This document shows positions 1 through 64,000 of a stretch of DNA of 64,000 bases, piece after piece. Under the pieces are notes generated by a model. The model did not search any database. It saw nothing but the letters and a program-made list of their open reading frames with translations, and was not told where the DNA came from. The stretch is from an uncultured Bacteroidota bacterium (GTDB lineage Bacteria > Bacteroidota > Bacteroidia > Chitinophagales > Chitinophagaceae). How positions within the stretch are numbered: the stretch's first letter is position 1; the number at the start of each line of letters is the position of its first letter. The stretch lies in contig CAIJXU010000029.1 in the NCBI GenBank assembly GCA_903824725.1, positions 1-64,000 of the forward strand. The letters are read 5' to 3'. A program made the translations under genes and the position numbers.

Positions 1-336
1 GCCTTTTCCAATAGGCATTACTGGACTTTTTTTACCAGTAAGCCACATCATAAGTACACTATTGTCAGGATCAGTTGCTTTATAATAATTACCATCGGTT
101 AAAGATTTATAAGCATTTGCAGCCGATAAGTCGGGGGCTTTTGCTCCAGCGGAGTGGCATCCACTCATTGCACAGCTGTTTAATAATATGGGTGCAATAT
201 CTTTTTCAAAACTCATGGTTTCGGTAATACTGCTTCCTGGATTAACCACGATGGTTGAGGTTTTCGAACATCCTGCAATAGCAAATATCACAAGAGCAAA
301 TAAGCTGGAGAATATTGCTATCTTTTTCGTTAACAT
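1..336 (-). CDS. Lipoprotein with c-type-cytochrome-like haem motif, C-terminus cut by window edge (MLTKKIAIFSSLFALVIFAIAGCSK...NSCAMSGCHSAGAKAPDLS)
   Basis: Open frame read on the minus strand from ATG at 336; lipobox-like IAGC; CX4CH motif in a PSD1/planctomycete-cytochrome-like context. Not in the ORF track because it runs off the edge. Confidence 0.75.
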   Translation of the reverse strand, partial: MLTKKIAIFSSLFALVIFAIAGCSKTSTIVVNPGSSITETMSFEKDIAPILLNSCAMSGCHSAGAKAPDLSAANAYKSLTDGNYYKATDPDNSVLMMWLTGKKSPVMPIGKG

Positions 337-368
337 AACTTTTTCGTTTAATCGTTTTTCAACCAATT

Positions 369-1685
369 TTATTTTTGAAACTTAAGCATCAAATTTGGTT
401 GAATAGCATGTTGGTAATTTGATTTATCCCAAACTGCAAATCCAAAAGGTTGATCTTGTAAACTTGAAAAGTCAACGTCTTGTTTTAATACATCCCCTGT
501 TTTTAGTTTTCTTTTGTACTCAATAATCCAACCGGTTCCTGTGTATATTGCTTTAGCATCTATATCAGCACGGCCATTTTTTATATTTGATATAATATTA
601 CCTGGAAAACATTTAGTACCAATTCCACTTGTAGCTGTGGTTCCTAATCTTTGGTAATCGGTACCGACTGTTGGATCTATTGTTCCACCGCTATAACTTA
701 ATACTCCTGTTGAACTTATCGCAGTAATTAATTTAGCTGTGCCACTTAAGGTATCTTCAGCTGTAATAAAGTCAGCAGTAGAGCCAGGCATAACCCATTT
801 TGGAACAGCAACTGTAGTTCCAGTGCCATCTAATTTTAAATTTTGCGTATTCGCAATTGAACCCTGTGTTGCATCAGCCGAATAGGTAGGCTTACCTACT
901 GGCCATGTGGTAGAAGTGCTTGTAACAACCAAGTCATCGAAATGTCGACCATTTGCATTTCCACCAGTTAAATTAGTGACTGCTTGACCACCTGCATAAT
1001 CCTGATAATTATCGTCCATCTTACCATAAGCAAAACCTCTATTAGGATGCAACCACCACATATCAATTTTTTCATTAGCACCATTGGTATAATGGTTTCC
1101 GCTACCTGCATTTGATTTGTATACTGCCGCCGGTGTAACTGAATAATCCATGTAAGGTGTAAATACATGACAACTAGCATAACATGTTTGTGTTACGAAT
1201 TTTGGCGTTGAATTATCAACATTCCATAACATCGCAATTTTATCTTCTCCAAATCCTTCTCTTGCTAATGACCCATTTACATCATATGTTTTTGCGGTGG
1301 GCTCCTTTGCCCAAAGTTTAGTAGTTGTATTAAAATACCAAGGTGCCGACTTTAAACTTTTATCTTTATCGGGGTATTCTGCTAAAAAATAGATATAAGA
1401 TGCGTCATAAATAGATTTTAATTTTACTGTGTATTTATCACCAATATATCCCACAAACAGCCCGTTACCCGCATCTGGGACTCCAGTGGTAAATTCAATA
1501 GCGTCTGCCGCAGCCCAAATCGCATCAATAGATCCATCAATAACAGGAGGTGTTGACGTTTTTAAAGACAATAACTCAGATAAATTTTTTGCAGTTGTGG
1601 AAACAACAATTTGATCCGTTTTAGTACAATAAATAAAGAATAGTACAATAAAACTAAACAGCGTTACAATTTTTAAAATTTTCAT
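369..1685 (-). CDS. Ethylbenzene dehydrogenase-related haem-binding lipoprotein (EB_dh-like) with CYASCH motif
   Basis: 438-aa ORF, lipoprotein signal (FFIYC), CxxCH motif, EB_dh-like features (DGSIDAIWAAADAI..., KIAMLWNVD). Confidence 0.7.
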   Translation of the reverse strand: MKILKIVTLFSFIVLFFIYCTKTDQIVVSTTAKNLSELLSLKTSTPPVIDGSIDAIWAAADAIEFTTGVPDAGNGLFVGYIGDKYTVKLKSIYDASYIYFLAEYPDKDKSLKSAPWYFNTTTKLWAKEPTAKTYDVNGSLAREGFGEDKIAMLWNVDNSTPKFVTQTCYASCHVFTPYMDYSVTPAAVYKSNAGSGNHYTNGANEKIDMWWLHPNRGFAYGKMDDNYQDYAGGQAVTNLTGGNANGRHFDDLVVTSTSTTWPVGKPTYSADATQGSIANTQNLKLDGTGTTVAVPKWVMPGSTADFITAEDTLSGTAKLITAISSTGVLSYSGGTIDPTVGTDYQRLGTTATSGIGTKCFPGNIISNIKNGRADIDAKAIYTGTGWIIEYKRKLKTGDVLKQDVDFSSLQDQPFGFAVWDKSNYQHAIQPNLMLKFQK

Positions 1686-1834
1686 ATTATAATCATTTAT
1701 AGTGAGTGTTAAAATTCCAAGTGTAAAGTGAGCTGTTTTTGATTTTCCAAATAATGACGATTCTCACGAAACATTATGATACAAATCATAACCAGAAAAC
1801 TTACCTTTAGTATAAGATTAAAAATTTATCCAAT

Positions 1835-2320
1835 ATGAACCCTTCATTCAACAGTTTCAAGAATATCATTACCAATCCAATTAAGTTTCGGTACTTTTTA
1901 TTTACAAAACTACCCGCTGCCTTTTTTGCTGGTTTACGGATTCAACATTTTGATGCCACCACCTGTGTGGTTCGTATTCGCTACTCATGGTTTAGTATGA
2001 ACCCTTTTAAATCTATCTACTTTGCTGTTGAAGCAATGGCTGCCGAAATGTGTAGTGGTATGTTGGCCTTTGGACAAGTATATCAACGAACGCCTAAAGT
2101 GAGTATGCTGGTTGTAAAAATGGAAGTTACTTTCATAAAAAAAGCAACAGGTGTGATTTTATTTACTTGCGAAGATGGACAAATGATTCAAAATACTATT
2201 AATGAAGCGATAAGTACTAAAGAGGGGAAAATATTAGTGTCTAAATCGATTGGACGCAATCAACAAAATGAAGTTGTCGCAGAATTTAATATTACTTGGA
2301 GCTTTAAGGCGAAAATGTAA
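1835..2320 (+). CDS. DUF4442-like hotdog-fold thioesterase-related protein
   Basis: 161-aa ORF; size and motifs (NPFKSIYFAVEAMAAEMCSGML) resemble DUF4442. Confidence 0.65.
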   Translation: MNPSFNSFKNIITNPIKFRYFLFTKLPAAFFAGLRIQHFDATTCVVRIRYSWFSMNPFKSIYFAVEAMAAEMCSGMLAFGQVYQRTPKVSMLVVKMEVTFIKKATGVILFTCEDGQMIQNTINEAISTKEGKILVSKSIGRNQQNEVVAEFNITWSFKAKM

Positions 2321-2321
2321 T

Positions 2322-3725
2322 TTATTTTTTATCTAACAATTTTTGAATTTCCTTTGTTTCAGAAGGTGTAATAAAATATTCTAAAAATCTTTTATCATCC
2401 TCCTTTCTCACACTTGCAATTAAAGGGTTGTTGCCATTGGTTATAATTTGATACTTTTCATTAATACTATTAATCACATCACTTCGTACTTTTTTCTGCA
2501 ATCCCACATTTTTATCCTTGATTCCTAAGACATGATTAATTTGATGAATTTCAACTTTTATATTATCGGTTGCTGATTTTAAAAGCATTTCAATTAAAGA
2601 AATTTCAGTACCTACAAAGGCCTGACTCACCGATTTTGTCTTTATTACCTTAAGTTGCGATTGAATTATTTTTTGTTTTACTCTTTGTCTAATTACGCCT
2701 ATGAATAATAATACCAATAATACTAATACTATAGCTAATGCAACATATTTATCTGCGAAAGTATCTCTTCGCCATATAGGGAAGTCCAATATTTCAAAGT
2801 CAGATAAATTAAATGTAGTTACTTCAAATCGGGCTACACTAGGAATATAAAAATATATTTTTCCCTTATATTCGAAGGCGTTTTGCATTGCTATTCGCCT
2901 TAAAAAAAATTGATTGACATTCGCTTTTTTTGACCGATATATTTTATTTTCTATAAAATTAAAATAAAATAATTCATCATTAATTATATGAATGAGTCCG
3001 TTTTGTAAAGACAAAAAATTAGCAGGGAAAGGATCGACAGAAAGTATTTTACGCGCTTTATTATCAAGTACGCCTAACATGATCCAGGTTTTCTTTTCCA
3101 AATCCAAATAATAACTATCATATTGACGAAAATCTTGATCAGTGGTGACCTTTAAACCAGCATTGATTATTTTCTGTATAGGCACATAAATTCTTCCTTC
3201 TTTATTAGAAAGCCACTGATACCCGTATGCAAAAATTTCTTTATTTGCAGGAATGATATCCCACTGTTTATCAAAATAATTGAAACCCCTTAAATGTCCA
3301 TTTGTTTTCCAAAAACCATACCCCCCATAACTATATAACTGCTCTTTGTATAAAAAATTGAAACTACCAATATTGTAGTTAATATTGATGGTCTTATCTA
3401 TTCGTTGAAATTTGAGTGTACTATCCGTTGTTCCAATCCATTTATATATAAAGCCAGTTTGCTGAATATTAATATATAGGCTATGTTCATCCTTGATGAT
3501 TTCTTGTCCATTTGCAGTATAGAGGGTGCCTGCTGTGGGAATTACAATATTGGGTAATGATAATTGAATATTAGCATGCAAGTCCTTGAGCTCAATTATC
3601 TTGTTTAAAAATGGGGTTTTTTTGACAAAATAAATAGAATCTAAGTCGCGACTTTGTGCTTCTAGTTGGGTAAAACCTATTATAATAAGAAAAAAAGGCG
3701 CAAATATAAATTTTATATAACTCAT
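2322..3725 (-). CDS. Hypothetical exported/membrane protein with signal peptide and one internal TM segment
   Basis: 467-aa ORF; N-terminal signal; TM YVALAIVLVLLVLLFIGVI followed by a basic cytosolic-like tail. Confidence 0.6.
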   Translation of the reverse strand: MSYIKFIFAPFFLIIIGFTQLEAQSRDLDSIYFVKKTPFLNKIIELKDLHANIQLSLPNIVIPTAGTLYTANGQEIIKDEHSLYINIQQTGFIYKWIGTTDSTLKFQRIDKTININYNIGSFNFLYKEQLYSYGGYGFWKTNGHLRGFNYFDKQWDIIPANKEIFAYGYQWLSNKEGRIYVPIQKIINAGLKVTTDQDFRQYDSYYLDLEKKTWIMLGVLDNKARKILSVDPFPANFLSLQNGLIHIINDELFYFNFIENKIYRSKKANVNQFFLRRIAMQNAFEYKGKIYFYIPSVARFEVTTFNLSDFEILDFPIWRRDTFADKYVALAIVLVLLVLLFIGVIRQRVKQKIIQSQLKVIKTKSVSQAFVGTEISLIEMLLKSATDNIKVEIHQINHVLGIKDKNVGLQKKVRSDVINSINEKYQIITNGNNPLIASVRKEDDKRFLEYFITPSETKEIQKLLDKK

Positions 3726-3892
3726 TGATATTCAATTATAAAATAGGTAAATAACTTATTACGATTTATAAAATCTATTCCAAATATAAGAAATAACCTA
3801 TTAAGAAACTTAATTGGTAACTTAATTACTTAAAAATTTAATTGTAAAAAATAAGATTTGTAAAGCTTTTGGGGGAAAGCTATGGATTTTGT

Positions 3893-3923
3893 AAAGGGAG
3901 CCGGGTAACCAGCTCCCTTTTTT
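3893..3923 (+). terminator. Intrinsic terminator without an adjacent upstream plus-strand gene
   Basis: Stem AAAGGGAGC / GCTCCCTTT (9 bp), loop CGGGTAACCA, followed by T-tract. Confidence 0.7.
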
Positions 3924-4138
3924 ATTTTGATATGGCCAATCAAGTTTAAAACCAATAATTTAAAGAAGGGTCATCTAGTATTTCAAAATGGTGACCAAAA
4001 CACCTCATTTTTTTCTAATCTATTGAAAATCAAGTATATAACTATTGGTAACAATTTGGTAATATACCAATTGGTATCTTCTTTAGCCAATGATGGAAAT
4101 TTGTGTCGCTTATTTAAAATAACTATTAAATCAATTTT

Positions 4139-4786
4139 ATGGACTTGAATTCAATTTTTAAAATCTTCCTTCCTAAAGACCGTGTATTTTTTCAACTATT
4201 TGAAGAAGTAGCAGAGCATGTTTACGAGATGGGTATCAAATTAAAAGAAATGGTGACCGAGCCAGATGCGGATAAAAGAGCAAGTATATTAGCACAAATT
4301 GAAAATCTTGAACATACGAATGATGATTTGACGCATAATATTTTTACTGAATTAGGTAGAAATTTTATCACTCCGTTTGATAGAGAAGACATTCACTATT
4401 TAGCAACTTCCTTAGATGACATCGCTGATTATATTTATGCATCTGCTAAAAAGATAAATTTTTATAAAGTAAACCCTAACGATACAGGCATTCATAAATT
4501 AGCTGAATTAATATTACAAGGCACTATTGAAACAAAAAAAGCGGTAATGGGTTTGCGTAATATGAAGAATGTAAAGGAAATGACCGAGGCTATGATTAAA
4601 GTAAATAGTATTGAAAATCAAGCTGACGATGTATTTGACATGAGTATTGAAAAATTATTTGAACAAGAAAATGATTTTAAAGAAGTAATTAAAAAAAGAG
4701 AGATTTATCAAGTACTTGAAATAGCGACCGATAAAATTGAAGATGTTTCAAATGTAATTGAATCTATTATTATCAAGTACGCTTAA
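4139..4786 (+). CDS. DUF47 / PhoU-like phosphate transport regulator
   Basis: 215-aa all-helical ORF; immediately upstream of a PiT-type transporter, the usual DUF47 context. Confidence 0.85.
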   Translation: MDLNSIFKIFLPKDRVFFQLFEEVAEHVYEMGIKLKEMVTEPDADKRASILAQIENLEHTNDDLTHNIFTELGRNFITPFDREDIHYLATSLDDIADYIYASAKKINFYKVNPNDTGIHKLAELILQGTIETKKAVMGLRNMKNVKEMTEAMIKVNSIENQADDVFDMSIEKLFEQENDFKEVIKKREIYQVLEIATDKIEDVSNVIESIIIKYA

Positions 4787-4797
4787 TCTAATTCAAG

Positions 4798-6510
4798 ATG
4801 ACCCTATTAATTATAATTATTGCGTTAGCATTAATTTTTGACTACATCAATGGCTTTCATGATGCAGCCAATTCAATTGCGACCGTTGTTTCAACCAAAG
4901 TATTAACGCCCTTTCAAGCGGTTTTATGGGCTGCTTTGTTTAATACCATTGCTTACTGGATTTTTAAAGACCACGCAGTAGCCAATTCAATCAGCAAAAC
5001 AGTATATAAGGACTTTATCACTTTGCCTGTCATATTCTCAGGATTATTGGCTGCTATTTTTTGGAACTTACTTACCTGGTGGTATGGTATTCCATCATCT
5101 TCTTCACATACTTTAATTGGAGGTTTTGCCGGAGCCGCTATAGCACACGCTTTAATGATAAAAGGCGTGGATTATTCTTGGTCCAAAATTGTGGATGCGG
5201 ATACCATCATGAAAACAGTCTTATTCATTTTTTTAGCACCTATTATTGGGATTGTTATTTCAATATTTATTACGGTGGTTACCATCATGCGTAATGTGTG
5301 GATCAGACTTGGTATTATCTCGGTAGTCACTTTTGCAACTGTGTTGATGTTTGACAAATTCGAAGAGACAAAAATGAACGAAAATGTTCAAAAGTTTTAT
5401 AGTATAGATAAATATAAGAAAGAGGTTTCTACTATCAAGGAAGAACTTACTATTAAAAAAACTGATACCGTACTTTTAGCTAACCTTAAATTAAATGAGG
5501 AAAAATTAGTAAAAGCTTCAGCATTTTACGATCAAATAAAACCAGCAATTGCCGATTTTGATAAGCTAGGCGCTGATTCAATTGCATCTATTGCTTATTC
5601 AAATGGATGGTTAAAAACAGCTGCAGTAAGTAAATTAAAAGATGCTGTTCGAAATGCAAATGATTTTTTAGTTATAGAAGCGAAAGCAACTGAAAATAAA
5701 GAAGCAAAAGCCGAATACACTATAGCTAAAGATAAAACGGAAGGTTACAAGGCCCCTTTAAAATTATATTTAGAAGGAGCAATCAATTTAGATTCTGCTT
5801 TGGTTTTAATAAATGGCGTTTATCCTATTCAAACAAAAAATATTGATAAGGTAAAAGCTAAAATAACCAAATTTAATATCGAAAAATCCTTTGCTAGTGA
5901 AATTGACAAAGCGGATAATTCGATTATCGTTTATGGTATCATTGGCGCATCTATTTTATTTATGTTGGTTTACTTATATGTTGAAAAAATAAAAACACCA
6001 ACAGCGCATAGTGTTGCATATATGTTTAAAAAATTACAGCTTTTTAGTTCTGCAGCATTTAGTATTGGACACGGAGGCAATGATGCACAAAAAGTAATGG
6101 GTATTATTGGTGCTGCATTAATTGCAAGTGGCAGTATTCAAGACTTTAGCCAACTTCCTAGTTGGGTTCCAGCTTCATGTTACTTAGCGATTGGATTGGG
6201 TACCATGAGTGGTGGTTGGAAAATTGTAAAAACAATGGGTACAAGAATCACCAAAGTTACGCCACTAGAAGGGGTTGCCGCAGAAACCGCAGGTGCTTTC
6301 ACACTCTTTTTTACGGGTCAAATGGGTATACCAGTTTCAACAACACATACCATCACAGGCTCTATTATAGGTGTTGGTGCTACAAAAAGATTAAGCGCAG
6401 TAAGATGGGGTGTAACCACTAATTTACTTTGGGCATGGGTATTAACCATACCTGTAAGTGGTGTATTAGCTGCCATTACCTTTTATATCATTAATTATTT
6501 TCTTAAATAA
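4798..6510 (+). CDS. pit: PiT-family inorganic phosphate transporter with long central hydrophilic loop
   Basis: 570-aa ORF; duplicated PiT signatures FDYINGFHDAANSIATVVSTKVLTP and GHGGNDAQKVMGIIGAALI; GIPVSTTHTITG. Confidence 0.92.
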   Translation: MTLLIIIIALALIFDYINGFHDAANSIATVVSTKVLTPFQAVLWAALFNTIAYWIFKDHAVANSISKTVYKDFITLPVIFSGLLAAIFWNLLTWWYGIPSSSSHTLIGGFAGAAIAHALMIKGVDYSWSKIVDADTIMKTVLFIFLAPIIGIVISIFITVVTIMRNVWIRLGIISVVTFATVLMFDKFEETKMNENVQKFYSIDKYKKEVSTIKEELTIKKTDTVLLANLKLNEEKLVKASAFYDQIKPAIADFDKLGADSIASIAYSNGWLKTAAVSKLKDAVRNANDFLVIEAKATENKEAKAEYTIAKDKTEGYKAPLKLYLEGAINLDSALVLINGVYPIQTKNIDKVKAKITKFNIEKSFASEIDKADNSIIVYGIIGASILFMLVYLYVEKIKTPTAHSVAYMFKKLQLFSSAAFSIGHGGNDAQKVMGIIGAALIASGSIQDFSQLPSWVPASCYLAIGLGTMSGGWKIVKTMGTRITKVTPLEGVAAETAGAFTLFFTGQMGIPVSTTHTITGSIIGVGATKRLSAVRWGVTTNLLWAWVLTIPVSGVLAAITFYIINYFLK

Positions 6511-6513
6511 TAT

Positions 6514-6557
6514 ATTACCTTAATATTTGGTTTATTTATTCCAAATATTAAGGTAAT
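6514..6557. terminator. 17-bp perfect inverted repeat at the end of the phosphate transport operon
   Basis: ATTACCTTAATATTTGG (6514-6530) / CCAAATATTAAGGTAAT (6541-6557), loop tttatttatt, no T-tract. Confidence 0.55.
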
Positions 6558-6596
6558 TACTACTTCCCATTTATATTATTACGCCTAAATTTGCGC

Positions 6597-8660
6597 ATGC
6601 AAGTTAAAGGGAGTTTATTTTTAGTAGTAAGTTTATTACTACATCTTCTTACCCAAGGACAGGATACGAGTTTTACGAATCTAAAGTCCGTTATAATTAG
6701 CGCCAATAAATTAAAGGAAAAACGAATTCAAGCACCCATTGCTATTTCTATTTTATCTCCCAAAGTAGTGGATGAAACAAAGGCCCAACGAATAGATGCT
6801 CTTTTAAATAAAGTAAGTGGTGTCTATATGCCTACTATTGGTAATGAGCAACACATGATGGCAATAAGGCAACCCATTTCATTAAAAGGCTTGTATTTGT
6901 ATTTAGAAGAGGGGATGCCCATTAGAACAAGCGGATTGTTTAGCGCCAATGCGCTCATTGAGATAAATTCAGATAATATTTATTCAATTGAAATTTTAAA
7001 GGGCCCTGCTTCGGCATTATATGGTGCAGAAGCCATTGGAGGTGTCGTTAACATCATACCCAACCCTATTCCCATTAAAACTACTTTCTCCATTACGAAT
7101 CAAATGAATGATGTTGGATTTAAAAAAATAGCCATTAATGCTGGCATTCCCAACAAGACTGGAGGTTGGCAAATAAATAGTTCTTGGTTGGATCAAAAAA
7201 ATGGCGTGACTGAATACAGTGATTATCATAAAAAATCAATCAGTATCAGACATGATTTTGAAATTAATAAAAAATTAAAGGCATATCAAACCCTTAACTA
7301 TATTGATTATTATACTCAAATGACAGGATCTTTAGATAGTATTAAATTTTTTCAGAAAAATTTTGGAACACAGCAAACCTTTACTTTTCGACAAATTAAT
7401 GCTTTTCGTTTTAGACAAAATTTACAATATTCCTGGAATGATCAGTCTACTACCTCGCTGAATGCCATGTATCGAAACAATATCATGGACCAGAATCCCA
7501 CTTATTCTATTGCCTCTACCATCAATCCAACTAAATTTAAAGGCCAAGTCAATAGCAATCAATTTGATTCCTATGTAGTAGACATTCAACATTATTGGAA
7601 TTTCAAAGCATTAAAAAGTAAATTTCTCTTAGGTGGCTATTGGGATTTAACCCGTCAAAATTTAATTGCACATTATATAGATATCTTCAAGGATACAACT
7701 ATTGGCAAATACACCAAGTATGCCTATCCAAGTATTGACTCTTTAATTACTTCCTATCACACCCAGTTAAGCAATAAAGCCATTTACGTAAATTATATTT
7801 TTGACATCAATAAGTCAATAAGATTTAACGCTTCCATTCGTTATGATGATTTTGAATACTTGTTTTATAATGAATTAACAAGCGGTACTCCCTCGGCCAA
7901 CAATCATTTTACAAACTGGACCCCAAAAATTGGTTTTACTTATAATAAAGGAAATTGGGGAAGTTACTTTAATTATAGTGAAGGGTTTGTGCCTCCACAA
8001 ATCACCGAAATTTATAATGCCATTCGGGTACCTTATTTATTACCACAACTATTTAAAAATTTTGAGGTAGGATCCTGGTATCAAAATAAAAAGATATATG
8101 CCGAGATTTCTCTTTATCAGTTAAATGGCAACAATGAAATTATTTCGGTTCGCCAGACCGATGGTGTTAATTTGAATCAAAATTCTGGAGCGACACAACA
8201 TCTTGGCATTGAATATCAATTTAGATATCAGATAAGCCCTTCATTGGAATTGTTATTAAATGGTACTAATACAAAGCATAAATATATAAGCACCAACATT
8301 AAAGGAACGGATGTAAGTGGAAATGAAATGAATGCCGCACCCCATTTTTTTAATAATATTACCGTTAGCTGGAAACCTATACCAGCATTACGTATTGCAT
8401 TAGAAGCGCAACACCAATCTAAGTACTTTATGGACGAGACTAATAAAACCACTTATCCAGGATTTGATGTGATGAATATGCGCGTAGGATATAATTTTAA
8501 AAAATCGGAAATATGGTTGAATATCTTAAACTTAACCAACGCTTATTATTCTACCATGGCAACTAGAAACTTTAGTGTGAAAGGAAGCAGTGCTTATTCC
8601 TATTACTTAGGCGACCCTAGATCCATTACATTAGGATGGAAATGGTATATCATAAAATAA
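6597..8660 (+). CDS. TonB-dependent outer membrane receptor
   Basis: 689-aa ORF (track start TTG 6591; ATG at 6597 preferred); plug domain motifs (ILKGPASALYGAEAIGGVVNIIP) and beta-barrel C-terminus. Confidence 0.9.
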   Translation: MQVKGSLFLVVSLLLHLLTQGQDTSFTNLKSVIISANKLKEKRIQAPIAISILSPKVVDETKAQRIDALLNKVSGVYMPTIGNEQHMMAIRQPISLKGLYLYLEEGMPIRTSGLFSANALIEINSDNIYSIEILKGPASALYGAEAIGGVVNIIPNPIPIKTTFSITNQMNDVGFKKIAINAGIPNKTGGWQINSSWLDQKNGVTEYSDYHKKSISIRHDFEINKKLKAYQTLNYIDYYTQMTGSLDSIKFFQKNFGTQQTFTFRQINAFRFRQNLQYSWNDQSTTSLNAMYRNNIMDQNPTYSIASTINPTKFKGQVNSNQFDSYVVDIQHYWNFKALKSKFLLGGYWDLTRQNLIAHYIDIFKDTTIGKYTKYAYPSIDSLITSYHTQLSNKAIYVNYIFDINKSIRFNASIRYDDFEYLFYNELTSGTPSANNHFTNWTPKIGFTYNKGNWGSYFNYSEGFVPPQITEIYNAIRVPYLLPQLFKNFEVGSWYQNKKIYAEISLYQLNGNNEIISVRQTDGVNLNQNSGATQHLGIEYQFRYQISPSLELLLNGTNTKHKYISTNIKGTDVSGNEMNAAPHFFNNITVSWKPIPALRIALEAQHQSKYFMDETNKTTYPGFDVMNMRVGYNFKKSEIWLNILNLTNAYYSTMATRNFSVKGSSAYSYYLGDPRSITLGWKWYIIK

Positions 8661-8681
8661 GCAGCCCAAAGGCTGCTTATT
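8656..8681. terminator. Bidirectional terminator hairpin between convergent genes
   Basis: AATAAGCAGCC-caaa-GGCTGCTTATT, 11-bp perfect stem overlapping the stop codon of the TonB receptor. Confidence 0.7.
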
Positions 8682-8705
8682 CATTATTCAATAATTTGTA
8701 AGTTT

Positions 8706-9614
8706 CTATTGATTAAAATTACCTGCTCTGATAGTTATGCCGCCACTTCCATTTTGCATTCCTTTAAAAAGTTCTTGCAAAGTATCCATAAATTTAGCGC
8801 GACTCATTTTATCACCTTTAGTGGGTTGTTTTAATTCCTTAGCTGAATATTTAGCAATGTACTCAACTGCTGAAATAACTGCAGAACCATTGTCAGTATC
8901 TACTTCTAAAATGGCTCCTGGTAAGCCTGCGTAAGTATCTGGACCCACAGAAACTGGAATAGATTCGGTATACCAAACCACAATTTCAATTTCTTTAGGT
9001 TTTTGCCCTGCTGTATCACCACCTGCACTAATATTAACGCCGCCAGTATTAAAACTAACGCCGCCACGATTTCCTCCGCCACCACCACGATTACCACCAC
9101 CAGCTGGTCGGCCACCACCACCGCCTAATCTCATATTAAGTTGTTGCGGGACTATACTAGTAGTTGCTTTTTTACAAACATATTTTGCAATTGTCTTTGT
9201 TTCCTCAGACAAAGTCCACTTCAAAGGTTTCAAAGTATCAGTGATTAAAAAGTCTTTCTCAAACATAGAGCGAGCTTCCAACTGCAACTGTGTATTTAAA
9301 TCGGTATAAATATTAACCTCCGGCATTTTAAACATAAAGCGCGCTCCCCCACCACCACGATCTCCTCCACTATTCGCAAATGGATCCGGCGCTTCATCAT
9401 CAGGAATGGTTTTAAACATACTGGCTTGGTCATTGAAAATGAGTTCAAATTTTTCAGTTCTCATTTCAGGAATTCGAGCTCTCATTTCAGGATCCGTAAT
9501 CATTTTACGCATATTTGTTTTGCGTTCAAAAATTAATTTCCCCTCTTTTATTTGAGCTGAAACAGAGGTCATAGTCAATAAAGCCATCAAACCTAATAAA
9601 ATCACTTTACGCAT
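8706..9614 (-). CDS. GLPGLI family protein
   Basis: 302-aa ORF with signal peptide; YAGLPGAILEVD motif; Gly-rich insertion. Confidence 0.85.
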   Translation of the reverse strand: MRKVILLGLMALLTMTSVSAQIKEGKLIFERKTNMRKMITDPEMRARIPEMRTEKFELIFNDQASMFKTIPDDEAPDPFANSGGDRGGGGARFMFKMPEVNIYTDLNTQLQLEARSMFEKDFLITDTLKPLKWTLSEETKTIAKYVCKKATTSIVPQQLNMRLGGGGGRPAGGGNRGGGGGNRGGVSFNTGGVNISAGGDTAGQKPKEIEIVVWYTESIPVSVGPDTYAGLPGAILEVDTDNGSAVISAVEYIAKYSAKELKQPTKGDKMSRAKFMDTLQELFKGMQNGSGGITIRAGNFNQ

Positions 9615-9644
9615 ATAAATTGTTTTTTTACTTGATAAATATAA

Positions 9645-12440
9645 TTAATTCATTCGAATCATCACACCCTTATTACCCCCGCCTAAGCCCGATTTTTGCA
9701 GACTATATATAAAACTTAACAAAAAGTACTGATTGATCACATTGTAATTCTGGTCAACAATTTGGTTTTGAGAAACATTTCGGCTAACGCCCGCATTTTT
9801 ATTTAAAATATCAAAGGCGCTTGCTTTTATTTCGGCACGTTTATTTTTCATGAAAAATTTAGAAAAAGAAGCATTCCAAATAGGGATAGCGGTATTAAAC
9901 CCAGCCGCCCTTCCTGAATTAATAGTATAATTAAAGGATTGGTTGATCACAAAATTAAAGGGCAAATAATTAGTCACATCTGCACCGTAAACTCTTGTTA
10001 AATAATTAGTATTAAGTGTGGGTGTTATTTTATTATCGGTATTGCTGAATGAATAACGAGCTGATAAATCAATATCAACCACATCTTCTAGCTGAAAATT
10101 ATAGGTGAATGAAGGACCATATGATCTGGTCACTATAGTATTTAACATTGAATTGGTATAAGAAATATTATTACTAATACCGGAGCTTAAACCAAAGTTA
10201 AAACGAGAATGTATTTTCTTTAATCCAAAACCATAATTCACACTTCCATTAACACGATAAGAACCGTTTACATTGACAGGTTTAGAAAGGGTTACCCTGC
10301 TTGGTAAAATACTGTCATAATTCACGATAGAATTATCTGTTGAAGATGCATTCAACACGGCAAAAAAGTTGCGTTGTGAAATAATTTTAGATGAAAAGAA
10401 TCGGATATTTAAATTATTAACATAGCTTCTTTTTAAATCTGGATTACCAATCGTTTGACGGTTAATATTAGATTGATCTAATACAGGTTGTAATTGAGTA
10501 ATAGAAGGTTGATTGGTTGAGGTACGATAATTGATATTCAAATTTTTAGTTTGAGAAAAATTATATTGAAACATGGCCGACGGTAAGATGTCCTTGAAAT
10601 CCTGATTTAGTAAGGCTTTAGCACTTACATTTTCACCATTTAATTTAGCATTTTGGATAGAGAATCCTGTTGAAAAATTAAATTTGCGTTGATTGGTTCG
10701 GTAGTTCATCCCACCACCCGAATAGGTATACTCACTATTAAACTCATTGGTTAATCTTGTATTTAAAGTTTCAGAATTACCTGTTGAATCATATACTTTC
10801 TTACTACTACTTCCAATGCTTTTGCTAAAGTAGGCATTCATTTCTATTAAAGATTTTTTACCTAGAGGTTCAGTGTAGACCACATTAGCTGAATAGTTAG
10901 TGGTACTTCCTTTGCGAATATTTCTTTGATCTAAAAGAGAATCTTTAGTTATAATTCCTTGTGCATAAAATAATTGTTCTGTATTCTGACTACCATTAGA
11001 ATTGGATTGATTATATCCATTGGTAATGGTCGAAGAAATGGTTCGGCCTTTTTTGGCAAACTTTTTTCTTAATAATAAGGTATTAGAGAAGTTAGTTGCA
11101 TCCGTTGCGCTAGTAGAATGAGTTTTACTAGAATTCGTCATTTTGCCATCTGGTAAAAAAGTTTCAGAACTTGAATTACTTTCAGAACTACTATTGGAAC
11201 TTCCAATACTTGGCGTTAATTTGAATGAAAAAGTTTCAGTTACTTTTTGATCTAGGGTCATTCCAAAACTTTGTTGCTTATTTTTAGATGTGCTTCCAGA
11301 GCTATCTATTCTATTAAATAAATTTCCAGGCGTTAGATTTTGAGTGAACGAATTACTTTTATTAAAGCGTTCAATATCGCTGATGGAAGTGTTTGCATTA
11401 AAATCCGTTTTCTTTTGATTAAACACATTGGAATAATTTCCACCTCCTGATAAAGTAGTTGCAACCCCTGCTGAACTAGCATCACTGCCACCACCACCAC
11501 CGCCGCCAAAAGAAATAGTCATACCTCCACCACCACCTGGTCGGCCACCACCACCACCGCCATTAAAACTTGAGAAATCTCTTTGAGAGAAATTTTGACG
11601 ATTGGTATTATTGGCACCTCCTATTAAGGAAAGTTGCTCATCATTATTTAAACGATTCAGATTTCCTTGAAAATCATATCTGCCAGGGATACCTACACCT
11701 CCAGTTAATTTACCAAAATTGGATTGATTTCTATCTTTCTTGATTTTCAAATTGATGGCTGTTTCCTCGGTACCATCATCAACACCTGTAAACATGGCTT
11801 GATCGGATTTGCGATCGTACACTTGAATTTTATCGATTGCATCAGCGGGTAAATTTCGAGTGGCCATTTTAGGATCTCCTGTAAAAAATTCCTTGCCATT
11901 CACAAATACTTTTGTAACCGATTTACCATTTACAGTAATAGCGCCCGATTTATCCACTTCGATGCCTGGCATCTTTTTTAATAAATCTTCAACAACTGCA
12001 TTAGGTGCAGTTTTAAAATTTTCAGCATTAAATTCAATGGAATCACCATTGATTACAACGGGTGCCCTGCGCGATGTTACCGTTACAGTTGACATAGTAC
12101 TAGCATCCTGTAAGTATATATTATTTAAATTAATGTTCGCATTTTTCCCTGTTTTAAAAGCCAACCATTGTTGTTGATAACCTACATAGGAAAGTGATAA
12201 TAAATAAGACCCTGCTGCAATATTTTTGATTGTAAAATGACCTTGCTCATTTGACCTTGCAAAACTCACTAATGAGGAATCTTTTGCTTTTACTATAGAA
12301 ACAGTAGCAGATGGTAAATTTCTTTTGGCAATACTATCTACAATAGTACCCTCAATTGTAAAAGTTTGAGCAGAAGCAAAATAACCAACTAACATTAGTG
12401 TGGTTAAAAAAAGTCCTTTTAGAATTTTTATTTTTTTCAT
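9645..12440 (-). CDS. Outer membrane beta-barrel protein with N-terminal carboxypeptidase-regulatory-like domain (TonB-receptor-like)
   Basis: 931-aa ORF; CarboxypepD_reg-like N-terminus, plug-like region, beta-barrel; paired with GLPGLI. Confidence 0.85.
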   Translation of the reverse strand: MKKIKILKGLFLTTLMLVGYFASAQTFTIEGTIVDSIAKRNLPSATVSIVKAKDSSLVSFARSNEQGHFTIKNIAAGSYLLSLSYVGYQQQWLAFKTGKNANINLNNIYLQDASTMSTVTVTSRRAPVVINGDSIEFNAENFKTAPNAVVEDLLKKMPGIEVDKSGAITVNGKSVTKVFVNGKEFFTGDPKMATRNLPADAIDKIQVYDRKSDQAMFTGVDDGTEETAINLKIKKDRNQSNFGKLTGGVGIPGRYDFQGNLNRLNNDEQLSLIGGANNTNRQNFSQRDFSSFNGGGGGGRPGGGGGMTISFGGGGGGGSDASSAGVATTLSGGGNYSNVFNQKKTDFNANTSISDIERFNKSNSFTQNLTPGNLFNRIDSSGSTSKNKQQSFGMTLDQKVTETFSFKLTPSIGSSNSSSESNSSSETFLPDGKMTNSSKTHSTSATDATNFSNTLLLRKKFAKKGRTISSTITNGYNQSNSNGSQNTEQLFYAQGIITKDSLLDQRNIRKGSTTNYSANVVYTEPLGKKSLIEMNAYFSKSIGSSSKKVYDSTGNSETLNTRLTNEFNSEYTYSGGGMNYRTNQRKFNFSTGFSIQNAKLNGENVSAKALLNQDFKDILPSAMFQYNFSQTKNLNINYRTSTNQPSITQLQPVLDQSNINRQTIGNPDLKRSYVNNLNIRFFSSKIISQRNFFAVLNASSTDNSIVNYDSILPSRVTLSKPVNVNGSYRVNGSVNYGFGLKKIHSRFNFGLSSGISNNISYTNSMLNTIVTRSYGPSFTYNFQLEDVVDIDLSARYSFSNTDNKITPTLNTNYLTRVYGADVTNYLPFNFVINQSFNYTINSGRAAGFNTAIPIWNASFSKFFMKNKRAEIKASAFDILNKNAGVSRNVSQNQIVDQNYNVINQYFLLSFIYSLQKSGLGGGNKGVMIRMN

Positions 12441-12600
12441 TTTGTAAAATTACGATAAAATTCGTACCATTTTTTTGTTAGGCTGTTTTGGACGCCAAAT
12501 TTTGTGTTAAATAGGCCTCTTTTTGGATAAGCGGTAATCTCGCTTGTTCAATCGGGCGACCAATGCCCTGATTTATAAGATTTGTATATAAAACCTGATA

Positions 12601-12720
12601 AATAGACTCGCTATTTGACCCTATTGGAGGGGTTTAGTTTAACAGACATGGTGCTTTTTTGGTCTTGTTCGCTATGAGCGCCTACCCTCTCTTTTTTGAT
12701 ATTCATAATAGGAGTCTAAA
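12601..12720 (+). ncRNA. Candidate 6S-like (SsrS/6S-Flavo-type) structured RNA
   Basis: Long imperfect hairpin: closing stem TAGACTCgCTATT (12603-12615) / AATAGGAGTCTA (12707-12718), central bubble, inner stem GGAGGG/CCCTCT, apical GGTGC/GCGCC; non-coding divergent intergenic region; plus-strand terminator downstream. Confidence 0.4.
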
Positions 12721-12754
12721 ACGAGATGGCTAAGACGTTAAAAGGTGATTTTTT

Positions 12755-12793
12755 ATAAAAAAAGGGGGCAGTTTTATCCCTCTTTTTTTTGTA
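12755..12793 (+). terminator. Intrinsic terminator upstream of the sugar isomerase gene, no annotated plus-strand gene before it
   Basis: A-tract, GGGGG-cagttttat-CCCTC (G-U allowed), followed by a run of T. Confidence 0.6.
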
Positions 12794-12818
12794 AATTTAT
12801 ATTCTAAAACAGGATAAG

Positions 12819-13745
12819 ATGCAAAATTCAAGACGAAAATTTATACAAAATGCTTCCTTGGTACTTGCAGGTGCAAGTTTAAAACCTAGTGTACTTTGGT
12901 CAAAAAATGACAGCATTGAAAAAGTAAAAAATTTAATTGGCATTCAATTATATTCTGTTCGTGCGGATATGAAAAAAGATCCATTGAGCACTTTAACTGC
13001 ATTAGCTAAAATGGGTTATGAGCATGTTGAACACGCTAATTATATTGATCGTAAATTTTATGGATACAATGCAAAAGATTTTAAAAAAGTATTGGACTCT
13101 TTAGGACTTCATATGCCAAGTGGACATACCGTTATGGATGTTGAACACTTTAATAAATCAACGAATGATTTCACAGACGAATGGAAGTATACTATTGATG
13201 ACGCTGCTACCTTAGGTCAAACCTATGTGATTAGTCCATCGATTGATGAAAAAATTAGAAATTCTTATGACGCATTTAAATTTCAAATGGAAGTATTCAA
13301 TAAATGTGGTGTGTTATGTAAAAAACATGGAATGACATTTGGCTACCATAATCATAATTTTGAATTTACTGAAAAGGTAAATGGGGAAATTATTTATGAT
13401 TTAATATTAAAAAACACAGACCCTAACTTAGTTGTTCAACAGCTTGACTTTGGCAATATGTACGGGGCAGGAGCAAGAGGAAAAGATTGGATTAATAAAT
13501 ATCCAGGCAGATTCCCTTCATTGCATGTGAAAGATGAAATCAAAGTAGAAAAGGGTGAAATGGGAGATGGCTACGAGAGCACTATCTTAGGAGACGGTGT
13601 GGTAGACCCAAAAGCAGTTAGTTTATTAGCAAAAAAAATAGGAGGGGCACACCATTTTATAGTAGAGCAAGAATCCTATCAAAATCGAACACCATTAGAA
13701 AGTGCAAAAATTGATTTAAACAGAATAAAGTCTTGGGGAATTTAA
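12819..13745 (+). CDS. Sugar phosphate isomerase/epimerase (xylose-isomerase-like TIM barrel), Tat-like leader
   Basis: 308-aa ORF; NSRRKFIQNASLVLAGASL leader; GIQLYSVR, GYHNHNFEF, QQLDFGNMYGAG, VEQE motifs. Confidence 0.88.
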   Translation: MQNSRRKFIQNASLVLAGASLKPSVLWSKNDSIEKVKNLIGIQLYSVRADMKKDPLSTLTALAKMGYEHVEHANYIDRKFYGYNAKDFKKVLDSLGLHMPSGHTVMDVEHFNKSTNDFTDEWKYTIDDAATLGQTYVISPSIDEKIRNSYDAFKFQMEVFNKCGVLCKKHGMTFGYHNHNFEFTEKVNGEIIYDLILKNTDPNLVVQQLDFGNMYGAGARGKDWINKYPGRFPSLHVKDEIKVEKGEMGDGYESTILGDGVVDPKAVSLLAKKIGGAHHFIVEQESYQNRTPLESAKIDLNRIKSWGI

Positions 13746-13757
13746 ATTCATTCATTT

Positions 13758-14477
13758 CTATACGACCGATGCTTTAGTGCATAAAGCAACATCATACATA
13801 CTTGGATTCATTAAATAATGATCGTACAACTTAGTTAAAAAAGTAATTTTCACTAAGCCTGCTACATTTTTAACATCAAACTGTTGCATTAACTTAGTCC
13901 GATGTCCTTCGATGGTGCGTTTACTATGCCCAACTTCATAAGCTATTTGTTTACTAGAAGCTTCCTCGCAAATCCTTACTAAAATATATTTATCATAGAT
14001 AGTCAGTTGGCGCATTCTTTCCATTTGCTTGATTTTACCCATTTGATTTACTAAGGCAAAAACTTTATCTGCAATACTAGCGCAAAAATATACCTTGTCT
14101 TGTTCTGCCATTAATAATGCCTTCACCCACTCCTGCTCTGATACCTGCCTTGAAACAATGACCGAAAAACCAATATCGATTAAGTTATACAAGTGCAAAT
14201 CATCTTCTTCATTAAATAATATCATAATAGGTATGCGCTTTTTAATAGATTGAATTGTTATAATGGTTTGTGATTGAGCAAAGTTTAACATGCCACTATC
14301 TAGTACTAAAACTTGAGGAGCATCTGTTTTCAGATGATCTAGGGACATCATTTCATTCAATTCCTTTAGGGTATGGATGATACAATACCCATTAAACTTA
14401 GGATGATCATGAAGAAGTGACCCACATCCTATCGCATACACTGTTTGTTGATCACATATGATTACTTGGCTTTGCAT
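13758..14477 (-). CDS. LuxR-family response-regulator-like transcription factor
   Basis: ORF 13758..14513, ATG at 14477 preferred; C-terminal HTH KQIAYEVGHSKRTIEGHRTKLMQQFDVKN; degenerate receiver-like N-terminus. Confidence 0.8.
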   Translation of the reverse strand: MQSQVIICDQQTVYAIGCGSLLHDHPKFNGYCIIHTLKELNEMMSLDHLKTDAPQVLVLDSGMLNFAQSQTIITIQSIKKRIPIMILFNEEDDLHLYNLIDIGFSVIVSRQVSEQEWVKALLMAEQDKVYFCASIADKVFALVNQMGKIKQMERMRQLTIYDKYILVRICEEASSKQIAYEVGHSKRTIEGHRTKLMQQFDVKNVAGLVKITFLTKLYDHYLMNPSMYDVALCTKASVV

Positions 14478-14572
14478 AAATAAGGCTTCTTGGTTTATAA
14501 TAAAGTAAAACAACGATAAGCTTATAATACATTGATAAACAAACCTATGTTAAAGTATCAATGGCAATAAAA

Positions 14573-14680
14573 ATGATGACAAAGGGCCCTAATCATGTAT
14601 TTTCTATTATCCTAACATTCACTCTAAAGACTTCGTATAAAGTAGTGATTAAATTAAACCCCCTAATTATTTGTCAGTAA
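14573..14680 (+). CDS. Possible 35-aa small ORF upstream of the ATP-grasp gene (MMTKGPNHVFSIILTFTLKTSYKVVIKLNPLIICQ)
   Basis: Uninterrupted frame read from sequence; no independent support. Confidence 0.15.
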   Translation: MMTKGPNHVFSIILTFTLKTSYKVVIKLNPLIICQ

Positions 14681-14735
14681 TATAAATTTTATAACTTCAT
14701 TCATAATTACTAACCATTCCACTATCTAATCATCA

Positions 14736-15848
14736 TTGCGTAACCTATTTTATCCCTTTGTTCCAATTGGTCATTTGAAAGTTTGGGTGCTTGCTCCCGC
14801 CTTGGATAATCCTGACCCCAATTTATCTTACTACTATGATTTTAGTCAAAGTATCGAGGAATATACACGCGTATTTGCTGAACTTGAATTGCCTTGGCAA
14901 TGGCAACCTGTTTCATTAGAAACTTATAAAACTATTATTCAAGAAATAGCAAATGAAAGACAAAAGGGATTATTTTTCCCTGTTGTTTTAAATTTATGCG
15001 ATGGTGATGAAATAAATGGTGCACCAGGATTATCGGTAATTAAAGCATTAGAGGAAAAACAATTAGTCTACACAGGAGCGGATGATTATTTTTATGATAT
15101 CACCACTTCAAAAATTCCAATGAAGAAGGCTTTTGATGAAGCGGGTGTCCCTACTCCAAAATGGGAAGCCATTAAAATAAATGCAGAGGTTAAACCAAAG
15201 GAGCTCATCAAAAATTTAGGGAGTCCATTAATTGTAAAACCAGCCGTATCTGGTGGCAGCTTAGGATTAGGAATTAAAAATGTAGTTGATAACCCTACTG
15301 ACTTGCAATTACAATTAGATAAAATGTTTGAAGGGTATAGAGGATGGGATCTTGCAACAGATGGAATTTTAGCAGAATCTTTTGTACAAGGACCAGAATA
15401 CACGGTCATGATTGTTGGAACTCATCATCAGCCAGAGTATGCTAAAATTTATCCGCCTGTGGAAAGAGTGTTTCACGCTTCTCTTCCTGAAAATGAAAAA
15501 ATATTATCCTTTGATCGACTTTGGGAAATTTATGAAGATGAAACACCCATGCCTGCTGACGAAAATTTTTACCAATATCAAGCTAGCCCAAGCGAAACTA
15601 AATTAGCCATTCAACAAATTTCATGGGATGCGTATGCTGCAGTTAATGGTACTGGATACACTAGAGTAGATGTTCGAGTTGACGCCAAAACGGGTAAGCC
15701 TTATGTTCTCGAAGTAAATGCACAGTGTGGTATCAGTGAGGATGAGAACTACACTTCTATTGGGGCTATTCTTAGATTTGCCAATCAAAGCTTTACCGAA
15801 TTAGTGATTCATATTATCAATGACGCATTCGCTAGACGAAAAAAATAA
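14736..15848 (+). CDS. ATP-grasp ligase, D-Ala-D-Ala-ligase-like
   Basis: 370-aa ORF; TTG start with an in-frame TAA at 14727; ATP-grasp motifs (SPLIVKPAVSGGSLGLGI, VLEVNAQCGIS). Confidence 0.85.
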   Translation: MRNLFYPFVPIGHLKVWVLAPALDNPDPNLSYYYDFSQSIEEYTRVFAELELPWQWQPVSLETYKTIIQEIANERQKGLFFPVVLNLCDGDEINGAPGLSVIKALEEKQLVYTGADDYFYDITTSKIPMKKAFDEAGVPTPKWEAIKINAEVKPKELIKNLGSPLIVKPAVSGGSLGLGIKNVVDNPTDLQLQLDKMFEGYRGWDLATDGILAESFVQGPEYTVMIVGTHHQPEYAKIYPPVERVFHASLPENEKILSFDRLWEIYEDETPMPADENFYQYQASPSETKLAIQQISWDAYAAVNGTGYTRVDVRVDAKTGKPYVLEVNAQCGISEDENYTSIGAILRFANQSFTELVIHIINDAFARRKK

Positions 15849-15852
15849 AATT

Positions 15853-17292
15853 ATGCGCCCCCTCCCCCTTTTAAATGATACAGCTAGTTTTGCCCAATTG
15901 AAAATTTGTGTTTTACAACCCGATTATTCAACCTCTGGCGTCGATTACCAATATTATGATCCTAAAAGAAACCTCTCGGCCTTTATGCCTGAAGCGCATA
16001 TTGATCATATCTTTTTAAATAAATTGACTACCTACCAACAACTTAAACAGTTAAAGGAAAAAAATTACGACATCTATATTAATTTATGTGAAGGTTATTT
16101 AGAGTGGAAAGTGCCTTCCATTGATGTGATTATGAGTTTGGATTTATTAGGACTTCCTTATACTGGTCCTACTGTGAATTTGTACGATCCACAAAAAACA
16201 ATCATGAAGTATTTGGCTTTTTGTGAAGATGTAAAAACACCAGCGCATGTATTAATTGAATCAGCAGATGACTTATCCTTATTGCCAGGAAATTTAAATT
16301 TCCCTTTATTTGTAAAGCCGGCTAAAGCAGGTGATAGCTTAGGCGTGGACGATGCTTCTAAAGTGACCAATCAAAAAGAATTAATAACAAAAGTAAATAA
16401 AATAGTAGCCGAATTTGGTTCCGCTTTAGTGGAGGAGTATATCGAAGGCCGTGAGTTTACAGTATTAGTATGTGGCAATGCAGATGGTAAAACTTGTACA
16501 AGTTTTAAACCTGTTGAATATATTTTTCCCGAAGGTTTTGCTTTTAAAACCTATGCCTTAAAAACTTCCGAATTACACCCTAATGCAAATATTCCTGTTG
16601 AAGATACAAATTTGGCAAAGCAACTACAATCCATCGGCGAACAACTATTTATGTCGTTTAGTGGTGTTGGCTATGCTCGTATGGATTTTAGAATGGATGC
16701 AAAAGGCGATATCTATTTTTTAGAAATTAATTTTACTTGTTCTGTTTTTTACGAAAAAGGATTGGAAGGTTCGGCAGATTATATTTTAATGCATGACGCT
16801 GCAGGTCAGAGAGGATTTTTGGAACGCATTATTATTGAAGGCATGGCGCGTTATCAAAAAAAGGAAAAATTATTTTTAATCAAAGGGAATGCTATTTCGG
16901 GATATGGGATTTATGCAAAATATGATCTTCCTAAAAACACACTTCTATTTAAAGGGGAAGAAAAAGCACAACGCATCATTACCAAAAAATATATGGACGA
17001 AAATTGGGATGAGCGAGAAAAATTAAACTTTAGACGCTACGCCTATCCGATAGGTAAGGAAGTATATATATTATGGGATTTGCAACCCGAAGAATGGGCC
17101 CCTCAAAATCACCACTGTGATGCCAACTGCGGTTATAAGGGTTTAAATGTCATCACTAAAAAAGATATTAAAAAAGGCGAAGAACTTACTTTGGATTATG
17201 CTGATTTTTTAGACCATACCATGGAACCATTCCGATGTAGTTGTGGAGACCCTAAATGTAGGGGTTTGATAAAAGGGAATGTTCAGTTTTAA
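15853..17292 (+). CDS. ATP-grasp ligase fused to C-terminal SET-domain methyltransferase
   Basis: ORF 15820..17292, ATG at 15853 follows the upstream stop; ATP-grasp (FPLFVKPAKAGDSLGV, FLEINFTCSVF) then SET motifs (GYGIYA, NHHCDANCGY, GEELTLDYAD) and post-SET CSCGDPKCRG. Confidence 0.87.
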   Translation: MRPLPLLNDTASFAQLKICVLQPDYSTSGVDYQYYDPKRNLSAFMPEAHIDHIFLNKLTTYQQLKQLKEKNYDIYINLCEGYLEWKVPSIDVIMSLDLLGLPYTGPTVNLYDPQKTIMKYLAFCEDVKTPAHVLIESADDLSLLPGNLNFPLFVKPAKAGDSLGVDDASKVTNQKELITKVNKIVAEFGSALVEEYIEGREFTVLVCGNADGKTCTSFKPVEYIFPEGFAFKTYALKTSELHPNANIPVEDTNLAKQLQSIGEQLFMSFSGVGYARMDFRMDAKGDIYFLEINFTCSVFYEKGLEGSADYILMHDAAGQRGFLERIIIEGMARYQKKEKLFLIKGNAISGYGIYAKYDLPKNTLLFKGEEKAQRIITKKYMDENWDEREKLNFRRYAYPIGKEVYILWDLQPEEWAPQNHHCDANCGYKGLNVITKKDIKKGEELTLDYADFLDHTMEPFRCSCGDPKCRGLIKGNVQF

Positions 17293-17368
17293 GCATAAAT
17301 TACCTGCATTAAATTGTTTCGCCGCTTGCTTTTCCTTAAATTGCTTTAATAAACAATCAAATTAATAT

Positions 17369-18136
17369 ATGAAAAAAAGTATATTGGCTTTTATGGCGAT
17401 TTGTATTTTTAGTATTCATGCAAACGCTCAAAAAACAAAACAAGAAACTGGAAAGGTCACTCCCGAAAGTTTAGAGTCTTGGGTACCCGTACCTATTATT
17501 TCTGCAGGGTCTACTAATACAGATGCACCTTCGGATGCGATTGTATTATTTAACGGTAAAGATGTATCTGCTTTTCAAAAATTAGATGGCAGCCCAGTAA
17601 AATGGAAGTTAGATGCAGATGGTTCTTTGACTGATGTGAAAGGAGCCGGTGACTTGTACACTAAAAAAGCTTTTGGGAATTGTCAATTACATGTTGAATT
17701 TAGAACACCTGCCATCGTAAAAAATAGCGGTCAAGCAAGAGGAAATAGTGGCGTATACTTAATGGGCAAATATGAGATTCAAGTTTTAGACTCCTATGAT
17801 AATGTCACTTACTCTAATGGTCAAGCCGCTGCTGTTTATAAACAATATGCTCCATTAGTAAATGCAAGTCGTAAACCAGGTGAGTGGCAATCTTATGATA
17901 TCATTTTTACAGCCCCTGTATTTAAGGATAATGGCGAGCTGAGTTCACCAGGACGAGTAACTGTTTTACATAATGGTGTATTGGTGCAAAACAATGTTTC
18001 TATATTAGGACCTACCGATTATTCGGCAATACCTGTGTATAAAAAACATGATAGTAAACTGCCATTGTATTTTCAAGATCATGGCGATGATGGCAACCCT
18101 ATTAGTTATCGAAACATTTGGATTAGAGAATTATAA
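17369..18136 (+). CDS. DUF1080 (3-keto-disaccharide hydrolase-like) secreted protein
   Basis: 255-aa ORF; signal peptide; LFNGKDVSAFQK, GNSGVYLMGKYEIQVLDSY, ISYRNIWIREL. Confidence 0.88.
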   Translation: MKKSILAFMAICIFSIHANAQKTKQETGKVTPESLESWVPVPIISAGSTNTDAPSDAIVLFNGKDVSAFQKLDGSPVKWKLDADGSLTDVKGAGDLYTKKAFGNCQLHVEFRTPAIVKNSGQARGNSGVYLMGKYEIQVLDSYDNVTYSNGQAAAVYKQYAPLVNASRKPGEWQSYDIIFTAPVFKDNGELSSPGRVTVLHNGVLVQNNVSILGPTDYSAIPVYKKHDSKLPLYFQDHGDDGNPISYRNIWIREL

Positions 18137-18173
18137 AGAAATTTAAAACAGATCCTTAAAGAATTTATACTAC

Positions 18174-18208
18174 CCCCTTGGATGTTCATTACATTCAAGG
18201 GGTTTTTT
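18174..18208 (+). terminator. Intrinsic terminator after the DUF1080 gene
   Basis: CCCCTTGGATG-ttcatta-CATTCAAGGGG followed by TTTTTT. Confidence 0.8.
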
Positions 18209-18252
18209 GATGTTTATGTGTAAAATATATAGTACTTTAAGGGTAAGGATTA

Positions 18253-18966
18253 ATGCTTATGGGAAAAATTCATCCGCCTGCTTTTATTGAACCCTTCTCT
18301 CCTTTTTGGTGGGAATGTATGGTTATGATTATTTTAATTATCACTATTGTGGTTCGAGTTCCCCTTCATTTCAAAAAAGTAAATGTTAAAACCTACGCTA
18401 CTTTTATAGCTTTGTTTTTTTCAATTAATTTCTTAGTTGAAAATTATTACAATTATCAAGAAGGGTATTGGAATGTAAAACAAAATCTTCCTGCTCACTT
18501 ATGTAGTATCAGTTATTTTTTGTGTATTGCTTTATTGCTAAACTACAAACAATGGTTGGCTGAATGTGTTTACTATTGGGGCTTAGCAGGAGGTATTCAT
18601 TCCTTACTTACACCAGAATTTACCCTTGGAATGGATGGCTATAATTTTTATGCTTACTTTATTGATCATGCTGGTATGCTATTGGTGATTGCTTACATGA
18701 TATTACATTTGGATTTTAGGCCGCGCCCCAAATCTTGGATTTGGATATTTGGTTATACTCAAATAGTAGCGATTGGTGTTGGCCTTGTTAATTATACAGT
18801 GGGCGCTAATTATATGTATTTATCTGCTAAGCCTGAAGTGAATAATCCTTTTGTTATTGGCGAATGGCCTTATTATATCCTTGTATTAGAATTGGTAGGC
18901 TTATTACATTTTTGGGCATTTTACTTGCCTTTTGCTAAAAAAAATAAACAAGTTTTTGTTCATTAA
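18253..18966 (+). CDS. TIGR02206/YwaF-like integral membrane protein
   Basis: 237-aa multi-TM ORF; PAHLCSISYFLC motif typical of the family. Confidence 0.7.
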   Translation: MLMGKIHPPAFIEPFSPFWWECMVMIILIITIVVRVPLHFKKVNVKTYATFIALFFSINFLVENYYNYQEGYWNVKQNLPAHLCSISYFLCIALLLNYKQWLAECVYYWGLAGGIHSLLTPEFTLGMDGYNFYAYFIDHAGMLLVIAYMILHLDFRPRPKSWIWIFGYTQIVAIGVGLVNYTVGANYMYLSAKPEVNNPFVIGEWPYYILVLELVGLLHFWAFYLPFAKKNKQVFVH

Positions 18967-19304
18967 AGCTCCTCGATTCTTTTGGCTTTATCATCTATCA
19001 CTAAATCAAAATTAGGTTTGGTAGGACTTCCGTTGGGGCAGTACCCTGTAATTAAGTCATTAAACTTACAACCCCATTTATTTAATTGCTCCAGGGTGAG
19101 TGCGCGCAAATCGCGTTTCGAACTTTCTCCTCTTCCCGTCCAATAGGTAATATGCCAACCTTGCTCAAACAATTGGTTGATTTTTGCAATGTTTTCAAAA
19201 TTAGGTTCTGCTAATTCGTACACTCTCTTTTCACTATAAAAGCAAATCGTTTCATCAATGTCTACTAATGCCTTTTTAGAACCGAACCTTTTAGACTCTA
19301 TCAT
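18963..19304 (-). CDS. HAD-like small phosphatase
   Basis: 113-aa ORF; VDIDETICF (DxDxT), YWTGRGESSKRD, LVIDDKAKRIEEL. Confidence 0.75.
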   Translation of the reverse strand: MIESKRFGSKKALVDIDETICFYSEKRVYELAEPNFENIAKINQLFEQGWHITYWTGRGESSKRDLRALTLEQLNKWGCKFNDLITGYCPNGSPTKPNFDLVIDDKAKRIEEL

Positions 19305-19405
19305 TGTTATTAATTTAAGAATTCATCCAATCGCACAAATTTAGATAGTTTTTATAAATTACAGTCTTTTATATATAAATTCACTCCTACTAATAAATTA
19401 ATTAC

Positions 19406-21481
19406 ATGAGATCATTGTTTATTTCCTTGTTAATCATATGGACCAATTCCATTACAGCACAAAACACAAGCAGCCCTATTATTAGAACGGATAAAATTAC
19501 CATTGCAAGAGATCAGTTTGGCGTTCCTCATATATACGCTCCTACCGATCCCGAAGTAGCTTATGGTTTAGCATGGGCACATGCCGAAGATGATTTTACC
19601 ACTATTCAAACTTTAATGTTAACAGGTAAAGGAAAATTAGCCACCTATTTAGGAAAAAAAGGAGCTACTGTAGATTATGTCGCGGGATTGCTGAACACCA
19701 AAGCTACTGTGATAGCACAAATGAATAGTTTAGATCCAAAATTTATTCAATTAGTAAAAGGATATTTATTAGGATTAGAAGCTTATGCAAAAGCACATCC
19801 TGATCAAGTACTCAATAAACATGTTTTTCCAATTAGTATAGAAGAATATTTATCTGCTACTGTTTTTTCGGTAGCTGTATTTTGTGGAGTAGACAAAGCT
19901 TTGCCTAAAATTTTAAATGGCACTATTCCGGCATTACCTGGTTTTACTGGAGAAGGTAGTAATTCCTTTGCCATCCACTCTAGCAAATCTGCTTCGGGTG
20001 AAAATATGTTAGTGATTAACGCCCATCAACCTATCGAAGGTCCAACTGCTTTTTATGAGGCGCATTTACAAAGTGAAGAAGGTTGGAATATTTTAGGAGG
20101 ATTGTTTCCTGGTGCCCCATTAATTTTTCATGGTGTTACACCCCATTTGGCCTGGGCGCATACCGTGAACTTGCAAGATAAAATAGATGTGTATCAACTT
20201 GAAACAGATCAGCAACATCCTAATCAATATAAAGTAGATGGAGAATGGTTAACACTAGAAGTTAGAAAAATTAAATTAAGTATTAAAGGTATTCCGATTC
20301 CAATTTATAAAACAGCATACACTTCAATATATGGACCTACTGCTAAAACGCCTTCTGGGCAATACTTTTCGATGCGTCTTCCTTCCTTAATGGATGCAGG
20401 TGCATTACAACAATGGTATGCCATGAATAAGTCGCAAAATTTTACTGAATTCAAGGCAGCGCTTACGCAAAACCATTTAGCTATGTTTAATATTGTATAC
20501 GCCGATCAAAAAGATACCATATTTTATATATCCAATGGAAAGATGCCTTACCGAAATGGCGACCCTGCTTATCATTGGAACAGCACTGTTCCTGGTAATA
20601 CGCGTGCCACTTTATGGACTACTTTTAAACCATTAAGCGCACTTCCTCAATATCTAAATCCAAAAAGTGGATACTTATATAATACCAATCATTCTCCTTT
20701 TTTAGCTACTGCCGAAAATGAAAATTTGAGCGCAGCAAAATTTGATGCTTATGATGGTTATGAATTAACTCATAATAATCGAAGCCGTCGTGCAAAGGAT
20801 TTAATTGATGGCCTTGATAAAATTAGTTACGAAGATTTAAAACGAATCAAATTTGATCGTCAACTTCCTGCTAAAATTTTATACCCTTATGGCTATACTG
20901 CTGATTCCTTATTCATGGTGGATGAAACAAAATACCCTTTATTATCTCCACTTATCATTAGTTTAAAAAATTGGGACCACAATGCGATAGCCGAAAGCAA
21001 TGGTGCCTTGATTTATAATTTAGCTTACTATTCCATTCCTCCTTTAATGGCTGATCGTAAAAATGAAAAGTTAAGCATGAGCGAAGCGGTGGCTACTTAT
21101 CAATATGTGTACGATTATTTAATGAAACATTTTAATCGGCTCAATGTAACATTAGGTGAAATGCAAAGATTGGTGAGAGGTGATGAGCATTGGCCACAAG
21201 GTGGAATGCCCGATGTTTTAGCGGCAGTTCAATCTGAACCTTTTGGAGCAGGTCAAAGAAAAATGAATAGTGGAGATGCTTATATTTCGTTGGTTCGTTT
21301 TCCTAAGAATGGCGACTTGCCTTTGATTGAAACTGTAAATACTTTTGGCGCAAGTAGTGTGAAAGGAAATAAACACTTCGCTGATCAGCGTGCTTTATAT
21401 CAAGCGCAACAATTAAAAAAGATGACTTTGGATAAAAACGAAATATTAAAAAATGCTGAAAGCATTTATCATCCTCAATAA
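19406..21481 (+). CDS. Penicillin acylase / N-acyl-homoserine lactone acylase family Ntn hydrolase
   Basis: 691-aa ORF; signal peptide; VPHIYAPTDPEVAYGLAWAHAEDDF; autoprocessing-type site GEGSNSFAI. Confidence 0.88.
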   Translation: MRSLFISLLIIWTNSITAQNTSSPIIRTDKITIARDQFGVPHIYAPTDPEVAYGLAWAHAEDDFTTIQTLMLTGKGKLATYLGKKGATVDYVAGLLNTKATVIAQMNSLDPKFIQLVKGYLLGLEAYAKAHPDQVLNKHVFPISIEEYLSATVFSVAVFCGVDKALPKILNGTIPALPGFTGEGSNSFAIHSSKSASGENMLVINAHQPIEGPTAFYEAHLQSEEGWNILGGLFPGAPLIFHGVTPHLAWAHTVNLQDKIDVYQLETDQQHPNQYKVDGEWLTLEVRKIKLSIKGIPIPIYKTAYTSIYGPTAKTPSGQYFSMRLPSLMDAGALQQWYAMNKSQNFTEFKAALTQNHLAMFNIVYADQKDTIFYISNGKMPYRNGDPAYHWNSTVPGNTRATLWTTFKPLSALPQYLNPKSGYLYNTNHSPFLATAENENLSAAKFDAYDGYELTHNNRSRRAKDLIDGLDKISYEDLKRIKFDRQLPAKILYPYGYTADSLFMVDETKYPLLSPLIISLKNWDHNAIAESNGALIYNLAYYSIPPLMADRKNEKLSMSEAVATYQYVYDYLMKHFNRLNVTLGEMQRLVRGDEHWPQGGMPDVLAAVQSEPFGAGQRKMNSGDAYISLVRFPKNGDLPLIETVNTFGASSVKGNKHFADQRALYQAQQLKKMTLDKNEILKNAESIYHPQ

Positions 21482-21497
21482 TAGTAGGAATTAAAAT

Positions 21498-22772
21498 TTA
21501 TAATCTTGCAGTAACGATACTTTTATCCAATAATGCCTTCGTATCATATAAAATGGAAGTGGGGTTTGATTTTAATTGCATATAATCCAATGATTTAAAA
21601 AAATCATGTGCGACAGTCAATACAATAGCATCATAAGTGCCAAGAGTGGTCACTAAATTAATTTGATGGGTATCCCATACTTCTTGTGCATTAGCAAAAG
21701 GATCAAAAGCAACTACATCGGCTCCCATTGCTTTTAATTCGGAATAAATATCAAAGGTTTTAGAGTTTCGAATATCAGGACAATTTTCCTTAAAAGTGAC
21801 CCCTAACAATAACACTTTAGCACCTTGCACTTTAAAGCCATACTGTATTAAAAGCTTTGTTACTTTTTGTGATATAAAGGAACTCATTTGATCGTTCACA
21901 TTTCGACCTGATAAAATAACTTGTGGATGGTACCCTAAGCTAGTAGCCTTATGCGCTAGGTAATAAGGATCCACTCCAATACAATGCCCACCCACTAGTC
22001 CTGGCTTAAACGGTAAGAAATTCCATTTTGTAGCGGCGGCTTCTAATACCTCATGGGTATCAATACCCATTTTATCAAACATCAATGCAAGCTCATTAAC
22101 AAAAGATATATTAATGTCTCTTTGTGCATTTTCAATTGACTTGGATGCTTCGGCTACTTTCATAGTTGAAGCTTTATGCGTCCCGGCACTAATGATACTT
22201 GAATATAAAGCATCCACTTTATTGGCAATTTCAAGAGTCGAACCCGAAGTCACTTTTTTTATTTTTGTTAGTGTATTAATTTTATCACCTGGATTAATAC
22301 GTTCGGGAGAATAGCCGCAAAAAAAATCTTGGTTATATTTTAATGCACTGCTTTTTTCTAAAACAGGAACGCAATCTTCTTCGGTACATCCTGGGTAAAC
22401 GGTACTTTCATAAATAACAAGATCTCCCTTTTTTAAAATAGACCCGATCATTTCCGATGCCTTCAATAATAAGGTTAAATCAGGTTGTTTATTTTTAGTA
22501 ACCGGTGTAGGTACCGTAATTATAAATACATTACAATTTTTGATGAATGAAAGTTGATCACTAAAACTAAGCTGTGTAGCATTATTTATTTCATCCTTGT
22601 TGCATTGTAAGGTGGTATCTATCCCTTTGTTTAATGCTACAACACGATCTGTATTTATATCAAATCCTATTACTTGATAGCGTTTACTAAATGCAACAGC
22701 TAATGGGAGTCCCACATAACCTAAGCCTATGACAGCAATGGTATCGTTTAGTTGATTAGTTGATGGTTGCAT
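21498..22772 (-). CDS. UDP-glucose/GDP-mannose dehydrogenase family nucleotide-sugar dehydrogenase (WecC/TviB-like)
   Basis: 424-aa ORF; IAVIGLGYVGLPLAVAFSK Rossmann motif; GVDPYYLAHKA; VLLLGVTFKENCPDIRNS. Confidence 0.92.
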   Translation of the reverse strand: MQPSTNQLNDTIAVIGLGYVGLPLAVAFSKRYQVIGFDINTDRVVALNKGIDTTLQCNKDEINNATQLSFSDQLSFIKNCNVFIITVPTPVTKNKQPDLTLLLKASEMIGSILKKGDLVIYESTVYPGCTEEDCVPVLEKSSALKYNQDFFCGYSPERINPGDKINTLTKIKKVTSGSTLEIANKVDALYSSIISAGTHKASTMKVAEASKSIENAQRDINISFVNELALMFDKMGIDTHEVLEAAATKWNFLPFKPGLVGGHCIGVDPYYLAHKATSLGYHPQVILSGRNVNDQMSSFISQKVTKLLIQYGFKVQGAKVLLLGVTFKENCPDIRNSKTFDIYSELKAMGADVVAFDPFANAQEVWDTHQINLVTTLGTYDAIVLTVAHDFFKSLDYMQLKSNPTSILYDTKALLDKSIVTARL

Positions 22773-22796
22773 TCTTACTCAAAGTTAATGGTCAAA

Positions 22797-23735
22797 TCAG
22801 TGTCTGCCATATGTTTTTTCACCAGCGTTTATCGCAATGGATAATCTGTTTTGTGGAGGGGGCAATGGACAAGTAGCAAATTTTGTAAAAGCACAGGGTG
22901 GATTATAGGCCTTATTAAAATCAATTTCAGTATGACCATTGGCATCGGGCTTGGCAATATCAATAAAGCGTCCTGCGCCATATGTAGTAATATCTGAAGT
23001 AGCATCTGCAAAAGTGATAAACAATGTCTGCGACCCTTCGTCAATTACATCTAAATTGTACTGCTTATTTTGATAAGTAAATGATAATTTACCCGCATTT
23101 TTAGTGGCTAAATTTTGACCTAATACATTTAATATCATTAATTCCGATTGCAAGGGAGGATGTAAGACCGCTTTTATTTTCCAGTTTTCATTTACAGGAA
23201 AACGCTCAATGCCTTTAAATGAAGTCACATTTAGCGATTGGAAATTTCTAAACCGAACGCCAATTTTATCAGCTCGTTTAATAATCGTCCAACTATAATG
23301 TGACCAGGTCATTTCTAAGTTGAGCGATTTGCCATCATATACACAAATCTTTTTTTCTAGTGGTGACTCAACATTATTTATTTTAACCTGATATTGATTT
23401 AGGTTTTCCCATGAAACACTATCGCCATCTAAAATAAAATTTCCAATATGGCTAGGAAAGGAAGTATCTAGTGCATTTGAGTTTTCATATTTGCAATCAT
23501 TCCCCTTGGAAGTGCCTAATGAATTCACACCCTTGTGTAACCAAAATAACCCCTCTAAATTTAACCATCCACTGGACATTTTTAAATCTTTCTCTCGTTC
23601 ATTATGCCACTGATTTATACGCATGGCATAGTCCATTTTTGGGGTACTTTGAGCATGTGTTATCGGATGCAATAAAAGGCAAGAAATTATCATTGCCCCC
23701 ATTAGACTTTTTGTCGAAATCCCAAGATATTTCAT
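22797..23735 (-). CDS. DUF1684 domain-containing secreted protein
   Basis: 312-aa ORF; GWLNLEGLFWLHKGVNSLG; FNKAYNPPCAFTKFATCPLPPPQNRLSIAINAGEK. Confidence 0.88.
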   Translation of the reverse strand: MKYLGISTKSLMGAMIISCLLLHPITHAQSTPKMDYAMRINQWHNEREKDLKMSSGWLNLEGLFWLHKGVNSLGTSKGNDCKYENSNALDTSFPSHIGNFILDGDSVSWENLNQYQVKINNVESPLEKKICVYDGKSLNLEMTWSHYSWTIIKRADKIGVRFRNFQSLNVTSFKGIERFPVNENWKIKAVLHPPLQSELMILNVLGQNLATKNAGKLSFTYQNKQYNLDVIDEGSQTLFITFADATSDITTYGAGRFIDIAKPDANGHTEIDFNKAYNPPCAFTKFATCPLPPPQNRLSIAINAGEKTYGRH

Positions 23736-23857
23736 AAGTGAATGATATAAGTACCAAAAATAAGTTAAAATGTGGTGGATTAAATAAGTCCATATTAAAT
23801 CATTAATATTATGTCCTTTATTTATATAATTTTACATAAGTAAAAATTGATTTTAAT

Positions 23858-25249
23858 ATGAAAAAAATACTTGTCGCTTTTAGCCTTTTTTTTATAATGA
23901 TAGGATGTAAAAAGGATGTTCCAATGGATACAAATAATGGTATAACCGCTAATAGCGATATTAATACCTGGATCCATAATACAATGAGCTATTATTATTT
24001 ATGGAATACCAATATGCCCAAAATAACGAGTACCAATTTGAATGATCATCCCATGAATTATTTTTATAGCGTTTTATATGATTACGGCAATACGGATCGT
24101 TTTTCTTGGATTGATAGTAGCGCCACTAATTTAGCCAATCAATTAAATGGCATTAATACGGTACTTGGAATTAAATACTCTGTTTTTTATACAGATAATG
24201 CACAATTGAATGTGGCGTTTGTCATATCCTATGTATTAAAGGAGAGTCCAGCAGAAAAAGCAGGACTAAAAAGAGGGGATATTATTTTAAAAGTGGATGA
24301 CGTTACCATTACGAAAAATAATTATTCAAGTATCTTACAAAATCAAACATTGAAATTAGGACTTGGCTCCTACGCAAGTGGCCTATTTAGTAACAATGGA
24401 ATTTCAATGACTGTAACTAAAGTTGAATTACAAACTAACCCTATTTTAAAAGACACCATTATTAAATGGGGGGGCAAAAAAGTAGGATATCTGGCATACA
24501 TACAATTTTTGTCTAGTTATGACGATAGTTTAAGAGCTGTCTTTGGACGATTTAAAGCAGGAGGTGTAAATGAGCTGGTGATTGATTTAAGATACAATGG
24601 AGGAGGCTATGTTACATCATCTGATTTAATGACTAATTTAATCGTAAAGGACTTGGCTGCAAAAAATAATATGGTAATGAACAAAAAAGTTTATAACGCC
24701 ACTTATACACAGGAACTCAATAAATCCATTGGCAGTAGTGCTTTTAATACTAATTTTAAAATGGAGAGCAATAATTTGGGGACATTGTCAAGGGTGTTTT
24801 TTTTAGTATCAAATGGCACTGCCTCTGCCAGCGAATTAGTCATTAATAACTTAAAGCCATTTATGGATGTGATTTTAGTAGGCGAACACACTTATGGAAA
24901 AAATGTAGGGTCCTTTACTTTAACAGATAGTAAAAATAGATGGAATTATGGTTTACAACCAATTACATTTAAAATTGCAAATTCAAAAGATGAATCTAAT
25001 TATGGCACCAAAGATGGATTTCTTCCTAACATTACTATTACCGACAATGTGCTGCCTTTTAAACAATTAGGCGACCCATTAGAAACCGTTTTAAATAAAG
25101 CCTTATTAGTTATTAGCCCTGTTGCTTATAAACCATCTAGCATGGATGTTCCCAATAACGAAAGCAAGGCCACTTTATTTCAAACTAAGGCCATTTCAGA
25201 TAATATAAAAATGGATCGCTTAGATATGTGGATTAAACCAAAGTATTAG
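23858..25249 (+). CDS. S41-family (C-terminal-processing-like) peptidase lipoprotein with PDZ domain
   Basis: 463-aa ORF; lipobox IGCKK; PDZ GLKRGDIILKVDD; ELVIDLRYNGGGYV, NGTASASELVI. Confidence 0.9.
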   Translation: MKKILVAFSLFFIMIGCKKDVPMDTNNGITANSDINTWIHNTMSYYYLWNTNMPKITSTNLNDHPMNYFYSVLYDYGNTDRFSWIDSSATNLANQLNGINTVLGIKYSVFYTDNAQLNVAFVISYVLKESPAEKAGLKRGDIILKVDDVTITKNNYSSILQNQTLKLGLGSYASGLFSNNGISMTVTKVELQTNPILKDTIIKWGGKKVGYLAYIQFLSSYDDSLRAVFGRFKAGGVNELVIDLRYNGGGYVTSSDLMTNLIVKDLAAKNNMVMNKKVYNATYTQELNKSIGSSAFNTNFKMESNNLGTLSRVFFLVSNGTASASELVINNLKPFMDVILVGEHTYGKNVGSFTLTDSKNRWNYGLQPITFKIANSKDESNYGTKDGFLPNITITDNVLPFKQLGDPLETVLNKALLVISPVAYKPSSMDVPNNESKATLFQTKAISDNIKMDRLDMWIKPKY

Positions 25250-25285
25250 CTTAATTTTATTTTTATTATTTCAACAATTACTTAC

Positions 25286-26161
25286 ATGAAAAAATACATA
25301 CTTCTTCTTATGCAAGGCTTCATAGTGCTTTTTGTAGTGGGGCAAGGCATTGTAAAAGAAAAACAAACTATTAAAAGTAAAATTTTAAATAAAGAAGTTC
25401 ATTACACTATTTACTTACCTGCTGATTATAATACAAGTGAACGCTCCTACCCTGTCACCTATTTATTACATGGATATGGAGATGCAGATGATGGGTGGGT
25501 TCAATTTGGTGAAATTAATCGCTTGGCCGATAAGGCAATTTTAGATGGCACAATACCTCCAATGATTATAGTGACACCAGATGGTTTTAAAAGTTTTTAT
25601 ATTAATGCAGCAGATGGTTCATTAGATTATGAAGATTTTTTTATTAAAGAATTAATACCCTTTATTGAAAAAACATACAAGGTGAAATCTGAAAAAAGAT
25701 ACAGAGGTGTTGCAGGTCTTTCGATGGGAGGTTATGGTGCGTTAATTTATGGTTTAAAATATCCGCAGTTATTTGCAGCAGTCGCACCTTTAAGTGCCGT
25801 GGTATGGTCCGATAAGGACATCATGAATGCTTCCGATTATATATACAATAGCGGCCTTTTTGCAACGAATGCAAATAAAAATGCAAAAGGAGCTGACCGT
25901 ATCACTGATGCATGGCTTCGCAATAGTCCTTTGGCCATCATTGAAAAAAAATCAGTTGAAGAATTATCTTCAGTGAAGTATTGGATTGACTGTGGAGATG
26001 ACGATAATTTATCAATCGGTAATTCAAATTTACATATCGCATTGACCAATAAAAATGTACCCCATGAATTTAGAATTCGAGATGGTATACATAACTGGAC
26101 CTATTGGCGTTCGGGTGTTATCAATGCCCTTTCGTTTATTGGCAATAATTTTCATCAATAA
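25286..26161 (+). CDS. Secreted esterase D/feruloyl-esterase-like alpha/beta hydrolase
   Basis: 291-aa ORF; YLLHGYGD, GLSMGGYGAL nucleophile elbow, H near C-terminus (GIHNW). Confidence 0.88.
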   Translation: MKKYILLLMQGFIVLFVVGQGIVKEKQTIKSKILNKEVHYTIYLPADYNTSERSYPVTYLLHGYGDADDGWVQFGEINRLADKAILDGTIPPMIIVTPDGFKSFYINAADGSLDYEDFFIKELIPFIEKTYKVKSEKRYRGVAGLSMGGYGALIYGLKYPQLFAAVAPLSAVVWSDKDIMNASDYIYNSGLFATNANKNAKGADRITDAWLRNSPLAIIEKKSVEELSSVKYWIDCGDDDNLSIGNSNLHIALTNKNVPHEFRIRDGIHNWTYWRSGVINALSFIGNNFHQ

Positions 26162-26175
26162 ATAATTAGTATCCC

Positions 26176-26664
26176 ATGAGCATTCAAGTATTTGTAACAG
26201 GCGGCACTTTTGATAAAGAATACAATGAACTTAATGGAAGTTTATACTTTAAGGAAACTCATTTACACGAAATGTTGCAACTTGGACGAAGTCAACTTGA
26301 TTTATCCATCACTACTTTAATGATGAAGGATAGTTTGGATTTTATAGATGCAGACCGAAAGCAAATCGCAGATGCCTGTTTGCAGTCTCCTGCACAAAAA
26401 ATTATAATCACACACGGCACAGATACCATGACTATTTCAGCAAGTTACCTAGCAAATTGTTGTGGCGACAAAACCATAGTATTGACTGGCGCCATGGTTC
26501 CCTATAAATTTGGGAGTTCCGATGGTTTATTCAACCTAGGAAGCGCATTAGCATTCGTACAAGTGCTTCCTAAAGGCGTCTATATTGCAATGAATGGCAA
26601 AATTTTTGAAGCAAATAAGGTGCAGAAAAACAAGGACAGAGGTGAATTTGAGGCTATAAAGTAA
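26176..26664 (+). CDS. Single-domain asparaginase-like protein
   Basis: 162-aa ORF; VFVTGGTFDKEY, IITHGTDTM, IVLTGAM. Confidence 0.85.
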   Translation: MSIQVFVTGGTFDKEYNELNGSLYFKETHLHEMLQLGRSQLDLSITTLMMKDSLDFIDADRKQIADACLQSPAQKIIITHGTDTMTISASYLANCCGDKTIVLTGAMVPYKFGSSDGLFNLGSALAFVQVLPKGVYIAMNGKIFEANKVQKNKDRGEFEAIK

Positions 26665-26689
26665 AATAGGTTCTACCCACTTAATAAGA

Positions 26690-26764
26690 CTACCTTCTTT
26701 TACTATTTCGTCGGATAATGATAATGACCAAGGCTACAATTCCAAACAAAATAGGTAAGCTCAT
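26690..26764 (-). CDS. Possible 24-aa single-pass membrane microprotein (MSLPILFGIVALVIIIIRRNSKRR)
   Basis: ATG..TAG frame read on minus strand; hydrophobic helix plus Arg/Lys tail; below ORF-track cutoff. Confidence 0.25.
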   Translation of the reverse strand: MSLPILFGIVALVIIIIRRNSKRR

Positions 26765-26790
26765 AATGAATATATTAATATCTTAAAGAT

Positions 26791-27261
26791 ATGAAAAAAC
26801 AAGCGCTAATTGGAATTTGCTTTGTTATTGCAAGTTGTTCACCTACGAAAAAAATAATTGTTTCAATGAGTGAAATACAAACAACTATTTGGACGAATCA
26901 GCCTGAGGAGCAAGTAATTACAAAATTAGGCGCCTTTAAGCATAGAGAAAATAATGAAATGGGGTACATGCTATTATTTGACTATAGCACCTATTTTATA
27001 CCTAAAAAATCAGCTTATACACCTAATTACCCAACAAGTGCATCATCTACTGGCACGAATCAAATAGATAAAAATGGTATGTTACGTATTAATCCCACTA
27101 ACTATGTAACCACTTCAGCTAAACCCGCCTCCGCAGATAATCTAAAGGAATATAAGAATCAAAAATTACTAGAATTTTATTTTGATAAAAATAAAAAAGT
27201 GATTTATGTAAATGCCGTTGGCTATCCAGATTCAGTTAGGTACGAACCCCGTCATAAATAA
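26791..27261 (+). CDS. Hypothetical lipoprotein
   Basis: 156-aa ORF; lipobox IASCSP. Confidence 0.6.
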   Translation: MKKQALIGICFVIASCSPTKKIIVSMSEIQTTIWTNQPEEQVITKLGAFKHRENNEMGYMLLFDYSTYFIPKKSAYTPNYPTSASSTGTNQIDKNGMLRINPTNYVTTSAKPASADNLKEYKNQKLLEFYFDKNKKVIYVNAVGYPDSVRYEPRHK

Positions 27262-28593
27262 TTATTTTAGTTGAGTTGTGTCCACTCTTGTAGGGGTATC
27301 CTTACCAGCAATAATCGATTTTGCACTTTTAGCGATTGCTTTTATAATTTGTGTCATATTATCGATATCGAGTGTACTAAATTCATCACTTGGTTTATGG
27401 TAATTAGGCTCATTGTCCATTTTCGAAGTAGAAATGGTATGTGCTGGAACCCCTAGTCTTGCTAATGTAGCATTATCAGATCTGTAAAATAAATTTTGAG
27501 TAGTGTAAGGGTCTGGATAAAAATGAAAGTCACTTCCTTCTAAGTTTTTTTGAAGTATCGCACCCATATCTGTTTTTTCATATCCTGTGATATACGCGCT
27601 ATTTTTTCCCCAATTACTTTCGGTGCCAATCATTTCAATATTAAACATTGCCTTTACTTGTAAAGGGTCGAATTGCTTTGAAAAGTATTGTGCACCAAAA
27701 CCGCCAGACTCTTCGGCAGTGAAGGCCGCAAATACCAATGTACGCTCATTGTTAGCCAAAACAGAAAAATATTTTGATAACATAATCATTGCAGTTGTAC
27801 CAGCGGCATCATCATTCGCGCCATTAAAAATAGAATCTCCGTTCACTGCTCTTTTTCCATTCACTCCAAGATGATCATAATGACCCGAAAAAATAACATA
27901 CTCATTAGGCAAAGATTTTCCAGGTAGTATACCTACTACATTTGCTAAATTTAGTTTATCAATTTTATGGGTGGCTTCAATTGTAAATTGCTTTGGTGTT
28001 TGATTAGTTAAAACAATTAATATAGACTTTTGTTGTTCGGTCATACCCGATTTAAATTGTACCAATCTTCCAAAATTAGCTGCTAATGATTCATCTACTA
28101 AAATCAAATAATTTTTATTAGCAGTCATATATTTTCTCACTGCTAAAAACAAATTATCTTCCTTTGCTATTTTTATAATTTCATACCCACTATTTTCAGT
28201 TACTTTTAAATTAGCCTCAGCTGTAATGGCAATAATATTTTTTGCCTCAAGGCTAGTGCCATCCATATTTCCACTAGCAGAAATGAATTTTGTATTTAAT
28301 CGAGAAAAGGATTGTAAAAATCCATCGCTATTTTTAAAAGTAGTTAACCCGTTTTGTTTAAATTCATTTGCAATAAATAATGATGCTTTTTCAATCCCTT
28401 CACTATATATTTGACGACCTTGTAACTCATCTGATGATAAAAATTTTTCGATACGCTCCGTCTCCTTATTATTAATAAATTTATCGGCTTTCTGGCTATT
28501 TGCGGTTAAAGCAATCAATACAAATGAAAGGATGGCTATTAAAATATTTTTTTGCATCAGTATAATTTTAAATTTTGGCAAATATAATCTCAA
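27262..28593 (-). CDS. M28-family zinc aminopeptidase, secreted
   Basis: ORF 27262..28593, start possibly internal (MQKNILIAIL); VIFSGHYDHLGV, NGANDDAAGTTAMI, FAAFTAEESGGFGAQYF. Confidence 0.9.
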   Translation of the reverse strand: MRLYLPKFKIILMQKNILIAILSFVLIALTANSQKADKFINNKETERIEKFLSSDELQGRQIYSEGIEKASLFIANEFKQNGLTTFKNSDGFLQSFSRLNTKFISASGNMDGTSLEAKNIIAITAEANLKVTENSGYEIIKIAKEDNLFLAVRKYMTANKNYLILVDESLAANFGRLVQFKSGMTEQQKSILIVLTNQTPKQFTIEATHKIDKLNLANVVGILPGKSLPNEYVIFSGHYDHLGVNGKRAVNGDSIFNGANDDAAGTTAMIMLSKYFSVLANNERTLVFAAFTAEESGGFGAQYFSKQFDPLQVKAMFNIEMIGTESNWGKNSAYITGYEKTDMGAILQKNLEGSDFHFYPDPYTTQNLFYRSDNATLARLGVPAHTISTSKMDNEPNYHKPSDEFSTLDIDNMTQIIKAIAKSAKSIIAGKDTPTRVDTTQLK

Positions 28594-28658
28594 AATAAGA
28601 ATAATGATATAGTATTTAAAGGGGTAATTAAAATGTTTATGGTAATTTTATAGCTACC

Positions 28659-29201
28659 ATGCACTCAGACCAAGAATTAATCATACAGTTCCAACAATCC
28701 ATTGAGCGGGAACAATCGTTCACTCAATTGTTGAAAAAACACCAGGTGAAGGTGTACCACCAAATTAAAAGAATGGTGTTAGATCATGATGACGCTGATG
28801 ATATAGCTCAAATGGTTTGGATTAAAATTTGGAACAAATTGGATGGTTTTAAAATGGAGAGTGAATTCAGCACCTGGCTATTCCGTATAGCCTATAACGA
28901 AACCCTCAATTTTTTGGCAAAGCAAAAAAGACAGGGTACTTCCAACTCAAATTCAGACCTTTTAGACTACGAAAACCTATCTAGTGAAACAGATGCTCCA
29001 AAAAGCAGTGAAATTCAGATTAAATTAGACCAAGGAGTTAAGCAACTACCTGAAAAACAGCAGTTTGTATTCATGCTGCGGTATTTTGAGGAATTGAATT
29101 ATGAAAAAATTGCAAGCATTACTGGGACCACTGTAGGAGGCGCAAAGGCCAATTACCATCAAGCGGTAAAGAAATTAGAAGAATTTTTGAAAAAAACTTA
29201 A
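28659..29201 (+). CDS. ECF RNA polymerase sigma factor (sigma-70 family)
   Basis: 180-aa ORF; DADDIAQMVWIKIWNKL region 2, QFVFMLRYFEELNYEKIASITG region 4. Confidence 0.93.
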   Translation: MHSDQELIIQFQQSIEREQSFTQLLKKHQVKVYHQIKRMVLDHDDADDIAQMVWIKIWNKLDGFKMESEFSTWLFRIAYNETLNFLAKQKRQGTSNSNSDLLDYENLSSETDAPKSSEIQIKLDQGVKQLPEKQQFVFMLRYFEELNYEKIASITGTTVGGAKANYHQAVKKLEEFLKKT

Positions 29202-29235
29202 ACCAAATTATTAATCAATTGTCAAAATTGTGAAA

Positions 29236-29667
29236 ATGGAAACAAATAACATAAATATTGAATTAAATACGGACAAATTAGCTGCAGAACAGCTTTTTTC
29301 CAAGCAAGATTTAGCCCATTTTAATTTAGAAAAAATGGAAGTGCCAAGTGACTATTTTGATACTTTTTCAGACAAGGTTCTTGATCGAATTTCAAAAAAT
29401 AAGCCTTCCGTATTTTATCTTACAACTTATGGTAAAATGGCTATCGCAGCTGTCTTTATTTTTGTTATGGCAAGTGCTTTTATATTTTTAAACAACTATT
29501 CAAAAGTTAAAAGCGATTTGGCAGTCATATCGATTCAAGATATATCTAACGAAGAGATTGAATCTTATGTAAATGCAAATGAATGGATCGCTGAAATGGA
29601 TTGGCAAACCGAAAGTGTTAAATTAGAATCCGACTACAGCTCACTTTCAAAAGACACAATTGATTAA
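29236..29667 (+). CDS. Hypothetical single-TM protein, probable anti-sigma-like partner
   Basis: ORF 29230..29667; TM MAIAAVFIFVMASAFIFL; directly downstream of ECF sigma factor. Confidence 0.55.
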   Translation: METNNINIELNTDKLAAEQLFSKQDLAHFNLEKMEVPSDYFDTFSDKVLDRISKNKPSVFYLTTYGKMAIAAVFIFVMASAFIFLNNYSKVKSDLAVISIQDISNEEIESYVNANEWIAEMDWQTESVKLESDYSSLSKDTID

Positions 29668-29734
29668 TTAATTATATATTCAGGTTAGGTTTATTGCTAA
29701 CAATTCAAAACCTACTATTTTAAAAATACATTTT

Positions 29735-30184
29735 ATGAAAAAATTATTATACACTTTAATATTTTCTTTGTTATTGACTTCTGTAAGTGCACAACCTCCT
29801 GAAGGCCGAAGAAATCGTCCTAATGATCAAGAAATGAAAAGAGATCATCAATCCAACAGAGTGAATATGGAAATGTTCAAGATTAAATTTGTAACTGAAC
29901 AACTATCGCTTACACCACAAGAAGCGCAAGCATTTTGGCCTGTATATAACGAACATCGCGATTTAGTCCGTTCTATATTAAAAGATAAAAAAGAAAATGA
30001 AATAGATTTACAAGAAGCTTTATTGAATGCACGTAAAAAAATGGCATTAGCACTAAAAGCTATTTTAAAAACAGATGCACGTGTAAATGATGCATTAAAA
30101 GTAGATAGAGAATTTTACAAAAAAGCTAGAACCGAAATGATGCGTCGTCGTGGTGGACCACCACCCCCACCTCAAGGTTCATAA
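29735..30184 (+). CDS. Spy/CpxP-like periplasmic protein
   Basis: 149-aa ORF; signal peptide; FVTEQLSLTPQEAQAFWPVYNEH helical repeats. Confidence 0.75.
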   Translation: MKKLLYTLIFSLLLTSVSAQPPEGRRNRPNDQEMKRDHQSNRVNMEMFKIKFVTEQLSLTPQEAQAFWPVYNEHRDLVRSILKDKKENEIDLQEALLNARKKMALALKAILKTDARVNDALKVDREFYKKARTEMMRRRGGPPPPPQGS

Positions 30185-30203
30185 ATTTAATATTGACCTA
30201 TGT

Positions 30204-30241
30204 AAGTCCCAACTTCTTGATATTGAGAGGGGTTGGGACTT
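30204..30241. terminator. Hairpin between convergent Spy-like gene and small Cys-rich gene
   Basis: AAGTCCCAAC (30204-30213) / GTTGGGACTT (30232-30241), 10-bp perfect stem. Confidence 0.7.
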
Positions 30242-30370
30242 TTAGTTTTCGCAATTTTCACCATCACAGCAAGGTGCTATATTAGTACCACAGATACTAC
30301 ACTGATAATGGCCATGTACCATCACGGGCTCCATCTGCTGAGAACATACAGGACAAATTTGAATGGCCAT
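30242..30370 (-). CDS. 42-aa Cys-rich zinc-ribbon-like protein (MAIQICPVCSQQMEPVMVHGHYQCSICGTNIAPCCDGENCEN)
   Basis: ATG..TAA frame read on minus strand; CPVC and CSIC pairs plus CC...C tail; absent from ORF track because under 60 aa. Confidence 0.75.
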   Translation of the reverse strand: MAIQICPVCSQQMEPVMVHGHYQCSICGTNIAPCCDGENCEN

Positions 30371-30486
30371 TTGATAAATTTAAATGTTTTAAAATTAACC
30401 CTCCCTTCTATTCCTAATTATTCCTGTGTTTAGTATATTACATTAATAAAGCAATAGGAATATTTAAAACTAATAATTTTTATACT

Positions 30487-31395
30487 ATGAAAAATAAAAT
30501 TCTATTATTTATTTTAATTTTTTCAACTATTCATATGTCAAAATCAACAGCGCAGTATCTGCCCCTATATGACCAAATACCTAATTATATAGATGCAGCC
30601 AATGAGGAAAATGTAACGAATGATGGGATAATACGAATCGCAAAAGTATCCATTCCCGCATATCAATATTTTAGAGTAGCTAAGGATAATTTAAAAAGGC
30701 CCTGTGTGATTATTTGCCCCGGTGGTGGTTATGGTATTTTAGCTGCCTCTCATGAAGGAACTGATGTGGCTGCATTTTTTAATTCTATTGGGGTGAATGC
30801 AATCGTTTTAAAATATCGAATTCCAAGCAGTAAACATCAATTAGATAAAACCATTGCTCCCCTTCAGGATGCACAACAAGCGATGTATTTGGCCCGAAAA
30901 AATGCAGCGGATTGGGGAATTGATGATCACAAAATTGGGATCATGGGCTTTTCGGCAGGAGGACATTTAGCGTCAACGGCTGCAACGCATTTTGATGATC
31001 TAAAAATTAACTTCCCCGAAAACATCTCATGTCGTCCTGATTTTCAAATACTGATTTATCCCGTTATTAGTTTTGGAAGTTTTGGACACAGTGGATCAAG
31101 AGATAATTTAATTGGGCCCACAATATCGGAAGATCAAGTTCATTATTTTAGTAACGAAGAACGAGTTACAAAAAATACACCTCCTGCTTTTTTAGTACAT
31201 GCAAAAGATGATGGTGCTGTTCCGGTAGCCAACTCCATCCAATATTATAATCAACTCATGCAACACCAAGTCCCTGCCGAAATTTATCTATTTGATAAAG
31301 GTGGGCATGGATTTGGAATGAAAAATGATGCCAGTGAAGTATTCTGGCCAACATTATTACAACAATGGATGATCCATCAAAATATCATCAAATAG
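30487..31395 (+). CDS. Alpha/beta hydrolase, acetylxylan-esterase/BD-FAE-like
   Basis: 302-aa ORF; CVIICPGGGYG, GIMGFSAGGHLAS, HAKDDGAVPV, GGHGFG. Confidence 0.9.
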   Translation: MKNKILLFILIFSTIHMSKSTAQYLPLYDQIPNYIDAANEENVTNDGIIRIAKVSIPAYQYFRVAKDNLKRPCVIICPGGGYGILAASHEGTDVAAFFNSIGVNAIVLKYRIPSSKHQLDKTIAPLQDAQQAMYLARKNAADWGIDDHKIGIMGFSAGGHLASTAATHFDDLKINFPENISCRPDFQILIYPVISFGSFGHSGSRDNLIGPTISEDQVHYFSNEERVTKNTPPAFLVHAKDDGAVPVANSIQYYNQLMQHQVPAEIYLFDKGGHGFGMKNDASEVFWPTLLQQWMIHQNIIK

Positions 31396-31397
31396 TA

Positions 31398-32636
31398 TTA
31401 CTCCTTTACCTCGCTCCCTTTCCATCCATAGTAGGCAACTACTAAAAAGGAAACCATGGGTACGAGATACCCCATTTGAATATTGCCTGTCGCATCGGAT
31501 ATAAGACCAAATAGGCGAGGTAAAATGGCACCACCAACAATGGCCATAATAATTAAGCTGCTGCCCATTTCGGTATCTGTGCCTAATTGTTTAATGCCTA
31601 ATGAAAAAATGGTGGGGAACATAATAGACATGAAAAAGCACATACCAATTAAGGCATATATAGTAATCATACCATGCGTAGTAATTGCTATAACACAAAG
31701 TACCGCTGCTAATAATCCATAAAGAGTTAAGAGTTTACTTGGTGCAATATAATTCATTAAAAAAGTTCCGGTAAATCGTCCAATTAAAAAAGCCAAAGTA
31801 CCAAAACTTAAATATTGAGCAGCTTGGAATTGATTGATCCCAGCAGACTCTGTTGCAAACAAAATGAATAAACTTAAAACACATACTTGCGCTCCTACAT
31901 AAAAGAATTGAGCAATGACTGCCCATCTTAAATGGGTATGTTGGAAAGTACCTAACACTGTTGCTTTGTTAGTTGTAGAATTTTTTGCTCTAATATCAGG
32001 TAGTTTAACTAAATAAAATAAAACAGCAATAACAATTAATACCAAGCCTAATATAGTATAGGGTGTTTTAACTGTATAAGCTTCAGATGCCAATGCTGCT
32101 TGACGAACCGATGCAGACATGGCATTTAAGGTTTCAGGTGAATTGCCTTGTGTAAATATAACTTTGGCGCCAATAAGTGGGGCTAAAAAAGCAGCAAGCC
32201 CATTAAAAGATTGCGCTAAATTTAATCTTTGTGTTGAAGAAGCCGGATCTCCCAATGCAGAAGCATAGGGGTTGGCAGCGGTTTCAAGTATCGTAAGGCC
32301 ACAAGCAATAACAAAGGAAGCAAACAAAAAATAAACATAGGATTGGTTATTCGCTGCAGGTACAAATAAAAAGGCGCCCATTGCAAATAATAAAAGTCCA
32401 ATGATAATACCTGTTTTATATCCGAATCTCTTCATGATAAGCCCTGCTGGCAAAGCCATAAAAAAATATGCAATGTATACTGCAGAGTCAACCAATGTAG
32501 ATTGTGTAGTGGTTAAAGTAAAAGATTTTTTTAAATGTGGAATTAAGATAGGTACCAAATTATTAGCAAAGCCCCATAAAAAGAATAAACAAGTAATTAA
32601 TATAAAAGGGATAAAGTCTTTTTTCGATTTTTCCAT
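31398..32636 (-). CDS. Sugar MFS transporter (FucP / glucose-galactose type)
   Basis: 412-aa multi-TM ORF; FLWGFANNLVPILIPHLKKSF and LETAANPYASALG motifs. Confidence 0.9.
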   Translation of the reverse strand: MEKSKKDFIPFILITCLFFLWGFANNLVPILIPHLKKSFTLTTTQSTLVDSAVYIAYFFMALPAGLIMKRFGYKTGIIIGLLLFAMGAFLFVPAANNQSYVYFLFASFVIACGLTILETAANPYASALGDPASSTQRLNLAQSFNGLAAFLAPLIGAKVIFTQGNSPETLNAMSASVRQAALASEAYTVKTPYTILGLVLIVIAVLFYLVKLPDIRAKNSTTNKATVLGTFQHTHLRWAVIAQFFYVGAQVCVLSLFILFATESAGINQFQAAQYLSFGTLAFLIGRFTGTFLMNYIAPSKLLTLYGLLAAVLCVIAITTHGMITIYALIGMCFFMSIMFPTIFSLGIKQLGTDTEMGSSLIIMAIVGGAILPRLFGLISDATGNIQMGYLVPMVSFLVVAYYGWKGSEVKE

Positions 32637-32844
32637 TGAGTTTGATTTTAATTAAGTTTTTTGATTGCTTTAAAGATGATCTATTTGATGACCCTATTAG
32701 ATGAGCAAGCTGTATTTTGTTTAATGAATTATGATTAAATATAATTCATGCAAAACAAAAAAACAAAAAAAGCTTCCAAAAACACTTAAAAGCAGTAACT
32801 TAATCATTGAATTTTTATCTGAATATTAATCAAATAAGTTTTTT

Positions 32845-33624
32845 ATGAAAAAATGGTATTTTTTATGTGTATTGCTGCTAGGTGTATTGCAAACTCAAGC
32901 TAATAACAACGCAGTACCTCGAGAATTTTATTTAATCAAAATATTCCACTGTAGTTCACAAAAACAATTGGATCATATTGACCAATACTTACAATCTGCG
33001 TATTTACCCTTTTTACATAAAAGTGGTTTTAAAAAAATAGGCGTCTTTTCCCCATTAGATAATGACACCAGTGCCGATAAGCGTATTTACGTTTGGATAC
33101 CATTAAAAACCTTGAATCAATTAGAGCAATTAGACCAACCTTTTGAAAACCTAGACCCCTTTGGAAATGACCCATTACTTCGTTTAGATAATAAAGACAG
33201 TAGCTTGCCCTATAATCGTATTGAAGTTTTATTAACTAAAGCATTTAAACTGCAACCTCAATTTAATGCCAATTCAAATTTAATAAAAACCAATACTCGG
33301 ATTTATGAATATCGAAGCTATGAAAGCCCTACCGAGGAAATGCATTTACGCAAAATTCATATGTTTAATGAAGGGCAAGAAATTACGTTATTTAAAAAAT
33401 TAAATTTTAATGCTATTTTTTATTCTAAAGTGATTGCGGGTGGCAGGACTCCTAACTTAATATACATGACCAGCTTTAATAATATGGCGGAACGCGATGC
33501 ACATTGGAAAGCTTTTTTTGATGATGCTATTTGGAAAAAAATTGCACCCGATAAAAAATATCAAAAAATTGTAAACAAAGGCGAAACTGTATTAATGACT
33601 GCAAAAAATTATGCTGATTTTTAA
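32845..33624 (+). CDS. NIPSNAP-family secreted protein
   Basis: 259-aa ORF; signal peptide; IYEYRSYESPTEEMHLRKIHMFNEG. Confidence 0.85.
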   Translation: MKKWYFLCVLLLGVLQTQANNNAVPREFYLIKIFHCSSQKQLDHIDQYLQSAYLPFLHKSGFKKIGVFSPLDNDTSADKRIYVWIPLKTLNQLEQLDQPFENLDPFGNDPLLRLDNKDSSLPYNRIEVLLTKAFKLQPQFNANSNLIKTNTRIYEYRSYESPTEEMHLRKIHMFNEGQEITLFKKLNFNAIFYSKVIAGGRTPNLIYMTSFNNMAERDAHWKAFFDDAIWKKIAPDKKYQKIVNKGETVLMTAKNYADF

Positions 33625-33905
33625 TCAAGTAATTCGATGCCCATTAATTTAATTAATTCTAACTGCGCATTACAAAGTTGATATTGATACTGGAGCTGAT
33701 TGAGCAAAGCCCTTTGATAATCTGCATTTGTTGAAGTGATTTCAATAGGCGTTGCAGTTCCATTTTTTAATTTGCTGACACTTAATTTTTGTGCTAATGC
33801 GGCTTGCTCTATTTGAGTAGCCGCATTTTTTATTCTGCTTTCATTGCTATTGATATCTATTAATGCAGCTTGAATATCTTTTTCAACATCATTTTGTTCC
33901 TCCAT
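33621..33905 (-). pseudogene. C-terminal remnant of a TolC-family outer membrane efflux protein
   Basis: 94-aa ORF resembling only the last repeat of TolC/OEP proteins (AQKLSVSKLKNGTATPIEITSTNADYQRALLNQLQYQYQLCNAQLELIKLMG); no N-terminal part in adjacent sequence. Confidence 0.65.
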
Positions 33906-34108
33906 AATAGAATATAAATTAATGTGCTAAATAAGGATGCAAATTAATGTAATTAAAGTAAAAGCATTTAAAAATTTGAGGCATTCATGCATAGCCACTC
34001 ATGATCATTTTATTTATTGGGCTTGGCATGTTTAACCGATTTGCTTTTAATCGTCAACAAATCACTACATATAACATAAAAATGGCTTGTATTTTAATGT
34101 TATTCTGA

Positions 34109-35638
34109 TTAAGGGTTTTCAATCGTTAAATGGTATTCTTGAACGAGTGCTGGATTTTCGGGTGTTAAAGTAAATGCCAAATTTAATTTACCCCTTTCAC
34201 ATTCAATAATACAATACCCTCTTAATTGATTCTCGGCAACCATTTCATTTACTTTTTTAATTTTCCCGACTTTGATAAAAATTTCATCAGCAGATTTTTT
34301 TAAGGCATCAATAGGATAATCATCAAAAAAATTCTCCGCAAAAATAGTTTCCTTATTATTCCAATGAGTGATGATGCCCGCTAATTCTTTTTGCCTTTGT
34401 GCTAATATCGGCGAAACACTTATTTGGCGTGGCTTTAGTTGGGCCAATTGAATCATCGTATCTAATACAATTAAGTTGATGGTCGAAGTTGGGGCATAGG
34501 TTACATTAGCAAATAAAATAACGCCAATCCCGTATTCGGGTAAAAATCGCCAATTGGATCCAAACCCAGGCAAACCGCCACTATGTCCAATACTTTTTTT
34601 ATTTTCTGCATCAGTCATCCAATGAAGCCCATAGGAATAGCTGTCAATGGTTGCCATTATTTTACCACTTGGGAATCGAGTATAAGGATTCAATCCTATG
34701 AAACGAGCAGGTTGATGCATTTCTCTAATGCTACTTCGTTTTAATGGAAAGGTTTCATTACCATTTCGCTCAGGCCATGCTGCTTCATGCATGGCAACAT
34801 ACTTACTAAACATATCAATTGAAGTGATCATCCCTCCCATCGCACCATAAATGCCATTCTTTAATGGTTGCTCTTTACGCCATTGATTATTAATGTATCG
34901 ATATCCAAACGCAAATTTATCTTTAGGAATAGTGGTGTACTCATATGTGGTATTATTCATTCCTAAGGGGGTTAGAATATTTTTATGAATATATACGTCA
35001 TAAGTCATACCAGATACTTTATGAATAATATATCCCAACATAGCAAAACCTAAGTTACTATACTCATAGGCGACTCCAGCCGTATTAGAAAAAGATAATT
35101 GCTTTTTGATAAGTGTATTCAAATCAGCTTCTGTATCATCTAACTGCCTATCACCCCAAGGATTGTCCTCAGGGAAACCTGCACTATGACTCATTAAATG
35201 ACGTATCGTAATGAAGGGGGCATCTGTTGTAAGTCCTTGCCCTTTTAAAGCAGGAATGTATTTTTCAACAGCATCGTCCAATTGTAATTTTCCTTCGTCT
35301 CTTAATTTTAAAATGGCCATGCAGGTAAAACTTTTTGACATGGACGCAATACGAAACATGGAAGTACTAGATGCAGGAATTTTTTCCTCCAAATTCGCAT
35401 ACCCTTCACTTCCCTTATAAACTAATTTTCCGTCTACCACAATACCAAAAGCGTAACCTGGAAAATGATTTTCAGTTGCAAATTTTTTATAGAGCTGCTC
35501 CACTAAGGGAAATGTTTTAGCAATTCTTTCATTACGAGTTTCGTCCTGATAGGCTGGAGCTGTAAATGCCGAAGGCACTTGTGCATCAAGTTGCATTAAC
35601 TGTATGATCAAAAAGAAGCTAATAAAGAAGGATTTCAT
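34109..35638 (-). CDS. Serine hydrolase, class C beta-lactamase/PBP4*-like
   Basis: ORF 34109..35698, ATG at 35638 gives a signal peptide; MFRIASMSKSFTCMAI (SxxK), YSN, HSGG. Confidence 0.9.
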   Translation of the reverse strand: MKSFFISFFLIIQLMQLDAQVPSAFTAPAYQDETRNERIAKTFPLVEQLYKKFATENHFPGYAFGIVVDGKLVYKGSEGYANLEEKIPASSTSMFRIASMSKSFTCMAILKLRDEGKLQLDDAVEKYIPALKGQGLTTDAPFITIRHLMSHSAGFPEDNPWGDRQLDDTEADLNTLIKKQLSFSNTAGVAYEYSNLGFAMLGYIIHKVSGMTYDVYIHKNILTPLGMNNTTYEYTTIPKDKFAFGYRYINNQWRKEQPLKNGIYGAMGGMITSIDMFSKYVAMHEAAWPERNGNETFPLKRSSIREMHQPARFIGLNPYTRFPSGKIMATIDSYSYGLHWMTDAENKKSIGHSGGLPGFGSNWRFLPEYGIGVILFANVTYAPTSTINLIVLDTMIQLAQLKPRQISVSPILAQRQKELAGIITHWNNKETIFAENFFDDYPIDALKKSADEIFIKVGKIKKVNEMVAENQLRGYCIIECERGKLNLAFTLTPENPALVQEYHLTIENP

Positions 35639-35799
35639 AAGATTGATTTTATCTAATTTAATTAATATTTCATTACATCTAAAAAAAATGTCTGCCAATT
35701 AATAAAGACCCATCTTCAGTAGCGCCTTTTATCAAAAAATGAGCATTGAAGTAGGTAGATTAGAACATATTTGGTAATTTCCTTTTACAAATCAATTCT

Positions 35800-38283
35800 A
35801 TGCGTAAATACTTACTCTTCATTGTCATGCTAATGCCTTTTTTTGCGATAAGTCAACAAAAAGCAAATTATAATTTGGCAGCTCGCTTTGCTCCTAAAAA
35901 ATTAGACAAAATGATTTTTTCATTGTCAGTGGACCCACATTGGTTAAAACTATCTAATAAATTTTGGTACACATATGAAACCAGCGAAGGAAAACAGTGG
36001 AATATAGTAGACCCTACGAAATATGAAAAAAAATCAATGTTTAATCGTGATAAATTAGCAGCAGAGCTTAGCAAAATAATTAAAGATCCATTTGATGGCC
36101 AGCACCTCCCTATAGATTCCTTAAAATTTATTAAGGATGAAAACTGGATTCAATTTGAAGTGAAAAGTTCTATTGAAATAAATAAAGAAGGCATATTAAA
36201 AAAAGACGAGAAGCCCGAAAAAATTAAGAAGACATTTTATTTCGAATATAATTTAATGACTGAACAACTTAATGAATTAGTAGGTTTTAAAAAGCCAAAA
36301 CGAAAACCAAGTTGGGCAAATGTATCACCCGATGAAAAAATAATAGTCTTTGGTAGAAATTATAATTTATTTTATATGGATAAAGAAAATTATGATAAGG
36401 CAATAAAAAATGAAGACGATAGTACCATTGTTGAACACGCCATCACTAAAGATGGTATACAAAATTATAGTTGGCATAGTGAAAGTGCTTATGGAGGAGG
36501 AGGAGAGACCAATGTAGACGCAGAAAAAAATAAAAATAAACGAAAACCTGTTTCAGCGATGTGGAGCGAGGATAGTAAACATCTTGCCATATCCAAAGTA
36601 GATAATCGAAAAGTAAAAGATTTATGGGTGATCAATAGTATCGCCGATCCGCGCCCTACATTAGAAACATATAAATATTGGATGCCAGGCGAAAAAGAAG
36701 CACCCATGGACCATTTAATGATGGTTGATATGACTGCATTTACTTACAAAGAAATTGATGTTTCCTTATTTAAAGACCAGGATATTTCGTTATGGAATAA
36801 AACTACGAATGTCAATACACGTGACGATGAGCACAAACCAATGATTTGGTTAGGAACAAATGATAAGCTATACTTATCTCGTACTAGTCGCGATCTTAAA
36901 AAAATTGACCAATGTGTTGTAGATATTAACACGGGTGTTGTTAAAACTTTAATTGAGGAAAGTCTTAATACCTATGTTGAAATTAAAAAACCAGGATTGA
37001 TAAAAAATGGAGAAGAGATCATAGAATGGAGTGAGCGAGATGGTTGGGCGCATTTGTATTTACATGACAAAGAGGGTAAAGTAAAAAATCAAATTACACA
37101 GGGTCCATGGCATATTGAAGATATTATTTCAATTGATGAAGAAAAAAGAGTGGTTTACTTTTCGGCTAATGGCAAAGAAAATGTAAATAACAATGTAAAG
37201 GAGGATCCTTACTACTTACACTTATACAAAGTTAATTTTGATGGTTCTGGTTTACAATTACTGAATCCAGGGAATTTTGATCATAACTTTAGTATGAATG
37301 ACAAAAAAAATTATTTTGTCAATAATTCATCACGCATCAATTCAACGCCTACTTCCGCCTTATATTCAACAGAAGGTAGAAAATTAATGGACCTAGAAAC
37401 AGCAGATTTAAGTTCTTTATTTGCGGCAGGTTATAAATATCCTGAAACATTTAAAGTGAAAGCAGACGACGGTATTACTGATATTTTTGGGGTGATGTAC
37501 AAACCTTTTGATTTTGATAGCACAAAAAAATATCCCATTATAGAATATGTTTATCCTGGACCACAAACCGAATCGGTAAATAAAAGTTTTAGTAAAGGAA
37601 TGGATCGCATCGATCGTTTAGCTCAATTGGGTTTTGTGGTCGTGACCATTGGTAATCGTGGAGGTCATCCTGCTCGCAGCAAATGGTACCATAATTATGG
37701 ATATGGCAATTTAAGGGATTATGGATTAGCTGATAAAAAAGCAACCATTGAACAATTAGCTGACAGATTTAAATTTATAGATCGTGATAAAGTGGGTATT
37801 CATGGACATAGTGGTGGTGGGTTCATGAGCACTGCCGCCATGTTGGTTTATCCGGACATATTTAAAGTGGCTGTAAGCAATGCAGGGAATCACGATAACA
37901 GTGTTTATAATAGATGGTGGAGTGAAAAGCACAATGGAGTAAAAGAAAATATTTCAGATAAAGGAGATACTACTTTTACTTATATGATTGATAAAAATCC
38001 AGATATCGCTAAAAATTTAAAAGGTAAATTATTATTAATTCACGGTGAAATAGATAACAATGTGCACCCATCTAATACCCTTAGGGTAGTGAATGCATTA
38101 ATTAAGGCTAATAAGCGTTTTGATATGTTGATACTACCCACGCAAAGACATGGCTTTGGAGACATGAGTGAATATTGGTTTTGGAGAACCGCCGATTATT
38201 TTTCAAAATACTTATTAGGCGACAACACGGAAAGATCAGTGGATATGGAGGAGCTCAATAAAGAAATAGAAAGAAAAAAATAA
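35800..38283 (+). CDS. S9-family (DPP4-like) prolyl oligopeptidase
   Basis: 827-aa ORF; DPPIV-like beta-propeller then GIHGHSGGGFMS, HGEIDNNV, QRHGFG. Confidence 0.93.
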   Translation: MRKYLLFIVMLMPFFAISQQKANYNLAARFAPKKLDKMIFSLSVDPHWLKLSNKFWYTYETSEGKQWNIVDPTKYEKKSMFNRDKLAAELSKIIKDPFDGQHLPIDSLKFIKDENWIQFEVKSSIEINKEGILKKDEKPEKIKKTFYFEYNLMTEQLNELVGFKKPKRKPSWANVSPDEKIIVFGRNYNLFYMDKENYDKAIKNEDDSTIVEHAITKDGIQNYSWHSESAYGGGGETNVDAEKNKNKRKPVSAMWSEDSKHLAISKVDNRKVKDLWVINSIADPRPTLETYKYWMPGEKEAPMDHLMMVDMTAFTYKEIDVSLFKDQDISLWNKTTNVNTRDDEHKPMIWLGTNDKLYLSRTSRDLKKIDQCVVDINTGVVKTLIEESLNTYVEIKKPGLIKNGEEIIEWSERDGWAHLYLHDKEGKVKNQITQGPWHIEDIISIDEEKRVVYFSANGKENVNNNVKEDPYYLHLYKVNFDGSGLQLLNPGNFDHNFSMNDKKNYFVNNSSRINSTPTSALYSTEGRKLMDLETADLSSLFAAGYKYPETFKVKADDGITDIFGVMYKPFDFDSTKKYPIIEYVYPGPQTESVNKSFSKGMDRIDRLAQLGFVVVTIGNRGGHPARSKWYHNYGYGNLRDYGLADKKATIEQLADRFKFIDRDKVGIHGHSGGGFMSTAAMLVYPDIFKVAVSNAGNHDNSVYNRWWSEKHNGVKENISDKGDTTFTYMIDKNPDIAKNLKGKLLLIHGEIDNNVHPSNTLRVVNALIKANKRFDMLILPTQRHGFGDMSEYWFWRTADYFSKYLLGDNTERSVDMEELNKEIERKK

Positions 38284-38301
38284 GGCCTTACCCTAAACTA
38301 A

Positions 38302-38736
38302 TTAATTATTACTGGCTTTTAAATAACTCCAGCCTTGTTCTTGTTTTAAAATCACTTCTACTATACCCGAAGGCACCGTAAATGCATCGGTAAGTAAATC
38401 TGCTTTTTGTATATTATGTCTGCGCATTGAATTTTCGCAGGCTGAAAATACAATTCCTTCTTTAGTCAATCCTGCAATTTCATTTGCAAAATAGGTTTTG
38501 TCCTTCACTAAAAAATCAAGTGCTTTTCCATGCACGACCACTTCAATTTGAAGATTTGTTTTAAATACTTTTTGAATATTTTTTATGCCGCTAATGGTCG
38601 ATGACCATGCGCTCGTGTCGGCTGTCGTCAATTGTATGACTATTTTATGTTGAACTGTCGTTTGTTGTGCTTGACAAAAATGGCTTAACAAGAGTATCGT
38701 AAAAATAAAAATAATTGGACGCAACCTGTTTTTCAT
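38302..38736 (-). CDS. DsrE-family secreted protein
   Basis: 144-aa ORF; signal peptide; EVVVHGKALDFL, FSACENSMRRHNI. Confidence 0.8.
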   Translation of the reverse strand: MKNRLRPIIFIFTILLLSHFCQAQQTTVQHKIVIQLTTADTSAWSSTISGIKNIQKVFKTNLQIEVVVHGKALDFLVKDKTYFANEIAGLTKEGIVFSACENSMRRHNIQKADLLTDAFTVPSGIVEVILKQEQGWSYLKASNN

Positions 38737-38773
38737 AACTAATAATTTACATGAATGTAAGAAATTATTAGTT
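38737..38773. promoter_or_regulatory. Inverted repeat immediately upstream of the DsrE gene
   Basis: AACTAATAATTT-ACAT-ga-ATGT-aag-AAATTATTAGTT. Confidence 0.45.
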
Positions 38774-38799
38774 ACGTATTACCTGCCTAAGAAATACAT

Positions 38800-40224
38800 T
38801 TACAAAAGTAAAGTAGTGGGGATGCTGTAATCGGTTAATTTGAATTGGCCTGATTCTTTGATTTCCTTAAACCCACCTTTCACATCAATTAAATGATCAA
38901 AGCCCCTTGCTTTTAAAATGGATATAAAAATCATAGATCGATATCCTCCTGCACAATGCACATAGTAAGTTTTATCTTTGTCAATAGCTGCCATGCTATC
39001 ATTGATAAAATCAAGTGGTGCATTTTGAACACCTTTAATATGTTCACTTTTGAATTCGGAGGCTTTTCGAACATCTAAAATAGATAGTTGCGCGTCCTGC
39101 TTTTGAAGTAAGGCTAATTCCTTTGCATCAATGGACTTGATACAATCTATTTCCTTTCCAGATTCCTTCCAAGCATTAAATCCACCTTCTAAATAACCAA
39201 TGGTAAAATCGTAGCCCACTCTAGCTAGTCTTGTAATAATTTCGGATTCTCTACCTTCCTCTGCTACTAATAAAATTTCTTGTTTTATATCTGGAATCAT
39301 CGCGCCTACCCAGGGTGCAAAACTGCCATCAATACCGATATTTATGGAATTAGGTATAAAGCCTTTTGCAAATGTTTGAGCATCGCGTGTATCTAAAATT
39401 AAAGCGCCTGTTTCGTTGGCCACCGTTTCAAAAACAGAAGGAGTCATTGCATGTTGTCCTCGCTCCAACACTTGATCAATACTATCATAGCCTTGTATAT
39501 TCATCATGACATTTAAAGGGAAATACCCAGGAGGTGCTACTAATCCGTCTAACACCGCTTCGATAAATTCAGACTTGGTCATATTTGCGTCTAATGCATA
39601 GTTGCTTAACTTTTGATTACCCAAGGTGTCTTGTGTTTCCTTGCTCATTTTTTTACCACAAGCACTACCGGCGCCATGTGCAGGATAAATAACAATATCA
39701 TCCGACAAAGTCATTATTTTATTTCTAAGTGAATCATATAAATAACCAGCTAATATTTCCTGTGTTAACTCCAACTTTAATTTTTGTGCTAAATCGGGAC
39801 GACCCACATCTCCAATAAACAGAGTATCTCCACTGAATAATGCAACTTCTTTACCTTGCTCATTAATCAATAAATAAGAAGTGCTCTCCATCGTATGTCC
39901 AGGAGTGTGTAATACCCTTATTTTAATTTTACCTATTGCAATTTCTTCATTGTCTTTTGCAGAATAAAAATCAAATGAAGGAGCAGCATTCGGACCAAAG
40001 ACTATTTTAGCACCCGTTTTTTTTGCTAAATCTAAATGGCCTGAAACAAAATCGGCATGAAAATGTGTTTCTAAAACAAATTTAATTTTTGCTTTATCTA
40101 AAGCAGCTTTTTGAATATAAGGATCTACTTCCCTTAATGGATCAATAATCGCCACTTCCCCTTCGCTCATAATATAATAAGCACCTTGTGCTAAACATCC
40201 AGTATAAATTTGCTCAATTTTCAT
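38800..40224 (-). CDS. MBL-fold metallo-hydrolase with rhodanese domains (persulfide-dioxygenase-like)
   Basis: ORF 38800..40284, ATG at 40224 preferred; THFHADFVSGH, HTPGHTMES, FSGDTLFIGDVGRPDL; C-terminal rhodanese HCAGGYRSM. Confidence 0.92.
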   Translation of the reverse strand: MKIEQIYTGCLAQGAYYIMSEGEVAIIDPLREVDPYIQKAALDKAKIKFVLETHFHADFVSGHLDLAKKTGAKIVFGPNAAPSFDFYSAKDNEEIAIGKIKIRVLHTPGHTMESTSYLLINEQGKEVALFSGDTLFIGDVGRPDLAQKLKLELTQEILAGYLYDSLRNKIMTLSDDIVIYPAHGAGSACGKKMSKETQDTLGNQKLSNYALDANMTKSEFIEAVLDGLVAPPGYFPLNVMMNIQGYDSIDQVLERGQHAMTPSVFETVANETGALILDTRDAQTFAKGFIPNSINIGIDGSFAPWVGAMIPDIKQEILLVAEEGRESEIITRLARVGYDFTIGYLEGGFNAWKESGKEIDCIKSIDAKELALLQKQDAQLSILDVRKASEFKSEHIKGVQNAPLDFINDSMAAIDKDKTYYVHCAGGYRSMIFISILKARGFDHLIDVKGGFKEIKESGQFKLTDYSIPTTLLL

Positions 40225-40402
40225 AATATAGCATTTTGAATCAACGCCAAAGTTCCAATATAAAAGTAAACCATAAGGTGACAAAAATCACTTTTAGCTA
40301 AAAAAATTTAATCCTCAGTTTTACCCAAAATTATTTACTAAGTGACTAATAGTACATATCTTGTATTGCTTTTTTATGATTTTTGCCAAAAAATAAACAA
40401 AC

Positions 40403-41194
40403 ATGGAGGTACTCGGATATTTTGCATCTATTTTAATTGGAATTTCATTAGGATTGATTGGCAGCGGTGGCTCCATATTAACAGTACCGGTATTAGTGTA
40501 TCTATTCCATATTAACCCGCTATTGGCCACTACCTACTCCCTTTGTGTTGTGGGTGCAAGTAGTATTGCAGGGGTCATTTCCAGGGTAAAGCAAAAATTA
40601 GTTGACATTAAAACTATTATCGTTTTTGGAATACCCTCAGTGCTAGGCGTTTTTATAGCAAGGAAGTTTTTTCTACCCAATATTCCAGAAAGTATTCATC
40701 TTGGGAACAACATAGTAAGTAAAAGTAATTTTATCATGCTGTTTTTTGCTTCTCTTATGTTGATTTCGGCCTTATCCATGATTTTAGGGAAAAATAAAAA
40801 AGAAGTGGAAGGCATTTTGCCTGTATATGGTTTGGCCTTAATAATGGTAGGACTCGGCGAAGGCATGTTAACAGGTATTGTGGGTGCGGGAGGAGGCTTT
40901 TTAATCATACCCGCTTTGGTCCTACTTGGAAAACTCCCAATGAAAAAAGCAATAGCAAGTTCCATTTTTATAATCAGCATCAAATCAATCGTGGGATTTG
41001 TTGGAGATCTCTCTCATACTATTATTGATTGGAAATTTTTAATCACAATTGTTCTCTTAGCGACCCTTGGCATTATTATTGGAAATTACCTTAATAAAAA
41101 GATGGATGGCGCTAAACTTAAAAAGGGATTTGGGTGGTTTGTACTTGGGATGGCTTGTGTTATTTTTATTGAACAATTCTTTTTCGCTATTTAA
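40403..41194 (+). CDS. TauE/SafE-family sulfite exporter-like permease
   Basis: 263-aa multi-TM ORF; GLIGSGGSILTVPVLVYLF and GIVGAGGGFLIIPALVLL. Confidence 0.9.
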   Translation: MEVLGYFASILIGISLGLIGSGGSILTVPVLVYLFHINPLLATTYSLCVVGASSIAGVISRVKQKLVDIKTIIVFGIPSVLGVFIARKFFLPNIPESIHLGNNIVSKSNFIMLFFASLMLISALSMILGKNKKEVEGILPVYGLALIMVGLGEGMLTGIVGAGGGFLIIPALVLLGKLPMKKAIASSIFIISIKSIVGFVGDLSHTIIDWKFLITIVLLATLGIIIGNYLNKKMDGAKLKKGFGWFVLGMACVIFIEQFFFAI

Positions 41195-41520
41195 AGTGAA
41201 AATATTTTATTCATCAATACCCATTTTTCTCCAGGTTTAGCACAAGGTAAGGCTTGCTGATAGTCCCATAATAATTTTTCCCACTGAACCACAATGTCAT
41301 TTCCAGCGTCCATTGCTGCTTTTTTTTCAAAACTAAAACTATCGCCTGTTTCCATAATCATGAACAATCGATTAGCAACACGATATATATCCATGACATG
41401 AATATCAGCATCTTTAATTGATTTAATGATTTCGGGCCATACCGATTTATGGTATTCCTCATAAGCGGCAATGGCAATTGGATCATCCTTTAAATCAACA
41501 GCAAAACAGTATTTACTCAT
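41191..41520 (-). CDS. L-rhamnose mutarotase family protein
   Basis: 109-aa ORF; YEEYHKSVWPEIIKSIKDADIHVMDIYRVANRLFMIME. Confidence 0.88.
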   Translation of the reverse strand: MSKYCFAVDLKDDPIAIAAYEEYHKSVWPEIIKSIKDADIHVMDIYRVANRLFMIMETGDSFSFEKKAAMDAGNDIVVQWEKLLWDYQQALPCAKPGEKWVLMNKIFSL

Positions 41521-41561
41521 AACGGTATTTTTAGCTAGTTAAACGAAGTTATAAAATTTAA

Positions 41562-42542
41562 TTATTGATTACCATATACAAAAGCCTGCATGACTCGCAT
41601 TGATTGTATTGCATCGGCTGCAGAACAAGGGTTTTCGCCCTGTCCCAAAAAATGTTGAACCACTTGATGAATTAAATTTTGTTGATTATGCATGGGTGGA
41701 TCAAAATGGATTACTTCTATCTTTCCCTCTTTTTCAACAGTGATATCATTACCAAAAACGGGGAATGATATTTTACCCTGCTCCCCTATGATTTCAAATA
41801 AATCTATTTCTTTTCCCTCTGCTGCACAAAAGCACCAATCCCCTTTAAAATTAACCCCATTCTCCATTAGCATATTGCCCGTAACAGTATCTTCTGCTTC
41901 ATATAAGCCCGCTTGATTACTCGCTTTTCCTTCATATGAAATCGCCTTACCAAAAAAATAAAAAACCAAGTCTAGTTGATGCGGTGCCAAATCATAAAAA
42001 TAACCACCTCCTGCAATTTTAGGATCGAGTCTCCAATTTTCTTTTAGATTTAAATTACCCCCAGCTGACTTTTGCATATTGATATACACTGAATGTATTT
42101 TTCCTAAAGTATTTTGATCAAGTAATTTTTTCACTTGCATAAATAAGGGCAAGGCGCGTCGATAATGTGCAATCACCACTTTAATGCCCGACTTTTTTGA
42201 AAAATCATCTATTCGCAAACAAGCTTCCACATCCAATGCCATCGGCTTTTCTATGTAAACGGGTTTTTTTGCCTCCATAGCTGCAATAGCATATGCTTCA
42301 TGAAATTGGGGAGGCGTTGCAATGTAAATGGCATCTACTTCTGGATGATTTATTAATTCATTTACATCTGTACAATAATGAGGTACTTGATGTCGAGTAG
42401 CATAGTCTTTCACCTTTGCAGCATCTCTGCGCATCACCACCCTTAAGCTTGAATCAGCTACTTTATTAAATGCGGGACCGCTTTTAACTTCCGTAACACT
42501 GCCACATCCAATCATACCCCATCTTATGATACTCATATTCAA
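41562..42542 (-). CDS. Gfo/Idh/MocA-family oxidoreductase
   Basis: 326-aa ORF; GMIGCGSVTE Rossmann; AIYIATPPQFHEAYAIAAMEAKKPVYIEKPMA. Confidence 0.92.
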   Translation of the reverse strand: MNMSIIRWGMIGCGSVTEVKSGPAFNKVADSSLRVVMRRDAAKVKDYATRHQVPHYCTDVNELINHPEVDAIYIATPPQFHEAYAIAAMEAKKPVYIEKPMALDVEACLRIDDFSKKSGIKVVIAHYRRALPLFMQVKKLLDQNTLGKIHSVYINMQKSAGGNLNLKENWRLDPKIAGGGYFYDLAPHQLDLVFYFFGKAISYEGKASNQAGLYEAEDTVTGNMLMENGVNFKGDWCFCAAEGKEIDLFEIIGEQGKISFPVFGNDITVEKEGKIEVIHFDPPMHNQQNLIHQVVQHFLGQGENPCSAADAIQSMRVMQAFVYGNQ

Positions 42543-42575
42543 CTATAAATTAAAATAATAAGAATTCAATTTACC

Positions 42576-42614
42576 AAAAAAGAGGAACCTATCCATGACA
42601 AGTTCCTCTTTTTT
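42576..42614. terminator. Strong bidirectional terminator-like hairpin
   Basis: AAAAAAGAGGAAC (42576-42588) / GTTCCTCTTTTTT (42602-42614), 13-bp stem. Confidence 0.75.
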
Positions 42615-42645
42615 ATTTAAATCTTATAATTAAAATAATTGCCTC

Positions 42646-42785
42646 TTACTTCCAAGTGAAATGTAATGAGATCACATTGGAGTTTAAATCAGTCGATTAT
42701 GTGTAATATCTATAAAATGGGTGGAAGAGAAAAATGAATTGGCTTTATAGGGTAGCTCCGAGTTGACTGTATGTGATTTTAAACG
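42646..42785 (-). pseudogene. Possible decayed beta-barrel protein C-terminus (KITYSQLGATL*SQFIFLFHPFYRYYT*STDLNSNVISLHFTWK*)
   Basis: Single minus-strand frame interrupted by two stops, ending 32 bp before the orphan terminator. Confidence 0.25.
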
Positions 42786-42814
42786 AATAATCATTAATAT
42801 TGTAAAATCTAATT

Positions 42815-43387
42815 ATGGAAACAATTGATATATCAGGTGCATTGGGATTAATTGCGATGGTAGTGTTAACACTTAATATCGTTTTGGGTATTATGCTAAG
42901 TACTGCTTATAAACAAACGAAGTATTGGCAAAAGATGCCTACAAAGTGGAAGGCATATAAAATAATTGACATACATAATTATACTGCTTATGTGGCTTTG
43001 GTCATTGTGTTTTTACATTTTATAATAATACCCTTAGATCCTAGTTCTAAATTTAGTTTTATTCATTTGATGTTTCCATTAAATGCACCACATCAACCCT
43101 ATTTTGTTTTACTAGGTGTCATTTCATTCATTGCATTGTTACTAGTGGTTATTACGACGCAAAAAATAATAAAAAAGAAGCTTGGTACAACAACCTGGCG
43201 TAATTTTCATGTAATCTCATACGCAACAGGTCTATTGTTTATTATACACGGATTGGTGATGGACCCCTTATTAAAAGATAGACCCATTGACTTTTTAGAT
43301 CCTGAAAAGCTATTGGTACAGTTCTGTGCCTTGATTTTAATTGCGGCTTTTGTATATAGATGGAATTATAAAACAAAAAGTAAGTAA
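42815..43387 (+). CDS. Cytochrome b/ferric-reductase-like integral membrane protein
   Basis: 190-aa ORF with several TM helices and paired histidines (DIHNYTAYVALVIVFLHF; NFHVISYATGLLFIIHG). Confidence 0.65.
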   Translation: METIDISGALGLIAMVVLTLNIVLGIMLSTAYKQTKYWQKMPTKWKAYKIIDIHNYTAYVALVIVFLHFIIIPLDPSSKFSFIHLMFPLNAPHQPYFVLLGVISFIALLLVVITTQKIIKKKLGTTTWRNFHVISYATGLLFIIHGLVMDPLLKDRPIDFLDPEKLLVQFCALILIAAFVYRWNYKTKSK

Positions 43388-43389
43388 AG

Positions 43390-43411
43390 GGGCAGTGTAG
43401 AAACACCGCCC
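43390..43411. terminator. Hairpin just after the cytochrome-like gene
   Basis: GGGC-a-GTGT-agaa-ACAC-c-GCCC; no T-tract. Confidence 0.4.
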
Positions 43412-43447
43412 GATTAACGATTGCTTGCTTAAGAACCAAAACTAAAG

Positions 43448-43518
43448 TCGTCATAGATGGGCTCGAACCATCGTTGAGGGTTTTGCTGACCCTTGCCTCG
43501 CCACTCAGCCACATGACT
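43448..43518 (-). tRNA. Atypical tRNA-like gene (anticodon position reads GCA, Cys; position 33 is A) or tRNA pseudogene
   Basis: Minus strand AGTCATG-TG-GCT-GAGTGGCGA-GGC-A-AGGGT-CAGCAAA-ACCCT-CAAC-GATGG-TTCGAGC-CCATC-TATGACG-A; consensus T-arm and D-loop GG; acceptor has one mismatch; no encoded CCA. Confidence 0.5.
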
Positions 43519-43537
43519 TTGCAAATATAGGTTTTTA

Positions 43538-43574
43538 TTTAATAAAGTCTACTATTTTAGTAGACTTTATTAAA
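43538..43574. repeat. 17-bp perfect palindrome with 3-nt loop
   Basis: TTTAATAAAGTCTACTA-TTT-TAGTAGACTTTATTAAA. Confidence 0.85.
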
Positions 43575-43694
43575 ATTATTTGTTTTGTACCACTTCCTCT
43601 AACTCATTAGGGAAAAATTAAATATATTTATAAGCAAAAGTTTTTAATTATATTTAACATAGCCTTTTTATTTTAATCATTAAAAGATATGATC

Positions 43695-45005
43695 ATGAAC
43701 AGTCGTCGAATTTTTTTAAAAAATACTGCGCTCACAACAGGTGCCTTAATGACTTCTAATCTATTCGCGAATAGTAAAATATTTACTACCGATACATTAA
43801 GAGTTGCTACCATTGGTGTAAATGGTATGGGATGGTCCAATACCATGGCCGCTCTTAAAGTACCTAACTTAGAAGTAGTCGCCTTATGCGATATTGATGA
43901 ATCTGTTTTAAATAAACGAAAAGCAGAATTATTATTAAAGCAACCCCTTGTTCAAAAAATTGATACCTATAGTGATTACAGAAAAATACTTGATCGAAAA
44001 GATATTGACATTGTCATTGTAGGAACACCCGATCATTGGCATGCATTGCAAATGATCGATGCTTGCAGTGCAGGTAAACATGTGTATGTCGAAAAGCCAG
44101 CAGGAAATTCTATTGGAGAATGTAATACTATGATTGCTGCTAAAAATAGATATAACCGTATTGTTCAAGTGGGCCAATGGCAAAGAAGTCAAAAACATTT
44201 TAAAGATGCGTTAGATATTGTTCATTCTGGACAGTTAGGTAATATCCGTACAACAAAAGTGTGGTGTTATCAAGGATGGATGCGCCCTCAACCTGTTGTG
44301 CCTAATAGCGCTCCTCCAGCGGGTGTTGATTATAAAACATGGTTAGGTCCTGCACCTACTCGTGAATTTAATGCAAGCCGTTTCCATTTTCATTTTAGAT
44401 GGTTTTGGGATTATGCTGGTGGGTTAATGACCGATTGGGGAGTGCATTTATTAGACTACGCTATTCAAGGTATGAAAGCAGGCAATCCTAAAAGTGTCAG
44501 TGCATTAGGTGGCAAATTTGCTTACCCTGAGCTAGCAGAAGAAACGCCAGATACTTTAACTACTTTATATGAGTTTGATAAATTTAATTTAGTCTGGGAT
44601 TCTGCAATGGGCATTGACAATGGCTCTTATGGTCGTGACCATGGTATAGCTTTTATTGGCAATAATGGTACTTTGGTTTTAGATAGAGGAGGTTGGGAAG
44701 TAATTGAAGAAAGACAAGCTAAAAATAAAATAGCCATCCCACTTCATAAAAGTGAAGACAATGGAGTGAATTTACATTGGCTCAATTTTACAGATGCCAT
44801 CAGAAACAATACACCTCAAAGTTTACATTGCTCTATTGAAGAAGGGGCTCATATTGCTACTATTGCACAGATGGGTAATATTGCTTACCGTTCTGGGAAA
44901 AAAGTGAATTGGGATGCTAGTAAAAATTTATTTACTGACGAGGCCATTAATAAAGCCTATTTTACCAAGCCTTACCACAACGGTTACAGCTTGCCTAAAA
45001 TATAA
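43695..45005 (+). CDS. Gfo/Idh/MocA-family oxidoreductase with Tat-like leader
   Basis: ORF 43689..45005; NSRRIFLKNTALTTGALMTSNLFA; HWHALQMIDACSAGKHVYVEKPAGNS. Confidence 0.92.
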   Translation: MNSRRIFLKNTALTTGALMTSNLFANSKIFTTDTLRVATIGVNGMGWSNTMAALKVPNLEVVALCDIDESVLNKRKAELLLKQPLVQKIDTYSDYRKILDRKDIDIVIVGTPDHWHALQMIDACSAGKHVYVEKPAGNSIGECNTMIAAKNRYNRIVQVGQWQRSQKHFKDALDIVHSGQLGNIRTTKVWCYQGWMRPQPVVPNSAPPAGVDYKTWLGPAPTREFNASRFHFHFRWFWDYAGGLMTDWGVHLLDYAIQGMKAGNPKSVSALGGKFAYPELAEETPDTLTTLYEFDKFNLVWDSAMGIDNGSYGRDHGIAFIGNNGTLVLDRGGWEVIEERQAKNKIAIPLHKSEDNGVNLHWLNFTDAIRNNTPQSLHCSIEEGAHIATIAQMGNIAYRSGKKVNWDASKNLFTDEAINKAYFTKPYHNGYSLPKI

Positions 45006-45021
45006 TAAAATAAGAACTCAT

Positions 45022-45054
45022 AAAAAAGGGGCGCCGAATAAGCGCCCCTTTTTT
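45022..45054. terminator. Bidirectional intrinsic terminator between convergent genes
   Basis: AAAAAAGGGGCGC-cgaataa-GCGCCCCTTTTTT, 13-bp perfect stem. Confidence 0.9.
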
Positions 45055-45082
45055 ATGTTATTCAATGATATAGGTTTCTCAA

Positions 45083-47281
45083 TTAAAACGAAAATCTAGC
45101 ACTTAAAATAAAGTTTCGTCCTACTGCTGAAATTCCGCTTGCAAAATATCTATAGTTTTGATCTGTGATATTTTCAATTTGCAAGCCTAGGCTTAATTTT
45201 TTAGAAGGTTGATAAAAGCTAGAAATATTAATAGTCATCCAACTAGGCATCCCATCTGGAGTAGCATATATTTCATTGTCTTCCCCATTTAAATTGTAAT
45301 CGGCGATATGTTTCCAGCCATTAAATAATACAAAACCTTCTACATTAAATTTATCATCTCCCTTTTTTAAACCAACACGACCATATGCGGGGGGAATATG
45401 ATCTAATGGCATCGATTCATTAGCATTTTTATAAGTACCCTTCGTATAAGTATATGTTCCTTGTAATACAGTATTAAAAGGTAATATTATTTTACCATTG
45501 ACATTGAAGCCATATAATTGAGCATTAGCTTGGTTTTGTGGCGCATACACTGCACTTAAAACATTTTGGTACATTATATTATCTTGTCCATTCCAATTAT
45601 ACTTACTAACAACTATCGCATTATTGAACCAGGTATAAAAAATAGAAGCTCCCCAGCTTGCTATACTTCCAGAATGAGACAAATTCAATTCAGCGTTATA
45701 CGTGTATTCTGGTTTTAAATCCTTATTAGGCACCACCACGTATCCCGTTTTTGTATCAAACACTTTCGTTAAATCATCCACATTAGGTGATCTAAATCCA
45801 CTATTGATGCCTAAAGTAGCGCGATAGCCATTTTCTCCATTATATGCTACGCCAAGATTAGCTGTAATGGCTGCATTATTTTGTAATGCTTTGTTGAAAG
45901 GAAAATGCATTAATGTAGTATCAGCAAAACGTGCATCTAATTGAACCAAGTTAAATCTAATCCCATCATTTAATACCCAATGATTATCTAACAATTTAGT
46001 TTGTTGTAAATACAATGCATTATAACTCATTTTAGTTGGGCCGTCACTGTATCTTGTGGTAATTCTACTCAACGCATTTGTTTGAATATTAAGACGCTCT
46101 GCTGTTGACCTTACAAAATTGGTATATGACTCTATCCCTAAATGAATATCACCATTAGATTGTTTATGTAAGAAATCCGCATTAACTCCAAATACATTTA
46201 CTCTTTCAAAACGAAAATCCTTAGACGTAGAATTATATTTTCGAGAAATTCTACTTTCCTCGATATCTTGAAAGCTAGTCGTTAACATTAAATCACTAAA
46301 ATATCCAGGTAATTTTGTGGCAGTATATTTATAAGAAAATAAATTTCTTAATTGAGGGCCATAATACCATTCGGCATAAACTGGCAAACCATTACTTTTT
46401 TCTGTTAAACGATCATACCTGTTAATATTAGATGAATTAGAAAGTTGAATATTAAATAAATGTTCTGAATTTTCATTTGGTTTATATAACACTTTTTGTA
46501 AAAGATCATATTGATTGTACCCGCTTAATTTTTGAACATCTACATCGTCATTCATTTTTACTACATCTGCGCCAGATTCTCTCACAACAAAAAACGAGCG
46601 TTTACCAAAATCAGGATAAGTAGACGATCTATTTGCACCTTGACGCATATCACCAAAACTACCATAGGTAAATGATGTTAAATAGGCCCATTTATTATTA
46701 GCGATATTAATATCAAAATGAGATCTATTTTCATTTTGACCCGAAGCATACCGTTGTAATAAATTAGAATTAATTTTCCAATTTTGATTACTTGCAAGTA
46801 ATGGTTTTTTTGTGAAAAGTTGAACAACACCTCCTAATGCATCGCTTCCATATAATGTAGAGGAAGGTCCATAAATAACTTCCACTCGGTCTAATATCAT
46901 ATTGTCCACCGTAATGATATTTTGTAAATGACCTGCTCTGAAAATGGCATTGTTTAATCTAACACCATCCACCATTAATAATACACGACTTGCCTCAAAT
47001 CCTCTTATCACCGGACTGCCGCCTCCTGACTGGCTTTTTTGAACAAAAACATGACCTGATTGTGTTAAAATATCAGCCGTGTTGGCTTGTTGATTTATTG
47101 TGTTTTTATCACTAATAAAGTCGACTTTTTGGACAATATTTTTGGAAGGCTTTGGAAATTTATTAGCATAAATCACCACTTCGGGTAGAAGCGTTTTTGT
47201 ACTGTCTGATTGTGCAAAAACCTTAGACGAGACTAAAAGTAATGTGACTATAAAACCAATAAATACAAATTTAATTTGCAT
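45083..47281 (-). CDS. TonB-dependent outer membrane receptor (CirA/BtuB-like)
   Basis: 732-aa ORF; signal peptide; plug GGGSPVIRGFEASRVLLMVDGVRLNNAIFRAGHLQ; C-terminal SARFSF. Confidence 0.93.
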   Translation of the reverse strand: MQIKFVFIGFIVTLLLVSSKVFAQSDSTKTLLPEVVIYANKFPKPSKNIVQKVDFISDKNTINQQANTADILTQSGHVFVQKSQSGGGSPVIRGFEASRVLLMVDGVRLNNAIFRAGHLQNIITVDNMILDRVEVIYGPSSTLYGSDALGGVVQLFTKKPLLASNQNWKINSNLLQRYASGQNENRSHFDINIANNKWAYLTSFTYGSFGDMRQGANRSSTYPDFGKRSFFVVRESGADVVKMNDDVDVQKLSGYNQYDLLQKVLYKPNENSEHLFNIQLSNSSNINRYDRLTEKSNGLPVYAEWYYGPQLRNLFSYKYTATKLPGYFSDLMLTTSFQDIEESRISRKYNSTSKDFRFERVNVFGVNADFLHKQSNGDIHLGIESYTNFVRSTAERLNIQTNALSRITTRYSDGPTKMSYNALYLQQTKLLDNHWVLNDGIRFNLVQLDARFADTTLMHFPFNKALQNNAAITANLGVAYNGENGYRATLGINSGFRSPNVDDLTKVFDTKTGYVVVPNKDLKPEYTYNAELNLSHSGSIASWGASIFYTWFNNAIVVSKYNWNGQDNIMYQNVLSAVYAPQNQANAQLYGFNVNGKIILPFNTVLQGTYTYTKGTYKNANESMPLDHIPPAYGRVGLKKGDDKFNVEGFVLFNGWKHIADYNLNGEDNEIYATPDGMPSWMTINISSFYQPSKKLSLGLQIENITDQNYRYFASGISAVGRNFILSARFSF

Positions 47282-47353
47282 AAGATATCAATTAATTTAA
47301 ATAAATACATACCCGAATACATTTTGATTCAGGTAATTAATAATTTTTAAAAA

Positions 47354-47869
47354 TTATATCTGTTGCGGAGGAGGTACTAGTAAAGTTCCAAAAGTACTAC
47401 TTAACTTATCTTGATACACGAATTCGGGTGTACTAGACTTATTATCTTTAAAAGTAAGAATCAAATAAGAGTCTACTAAAAAATACGAAAGCGAAAATTT
47501 GAGATGACGCTTAGTTTCTTTTTGATTAGGTAAATGCGTCGTCTCTGACTGAATTGTCTTTGCATATTGATTATACAATTTTGTTTGCATTTTATCATTG
47601 ATACAAAAATACCAAGTCACCCCATTTATTTTTTCCGTTTTAACAACATCATAAAAAGTGCCTCCATAATAAAATTCTTTACCGGCTTCTTCCCACTTGA
47701 TTTCTTGGCTGTTTTTTATTTTAACCAAACTTGCTTCTGGAAGTTGGCGGGCCATTTGCTGTGCAATATTTTCCTTATTTATTTCTTGCTGTACAACATA
47801 TATCACATAGGTACCCAACTGACTAGTCAATGCTAAAAATAATAATATGGAACAAGAGATGCGCTTCAA
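47354..47869 (-). CDS. Hypothetical exported protein, same strand as TonB receptor
   Basis: 171-aa ORF with N-terminal hydrophobic segment. Confidence 0.6.
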   Translation of the reverse strand: MKRISCSILLFLALTSQLGTYVIYVVQQEINKENIAQQMARQLPEASLVKIKNSQEIKWEEAGKEFYYGGTFYDVVKTEKINGVTWYFCINDKMQTKLYNQYAKTIQSETTHLPNQKETKRHLKFSLSYFLVDSYLILTFKDNKSSTPEFVYQDKLSSTFGTLLVPPPQQI

Positions 47870-47930
47870 CTTAAAAATTTATAATTCAAAGATATTATAA
47901 TTAGTTAACTTAGTTATTCAAATTACAACT

Positions 47931-49259
47931 ATGGCCAACCGTCGCAATTTTATCCAACACCTAGGCCTGATGGCAGGTGCTTTTTCTGCAAACAGCTTGT
48001 TTAACCAAGCCCACGCTGCCGAATTTGAGCATATCAACTTGCAAAAGAAAATGCTTAGTCCTAAGGAGTTGGCTATGGATGAAGATTATTGGAGTGTTAT
48101 TCAGCAAGGCTATACAGTAAGCCCCTCTATCATCAATTTGAATAATGGTGGCGTTAGCCCAAGTCCAAGAGTTGTACAAGAAGCGGTAGAGACCTTTAAT
48201 AAATTGTCCAATGAAGGCCCCTCCTATTTTATGTGGCGTATTTTAGATCAAGGAAGAGAGCCCTTAAGATATAAATTGGCGCAATTAGCCGGTTGCGATC
48301 CTGAAGAAATTGCCATCAATAGAAATGCGACCGAGGCACTAAACACGGTGATTTTTGGATTGAATTTAAAAGCAGGAGATGAAGTAGTGGGTAGCAAATT
48401 TGATTATCCCAATATGGTGAATGCTTGGAAGCAAAGAGCATCAAGAGAAGGTATTGTTTATAAACAACTCGACTTTAAATTCCCAATGGAAAATGAAGAA
48501 GATATGGTACGTATTTATGAAAATGCCATTACCCCAAAAACAAAAGTGTTTCATATTACGCATATGGTGAATTGGGTGGGTCAAATTATGCCAGTAAAAA
48601 AATTATGTGCGCTTGCTAAAAAGCATAATATCGAAACCATTGTAGATGGTGCACATAGTTTTGGTTTAATGGATTTTAAAATACCGGATTTAGGTTGCGA
48701 CTATTTTGGCACTTCCTTACACAAATTTTTATCTGCGCCCATTGGAAGCGGAATGCTTTGGATTAAAAAAGAAAATATCGAAAAAATTTGGCCATTGGTA
48801 TGTAATGATAATCCCAAAGGAACAGATATTAGAAAGTTTGAAACCCTTGGTACGAGAAGCTTTCCTATCGAACAAGGTATTGGAGAAGCCATCAATTTTC
48901 ATACTGCAATTGGTAGTAAAAGAAAAGAAGAGCGTATTCGATATTTAAAAAATTATTGGGCGACTAGAGTGAAAGAAATTCCTAAAGTAAAAATTAATAC
49001 TTCATTAAAAGATGAATTCTCCTGTGCTATTTGTGGCGTTAGTATTGATGGTATGACACCTGGCGAATTAGACAACGCTTTATTTAACAACTATAAAATA
49101 CATACAGTAGGTATTGTTTGGGATAATGTAAGTTGTGTTCGCATCACTCCACATGTGTATACTCGAATTCAAGATTTAGATAAATTAGTAATAGCCATAG
49201 AGGCCATTGCAAAAAAATCCCCTGCAAGTAATAACCTACAGGGGAAGTATCTATTTTAG
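47931..49259 (+). CDS. Class V-fold PLP aminotransferase (isopenicillin-N-epimerase-like) with Tat-like leader
   Basis: 442-aa ORF; NRRNFIQHLGLMAGAFSANSLFNQAHA leader; INRNATEALNTVIFGL, TIVDGAHSFGLM, GTSLHKFLSAPIGSGML. Confidence 0.9.
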   Translation: MANRRNFIQHLGLMAGAFSANSLFNQAHAAEFEHINLQKKMLSPKELAMDEDYWSVIQQGYTVSPSIINLNNGGVSPSPRVVQEAVETFNKLSNEGPSYFMWRILDQGREPLRYKLAQLAGCDPEEIAINRNATEALNTVIFGLNLKAGDEVVGSKFDYPNMVNAWKQRASREGIVYKQLDFKFPMENEEDMVRIYENAITPKTKVFHITHMVNWVGQIMPVKKLCALAKKHNIETIVDGAHSFGLMDFKIPDLGCDYFGTSLHKFLSAPIGSGMLWIKKENIEKIWPLVCNDNPKGTDIRKFETLGTRSFPIEQGIGEAINFHTAIGSKRKEERIRYLKNYWATRVKEIPKVKINTSLKDEFSCAICGVSIDGMTPGELDNALFNNYKIHTVGIVWDNVSCVRITPHVYTRIQDLDKLVIAIEAIAKKSPASNNLQGKYLF

Positions 49260-49272
49260 TAGAAAGCGTTAA

Positions 49273-49734
49273 TTACTTACGCGCTATTTTAAATGTTTTT
49301 GTAAGTGTCTTATAAGTCTTACTCACGGGATCTTGTGTTTTTGAAGTTACTGTAACTGTCCCAGTACAAAGTACCCCTGGTACTAAACTACTCACTATAA
49401 GAGGATTTGCTGGTGCAGCGGGACCAAATTTACTTTCATTATATACAGTTGAATTATCGTAATCTTTTTTTACAGTTATATCAATATTCACACCATCTTT
49501 TGGAAAAGGAGTTGAAGTCACATTAATGTTAACTGGTTGAGTCGCATTTAAAGCGGCATAAATAGCATTGTAATCGACTTCCTTAGTATCAATTTCTAAC
49601 TTAAAAGCAATATCCGCTTCTGCTACAACTACTGGCGGCGGTGGTGGTGTCACTGGTGTACTACTATCGCCTCCTTTACTACATGAAATAAAAGCAAGAG
49701 ATAGACAAATTAAAAATAAACTCCATTTTTTCAT
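49273..49734 (-). CDS. Hypothetical lipoprotein
   Basis: ORF 49273..49782, ATG at 49734 preferred; lipobox FISCSKGG; PPPPP linker. Confidence 0.65.
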   Translation of the reverse strand: MKKWSLFLICLSLAFISCSKGGDSSTPVTPPPPPVVVAEADIAFKLEIDTKEVDYNAIYAALNATQPVNINVTSTPFPKDGVNIDITVKKDYDNSTVYNESKFGPAAPANPLIVSSLVPGVLCTGTVTVTSKTQDPVSKTYKTLTKTFKIARK

Positions 49735-50023
49735 AACTATATTTTTATGTACTACAACCGTATTAACGGAATTAAGTACCAAGTTTTAATCTGGGGGCTT
49801 TTAAAGATTAAAATTAAACATTATCTATTGATTTGCAAATATTGAAATTTTTTAACATTAAAGCTCTAGTTGAGTAAAATTAGCACTATAGATGAAAGGA
49901 TATAGACCAATCTAAGCATCTATTTAGTAATATAAATAGGATCAATTCTAATAAATATAGAAATTATACAATGTATAAATACTTATATTTCAATAATATA
50001 AAATGTTATTTTGGGATATGAAG

Positions 50024-50548
50024 AACATCAAAAATGCAATAATAGGGTACTTATTACTGTGCTTAAGCTTAGCACAAAACGCTCATGGTCAAAATAAGGA
50101 CCCTTATGCTTTCAACGTCAATGGCCATACAAAATATGGGGAGCCCTACAGTTGGGATTGGAGTTTTGGAGAAGGCATACTAGTGAATACCCTGATTTCA
50201 AAGAGTCAATTTTTAATTACCGCAGGTTTGCTACAAAACAATTTTTTAATGGAAAACAATATCAATATAGTAGATAGTATTGGAATGCGTTTCTCCATTG
50301 GCCCCAATCCTGTAAAAAATAAATTAATAATTACTATAGCTCAACTTGGACTTGTGATTTCAAAAATTGAAATTTTTACTCAACAAGGAAAGCCTTATCT
50401 AATTATTCAAGGTCCATTCTCTGGATTGCATTTTTGTCAAGAGATTACATTTGCTTCGGCAAATACTGGTATATATATAGTGGTGTTACATTATGTTGTT
50501 GCAAATTCATTATCTAAAACAAAAGTTTATAAGGTAATAAAAATGTAA
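50024..50548 (+). CDS. Secreted protein with T9SS-type-A-sorting-like C-terminal domain
   Basis: ORF 50003..50548; signal peptide; C-terminal FSIGPNPVKNKLIITIAQLGLVISKIEIFTQQGKPY...KVYKVIKM. Confidence 0.6.
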   Translation, partial: NIKNAIIGYLLLCLSLAQNAHGQNKDPYAFNVNGHTKYGEPYSWDWSFGEGILVNTLISKSQFLITAGLLQNNFLMENNINIVDSIGMRFSIGPNPVKNKLIITIAQLGLVISKIEIFTQQGKPYLIIQGPFSGLHFCQEITFASANTGIYIVVLHYVVANSLSKTKVYKVIKM

Positions 50549-50563
50549 CCAAAATAATATGCA

Positions 50564-51901
50564 ATGAAACAAAGATTTTTTTTAGTATTGCTCGCCTCTT
50601 TTTTATTGACGTATTTAAATGCGCAAAACAATAAAGGAATTAATTTTCAAGGAATTGCTCGTAATAATAATGGGCTTGTTATTGCTAATAAAATAATAAG
50701 TCTTCGATTGTCAATAAAAACGGATTCACTCAATGGTAATATTGAATACCAAGAAATTAAATCTGTTACTACAAATGTGATTGGACTTTTTTCGGTGGTA
50801 GTGGGGAGTACTGAAGAAAGAAAAATGGCAACGATAAGAACTTTTGAGAATATAAATTGGGCTAGCTCAGAAAAATACTTACAAGTTGAAGTAGATATCA
50901 CAGGTGATTTTTATTTTATAAATCTTGGTACACAAAAAATAAATTACGTACCATTTGCCTTTTACGCCGATAAGGTAGATGCTAAAAATATCAATGGATT
51001 AATTAGTATAAAGCAAGGTGGCACTGGCTTTGATAACCTAAAAGACTTTAAAACAAGTGCCGCATTAGATAAAGTAAGCAATACACCAGATAGTGTAAAG
51101 CCCACCTCGCAAGCAACACTGATTTTACTTAATGAGAAATTAAAAAAAACAGATACCCTTTACTTAAGCAGCCGTATCAATCAAAAACTAAATGCGAGCG
51201 ATACGACTAGCCTTAGTAATCGCATAAATTATAAACTCAATAAATTGGATACTACTTATTTAAGCAACCGCATTTATCAAAAATTAAATGCAAGTGATAC
51301 GATTAAAATTTATAATAAAATAAGTCAAATCTTACCAATTGACACCACCAGTCTTAGCAATAGAATCGATAATAAAATAAACATAGGAAGCTTATCAAGC
51401 AAGGATATCATCACTGCTTTAAATTATACGCCACTGCGAAACGACTATGGCAGTTTTTACGATACCGCTAAACAAATCACTTCTGTATTAAGTGCTATTT
51501 CGATCAAATTTGGATTTACCAGCTTTGCTAATAATATCAATATCACCAATAATACCAGTGGACTACCTGCCCGAATTACAGTGGCCAATGCAGGCATCTA
51601 TCTAGTAAAATATGCATTACAATTTATTAAAACAGATGCAGGCAACGACGAGGCAAGTGTATGGATTCGTCGCAATAGCGCCGCTTTTGCTAATACCAAT
51701 AACACTTATACTATCCAGGGATCGGGAATAAAAAATACCATTATTAATTCTTTTTTTGTAGACCTTGGCACAGACGACTATGTTGAAATATATTTTACTA
51801 TTAAAAATATAAATACAAGCATTACAGGTACGGGTACACAATTATCACCGTCTAGACCTGCGACGCCTTCGGCAATGGTTACAATACAGAGAGTAAATTA
51901 A
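50564..51901 (+). CDS. Tail-fibre-like secreted protein: N-terminal beta domain, 16-aa repeats, C1q/TNF-like C-terminal domain
   Basis: 445-aa ORF; KGINFQGIARNNNGLVI N-terminus; repeated LSNRINxKLNASDTT units; C-terminal jelly-roll-like region. Confidence 0.65.
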   Translation: MKQRFFLVLLASFLLTYLNAQNNKGINFQGIARNNNGLVIANKIISLRLSIKTDSLNGNIEYQEIKSVTTNVIGLFSVVVGSTEERKMATIRTFENINWASSEKYLQVEVDITGDFYFINLGTQKINYVPFAFYADKVDAKNINGLISIKQGGTGFDNLKDFKTSAALDKVSNTPDSVKPTSQATLILLNEKLKKTDTLYLSSRINQKLNASDTTSLSNRINYKLNKLDTTYLSNRIYQKLNASDTIKIYNKISQILPIDTTSLSNRIDNKINIGSLSSKDIITALNYTPLRNDYGSFYDTAKQITSVLSAISIKFGFTSFANNINITNNTSGLPARITVANAGIYLVKYALQFIKTDAGNDEASVWIRRNSAAFANTNNTYTIQGSGIKNTIINSFFVDLGTDDYVEIYFTIKNINTSITGTGTQLSPSRPATPSAMVTIQRVN

Positions 51902-51919
51902 AAATTAGATTACTTTAAT

Positions 51920-53212
51920 TTATCCAAATGGTTTGTCAATGGATATACTTTGCTTGGAAAAAAAGCGAGGACCCTCTTCTGATATATACAAACAATCTTC
52001 CAATCTAATTCCAAATTCACCAGGTATTGAAATAGTAGGTTCGTCACTAAAACACATTCCTACCGCGATAGGTGTTTTATTTCCTTTTACAAAGTTAGTC
52101 CACTCATGCCCTTCTAAACCAATGCCATGGCCAGTTCGATGAGGCAATCCTGGTAATTTATATTGACGACTAAATCCGCCATTTTCAATAACAGCTCGCG
52201 CTGCAGCATCCACTTGTTCACAAGGGGCTCCTATTTTTACTGCTGCAAATGCGGCATCCTGTGCTTTCTTTTCTAAATTCCAAACATCTGTTTGACGTTG
52301 GCTTGCTTTGCCTAAAACAAAAGTTCTTGTAATATCTGAAGCGTAGCCTTCACAACTGGTTCCACCATCTACCATGACAACATCTCCTTCGTGAATTGTT
52401 TGTGGTGTAATACTGCCATGAGGAAGTGCTGAGTATTTTCCAATTTGCACTGATGCGCCGCCGCTAAATCCTAATTTTCTAAAAGCAGCAGAAATATTAC
52501 TACTAAATTCTGTTTGAGACATACCATCTCTTATAGTAGGAAAAGCGGCTTGATATGCTTCAATGGTCACATCACTTGCTCTTTGCATCAAAGCTAATTC
52601 TGCTTTTGTTTTGATCATACGACACCCTGCTGTGACAGGAGTTGCATCTACTACTTCAAATCCAGTAGCCACTTTTTTTACACCATCCGCTATAAAAAAT
52701 CGTACCCTTTCCTCCATCCCTATTTTATGATACTTTACGCCTCTATCTTTTACAATTCCAAAAATCACAGCATAAGGACTCTCGTGCTCTTCCCAACATC
52801 TAACTTCGTCACCAAATACAGGTAATAATAATTCACGCGCGCGATCCTCTTCAAATTTTGGACACACATACGCAATGGAGCCCTTAGCAGGAATCACTAC
52901 TCCAAAAGTGCGTTCACTTTGCCCCCAACGCATACCTGTAAAATAATAACAGGAAGTAGTGCCTTCTAAAAATATAGCATCTATTTTTTCACGCTCCATG
53001 ATAGCTTGTGCCTTTTGAATTCTTTGTTTACGCTCGTCCACTGTTATAGGCTCAATGCCTCCTTTAAAAGGTTTTAAATCACGAATAGACTTTGGTAAAT
53101 CATCATCCCAATTTTGTTGTGATGCGCTTTTCCCGAATACAGAACTACTTAGTGTCATTGCACCCGCAGAAAGTGCAGTAAGGCTTAAAAATTTGCGTCG
53201 ATTATGTGACAT
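51920..53212 (-). CDS. M24-family Xaa-Pro aminopeptidase with Tat-like leader
   Basis: 430-aa ORF; HNRRKFLSLTALSAGAMTLSSSVFG; VMVDGGTSCEGYASDITRTFV, GLPHRTGHGIGLEGHE. Confidence 0.92.
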   Translation of the reverse strand: MSHNRRKFLSLTALSAGAMTLSSSVFGKSASQQNWDDDLPKSIRDLKPFKGGIEPITVDERKQRIQKAQAIMEREKIDAIFLEGTTSCYYFTGMRWGQSERTFGVVIPAKGSIAYVCPKFEEDRARELLLPVFGDEVRCWEEHESPYAVIFGIVKDRGVKYHKIGMEERVRFFIADGVKKVATGFEVVDATPVTAGCRMIKTKAELALMQRASDVTIEAYQAAFPTIRDGMSQTEFSSNISAAFRKLGFSGGASVQIGKYSALPHGSITPQTIHEGDVVMVDGGTSCEGYASDITRTFVLGKASQRQTDVWNLEKKAQDAAFAAVKIGAPCEQVDAAARAVIENGGFSRQYKLPGLPHRTGHGIGLEGHEWTNFVKGNKTPIAVGMCFSDEPTISIPGEFGIRLEDCLYISEEGPRFFSKQSISIDKPFG

Positions 53213-53248
53213 ACTTATTTATTTATATAATTTAAAGATATTACTATT

Positions 53249-55519
53249 TTGATTCAACTGAAAAACTTTACATTTAATTCTCAATTAATCAAGTCAATTT
53301 TGAAACTACCACTTTTTGGATGTTTTTTATTTTTAAGTTTTCAGGTGAGCCAGGTCATGGGGCAGAAAAAAAACGCGCAATTTAGATACCATATACATAA
53401 AACCCAGGTTCCCATTCAGCTAGATGGTATAATGCAAGAAGATGCATGGTCCAAGGCAGAAGTGGCAAGTAATTTTAAAATGGTATTGCCCATGGATACA
53501 AGTAAAGCTATGGTACCCACCGAGGTAAGGATGACTTATGATAATGATAACTTATATATCATTGCCACTTGTTATAAAATAGGAGATGGTGTTGATGTCA
53601 TTGAATCCCTAAAACGAGATTGGGCATTTATGAAGAATGATAATTTTATCATTTTCATGGATACTTATGGTGATATGAATAGCGGATTTGCTTTTGGAGT
53701 AAATGCAGCTGGTGCACAATGGGATGGAACCATGTATGATGGAGGTAGTGTTGATTTAAATTGGGACAATAAATGGACGACAGCAAGTACTTCAGATAAA
53801 AATAAATATATTATTGAAGCAGCTATCCCATTCACCTCTATAAGATATAAAGAAGGGATGAGTGAGTGGGGAATTAATTTTAGTAGAAATGATTTAAAGA
53901 GTACCGAAAAATCTGCTTGGGCTCCTGTGCCACGTCAATTCCCTACTGCATCACTTTCCTATGCAGGTGTTTTGGTTTGGGATGAGCCTCTAAAAAAAAC
54001 AAAAAATGACTTTACCCTTATTCCTTATTTTAAAACAAGTGTTTCACAAGATTATACCAATGCAGCTGGTGATAAAATAACAAAGCCAAGCGATATAGGT
54101 AAAGACATCGGAATTGATGCAAAAATAAGTTTAACCTCTGCTTTAAATTTAGACTTAACCATACATCCCGATTTTTCACAAGTAGAAGTAGATAGACAGG
54201 TAACCAATCTGAGTCGATTTGAATTATTTTTTCCAGAGCATCGACAATTTTTTTTAGAGAACGCTGATTTATTTTCCAACTTAGGCTTCCCCAATACAAG
54301 ACCTTTTTTTTCGAGACGTATTGGTTTAAATAGTACCATCGATTTTGGTGCAAGACTAAGTGGGCGTCTTGATAAAAATTGGCGTATCGGATTAATGGAT
54401 ATGAAAACAAGCCCCAATGATGATATTCACTTAGCAGGGCAAAATTATACAGTACTAGCACTTCAACGAAAATTATTCAAAAAATCAAGTATCGAACTTT
54501 TTGTAATTGACAGAACTGCATTGAATTTTAATGGTAAAACTAATTCGAACGGATCATGCAACTGCGTATATGAACATGATGGAAACGAGTACAATAGAAA
54601 TATTGGGTTTGAATATTACTTAGCTCCACCTAATAATACTTTGTCAGGAAAAACAATTTTTATAAAATCATTTACCCCAAGAATGACAGGGAATGATTAT
54701 TTAAATGCAGCTAATTTACAATACAGTCAACGCAAATGGATCTTAGCATGGCAACACGAAATAGTTGGAGATAATTACAATGCCGAAGTAGGTTATGTAC
54801 CTAGAAATAACTACATTAAATTGAATCCGAGTGTTACAAGATTATTTTTTCCAAAAAGTGGAAGTATCCTAAGTCATGGGCCGCAATTCAATGGCACCTA
54901 TTATTACAATAGTCAATTTTCCAAAACTGATAATAGTAATACTTTTACTTATTTAATTACTTACCGAGATAAAAGTACTTTGTCTGCTGTTGCTCAAAAC
55001 GTTTATGTTGAATTATTGTCTCCCTTTGACCCCACTCGAATTGGGAAAGAGCCCTTAGAAAAAGGTACAAAACATCAATGGAATACTGGCGGATTCGATT
55101 TAGTATCCGCGCCGCAACACAAATTCACTTACGCCTTGTCCACAAGAATCGGTGGTTATTACGCCAATGGTAAATTATTAAGCATTACAGGGAATTTGGG
55201 ATATCGCATACAACCCTATGTCAATATTGATTTTTCAAGTACCTATAATCATATTGAATTACCAGCACCCTGGGGTAATAATAATTTTTTATTGATTGGG
55301 CCAAAAGTAGATGTCACTTTTACCAATAAATTATTTTTTACTACCTTTTTTCAATACAATGAACAAACAAAAAATATTAACTTTAATACAAGGTTTCAAT
55401 GGAGGTATAAGCCGGTATCAGATTTATTCATAGTATATACCGACAATTACTATATTGGACCAGTATTCGTAAAAAATAGAGCAGTTGTATTAAAGTTCAC
55501 CTATTGGTGGAATAAATAA
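53249..55519 (+). CDS. DUF5916 outer membrane protein with N-terminal carbohydrate-binding-like domain
   Basis: 756-aa ORF (TTG start); IQLDGIMQEDAWSKAE; DFSQVEVDRQVTNLSRFELFFPEHRQFFLENADLF. Confidence 0.88.
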   Translation: MIQLKNFTFNSQLIKSILKLPLFGCFLFLSFQVSQVMGQKKNAQFRYHIHKTQVPIQLDGIMQEDAWSKAEVASNFKMVLPMDTSKAMVPTEVRMTYDNDNLYIIATCYKIGDGVDVIESLKRDWAFMKNDNFIIFMDTYGDMNSGFAFGVNAAGAQWDGTMYDGGSVDLNWDNKWTTASTSDKNKYIIEAAIPFTSIRYKEGMSEWGINFSRNDLKSTEKSAWAPVPRQFPTASLSYAGVLVWDEPLKKTKNDFTLIPYFKTSVSQDYTNAAGDKITKPSDIGKDIGIDAKISLTSALNLDLTIHPDFSQVEVDRQVTNLSRFELFFPEHRQFFLENADLFSNLGFPNTRPFFSRRIGLNSTIDFGARLSGRLDKNWRIGLMDMKTSPNDDIHLAGQNYTVLALQRKLFKKSSIELFVIDRTALNFNGKTNSNGSCNCVYEHDGNEYNRNIGFEYYLAPPNNTLSGKTIFIKSFTPRMTGNDYLNAANLQYSQRKWILAWQHEIVGDNYNAEVGYVPRNNYIKLNPSVTRLFFPKSGSILSHGPQFNGTYYYNSQFSKTDNSNTFTYLITYRDKSTLSAVAQNVYVELLSPFDPTRIGKEPLEKGTKHQWNTGGFDLVSAPQHKFTYALSTRIGGYYANGKLLSITGNLGYRIQPYVNIDFSSTYNHIELPAPWGNNNFLLIGPKVDVTFTNKLFFTTFFQYNEQTKNINFNTRFQWRYKPVSDLFIVYTDNYYIGPVFVKNRAVVLKFTYWWNK

Positions 55520-55532
55520 AAAAATCAAAACC

Positions 55533-56945
55533 ATGAAAAAACAATTTGTATTCATCAGCTTACTTTGTTTTGCAAGCATCGCCAGTATTGCCAATGTGCG
55601 CCTACCTAATATTATTGGATCTCATATGGTTTTGCAACAAAAATCAAATGTGCGTCTTTGGGGTTGGTCAGCACCTTCCGAAAGTATTACGATTAATGTA
55701 AGTTGGGATACTACAACCTATAAAGTGCGAGCTGGTAATGATGCAAAGTGGCTTGCCACTATTAAAACACCTGAAGCGGGAGGCTCTTATTCAATCATCA
55801 TCAAAGGCAACAATACGATTAAATTAGAAGATGTTTTAATTGGTGAGGTTTGGGTTTGTGGTGGACAAAGTAATATGGAGTGGTCGGGGGATCAAGGATT
55901 AGCTCAATGCAAGGAAGAAGCTCCGAACGCCAACAATAATAAAATCAGACTTTTTTACGTACCTAAATCAACATCTGCTTTCCCTCAAGATAATACAGAA
56001 GGGAAATGGATGGTTTGTACGCCAGAAGAAATGATTCATTTTAGCGCCATTGGATATTTCTTTGGAAAAAATTTAAATGAGAAATTAAATAGTCCCATTG
56101 GTTTGATCAATTCTAACTGGGGAGGAACTCCGGCAGAAACTTGGACACCTGAATATGTCATTAATGAAAGTACAATTATAAAAAAAGGTGCCGATGAATT
56201 AAAACCAACAGATTGGTGGCCGCATAAAACAGCTTTAGCTTATAATGCAATGATTTATCCACTGACCAACTTTAGTATTGCAGGTGCTATTTGGTATCAA
56301 GGCGAAAGTAATACTCAAACTTATTATGCGTACGAAAAATTATTTACCGGCATGATTGATGCTTGGCGTCAACAATGGAATAAAAATTTCCCTTTTTATT
56401 TTGTACAAATTGCGCCTTATGCCTACGGCAATAAAAATATTGGCGCTTTGCTTAGAGAAACTCAAACCAAATCAGCTTTACATGCTAATACAGGCATGGT
56501 GGTGATTACCGATTTAGTGCCTGATACTGCTAATATTCATCCAGTGCTTAAAAAAGAAGTAGCTAAACGACTATCTGATATGGCATTGAATGAAACTTAT
56601 GGTGATAAAAAAATAACTTGCCAAAGCCCTATTTACGCTGCTCATCAAATTGAAAAAGATAAAATAAAAATTCAATTCACCCACTCCGAAAATGGAATTG
56701 TATCCAAAGGAAATGAAATTACTTGCTTTGAAATAGCAGGTGCAGATAAGATATTTTTACCGGCTCAAGCTAAAATTGAAAATAACGGAGTGATCGTTTT
56801 TAATAAAAATATTAAAAACCCGGTTGCGGTTCGTTATGCATTTAATAATACAGCCATCCCTAATTTATTTAGCAAGGATGGATTGCCCGTGAATTTATTT
56901 AGAACAGATGATTGGGAGATGGATACAAGCCCGATCAAAAAATAA
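55533..56945 (+). CDS. Sialate O-acetylesterase-like SGNH hydrolase
   Basis: 470-aa ORF; LPNIIGSHMVLQQKSNVRLWGW; VWVCGGQSNMEW; AIWYQGESNT. Confidence 0.92.
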   Translation: MKKQFVFISLLCFASIASIANVRLPNIIGSHMVLQQKSNVRLWGWSAPSESITINVSWDTTTYKVRAGNDAKWLATIKTPEAGGSYSIIIKGNNTIKLEDVLIGEVWVCGGQSNMEWSGDQGLAQCKEEAPNANNNKIRLFYVPKSTSAFPQDNTEGKWMVCTPEEMIHFSAIGYFFGKNLNEKLNSPIGLINSNWGGTPAETWTPEYVINESTIIKKGADELKPTDWWPHKTALAYNAMIYPLTNFSIAGAIWYQGESNTQTYYAYEKLFTGMIDAWRQQWNKNFPFYFVQIAPYAYGNKNIGALLRETQTKSALHANTGMVVITDLVPDTANIHPVLKKEVAKRLSDMALNETYGDKKITCQSPIYAAHQIEKDKIKIQFTHSENGIVSKGNEITCFEIAGADKIFLPAQAKIENNGVIVFNKNIKNPVAVRYAFNNTAIPNLFSKDGLPVNLFRTDDWEMDTSPIKK

Positions 56946-59900
56946 TTATTTTAACTGTTTATAAGCAGCTTCCACTTTATATAATTGCGTTTTTAATGCA
57001 GTGAAAACTTGTTGTTGCTGTTGCGTTGGCGGAAAATCCGCACCATAAGTTTGACTCTCTTTGGTAATACTTAACATACGCTCCAATAGTTTGGCTGGAT
57101 TTCTAAATATATCCATGCGAGCGCCTGTTAAGTGAATATCAAATAACTGTGCTTCTAATTGATACAAGGTTTTTTCTTGAGCGAGCGCTGCTACTGTGGC
57201 TTCTTTTAATAATTGAGCACGCTTGGTTTCCATTGTTGCAATCATGGATAAGCAAAGTTTAATATGCTTATTCAAATCCAAACCAAAGGCATATTGGTGT
57301 TGAATATCAATATCATTGGAGTGGATATTAGGATCTTTAAAAACTGTCAAATTTTGTTTTTGAATGAACCCTCCTACCTTAAGCACTACACTGTATAAGC
57401 CTGCTGGCACTTTAATAGGTTCCATACCTGGGCCAATATCTAAATCGTAAATATTTAATTTTCGATTACCCTCTTTATCCAATGCAACAAAATCCTTGTT
57501 ATCGGGTTTGGTTTTTAAGGGGGGTAAAATAATCTCATCATGCACTAAGCCCCACCATACCCTATTCACTCCTTTATTTTTTGTGCCATTGATTGTGTTA
57601 ATCGTATCTCCTTTTTGATTTAATATAAAAACAAAAATGGGAGTATTGGTGGTGTCAGGTAAAAAATAATTAATACTCGCGCCATAAGGCGGATTGCTTC
57701 CTGTGACCAATGATCCTTCAGTATGTATGCCAGGCTTGTTATTAAATCGATAAGCAGGACGAGGTGCTATTAGTTCTACTTTATTTTTTGCGATGTCCTT
57801 ACTCCAAGCTCTGATTGGAGTAATATCGTCTAAGATATAAAATCCACGACCATAAGTTGCAATGACTAAATCACGAAAGTTTTTTTGAATTGCTAAATAA
57901 TAAATGGGCGCAGGTGGTAAATTATTTTTTAACTGGACCCAAGTCATACCATCGTTTGGACTTATGTATAAACCATTATCAGTGCCTGCAAATAACAATC
58001 CTTTTTGAGTAGGATCTTCCTTAAGTGTATGCACAAATGAACTATTGCTTGCTGGTATTCCATTTCCGATAGCAGTCCAAGTATGACCAAAGTCGGTAGT
58101 TTTAAAAATATAAGGTTTAAAATCACCTAATTGTTGATAGCTGATAGTGATATATGCAGTTCCCACCGAAAAATGAGAAGGCTCAATACTTCGTATGGTT
58201 CCCCAAGGCGCTATGTTTTTTAAATATGAAGTAACATTGTTCCAAGTTTTTCCATCATTGGTCGTAACATTAATTTGTCCATCATTGGTTCCTGTCCACA
58301 ACACGCCCGATTGCAAAGGCGACTCTGCAATCACATATAAAGTACATCCATCAAAAGTCATCAGATTATCAGAATTCATGCCTCCTGAATTTTGTTGGTG
58401 GCTTTTATCGTTAGTTGTTAAATCTGGACTAATGACTTTCCAGGACATCCCTCGATTGTTGGTTTTATGTACATATTGACTTCCTACATACACTACTCCT
58501 TTTTGATGTTTTGAAACAACCATTGGAAAATTCCAATGCCATCTGTATTTCATATCTGCTGGAGCCCAGCCAAATCCAGCTTCTGGCCATGCACGAATAT
58601 CATGCGACAAACCGGTTCGAACATCTGTTACATCAAGTCCGCCATCATAACATCCTGAATAAATAATATTGGGATCAAAAGGATCTGGCTGTGCAAACCC
58701 ACTTTCACATCCACCCACACCCTCCCATAAACCCAATGGAATAGCACCTTGCATACTAATTGCTGAAGTACGATACGAATAACCATCCTGCCTATTTCCC
58801 ATCACATGATAAGGAACCATTTCATCAACAGCAACATGATACATTTGTGCAATAGGTAAATTTAAATTACTCCAGGACTTTCCGCCATTAAAACTCATGT
58901 TCATTCCAATATCATGAGCCACCATAATGCGATTTGCATTTTTAGGGTCAAACCATACGTCATGATTATCTCCACCAGGTACATAAGTACCATTGCCATT
59001 AAAAGTTTTTCCGCCATCTTTAGATTCCATAATAGTAACACAGATGGTATATAATTTATTTTCATCTTGAGTAGATACACGCACCCTTGTATAATAAGGA
59101 GCACGCTGGGCCATGGAATTACTTTCATACATGAGTTTCCAATGTTCCCCCGCATCCACCGATTTATATAAACCAGGTGCCTTGTCTTCAACTAATGCAT
59201 ATATAGTATTAGGATTGCTTTGTGCAAAATCAATTGAAGTTTTGCCAATTGGATGTTGCACACCCCCTGGCAAACCGTTATTCATGACCTGCCATGTTTT
59301 ACCACCATCCATTGTTTTATAAAAACCACTTCCTGGACCGCCGCTATTTAAATTCCAAGTTTTAATATCCACCTGCCACATAGCGGCTACTAAATTTTTT
59401 GGATTCTTTAAGTTGATGGATAAATCACTACAACCTGTGAGTGCATCCACAAATAAAATTTGATTCCAAGTTAAACCACCATCTGTCGTTTTATAAACAC
59501 CGCGCTCATTTTGAGGTCCATGCATATGCCCCATAGCAGCTACATAAACTGTATTTGTATCAGTGGGGTCAACTATCACTTTACTTATTAAAACGGTTTC
59601 TTTTAAACCTCTATTTTTCCATGTCTTTCCTCCATCAGATGATTTGTAAATACCATTTCCATTTGCATGAGCAGGTCGAATCACAAATGTCTCTCCTGTC
59701 CCCGCCCAAACCTGATTATGATTGCCTTCGGCAATGGCTAAGGCGCCAATAGATGCATTGTCCATGTCATCAAAAATGGGCTTCCAATTTATACCCCCAT
59801 CGATGGTTTTAAAAATACCTCCCGAAGCCGCTCCCACATAGGACACCATTGGATTACCTGGCTCTCCTACCACTGCAATAGTACGATTGCCATCAGGTCC

Positions 59901-60005
59901 AATAAACCGAAATGGCATATTTGTAAATGGGTGAGTTACACCTTGTTGGGCAAAATTGCTTATTCCTAACAATAAAAAAGCAAAAGGAAAAAGTATTTTC
60001 TTCAT
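56946..60005 (-). CDS. VPS10/BNR-repeat sortilin-like secreted protein (annotated elsewhere as 'glycosyl hydrolase')
   Basis: 1019-aa ORF; signal peptide; repeated BNR boxes (SxDGGKTW); PFRFIGPDGNRTIAVVGEPGNPMVSYVGAASGG. Confidence 0.9.
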   Translation of the reverse strand: MKKILFPFAFLLLGISNFAQQGVTHPFTNMPFRFIGPDGNRTIAVVGEPGNPMVSYVGAASGGIFKTIDGGINWKPIFDDMDNASIGALAIAEGNHNQVWAGTGETFVIRPAHANGNGIYKSSDGGKTWKNRGLKETVLISKVIVDPTDTNTVYVAAMGHMHGPQNERGVYKTTDGGLTWNQILFVDALTGCSDLSINLKNPKNLVAAMWQVDIKTWNLNSGGPGSGFYKTMDGGKTWQVMNNGLPGGVQHPIGKTSIDFAQSNPNTIYALVEDKAPGLYKSVDAGEHWKLMYESNSMAQRAPYYTRVRVSTQDENKLYTICVTIMESKDGGKTFNGNGTYVPGGDNHDVWFDPKNANRIMVAHDIGMNMSFNGGKSWSNLNLPIAQMYHVAVDEMVPYHVMGNRQDGYSYRTSAISMQGAIPLGLWEGVGGCESGFAQPDPFDPNIIYSGCYDGGLDVTDVRTGLSHDIRAWPEAGFGWAPADMKYRWHWNFPMVVSKHQKGVVYVGSQYVHKTNNRGMSWKVISPDLTTNDKSHQQNSGGMNSDNLMTFDGCTLYVIAESPLQSGVLWTGTNDGQINVTTNDGKTWNNVTSYLKNIAPWGTIRSIEPSHFSVGTAYITISYQQLGDFKPYIFKTTDFGHTWTAIGNGIPASNSSFVHTLKEDPTQKGLLFAGTDNGLYISPNDGMTWVQLKNNLPPAPIYYLAIQKNFRDLVIATYGRGFYILDDITPIRAWSKDIAKNKVELIAPRPAYRFNNKPGIHTEGSLVTGSNPPYGASINYFLPDTTNTPIFVFILNQKGDTINTINGTKNKGVNRVWWGLVHDEIILPPLKTKPDNKDFVALDKEGNRKLNIYDLDIGPGMEPIKVPAGLYSVVLKVGGFIQKQNLTVFKDPNIHSNDIDIQHQYAFGLDLNKHIKLCLSMIATMETKRAQLLKEATVAALAQEKTLYQLEAQLFDIHLTGARMDIFRNPAKLLERMLSITKESQTYGADFPPTQQQQQVFTALKTQLYKVEAAYKQLK

Positions 60006-60134
60006 ATAAATTTCATTAATGATAAAATCAATCCTTGAATTTAATAAAAATAATGGGGGCCACCAAAGTAGTATTGAGGATGGCCTTTGTCACATGAATT
60101 ATTTGTATATTTAAGAATCATAAAATTATATAAA

Positions 60135-63035
60135 ATGCGATTCATAGCTACCATGTTTAACCGACCCAAATGTATAGGACTAATAATGGGTACTGTATTT
60201 ATTATTTCCAACATAAATGCTCAATACATTGATCCCAGTTTATTGCAAGGATTAAAGTACCGAAATATTGGGCCACACCGTGCAGGTCGCACAGTAGGTA
60301 TTACTGGCGTTGCTTCCCAACCCAATGTTTTTTATATAGGCGTCAACAACGGAGGCGTTTGGAAAACCAATGATTATGGCCATACATGGAATCCAATTTT
60401 TGATAGTCAAAATACAGGTTCAGTAGGTGATGTTGCTGTAGCTCCTTCTAATCCCAATGTAGTATATGTTGGAAGTGGAGAAGGTATTCAACGACCCGAT
60501 TTATCAATTGGAGATGGTTTATATAAATCTACTGATGCTGGTGCAACTTGGACCAACATGGGCTTACATGATGCACAACAAATTGGAGGTATCAGTATTG
60601 ATCCTTATAATGAAAATAGAATTTTTGTGGCAGCATTAGGTCATCCTTATGGGCCCAATAAAGAGCGCGGAGTATATCGTAGTTTGGATGGTGGAAAAAC
60701 TTTAGAACAGGTTTTATATTTTGATGAAAATACCGGTGCTGTGCAAGTGGGTATCGATCCTAATAATACCAATATTGTTTTTGCAACTATTTGGTCGGCT
60801 CGACAAGGTCCTTGGGAAAATGGCGCATGGAATGGTGTTGCGAGTGGATTGTACAAATCAATAGACGGTGGTACCACTTGGAAAAAAATAACAAAAGGAT
60901 TACCCACAACTACACAAGATGGATTAGGTCGCATTGGATTTACCATTGCGCCAAGTAATTCAAAAAGAATGTATGCTACAGTAGATGCAGAAAAAAATGG
61001 TGGCGTTTATCGAAGCGATGATGGAGGAGAATCATGGTACCTATTAACAGCAGATGGAAGATTTTGGGGAAGAGGTTCCGATTTTGCCGAAGTAAAAGCA
61101 GACCCAAAAAACGAAAACATTGTTTATTCAGCGAATGTAGTGATGTGGAAATCGATAGATGGTGGAAAAAACTGGACTGGTATTAAGGGCGCACCAGGAG
61201 GAGACGATTACCATCGCTTTTGGATCAATCCCAACAATACCAATATTATTGCCATAGGATTAGACCAAGGTGGCACGATCACAGTGAACGGCGGAGAAAC
61301 TTATTCAAGCTGGTATAATCAAGCTACCGCTCAGTTTTATCATGTAAGTACTGATAATGCATTCCCTTATAATGTGTATGGTGGACAACAGGAAAGTGGC
61401 TCCATCGGTATCGCTTCTCGTTCTAATGATGGAGGTATTACTTTTAGAGAATGGCATTCTGTAGGTGTTGAAGAATATGGATATGTCGCTGCAGATCCTT
61501 TAGATCCAAATATTATTTATGGAGGAAAAATTACTAAGTATAATAAATTAACAGGGCAGGTACAAAACATTTCTCCTGAGACTTCACGCAAAGGAAAGTT
61601 TAGATTTATAAGAACAGCGCCTGTCCTTTTTTCACCTGTTGATAATAAAACATTATTTTATGCAGGCAATGTTATTTTTAAAACCACGACAGGAGGTGAT
61701 TCTTGGGAACAAATTAGTCCTGATTTAACAAGAGAAAAATGGGAGATTCCTGAAAATGTAGGCATATTCAATACCCCAGATTTAAAAACGATGGCACAAA
61801 GAGGTGTAGTGTATTCATTGGCGCCATCCTATCAAGATATAAATACCATATGGGCAGGAACAGATGATGGTCTCATTCACATTACAAAAGATGGTGGTAA
61901 ACATTGGAAAAATATTACACCAGCAGCCATTACATCATGGAGTAAAATTTCAATGATTGATGCAAGTAGGTTTGATGCCAATACTGCTTATGTGGCGGTC
62001 AATAGAATAAGATGTGATGATATGACACCGCATATTTATAAAACAACAGACGGAGGTGCTACTTGGAAAAAAATCATCCATGGTTTACCAAATGAGCCCA
62101 TCAATACAGTACGCGAAGACGCGGTTCGTAAAGGATTGTTATTCGCAGGTTCTGAAAATGCAGTTTACTTTTCATTAGACGCTGGTGAAAATTGGCAATC
62201 ACTTAGATTAAATATGCCTGCCACTTCCATAAGAGATTTAGTCATTAAAGACGATGACTTAGTTCTTGGAACACATGGACGAAGTTTTTGGATTTTAGAT
62301 AATATCACGCCACTTCGTCAAATAAAATTAAGTTCACCAAAAGAGACTGTTTTATATAAACCACAACAAGCCATCCGCGTTCGTTGGAATATGAATACAG
62401 ATACACCACTTCCTCCAGAAGAACCCGCTGGCGAAAATCCTCCCGATGGTGCAGTGATTGATTACTATTTAAACAGTAATGAGGATATGGTGCAATTAGA
62501 TATTTTAAATGACAAAGGAATGGTTGTACGAAGTTTTAGCAATAAAGATACTATGTATGCCATACCGCCATTAAATATCCCATTATATTGGATTCGACCA
62601 CAACAAATATTATCGGCAAGTGCAGGAGCGCATCGCTTTTTATGGGATATGAAATATGAACCCCTTAATGTACCCGTCTCTTATCCAATGACTTCGATAA
62701 TACATAATACTGCTCCGGCAGCAACCGCCCCTTGGTTGATGCCTGGAAATTATACGATTCGTCTAAAAGTAAAGGATAAAGTATATCAACAAACCATGTC
62801 TTTGAAAATGGACCCGCGCGTAAAAACGCCAATAGCGCAATTACAAAAACAACATGATTTATCAATGATCTGTTATGAAGGTCGTAAAAAAACGATTAGC
62901 AGTTTTCCGCAATTAGCAAATAAATTTAGCGGACTATTTAATACCTTAGAACAAACAGATATGCCTCCTACCAAACAAATAGAAAAGGCTGTCATAGAAA
63001 CACAACAAGCTTTAAATAAATTATTGCAAAAATGA
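60135..63035 (+). CDS. VPS10/BNR-repeat sortilin-like secreted protein, paralogue of the divergent neighbour
   Basis: ORF 60087..63035, ATG at 60135 preferred; KYRNIGPHRAGRTVGITGV; repeated S-x-D-x-G-x-T-W boxes. Confidence 0.9.
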   Translation: MRFIATMFNRPKCIGLIMGTVFIISNINAQYIDPSLLQGLKYRNIGPHRAGRTVGITGVASQPNVFYIGVNNGGVWKTNDYGHTWNPIFDSQNTGSVGDVAVAPSNPNVVYVGSGEGIQRPDLSIGDGLYKSTDAGATWTNMGLHDAQQIGGISIDPYNENRIFVAALGHPYGPNKERGVYRSLDGGKTLEQVLYFDENTGAVQVGIDPNNTNIVFATIWSARQGPWENGAWNGVASGLYKSIDGGTTWKKITKGLPTTTQDGLGRIGFTIAPSNSKRMYATVDAEKNGGVYRSDDGGESWYLLTADGRFWGRGSDFAEVKADPKNENIVYSANVVMWKSIDGGKNWTGIKGAPGGDDYHRFWINPNNTNIIAIGLDQGGTITVNGGETYSSWYNQATAQFYHVSTDNAFPYNVYGGQQESGSIGIASRSNDGGITFREWHSVGVEEYGYVAADPLDPNIIYGGKITKYNKLTGQVQNISPETSRKGKFRFIRTAPVLFSPVDNKTLFYAGNVIFKTTTGGDSWEQISPDLTREKWEIPENVGIFNTPDLKTMAQRGVVYSLAPSYQDINTIWAGTDDGLIHITKDGGKHWKNITPAAITSWSKISMIDASRFDANTAYVAVNRIRCDDMTPHIYKTTDGGATWKKIIHGLPNEPINTVREDAVRKGLLFAGSENAVYFSLDAGENWQSLRLNMPATSIRDLVIKDDDLVLGTHGRSFWILDNITPLRQIKLSSPKETVLYKPQQAIRVRWNMNTDTPLPPEEPAGENPPDGAVIDYYLNSNEDMVQLDILNDKGMVVRSFSNKDTMYAIPPLNIPLYWIRPQQILSASAGAHRFLWDMKYEPLNVPVSYPMTSIIHNTAPAATAPWLMPGNYTIRLKVKDKVYQQTMSLKMDPRVKTPIAQLQKQHDLSMICYEGRKKTISSFPQLANKFSGLFNTLEQTDMPPTKQIEKAVIETQQALNKLLQK

Positions 63036-64000
63036 AAAATAAATTAAGCTGCCCGCTTTTTGTTTATGTTTTTATTTTATGGTCCTTGTCTGCCTGCAAA
63101 TCAAGCGGGATGTTATTGAAAGAAAAAAGTATTGACAATATTCTTTCTGCATATGAATCAACAGACAAGCCAGGCGCAAGTGTTTTGGTATTAAAAGACG
63201 ATAAAATCGTATTTAAGAAAGGATATGGATTAAGCAATATTGCTACCAATGAAAGCATTCAACCTAATACCAATTTTAGATTGGCTTCTGTTACAAAACA
63301 GTTTACAGCCATGTCTATTTTAATATTAGCGCAAAGGGGTAAAATAAAATTAGAGGACCCGCTTTCTAAATATTTTTCTACTTTTCCAGCCTACGGTAAA
63401 GAGATAAAAATAAAACATCTTCTTACCCATACTTCAGGCTTAATGGACTATGAAGATTTAATGCCAGCAAATCAAACAATACAATTACATGATACCAATT
63501 GCTTGCAATTAATGTTTAAAGCAAATGGGTTATACTTTACCCCCGGCACTCAGTATAAATACAGTAATACAGGCTATGCAATTTTGGCATTGGTCGTAGA
63601 AAAAGTAACAGGTCAAGATTTTGCATTGTTTTTAAAGGAAAATATTTTTAAGCCTTTAAAAATGAACACAACGGTCGCATTTGAACAAGGAAAATCAACT
63701 GTACAAAATCGTGCTTATGGTTATTCATTAACTAATGGGAATTGGATAGAAACCGATCAAAGTCTTACTAGTGCTGTATTAGGAGATGGTGGTATTTATA
63801 CAAATACAGTGGAAATGACACAATGGATTAAAGCCTTATCAAGTTATAAATTGCTTAGTCCCGAAATGCAAAATAACGCATGGAGTCGTCAAAAATTAAA
63901 TTCAGGTGCACCTATTAATTACGGATGGGGCTGGGAAATAGAGGATTATAAAAATAGTACACATCCACACCATGGAGGAAGCTCCATTGGTTTTAGAAAT
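63032..64000 (+). CDS. Serine hydrolase, class C beta-lactamase-like lipoprotein, truncated by window end
   Basis: Open frame from ATG 63032 (ATGA overlap with previous stop) to window end; lipobox SACKS; NFRLASVTKQFTAMSI (SxxK); YSNTGYAILALVVEKVTG. Confidence 0.88.
   Translation, partial: MKNKLSCPLFVYVFILWSLSACKSSGMLLKEKSIDNILSAYESTDKPGASVLVLKDDKIVFKKGYGLSNIATNESIQPNTNFRLASVTKQFTAMSILILAQRGKIKLEDPLSKYFSTFPAYGKEIKIKHLLTHTSGLMDYEDLMPANQTIQLHDTNCLQLMFKANGLYFTPGTQYKYSNTGYAILALVVEKVTGQDFALFLKENIFKPLKMNTTVAFEQGKSTVQNRAYGYSLTNGNWIETDQSLTSAVLGDGGIYTNTVEMTQWIKALSSYKLLSPEMQNNAWSRQKLNSGAPINYGWGWEIEDYKNSTHPHHGGSSIGFRN

Follow-up and report, generated by a model that had tools for sequence, protein, structure and literature searches.

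Analysis of a 64,000-nucleotide stretch of DNA (hereafter, the window) identified two adjacent genes, one encoding an ATP-grasp ligase (PAR) and the other an ATP-grasp-SET fusion protein (FUS), which together with a standalone SET protein of about 165 aa (sSET) form an enzyme set that is carried by many Bacteroidota. The parts are of known kinds; their combination appears to be undescribed in the open-access literature. On balance, we consider it probable that PAR, FUS and sSET make up a small-molecule route that combines SET-mediated methylation of an amino acid with ligation by Ddl-type ATP-grasp enzymes and, in some lineages, export.

The PAR-FUS locus

The window has a GC content of about 34%, and its relatives are Sediminibacterium-like Chitinophagaceae. 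The features of the locus, and the sSET gene of the same genome, are the following.

13758-14513, minus strand: divergent LuxR-type response-regulator-like gene (GerE, E 8e-7)
14736-15848, plus strand: PAR, Ddl-like ATP-grasp ligase, 370 aa, TTG start
15853-17292, plus strand: FUS, ATP-grasp-SET fusion, 479 aa, likely ATG start
15853-16860, plus strand: N-terminal ATP-grasp domain of FUS, approximately residues 1-336 (PF07478, E 3e-22)
16861-17292, plus strand: C-terminal SET and post-SET domain of FUS (PF00856, E 3e-10)
C76:6811-7278, minus strand: sSET of the window genome, on a different contig from PAR and FUS

The only plausible in-frame start of PAR is the TTG codon, located 3' of an upstream stop at 14727; position 14477, where the preliminary description began, falls within the regulator ORF, and the ligase proper begins at 14736. 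The FUS ORF spans 15820-17292 on the plus strand, with the likely start at the ATG at 15853, 4 bases downstream of PAR. Two adjoining genes with Ddl-like ATP-grasp domains had been described from the letters alone, and Pfam bears this out: PAR matches Dala_Dala_lig_C (PF07478) with E 9e-17, and this match and both domain matches of FUS exceed the curated cut-offs. The SET and post-SET motifs that had been quoted for FUS (GYGIYA, NHHCDANC, GEELTLDYAD and CSCGDPKCRG) are all found in its sequence.

The divergent gene gave a significant Pfam match to GerE, with the receiver domain under the cut-off. The LuxR-type regulator of the preliminary description is thus present and divergent, but its association with the enzymes does not extend beyond part of the family: a LuxR/GerE gene accompanies PAR and FUS in some 30 of the retrieved loci, chiefly those of the window's own clade, and is a candidate regulator of PAR and FUS in that clade only. 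The scan for promoters and terminators gave no signal usefully above shuffled sequence. A defence system was rejected because PADLOC gave no match, and a plasmid- or phage-borne origin was likewise rejected for want of a match. Two further genes are kept downstream in the window's clade, encoding a TMEM164-family integral membrane protein (window positions 18253-18966; PF14808, TIGR02206) and a penicillin-amidase or PvdQ-like acylase (19406-21481; PF01804).

Conservation of the active sites

In the ATP-grasp domain of FUS, residues K119, K155, E201, K237, R276, D278, E291 and N293 are invariant in 61/61 dereplicated proteins, and the matching ATP/Mg-type residues are invariant across 49 dereplicated PAR homologues. 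In the SET domain, N419, H420 and C422 are present in all 61 proteins, and Y449 and the post-SET cysteines C462, C464 and C469 in 60/60 rows that reach the position. In the GxG motif, 6/61 proteins have another residue in place of the first glycine and 1/61 in place of the second; the fourth zinc-type cysteine, C426, occurs in only 15/61 and is also missing from sSET and from BurB (see below). The residues being essentially invariant, neither the ATP-grasp nor the SET domain looks dead, and inactive domains were rejected as an explanation; loss of ATP/Mg or SAM-site residues had been named in the preliminary description as a result that would count against the system.

The AlphaFold model of FUS (27 sequences) has a mean pLDDT of 87, and the best Foldseek matches of its N-terminal half are D-Ala-D-Ala ligases (E 2e-18). 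PAR and FUS are recognizable as ATP-grasp proteins by Pfam, by the invariant residues and, for FUS, by fold, and FUS as a SET-domain methyltransferase by the Pfam SET match, the NHxC motif, the tyrosine and the post-SET cysteines.

Distribution and gene arrangement

A scan of species genomes yielded 77 loci, 76 of them at 52-98% identity to FUS and one a Ddl; two entries with non-Bacteroidota names were taken as mis-binned or mis-named. FUS homologues are found at approximately 75 independent Chitinophagaceae loci, and the PAR-FUS tandem recurs, at 50-98% identity, in tens of independent assemblies, which rejects chance or misassembly. The sSET gene is usually located 5' of PAR, and outside the clade of the window many loci have the order sSET-PAR-FUS. 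Pfam searches with each half and tabulation of homologue neighbourhoods, both proposed in the preliminary description, confirmed the unit and showed it to be broader than could be seen there, with sSET as a third component and with transporter links in some lineages.

A gene of the ABC_membrane_3 family lies immediately 3' of FUS in 17 of the 53 dereplicated loci that have downstream room. ABC-transporter genes join the locus in some lineages only, and the link is not universal. One subclade has an amino-acid permease gene and a DUF1295 gene upstream.

In the phylum sample, diverged FUS proteins (35-39% identity) were detected in other families. One such genome (G212) has FUS and sSET-PAR on separate contigs, and two genomes (G211 and G341) encode FUS with neither PAR nor sSET, which makes FUS the widest-spread component. 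FUS proteins more diverged than those of Chitinophagaceae are also encoded in green sulfur bacteria, assigned as such via the Fenna-Matthews-Olson protein in the three genomes tested, where the order is sSET-FUS-ABC exporter-short SET. PAR was not found genome-wide in green sulfur bacteria carrying sSET-FUS. In several green sulfur loci (L117, L118, L120 and L122-L126), a further, minimal SET protein (about 120 aa) brings the number of SET domains per operon to as many as three.

Co-inheritance of the three enzymes

The same 249 Chitinophagaceae genomes were used for FUS, PAR and sSET. FUS was counted in 74 of these genomes and PAR in the same 74, including one (G510) whose match is to a PAR gene at the end of a contig, with FUS itself not seen. 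The sSET gene was detected in 73 genomes, that is, in 72/74 carriers of PAR and FUS and in 1/175 non-carriers, the exceptions being G621 and G516, which have PAR and FUS without sSET, and G512, which has sSET without PAR and FUS. The corresponding Fisher p of 3e-59 ignores shared ancestry and is descriptive only. In nine genomes, including that of the window, sSET does not adjoin PAR and FUS and yet is kept; this retention of unlinked sSET is a stronger argument than the p value. The flanks of those unlinked sSET genes that were examined contain no informative shared partner. The coupling of ligation with methylation, first suggested by the fusion, is still the natural reading of a conserved, co-inherited unit with intact-looking domains.

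Further small SET proteins are encoded in the window genome (C70:41296-41592 and C89:38204-38518); such proteins are common in Chitinophagaceae, with or without FUS.

The SET domains and their relationship to BurB

SET domains are usually taken as a sign of protein (histone-like) methylation. The sSET profile, however, matched BurB with E 4e-24, compared with 1e-11 for the next best matches, histone methyltransferases, and the window genome's own sSET scored 65.5 bits with BurB against 28.8 for the next. The three top PDB matches of the sSET model (pLDDT 92.5) in the Foldseek search were all BurB. The controls, two generic SET proteins encoded in genomes of other Bacteroidota, matched MLL-type histone methyltransferases first, and BurB was not among their 60 best matches. 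By profile, own-copy score, fold search and controls, the similarity of sSET to BurB is specific.

BurB of Burkholderia thailandensis (PDB 9l4t and 9l4v), a small standalone SET protein like sSET, converts free methionine to S-methylmethionine (PMC12542666). In the malleicyprol pathway it carries out the first step of DMSP synthesis, whereas the partners of sSET are ATP-grasp ligases. The two proteins have in common a T-x-Q segment (Thr73 and Gln75 of BurB) and a YxSTE motif immediately N-terminal to the methionine-carboxylate-binding residues (PMC12542666); the NHSC motif appears as LLHSC in BurB. Of the BurB side chains that contact SAM (Arg42, His93, Arg133 and His138), the equivalent of His93 is kept in the sSET alignment, and those of Arg133 and His138 are not. 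Methionine is held in BurB by main-chain contacts (PMC12542666), so the substrate of sSET is not confirmable from sequence. For the SET domain of FUS, the best PDB match of the profile is BurB (E 4e-14, 55.7 bits), followed by KMT2A (E 1e-12, 51.2 bits), whereas the single-sequence search gave 32.8 bits for KMT2D and 27.8 for BurB; by profile, this domain stands barely nearer to BurB than to the MLL-type enzymes, and its affinity is ambiguous.

The nearly equal scores of the FUS SET domain with MLL-type enzymes would suit a protein-modification reading, close to that of the preliminary description, in which FUS and PAR attach an amino acid or a short tag to a protein by TTL-like chemistry and the SET enzymes methylate lysines on the protein or the tag. 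Most characterised SET enzymes are indeed protein-acting, and a eukaryotic protein, TTLL12, combines an ATP-grasp (TTL) and a SET-like domain in one polypeptide, as FUS does (PMC3520985). We nonetheless regard protein modification as unlikely. The co-inherited sSET specifically resembles BurB (PMC12542666), which makes the equation of SET with protein-lysine methyltransferase unsafe here; the ATP-grasp domains belong to the Ddl type, which links free amino acids, and not to the TTL or RimK type; and no conserved gene for a substrate protein adjoins the locus. TTLL12 itself is reported to catalyse neither histone methylation nor tubulin tyrosine ligation (PMC3520985). Its ATP-grasp domain is of the TTL type, whereas that of FUS is of the Ddl type, and FUS, unlike TTLL12, has active-site residues that appear intact. 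The domain order of TTLL12 is the opposite of that in FUS.

Proposed pathway

In the small-molecule route that we favour, sSET would use SAM to methylate a free amino acid on its side chain, with conversion of methionine to S-methylmethionine as the leading candidate and lysine or histidine as alternative substrates. Ligation would then fall to PAR and to the N-terminal domain of FUS: each would convert a carboxylate into its acyl phosphate and couple this to an amine, a chemistry predicted from the intact Ddl-type sites, to give a di- or tripeptide-like molecule. The SET half of FUS may subsequently methylate the substrate or the product of its own ligase domain, and the ABC transporter that adjoins the locus in some lineages would export the product. 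In favour of this pathway are the co-inheritance of the three enzymes, the invariant active sites, the specific likeness of sSET to BurB, and the ABC-transporter and permease genes next to some loci. Several observations count against it: two FUS genomes lack sSET; PAR is missing in the green sulfur bacteria, G211 and G341; and the unconserved SAM-contact residues of sSET, the ambiguous SET domain of FUS and the lineage-restricted transporter link have to be accommodated.

Both the ABC exporters at some loci and the role of ATP-grasp ligases as the defining enzymes of graspetides would also fit a route in which the ATP-grasp enzymes made lactam or ester links in, and the SET enzymes methylated, a ribosomal precursor peptide encoded elsewhere. 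Such RiPP tailoring is improbable given that the ATP-grasp family is Ddl-like and that the surroundings of the operon lack a conserved small ORF: every match was either an enzyme gene read out of frame or an unrelated ORF of 78 aa, the only one outside the enzyme genes, so that the precursor gene near the ligase that characterizes graspetides was not found. The lack of a conserved nearby small ORF that could serve as a peptide substrate speaks for the small-molecule route.

Tentatively, the small-molecule route could represent a new biosynthetic class. A BurB-type SET enzyme would methylate a free amino acid, and the bifunctional ATP-grasp-SET enzyme, either alone or together with another ATP-grasp ligase, would ligate it and add further methylation; the resulting peptide metabolite would be cationic (a sulfonium or a quaternary ammonium) and secreted. 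Such a class would be present in about 30% of the sampled Chitinophagaceae species and some green sulfur bacteria; we rate this more specific proposal as possible rather than probable. BurB is a small-molecule exception among SET enzymes, and a conserved partnership of BurB-like SET, ATP-grasp-SET and ATP-grasp enzymes would widen that exception. If true, it points to a metabolite of common freshwater and soil bacteria and of green sulfur bacteria.

The ATP-grasp domains and known ligase systems

PAR and the N-terminal half of FUS share with Ddl and VanA the fold and the ATP/Mg-binding residues. Their scores are far under every Ddl/Van cut-off (in NCBIfam, 87.5 bits against 243 for PAR and 84.1 against 245.65 for FUS), and the acceptor-side segment after E-x-N, VNTxPG... 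in Ddl-type enzymes, is replaced by EINFTCSVFYEKG in FUS and EVNAQCGISEDEN in PAR. The window genome encodes a separate true Ddl, which scores 341.5 bits against a cut-off of 310 and reads EVNTVPGQSDAS after E-x-N. The low scores, the replaced segment and the separate Ddl reject the identification of PAR or FUS as a Ddl or Van ligase and indicate that they are ligases for other substrates. Although D-Ala-D-Ala, D-Ala-D-Lac and D-Ala-D-Ser ligases are the nearest characterised relatives, the same three observations, and the lack of adjoining cell-wall genes, make it very improbable that PAR and FUS serve as alternative ligases for D-amino acids and change the termini of peptidoglycan stem peptides, with methylation as decoration.

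Small operons of the amidoligase or L-amino-acid ligase kind, among them those of BacD and of predicted pathways for peptide synthesis by ATP-grasp enzymes, combine ATP-grasp and modifying enzymes with transporters; none of them is known to include a SET enzyme. The PAR profile also matches BacD weakly, but PAR and FUS group in a separate clade. For ATP-grasp and SET domains in one protein, the open-access literature gives only TTLL12, which is weak evidence of novelty, most subscription papers being outside the search. The suggestion that the system is undescribed has held up to the same extent: no account of it was located in the open-access literature, with subscription papers and domain-architecture databases outside the search.

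In the midpoint-rooted ATP-grasp tree, which has long branches, PAR and the ATP-grasp domain of FUS are sister groups with 100/100 support, apart from Ddl, a split consistent with a putative old duplication within the system. Other Bacteroidota families possess a separate conserved operon with two tandem Ddl-like ATP-grasp genes (L127, L131, L136, L139-L144, L147 and L149), usually together with genes for a GNAT acetyltransferase and lysine 2,3-aminomutase (KamA) and often beside recG. A common origin with these KamA-associated pairs was rejected because they fall on the opposite side of the tree, with PAR and FUS in a clade of their own. The KamA operon may be linked to acetyl-beta-lysine-type solutes.
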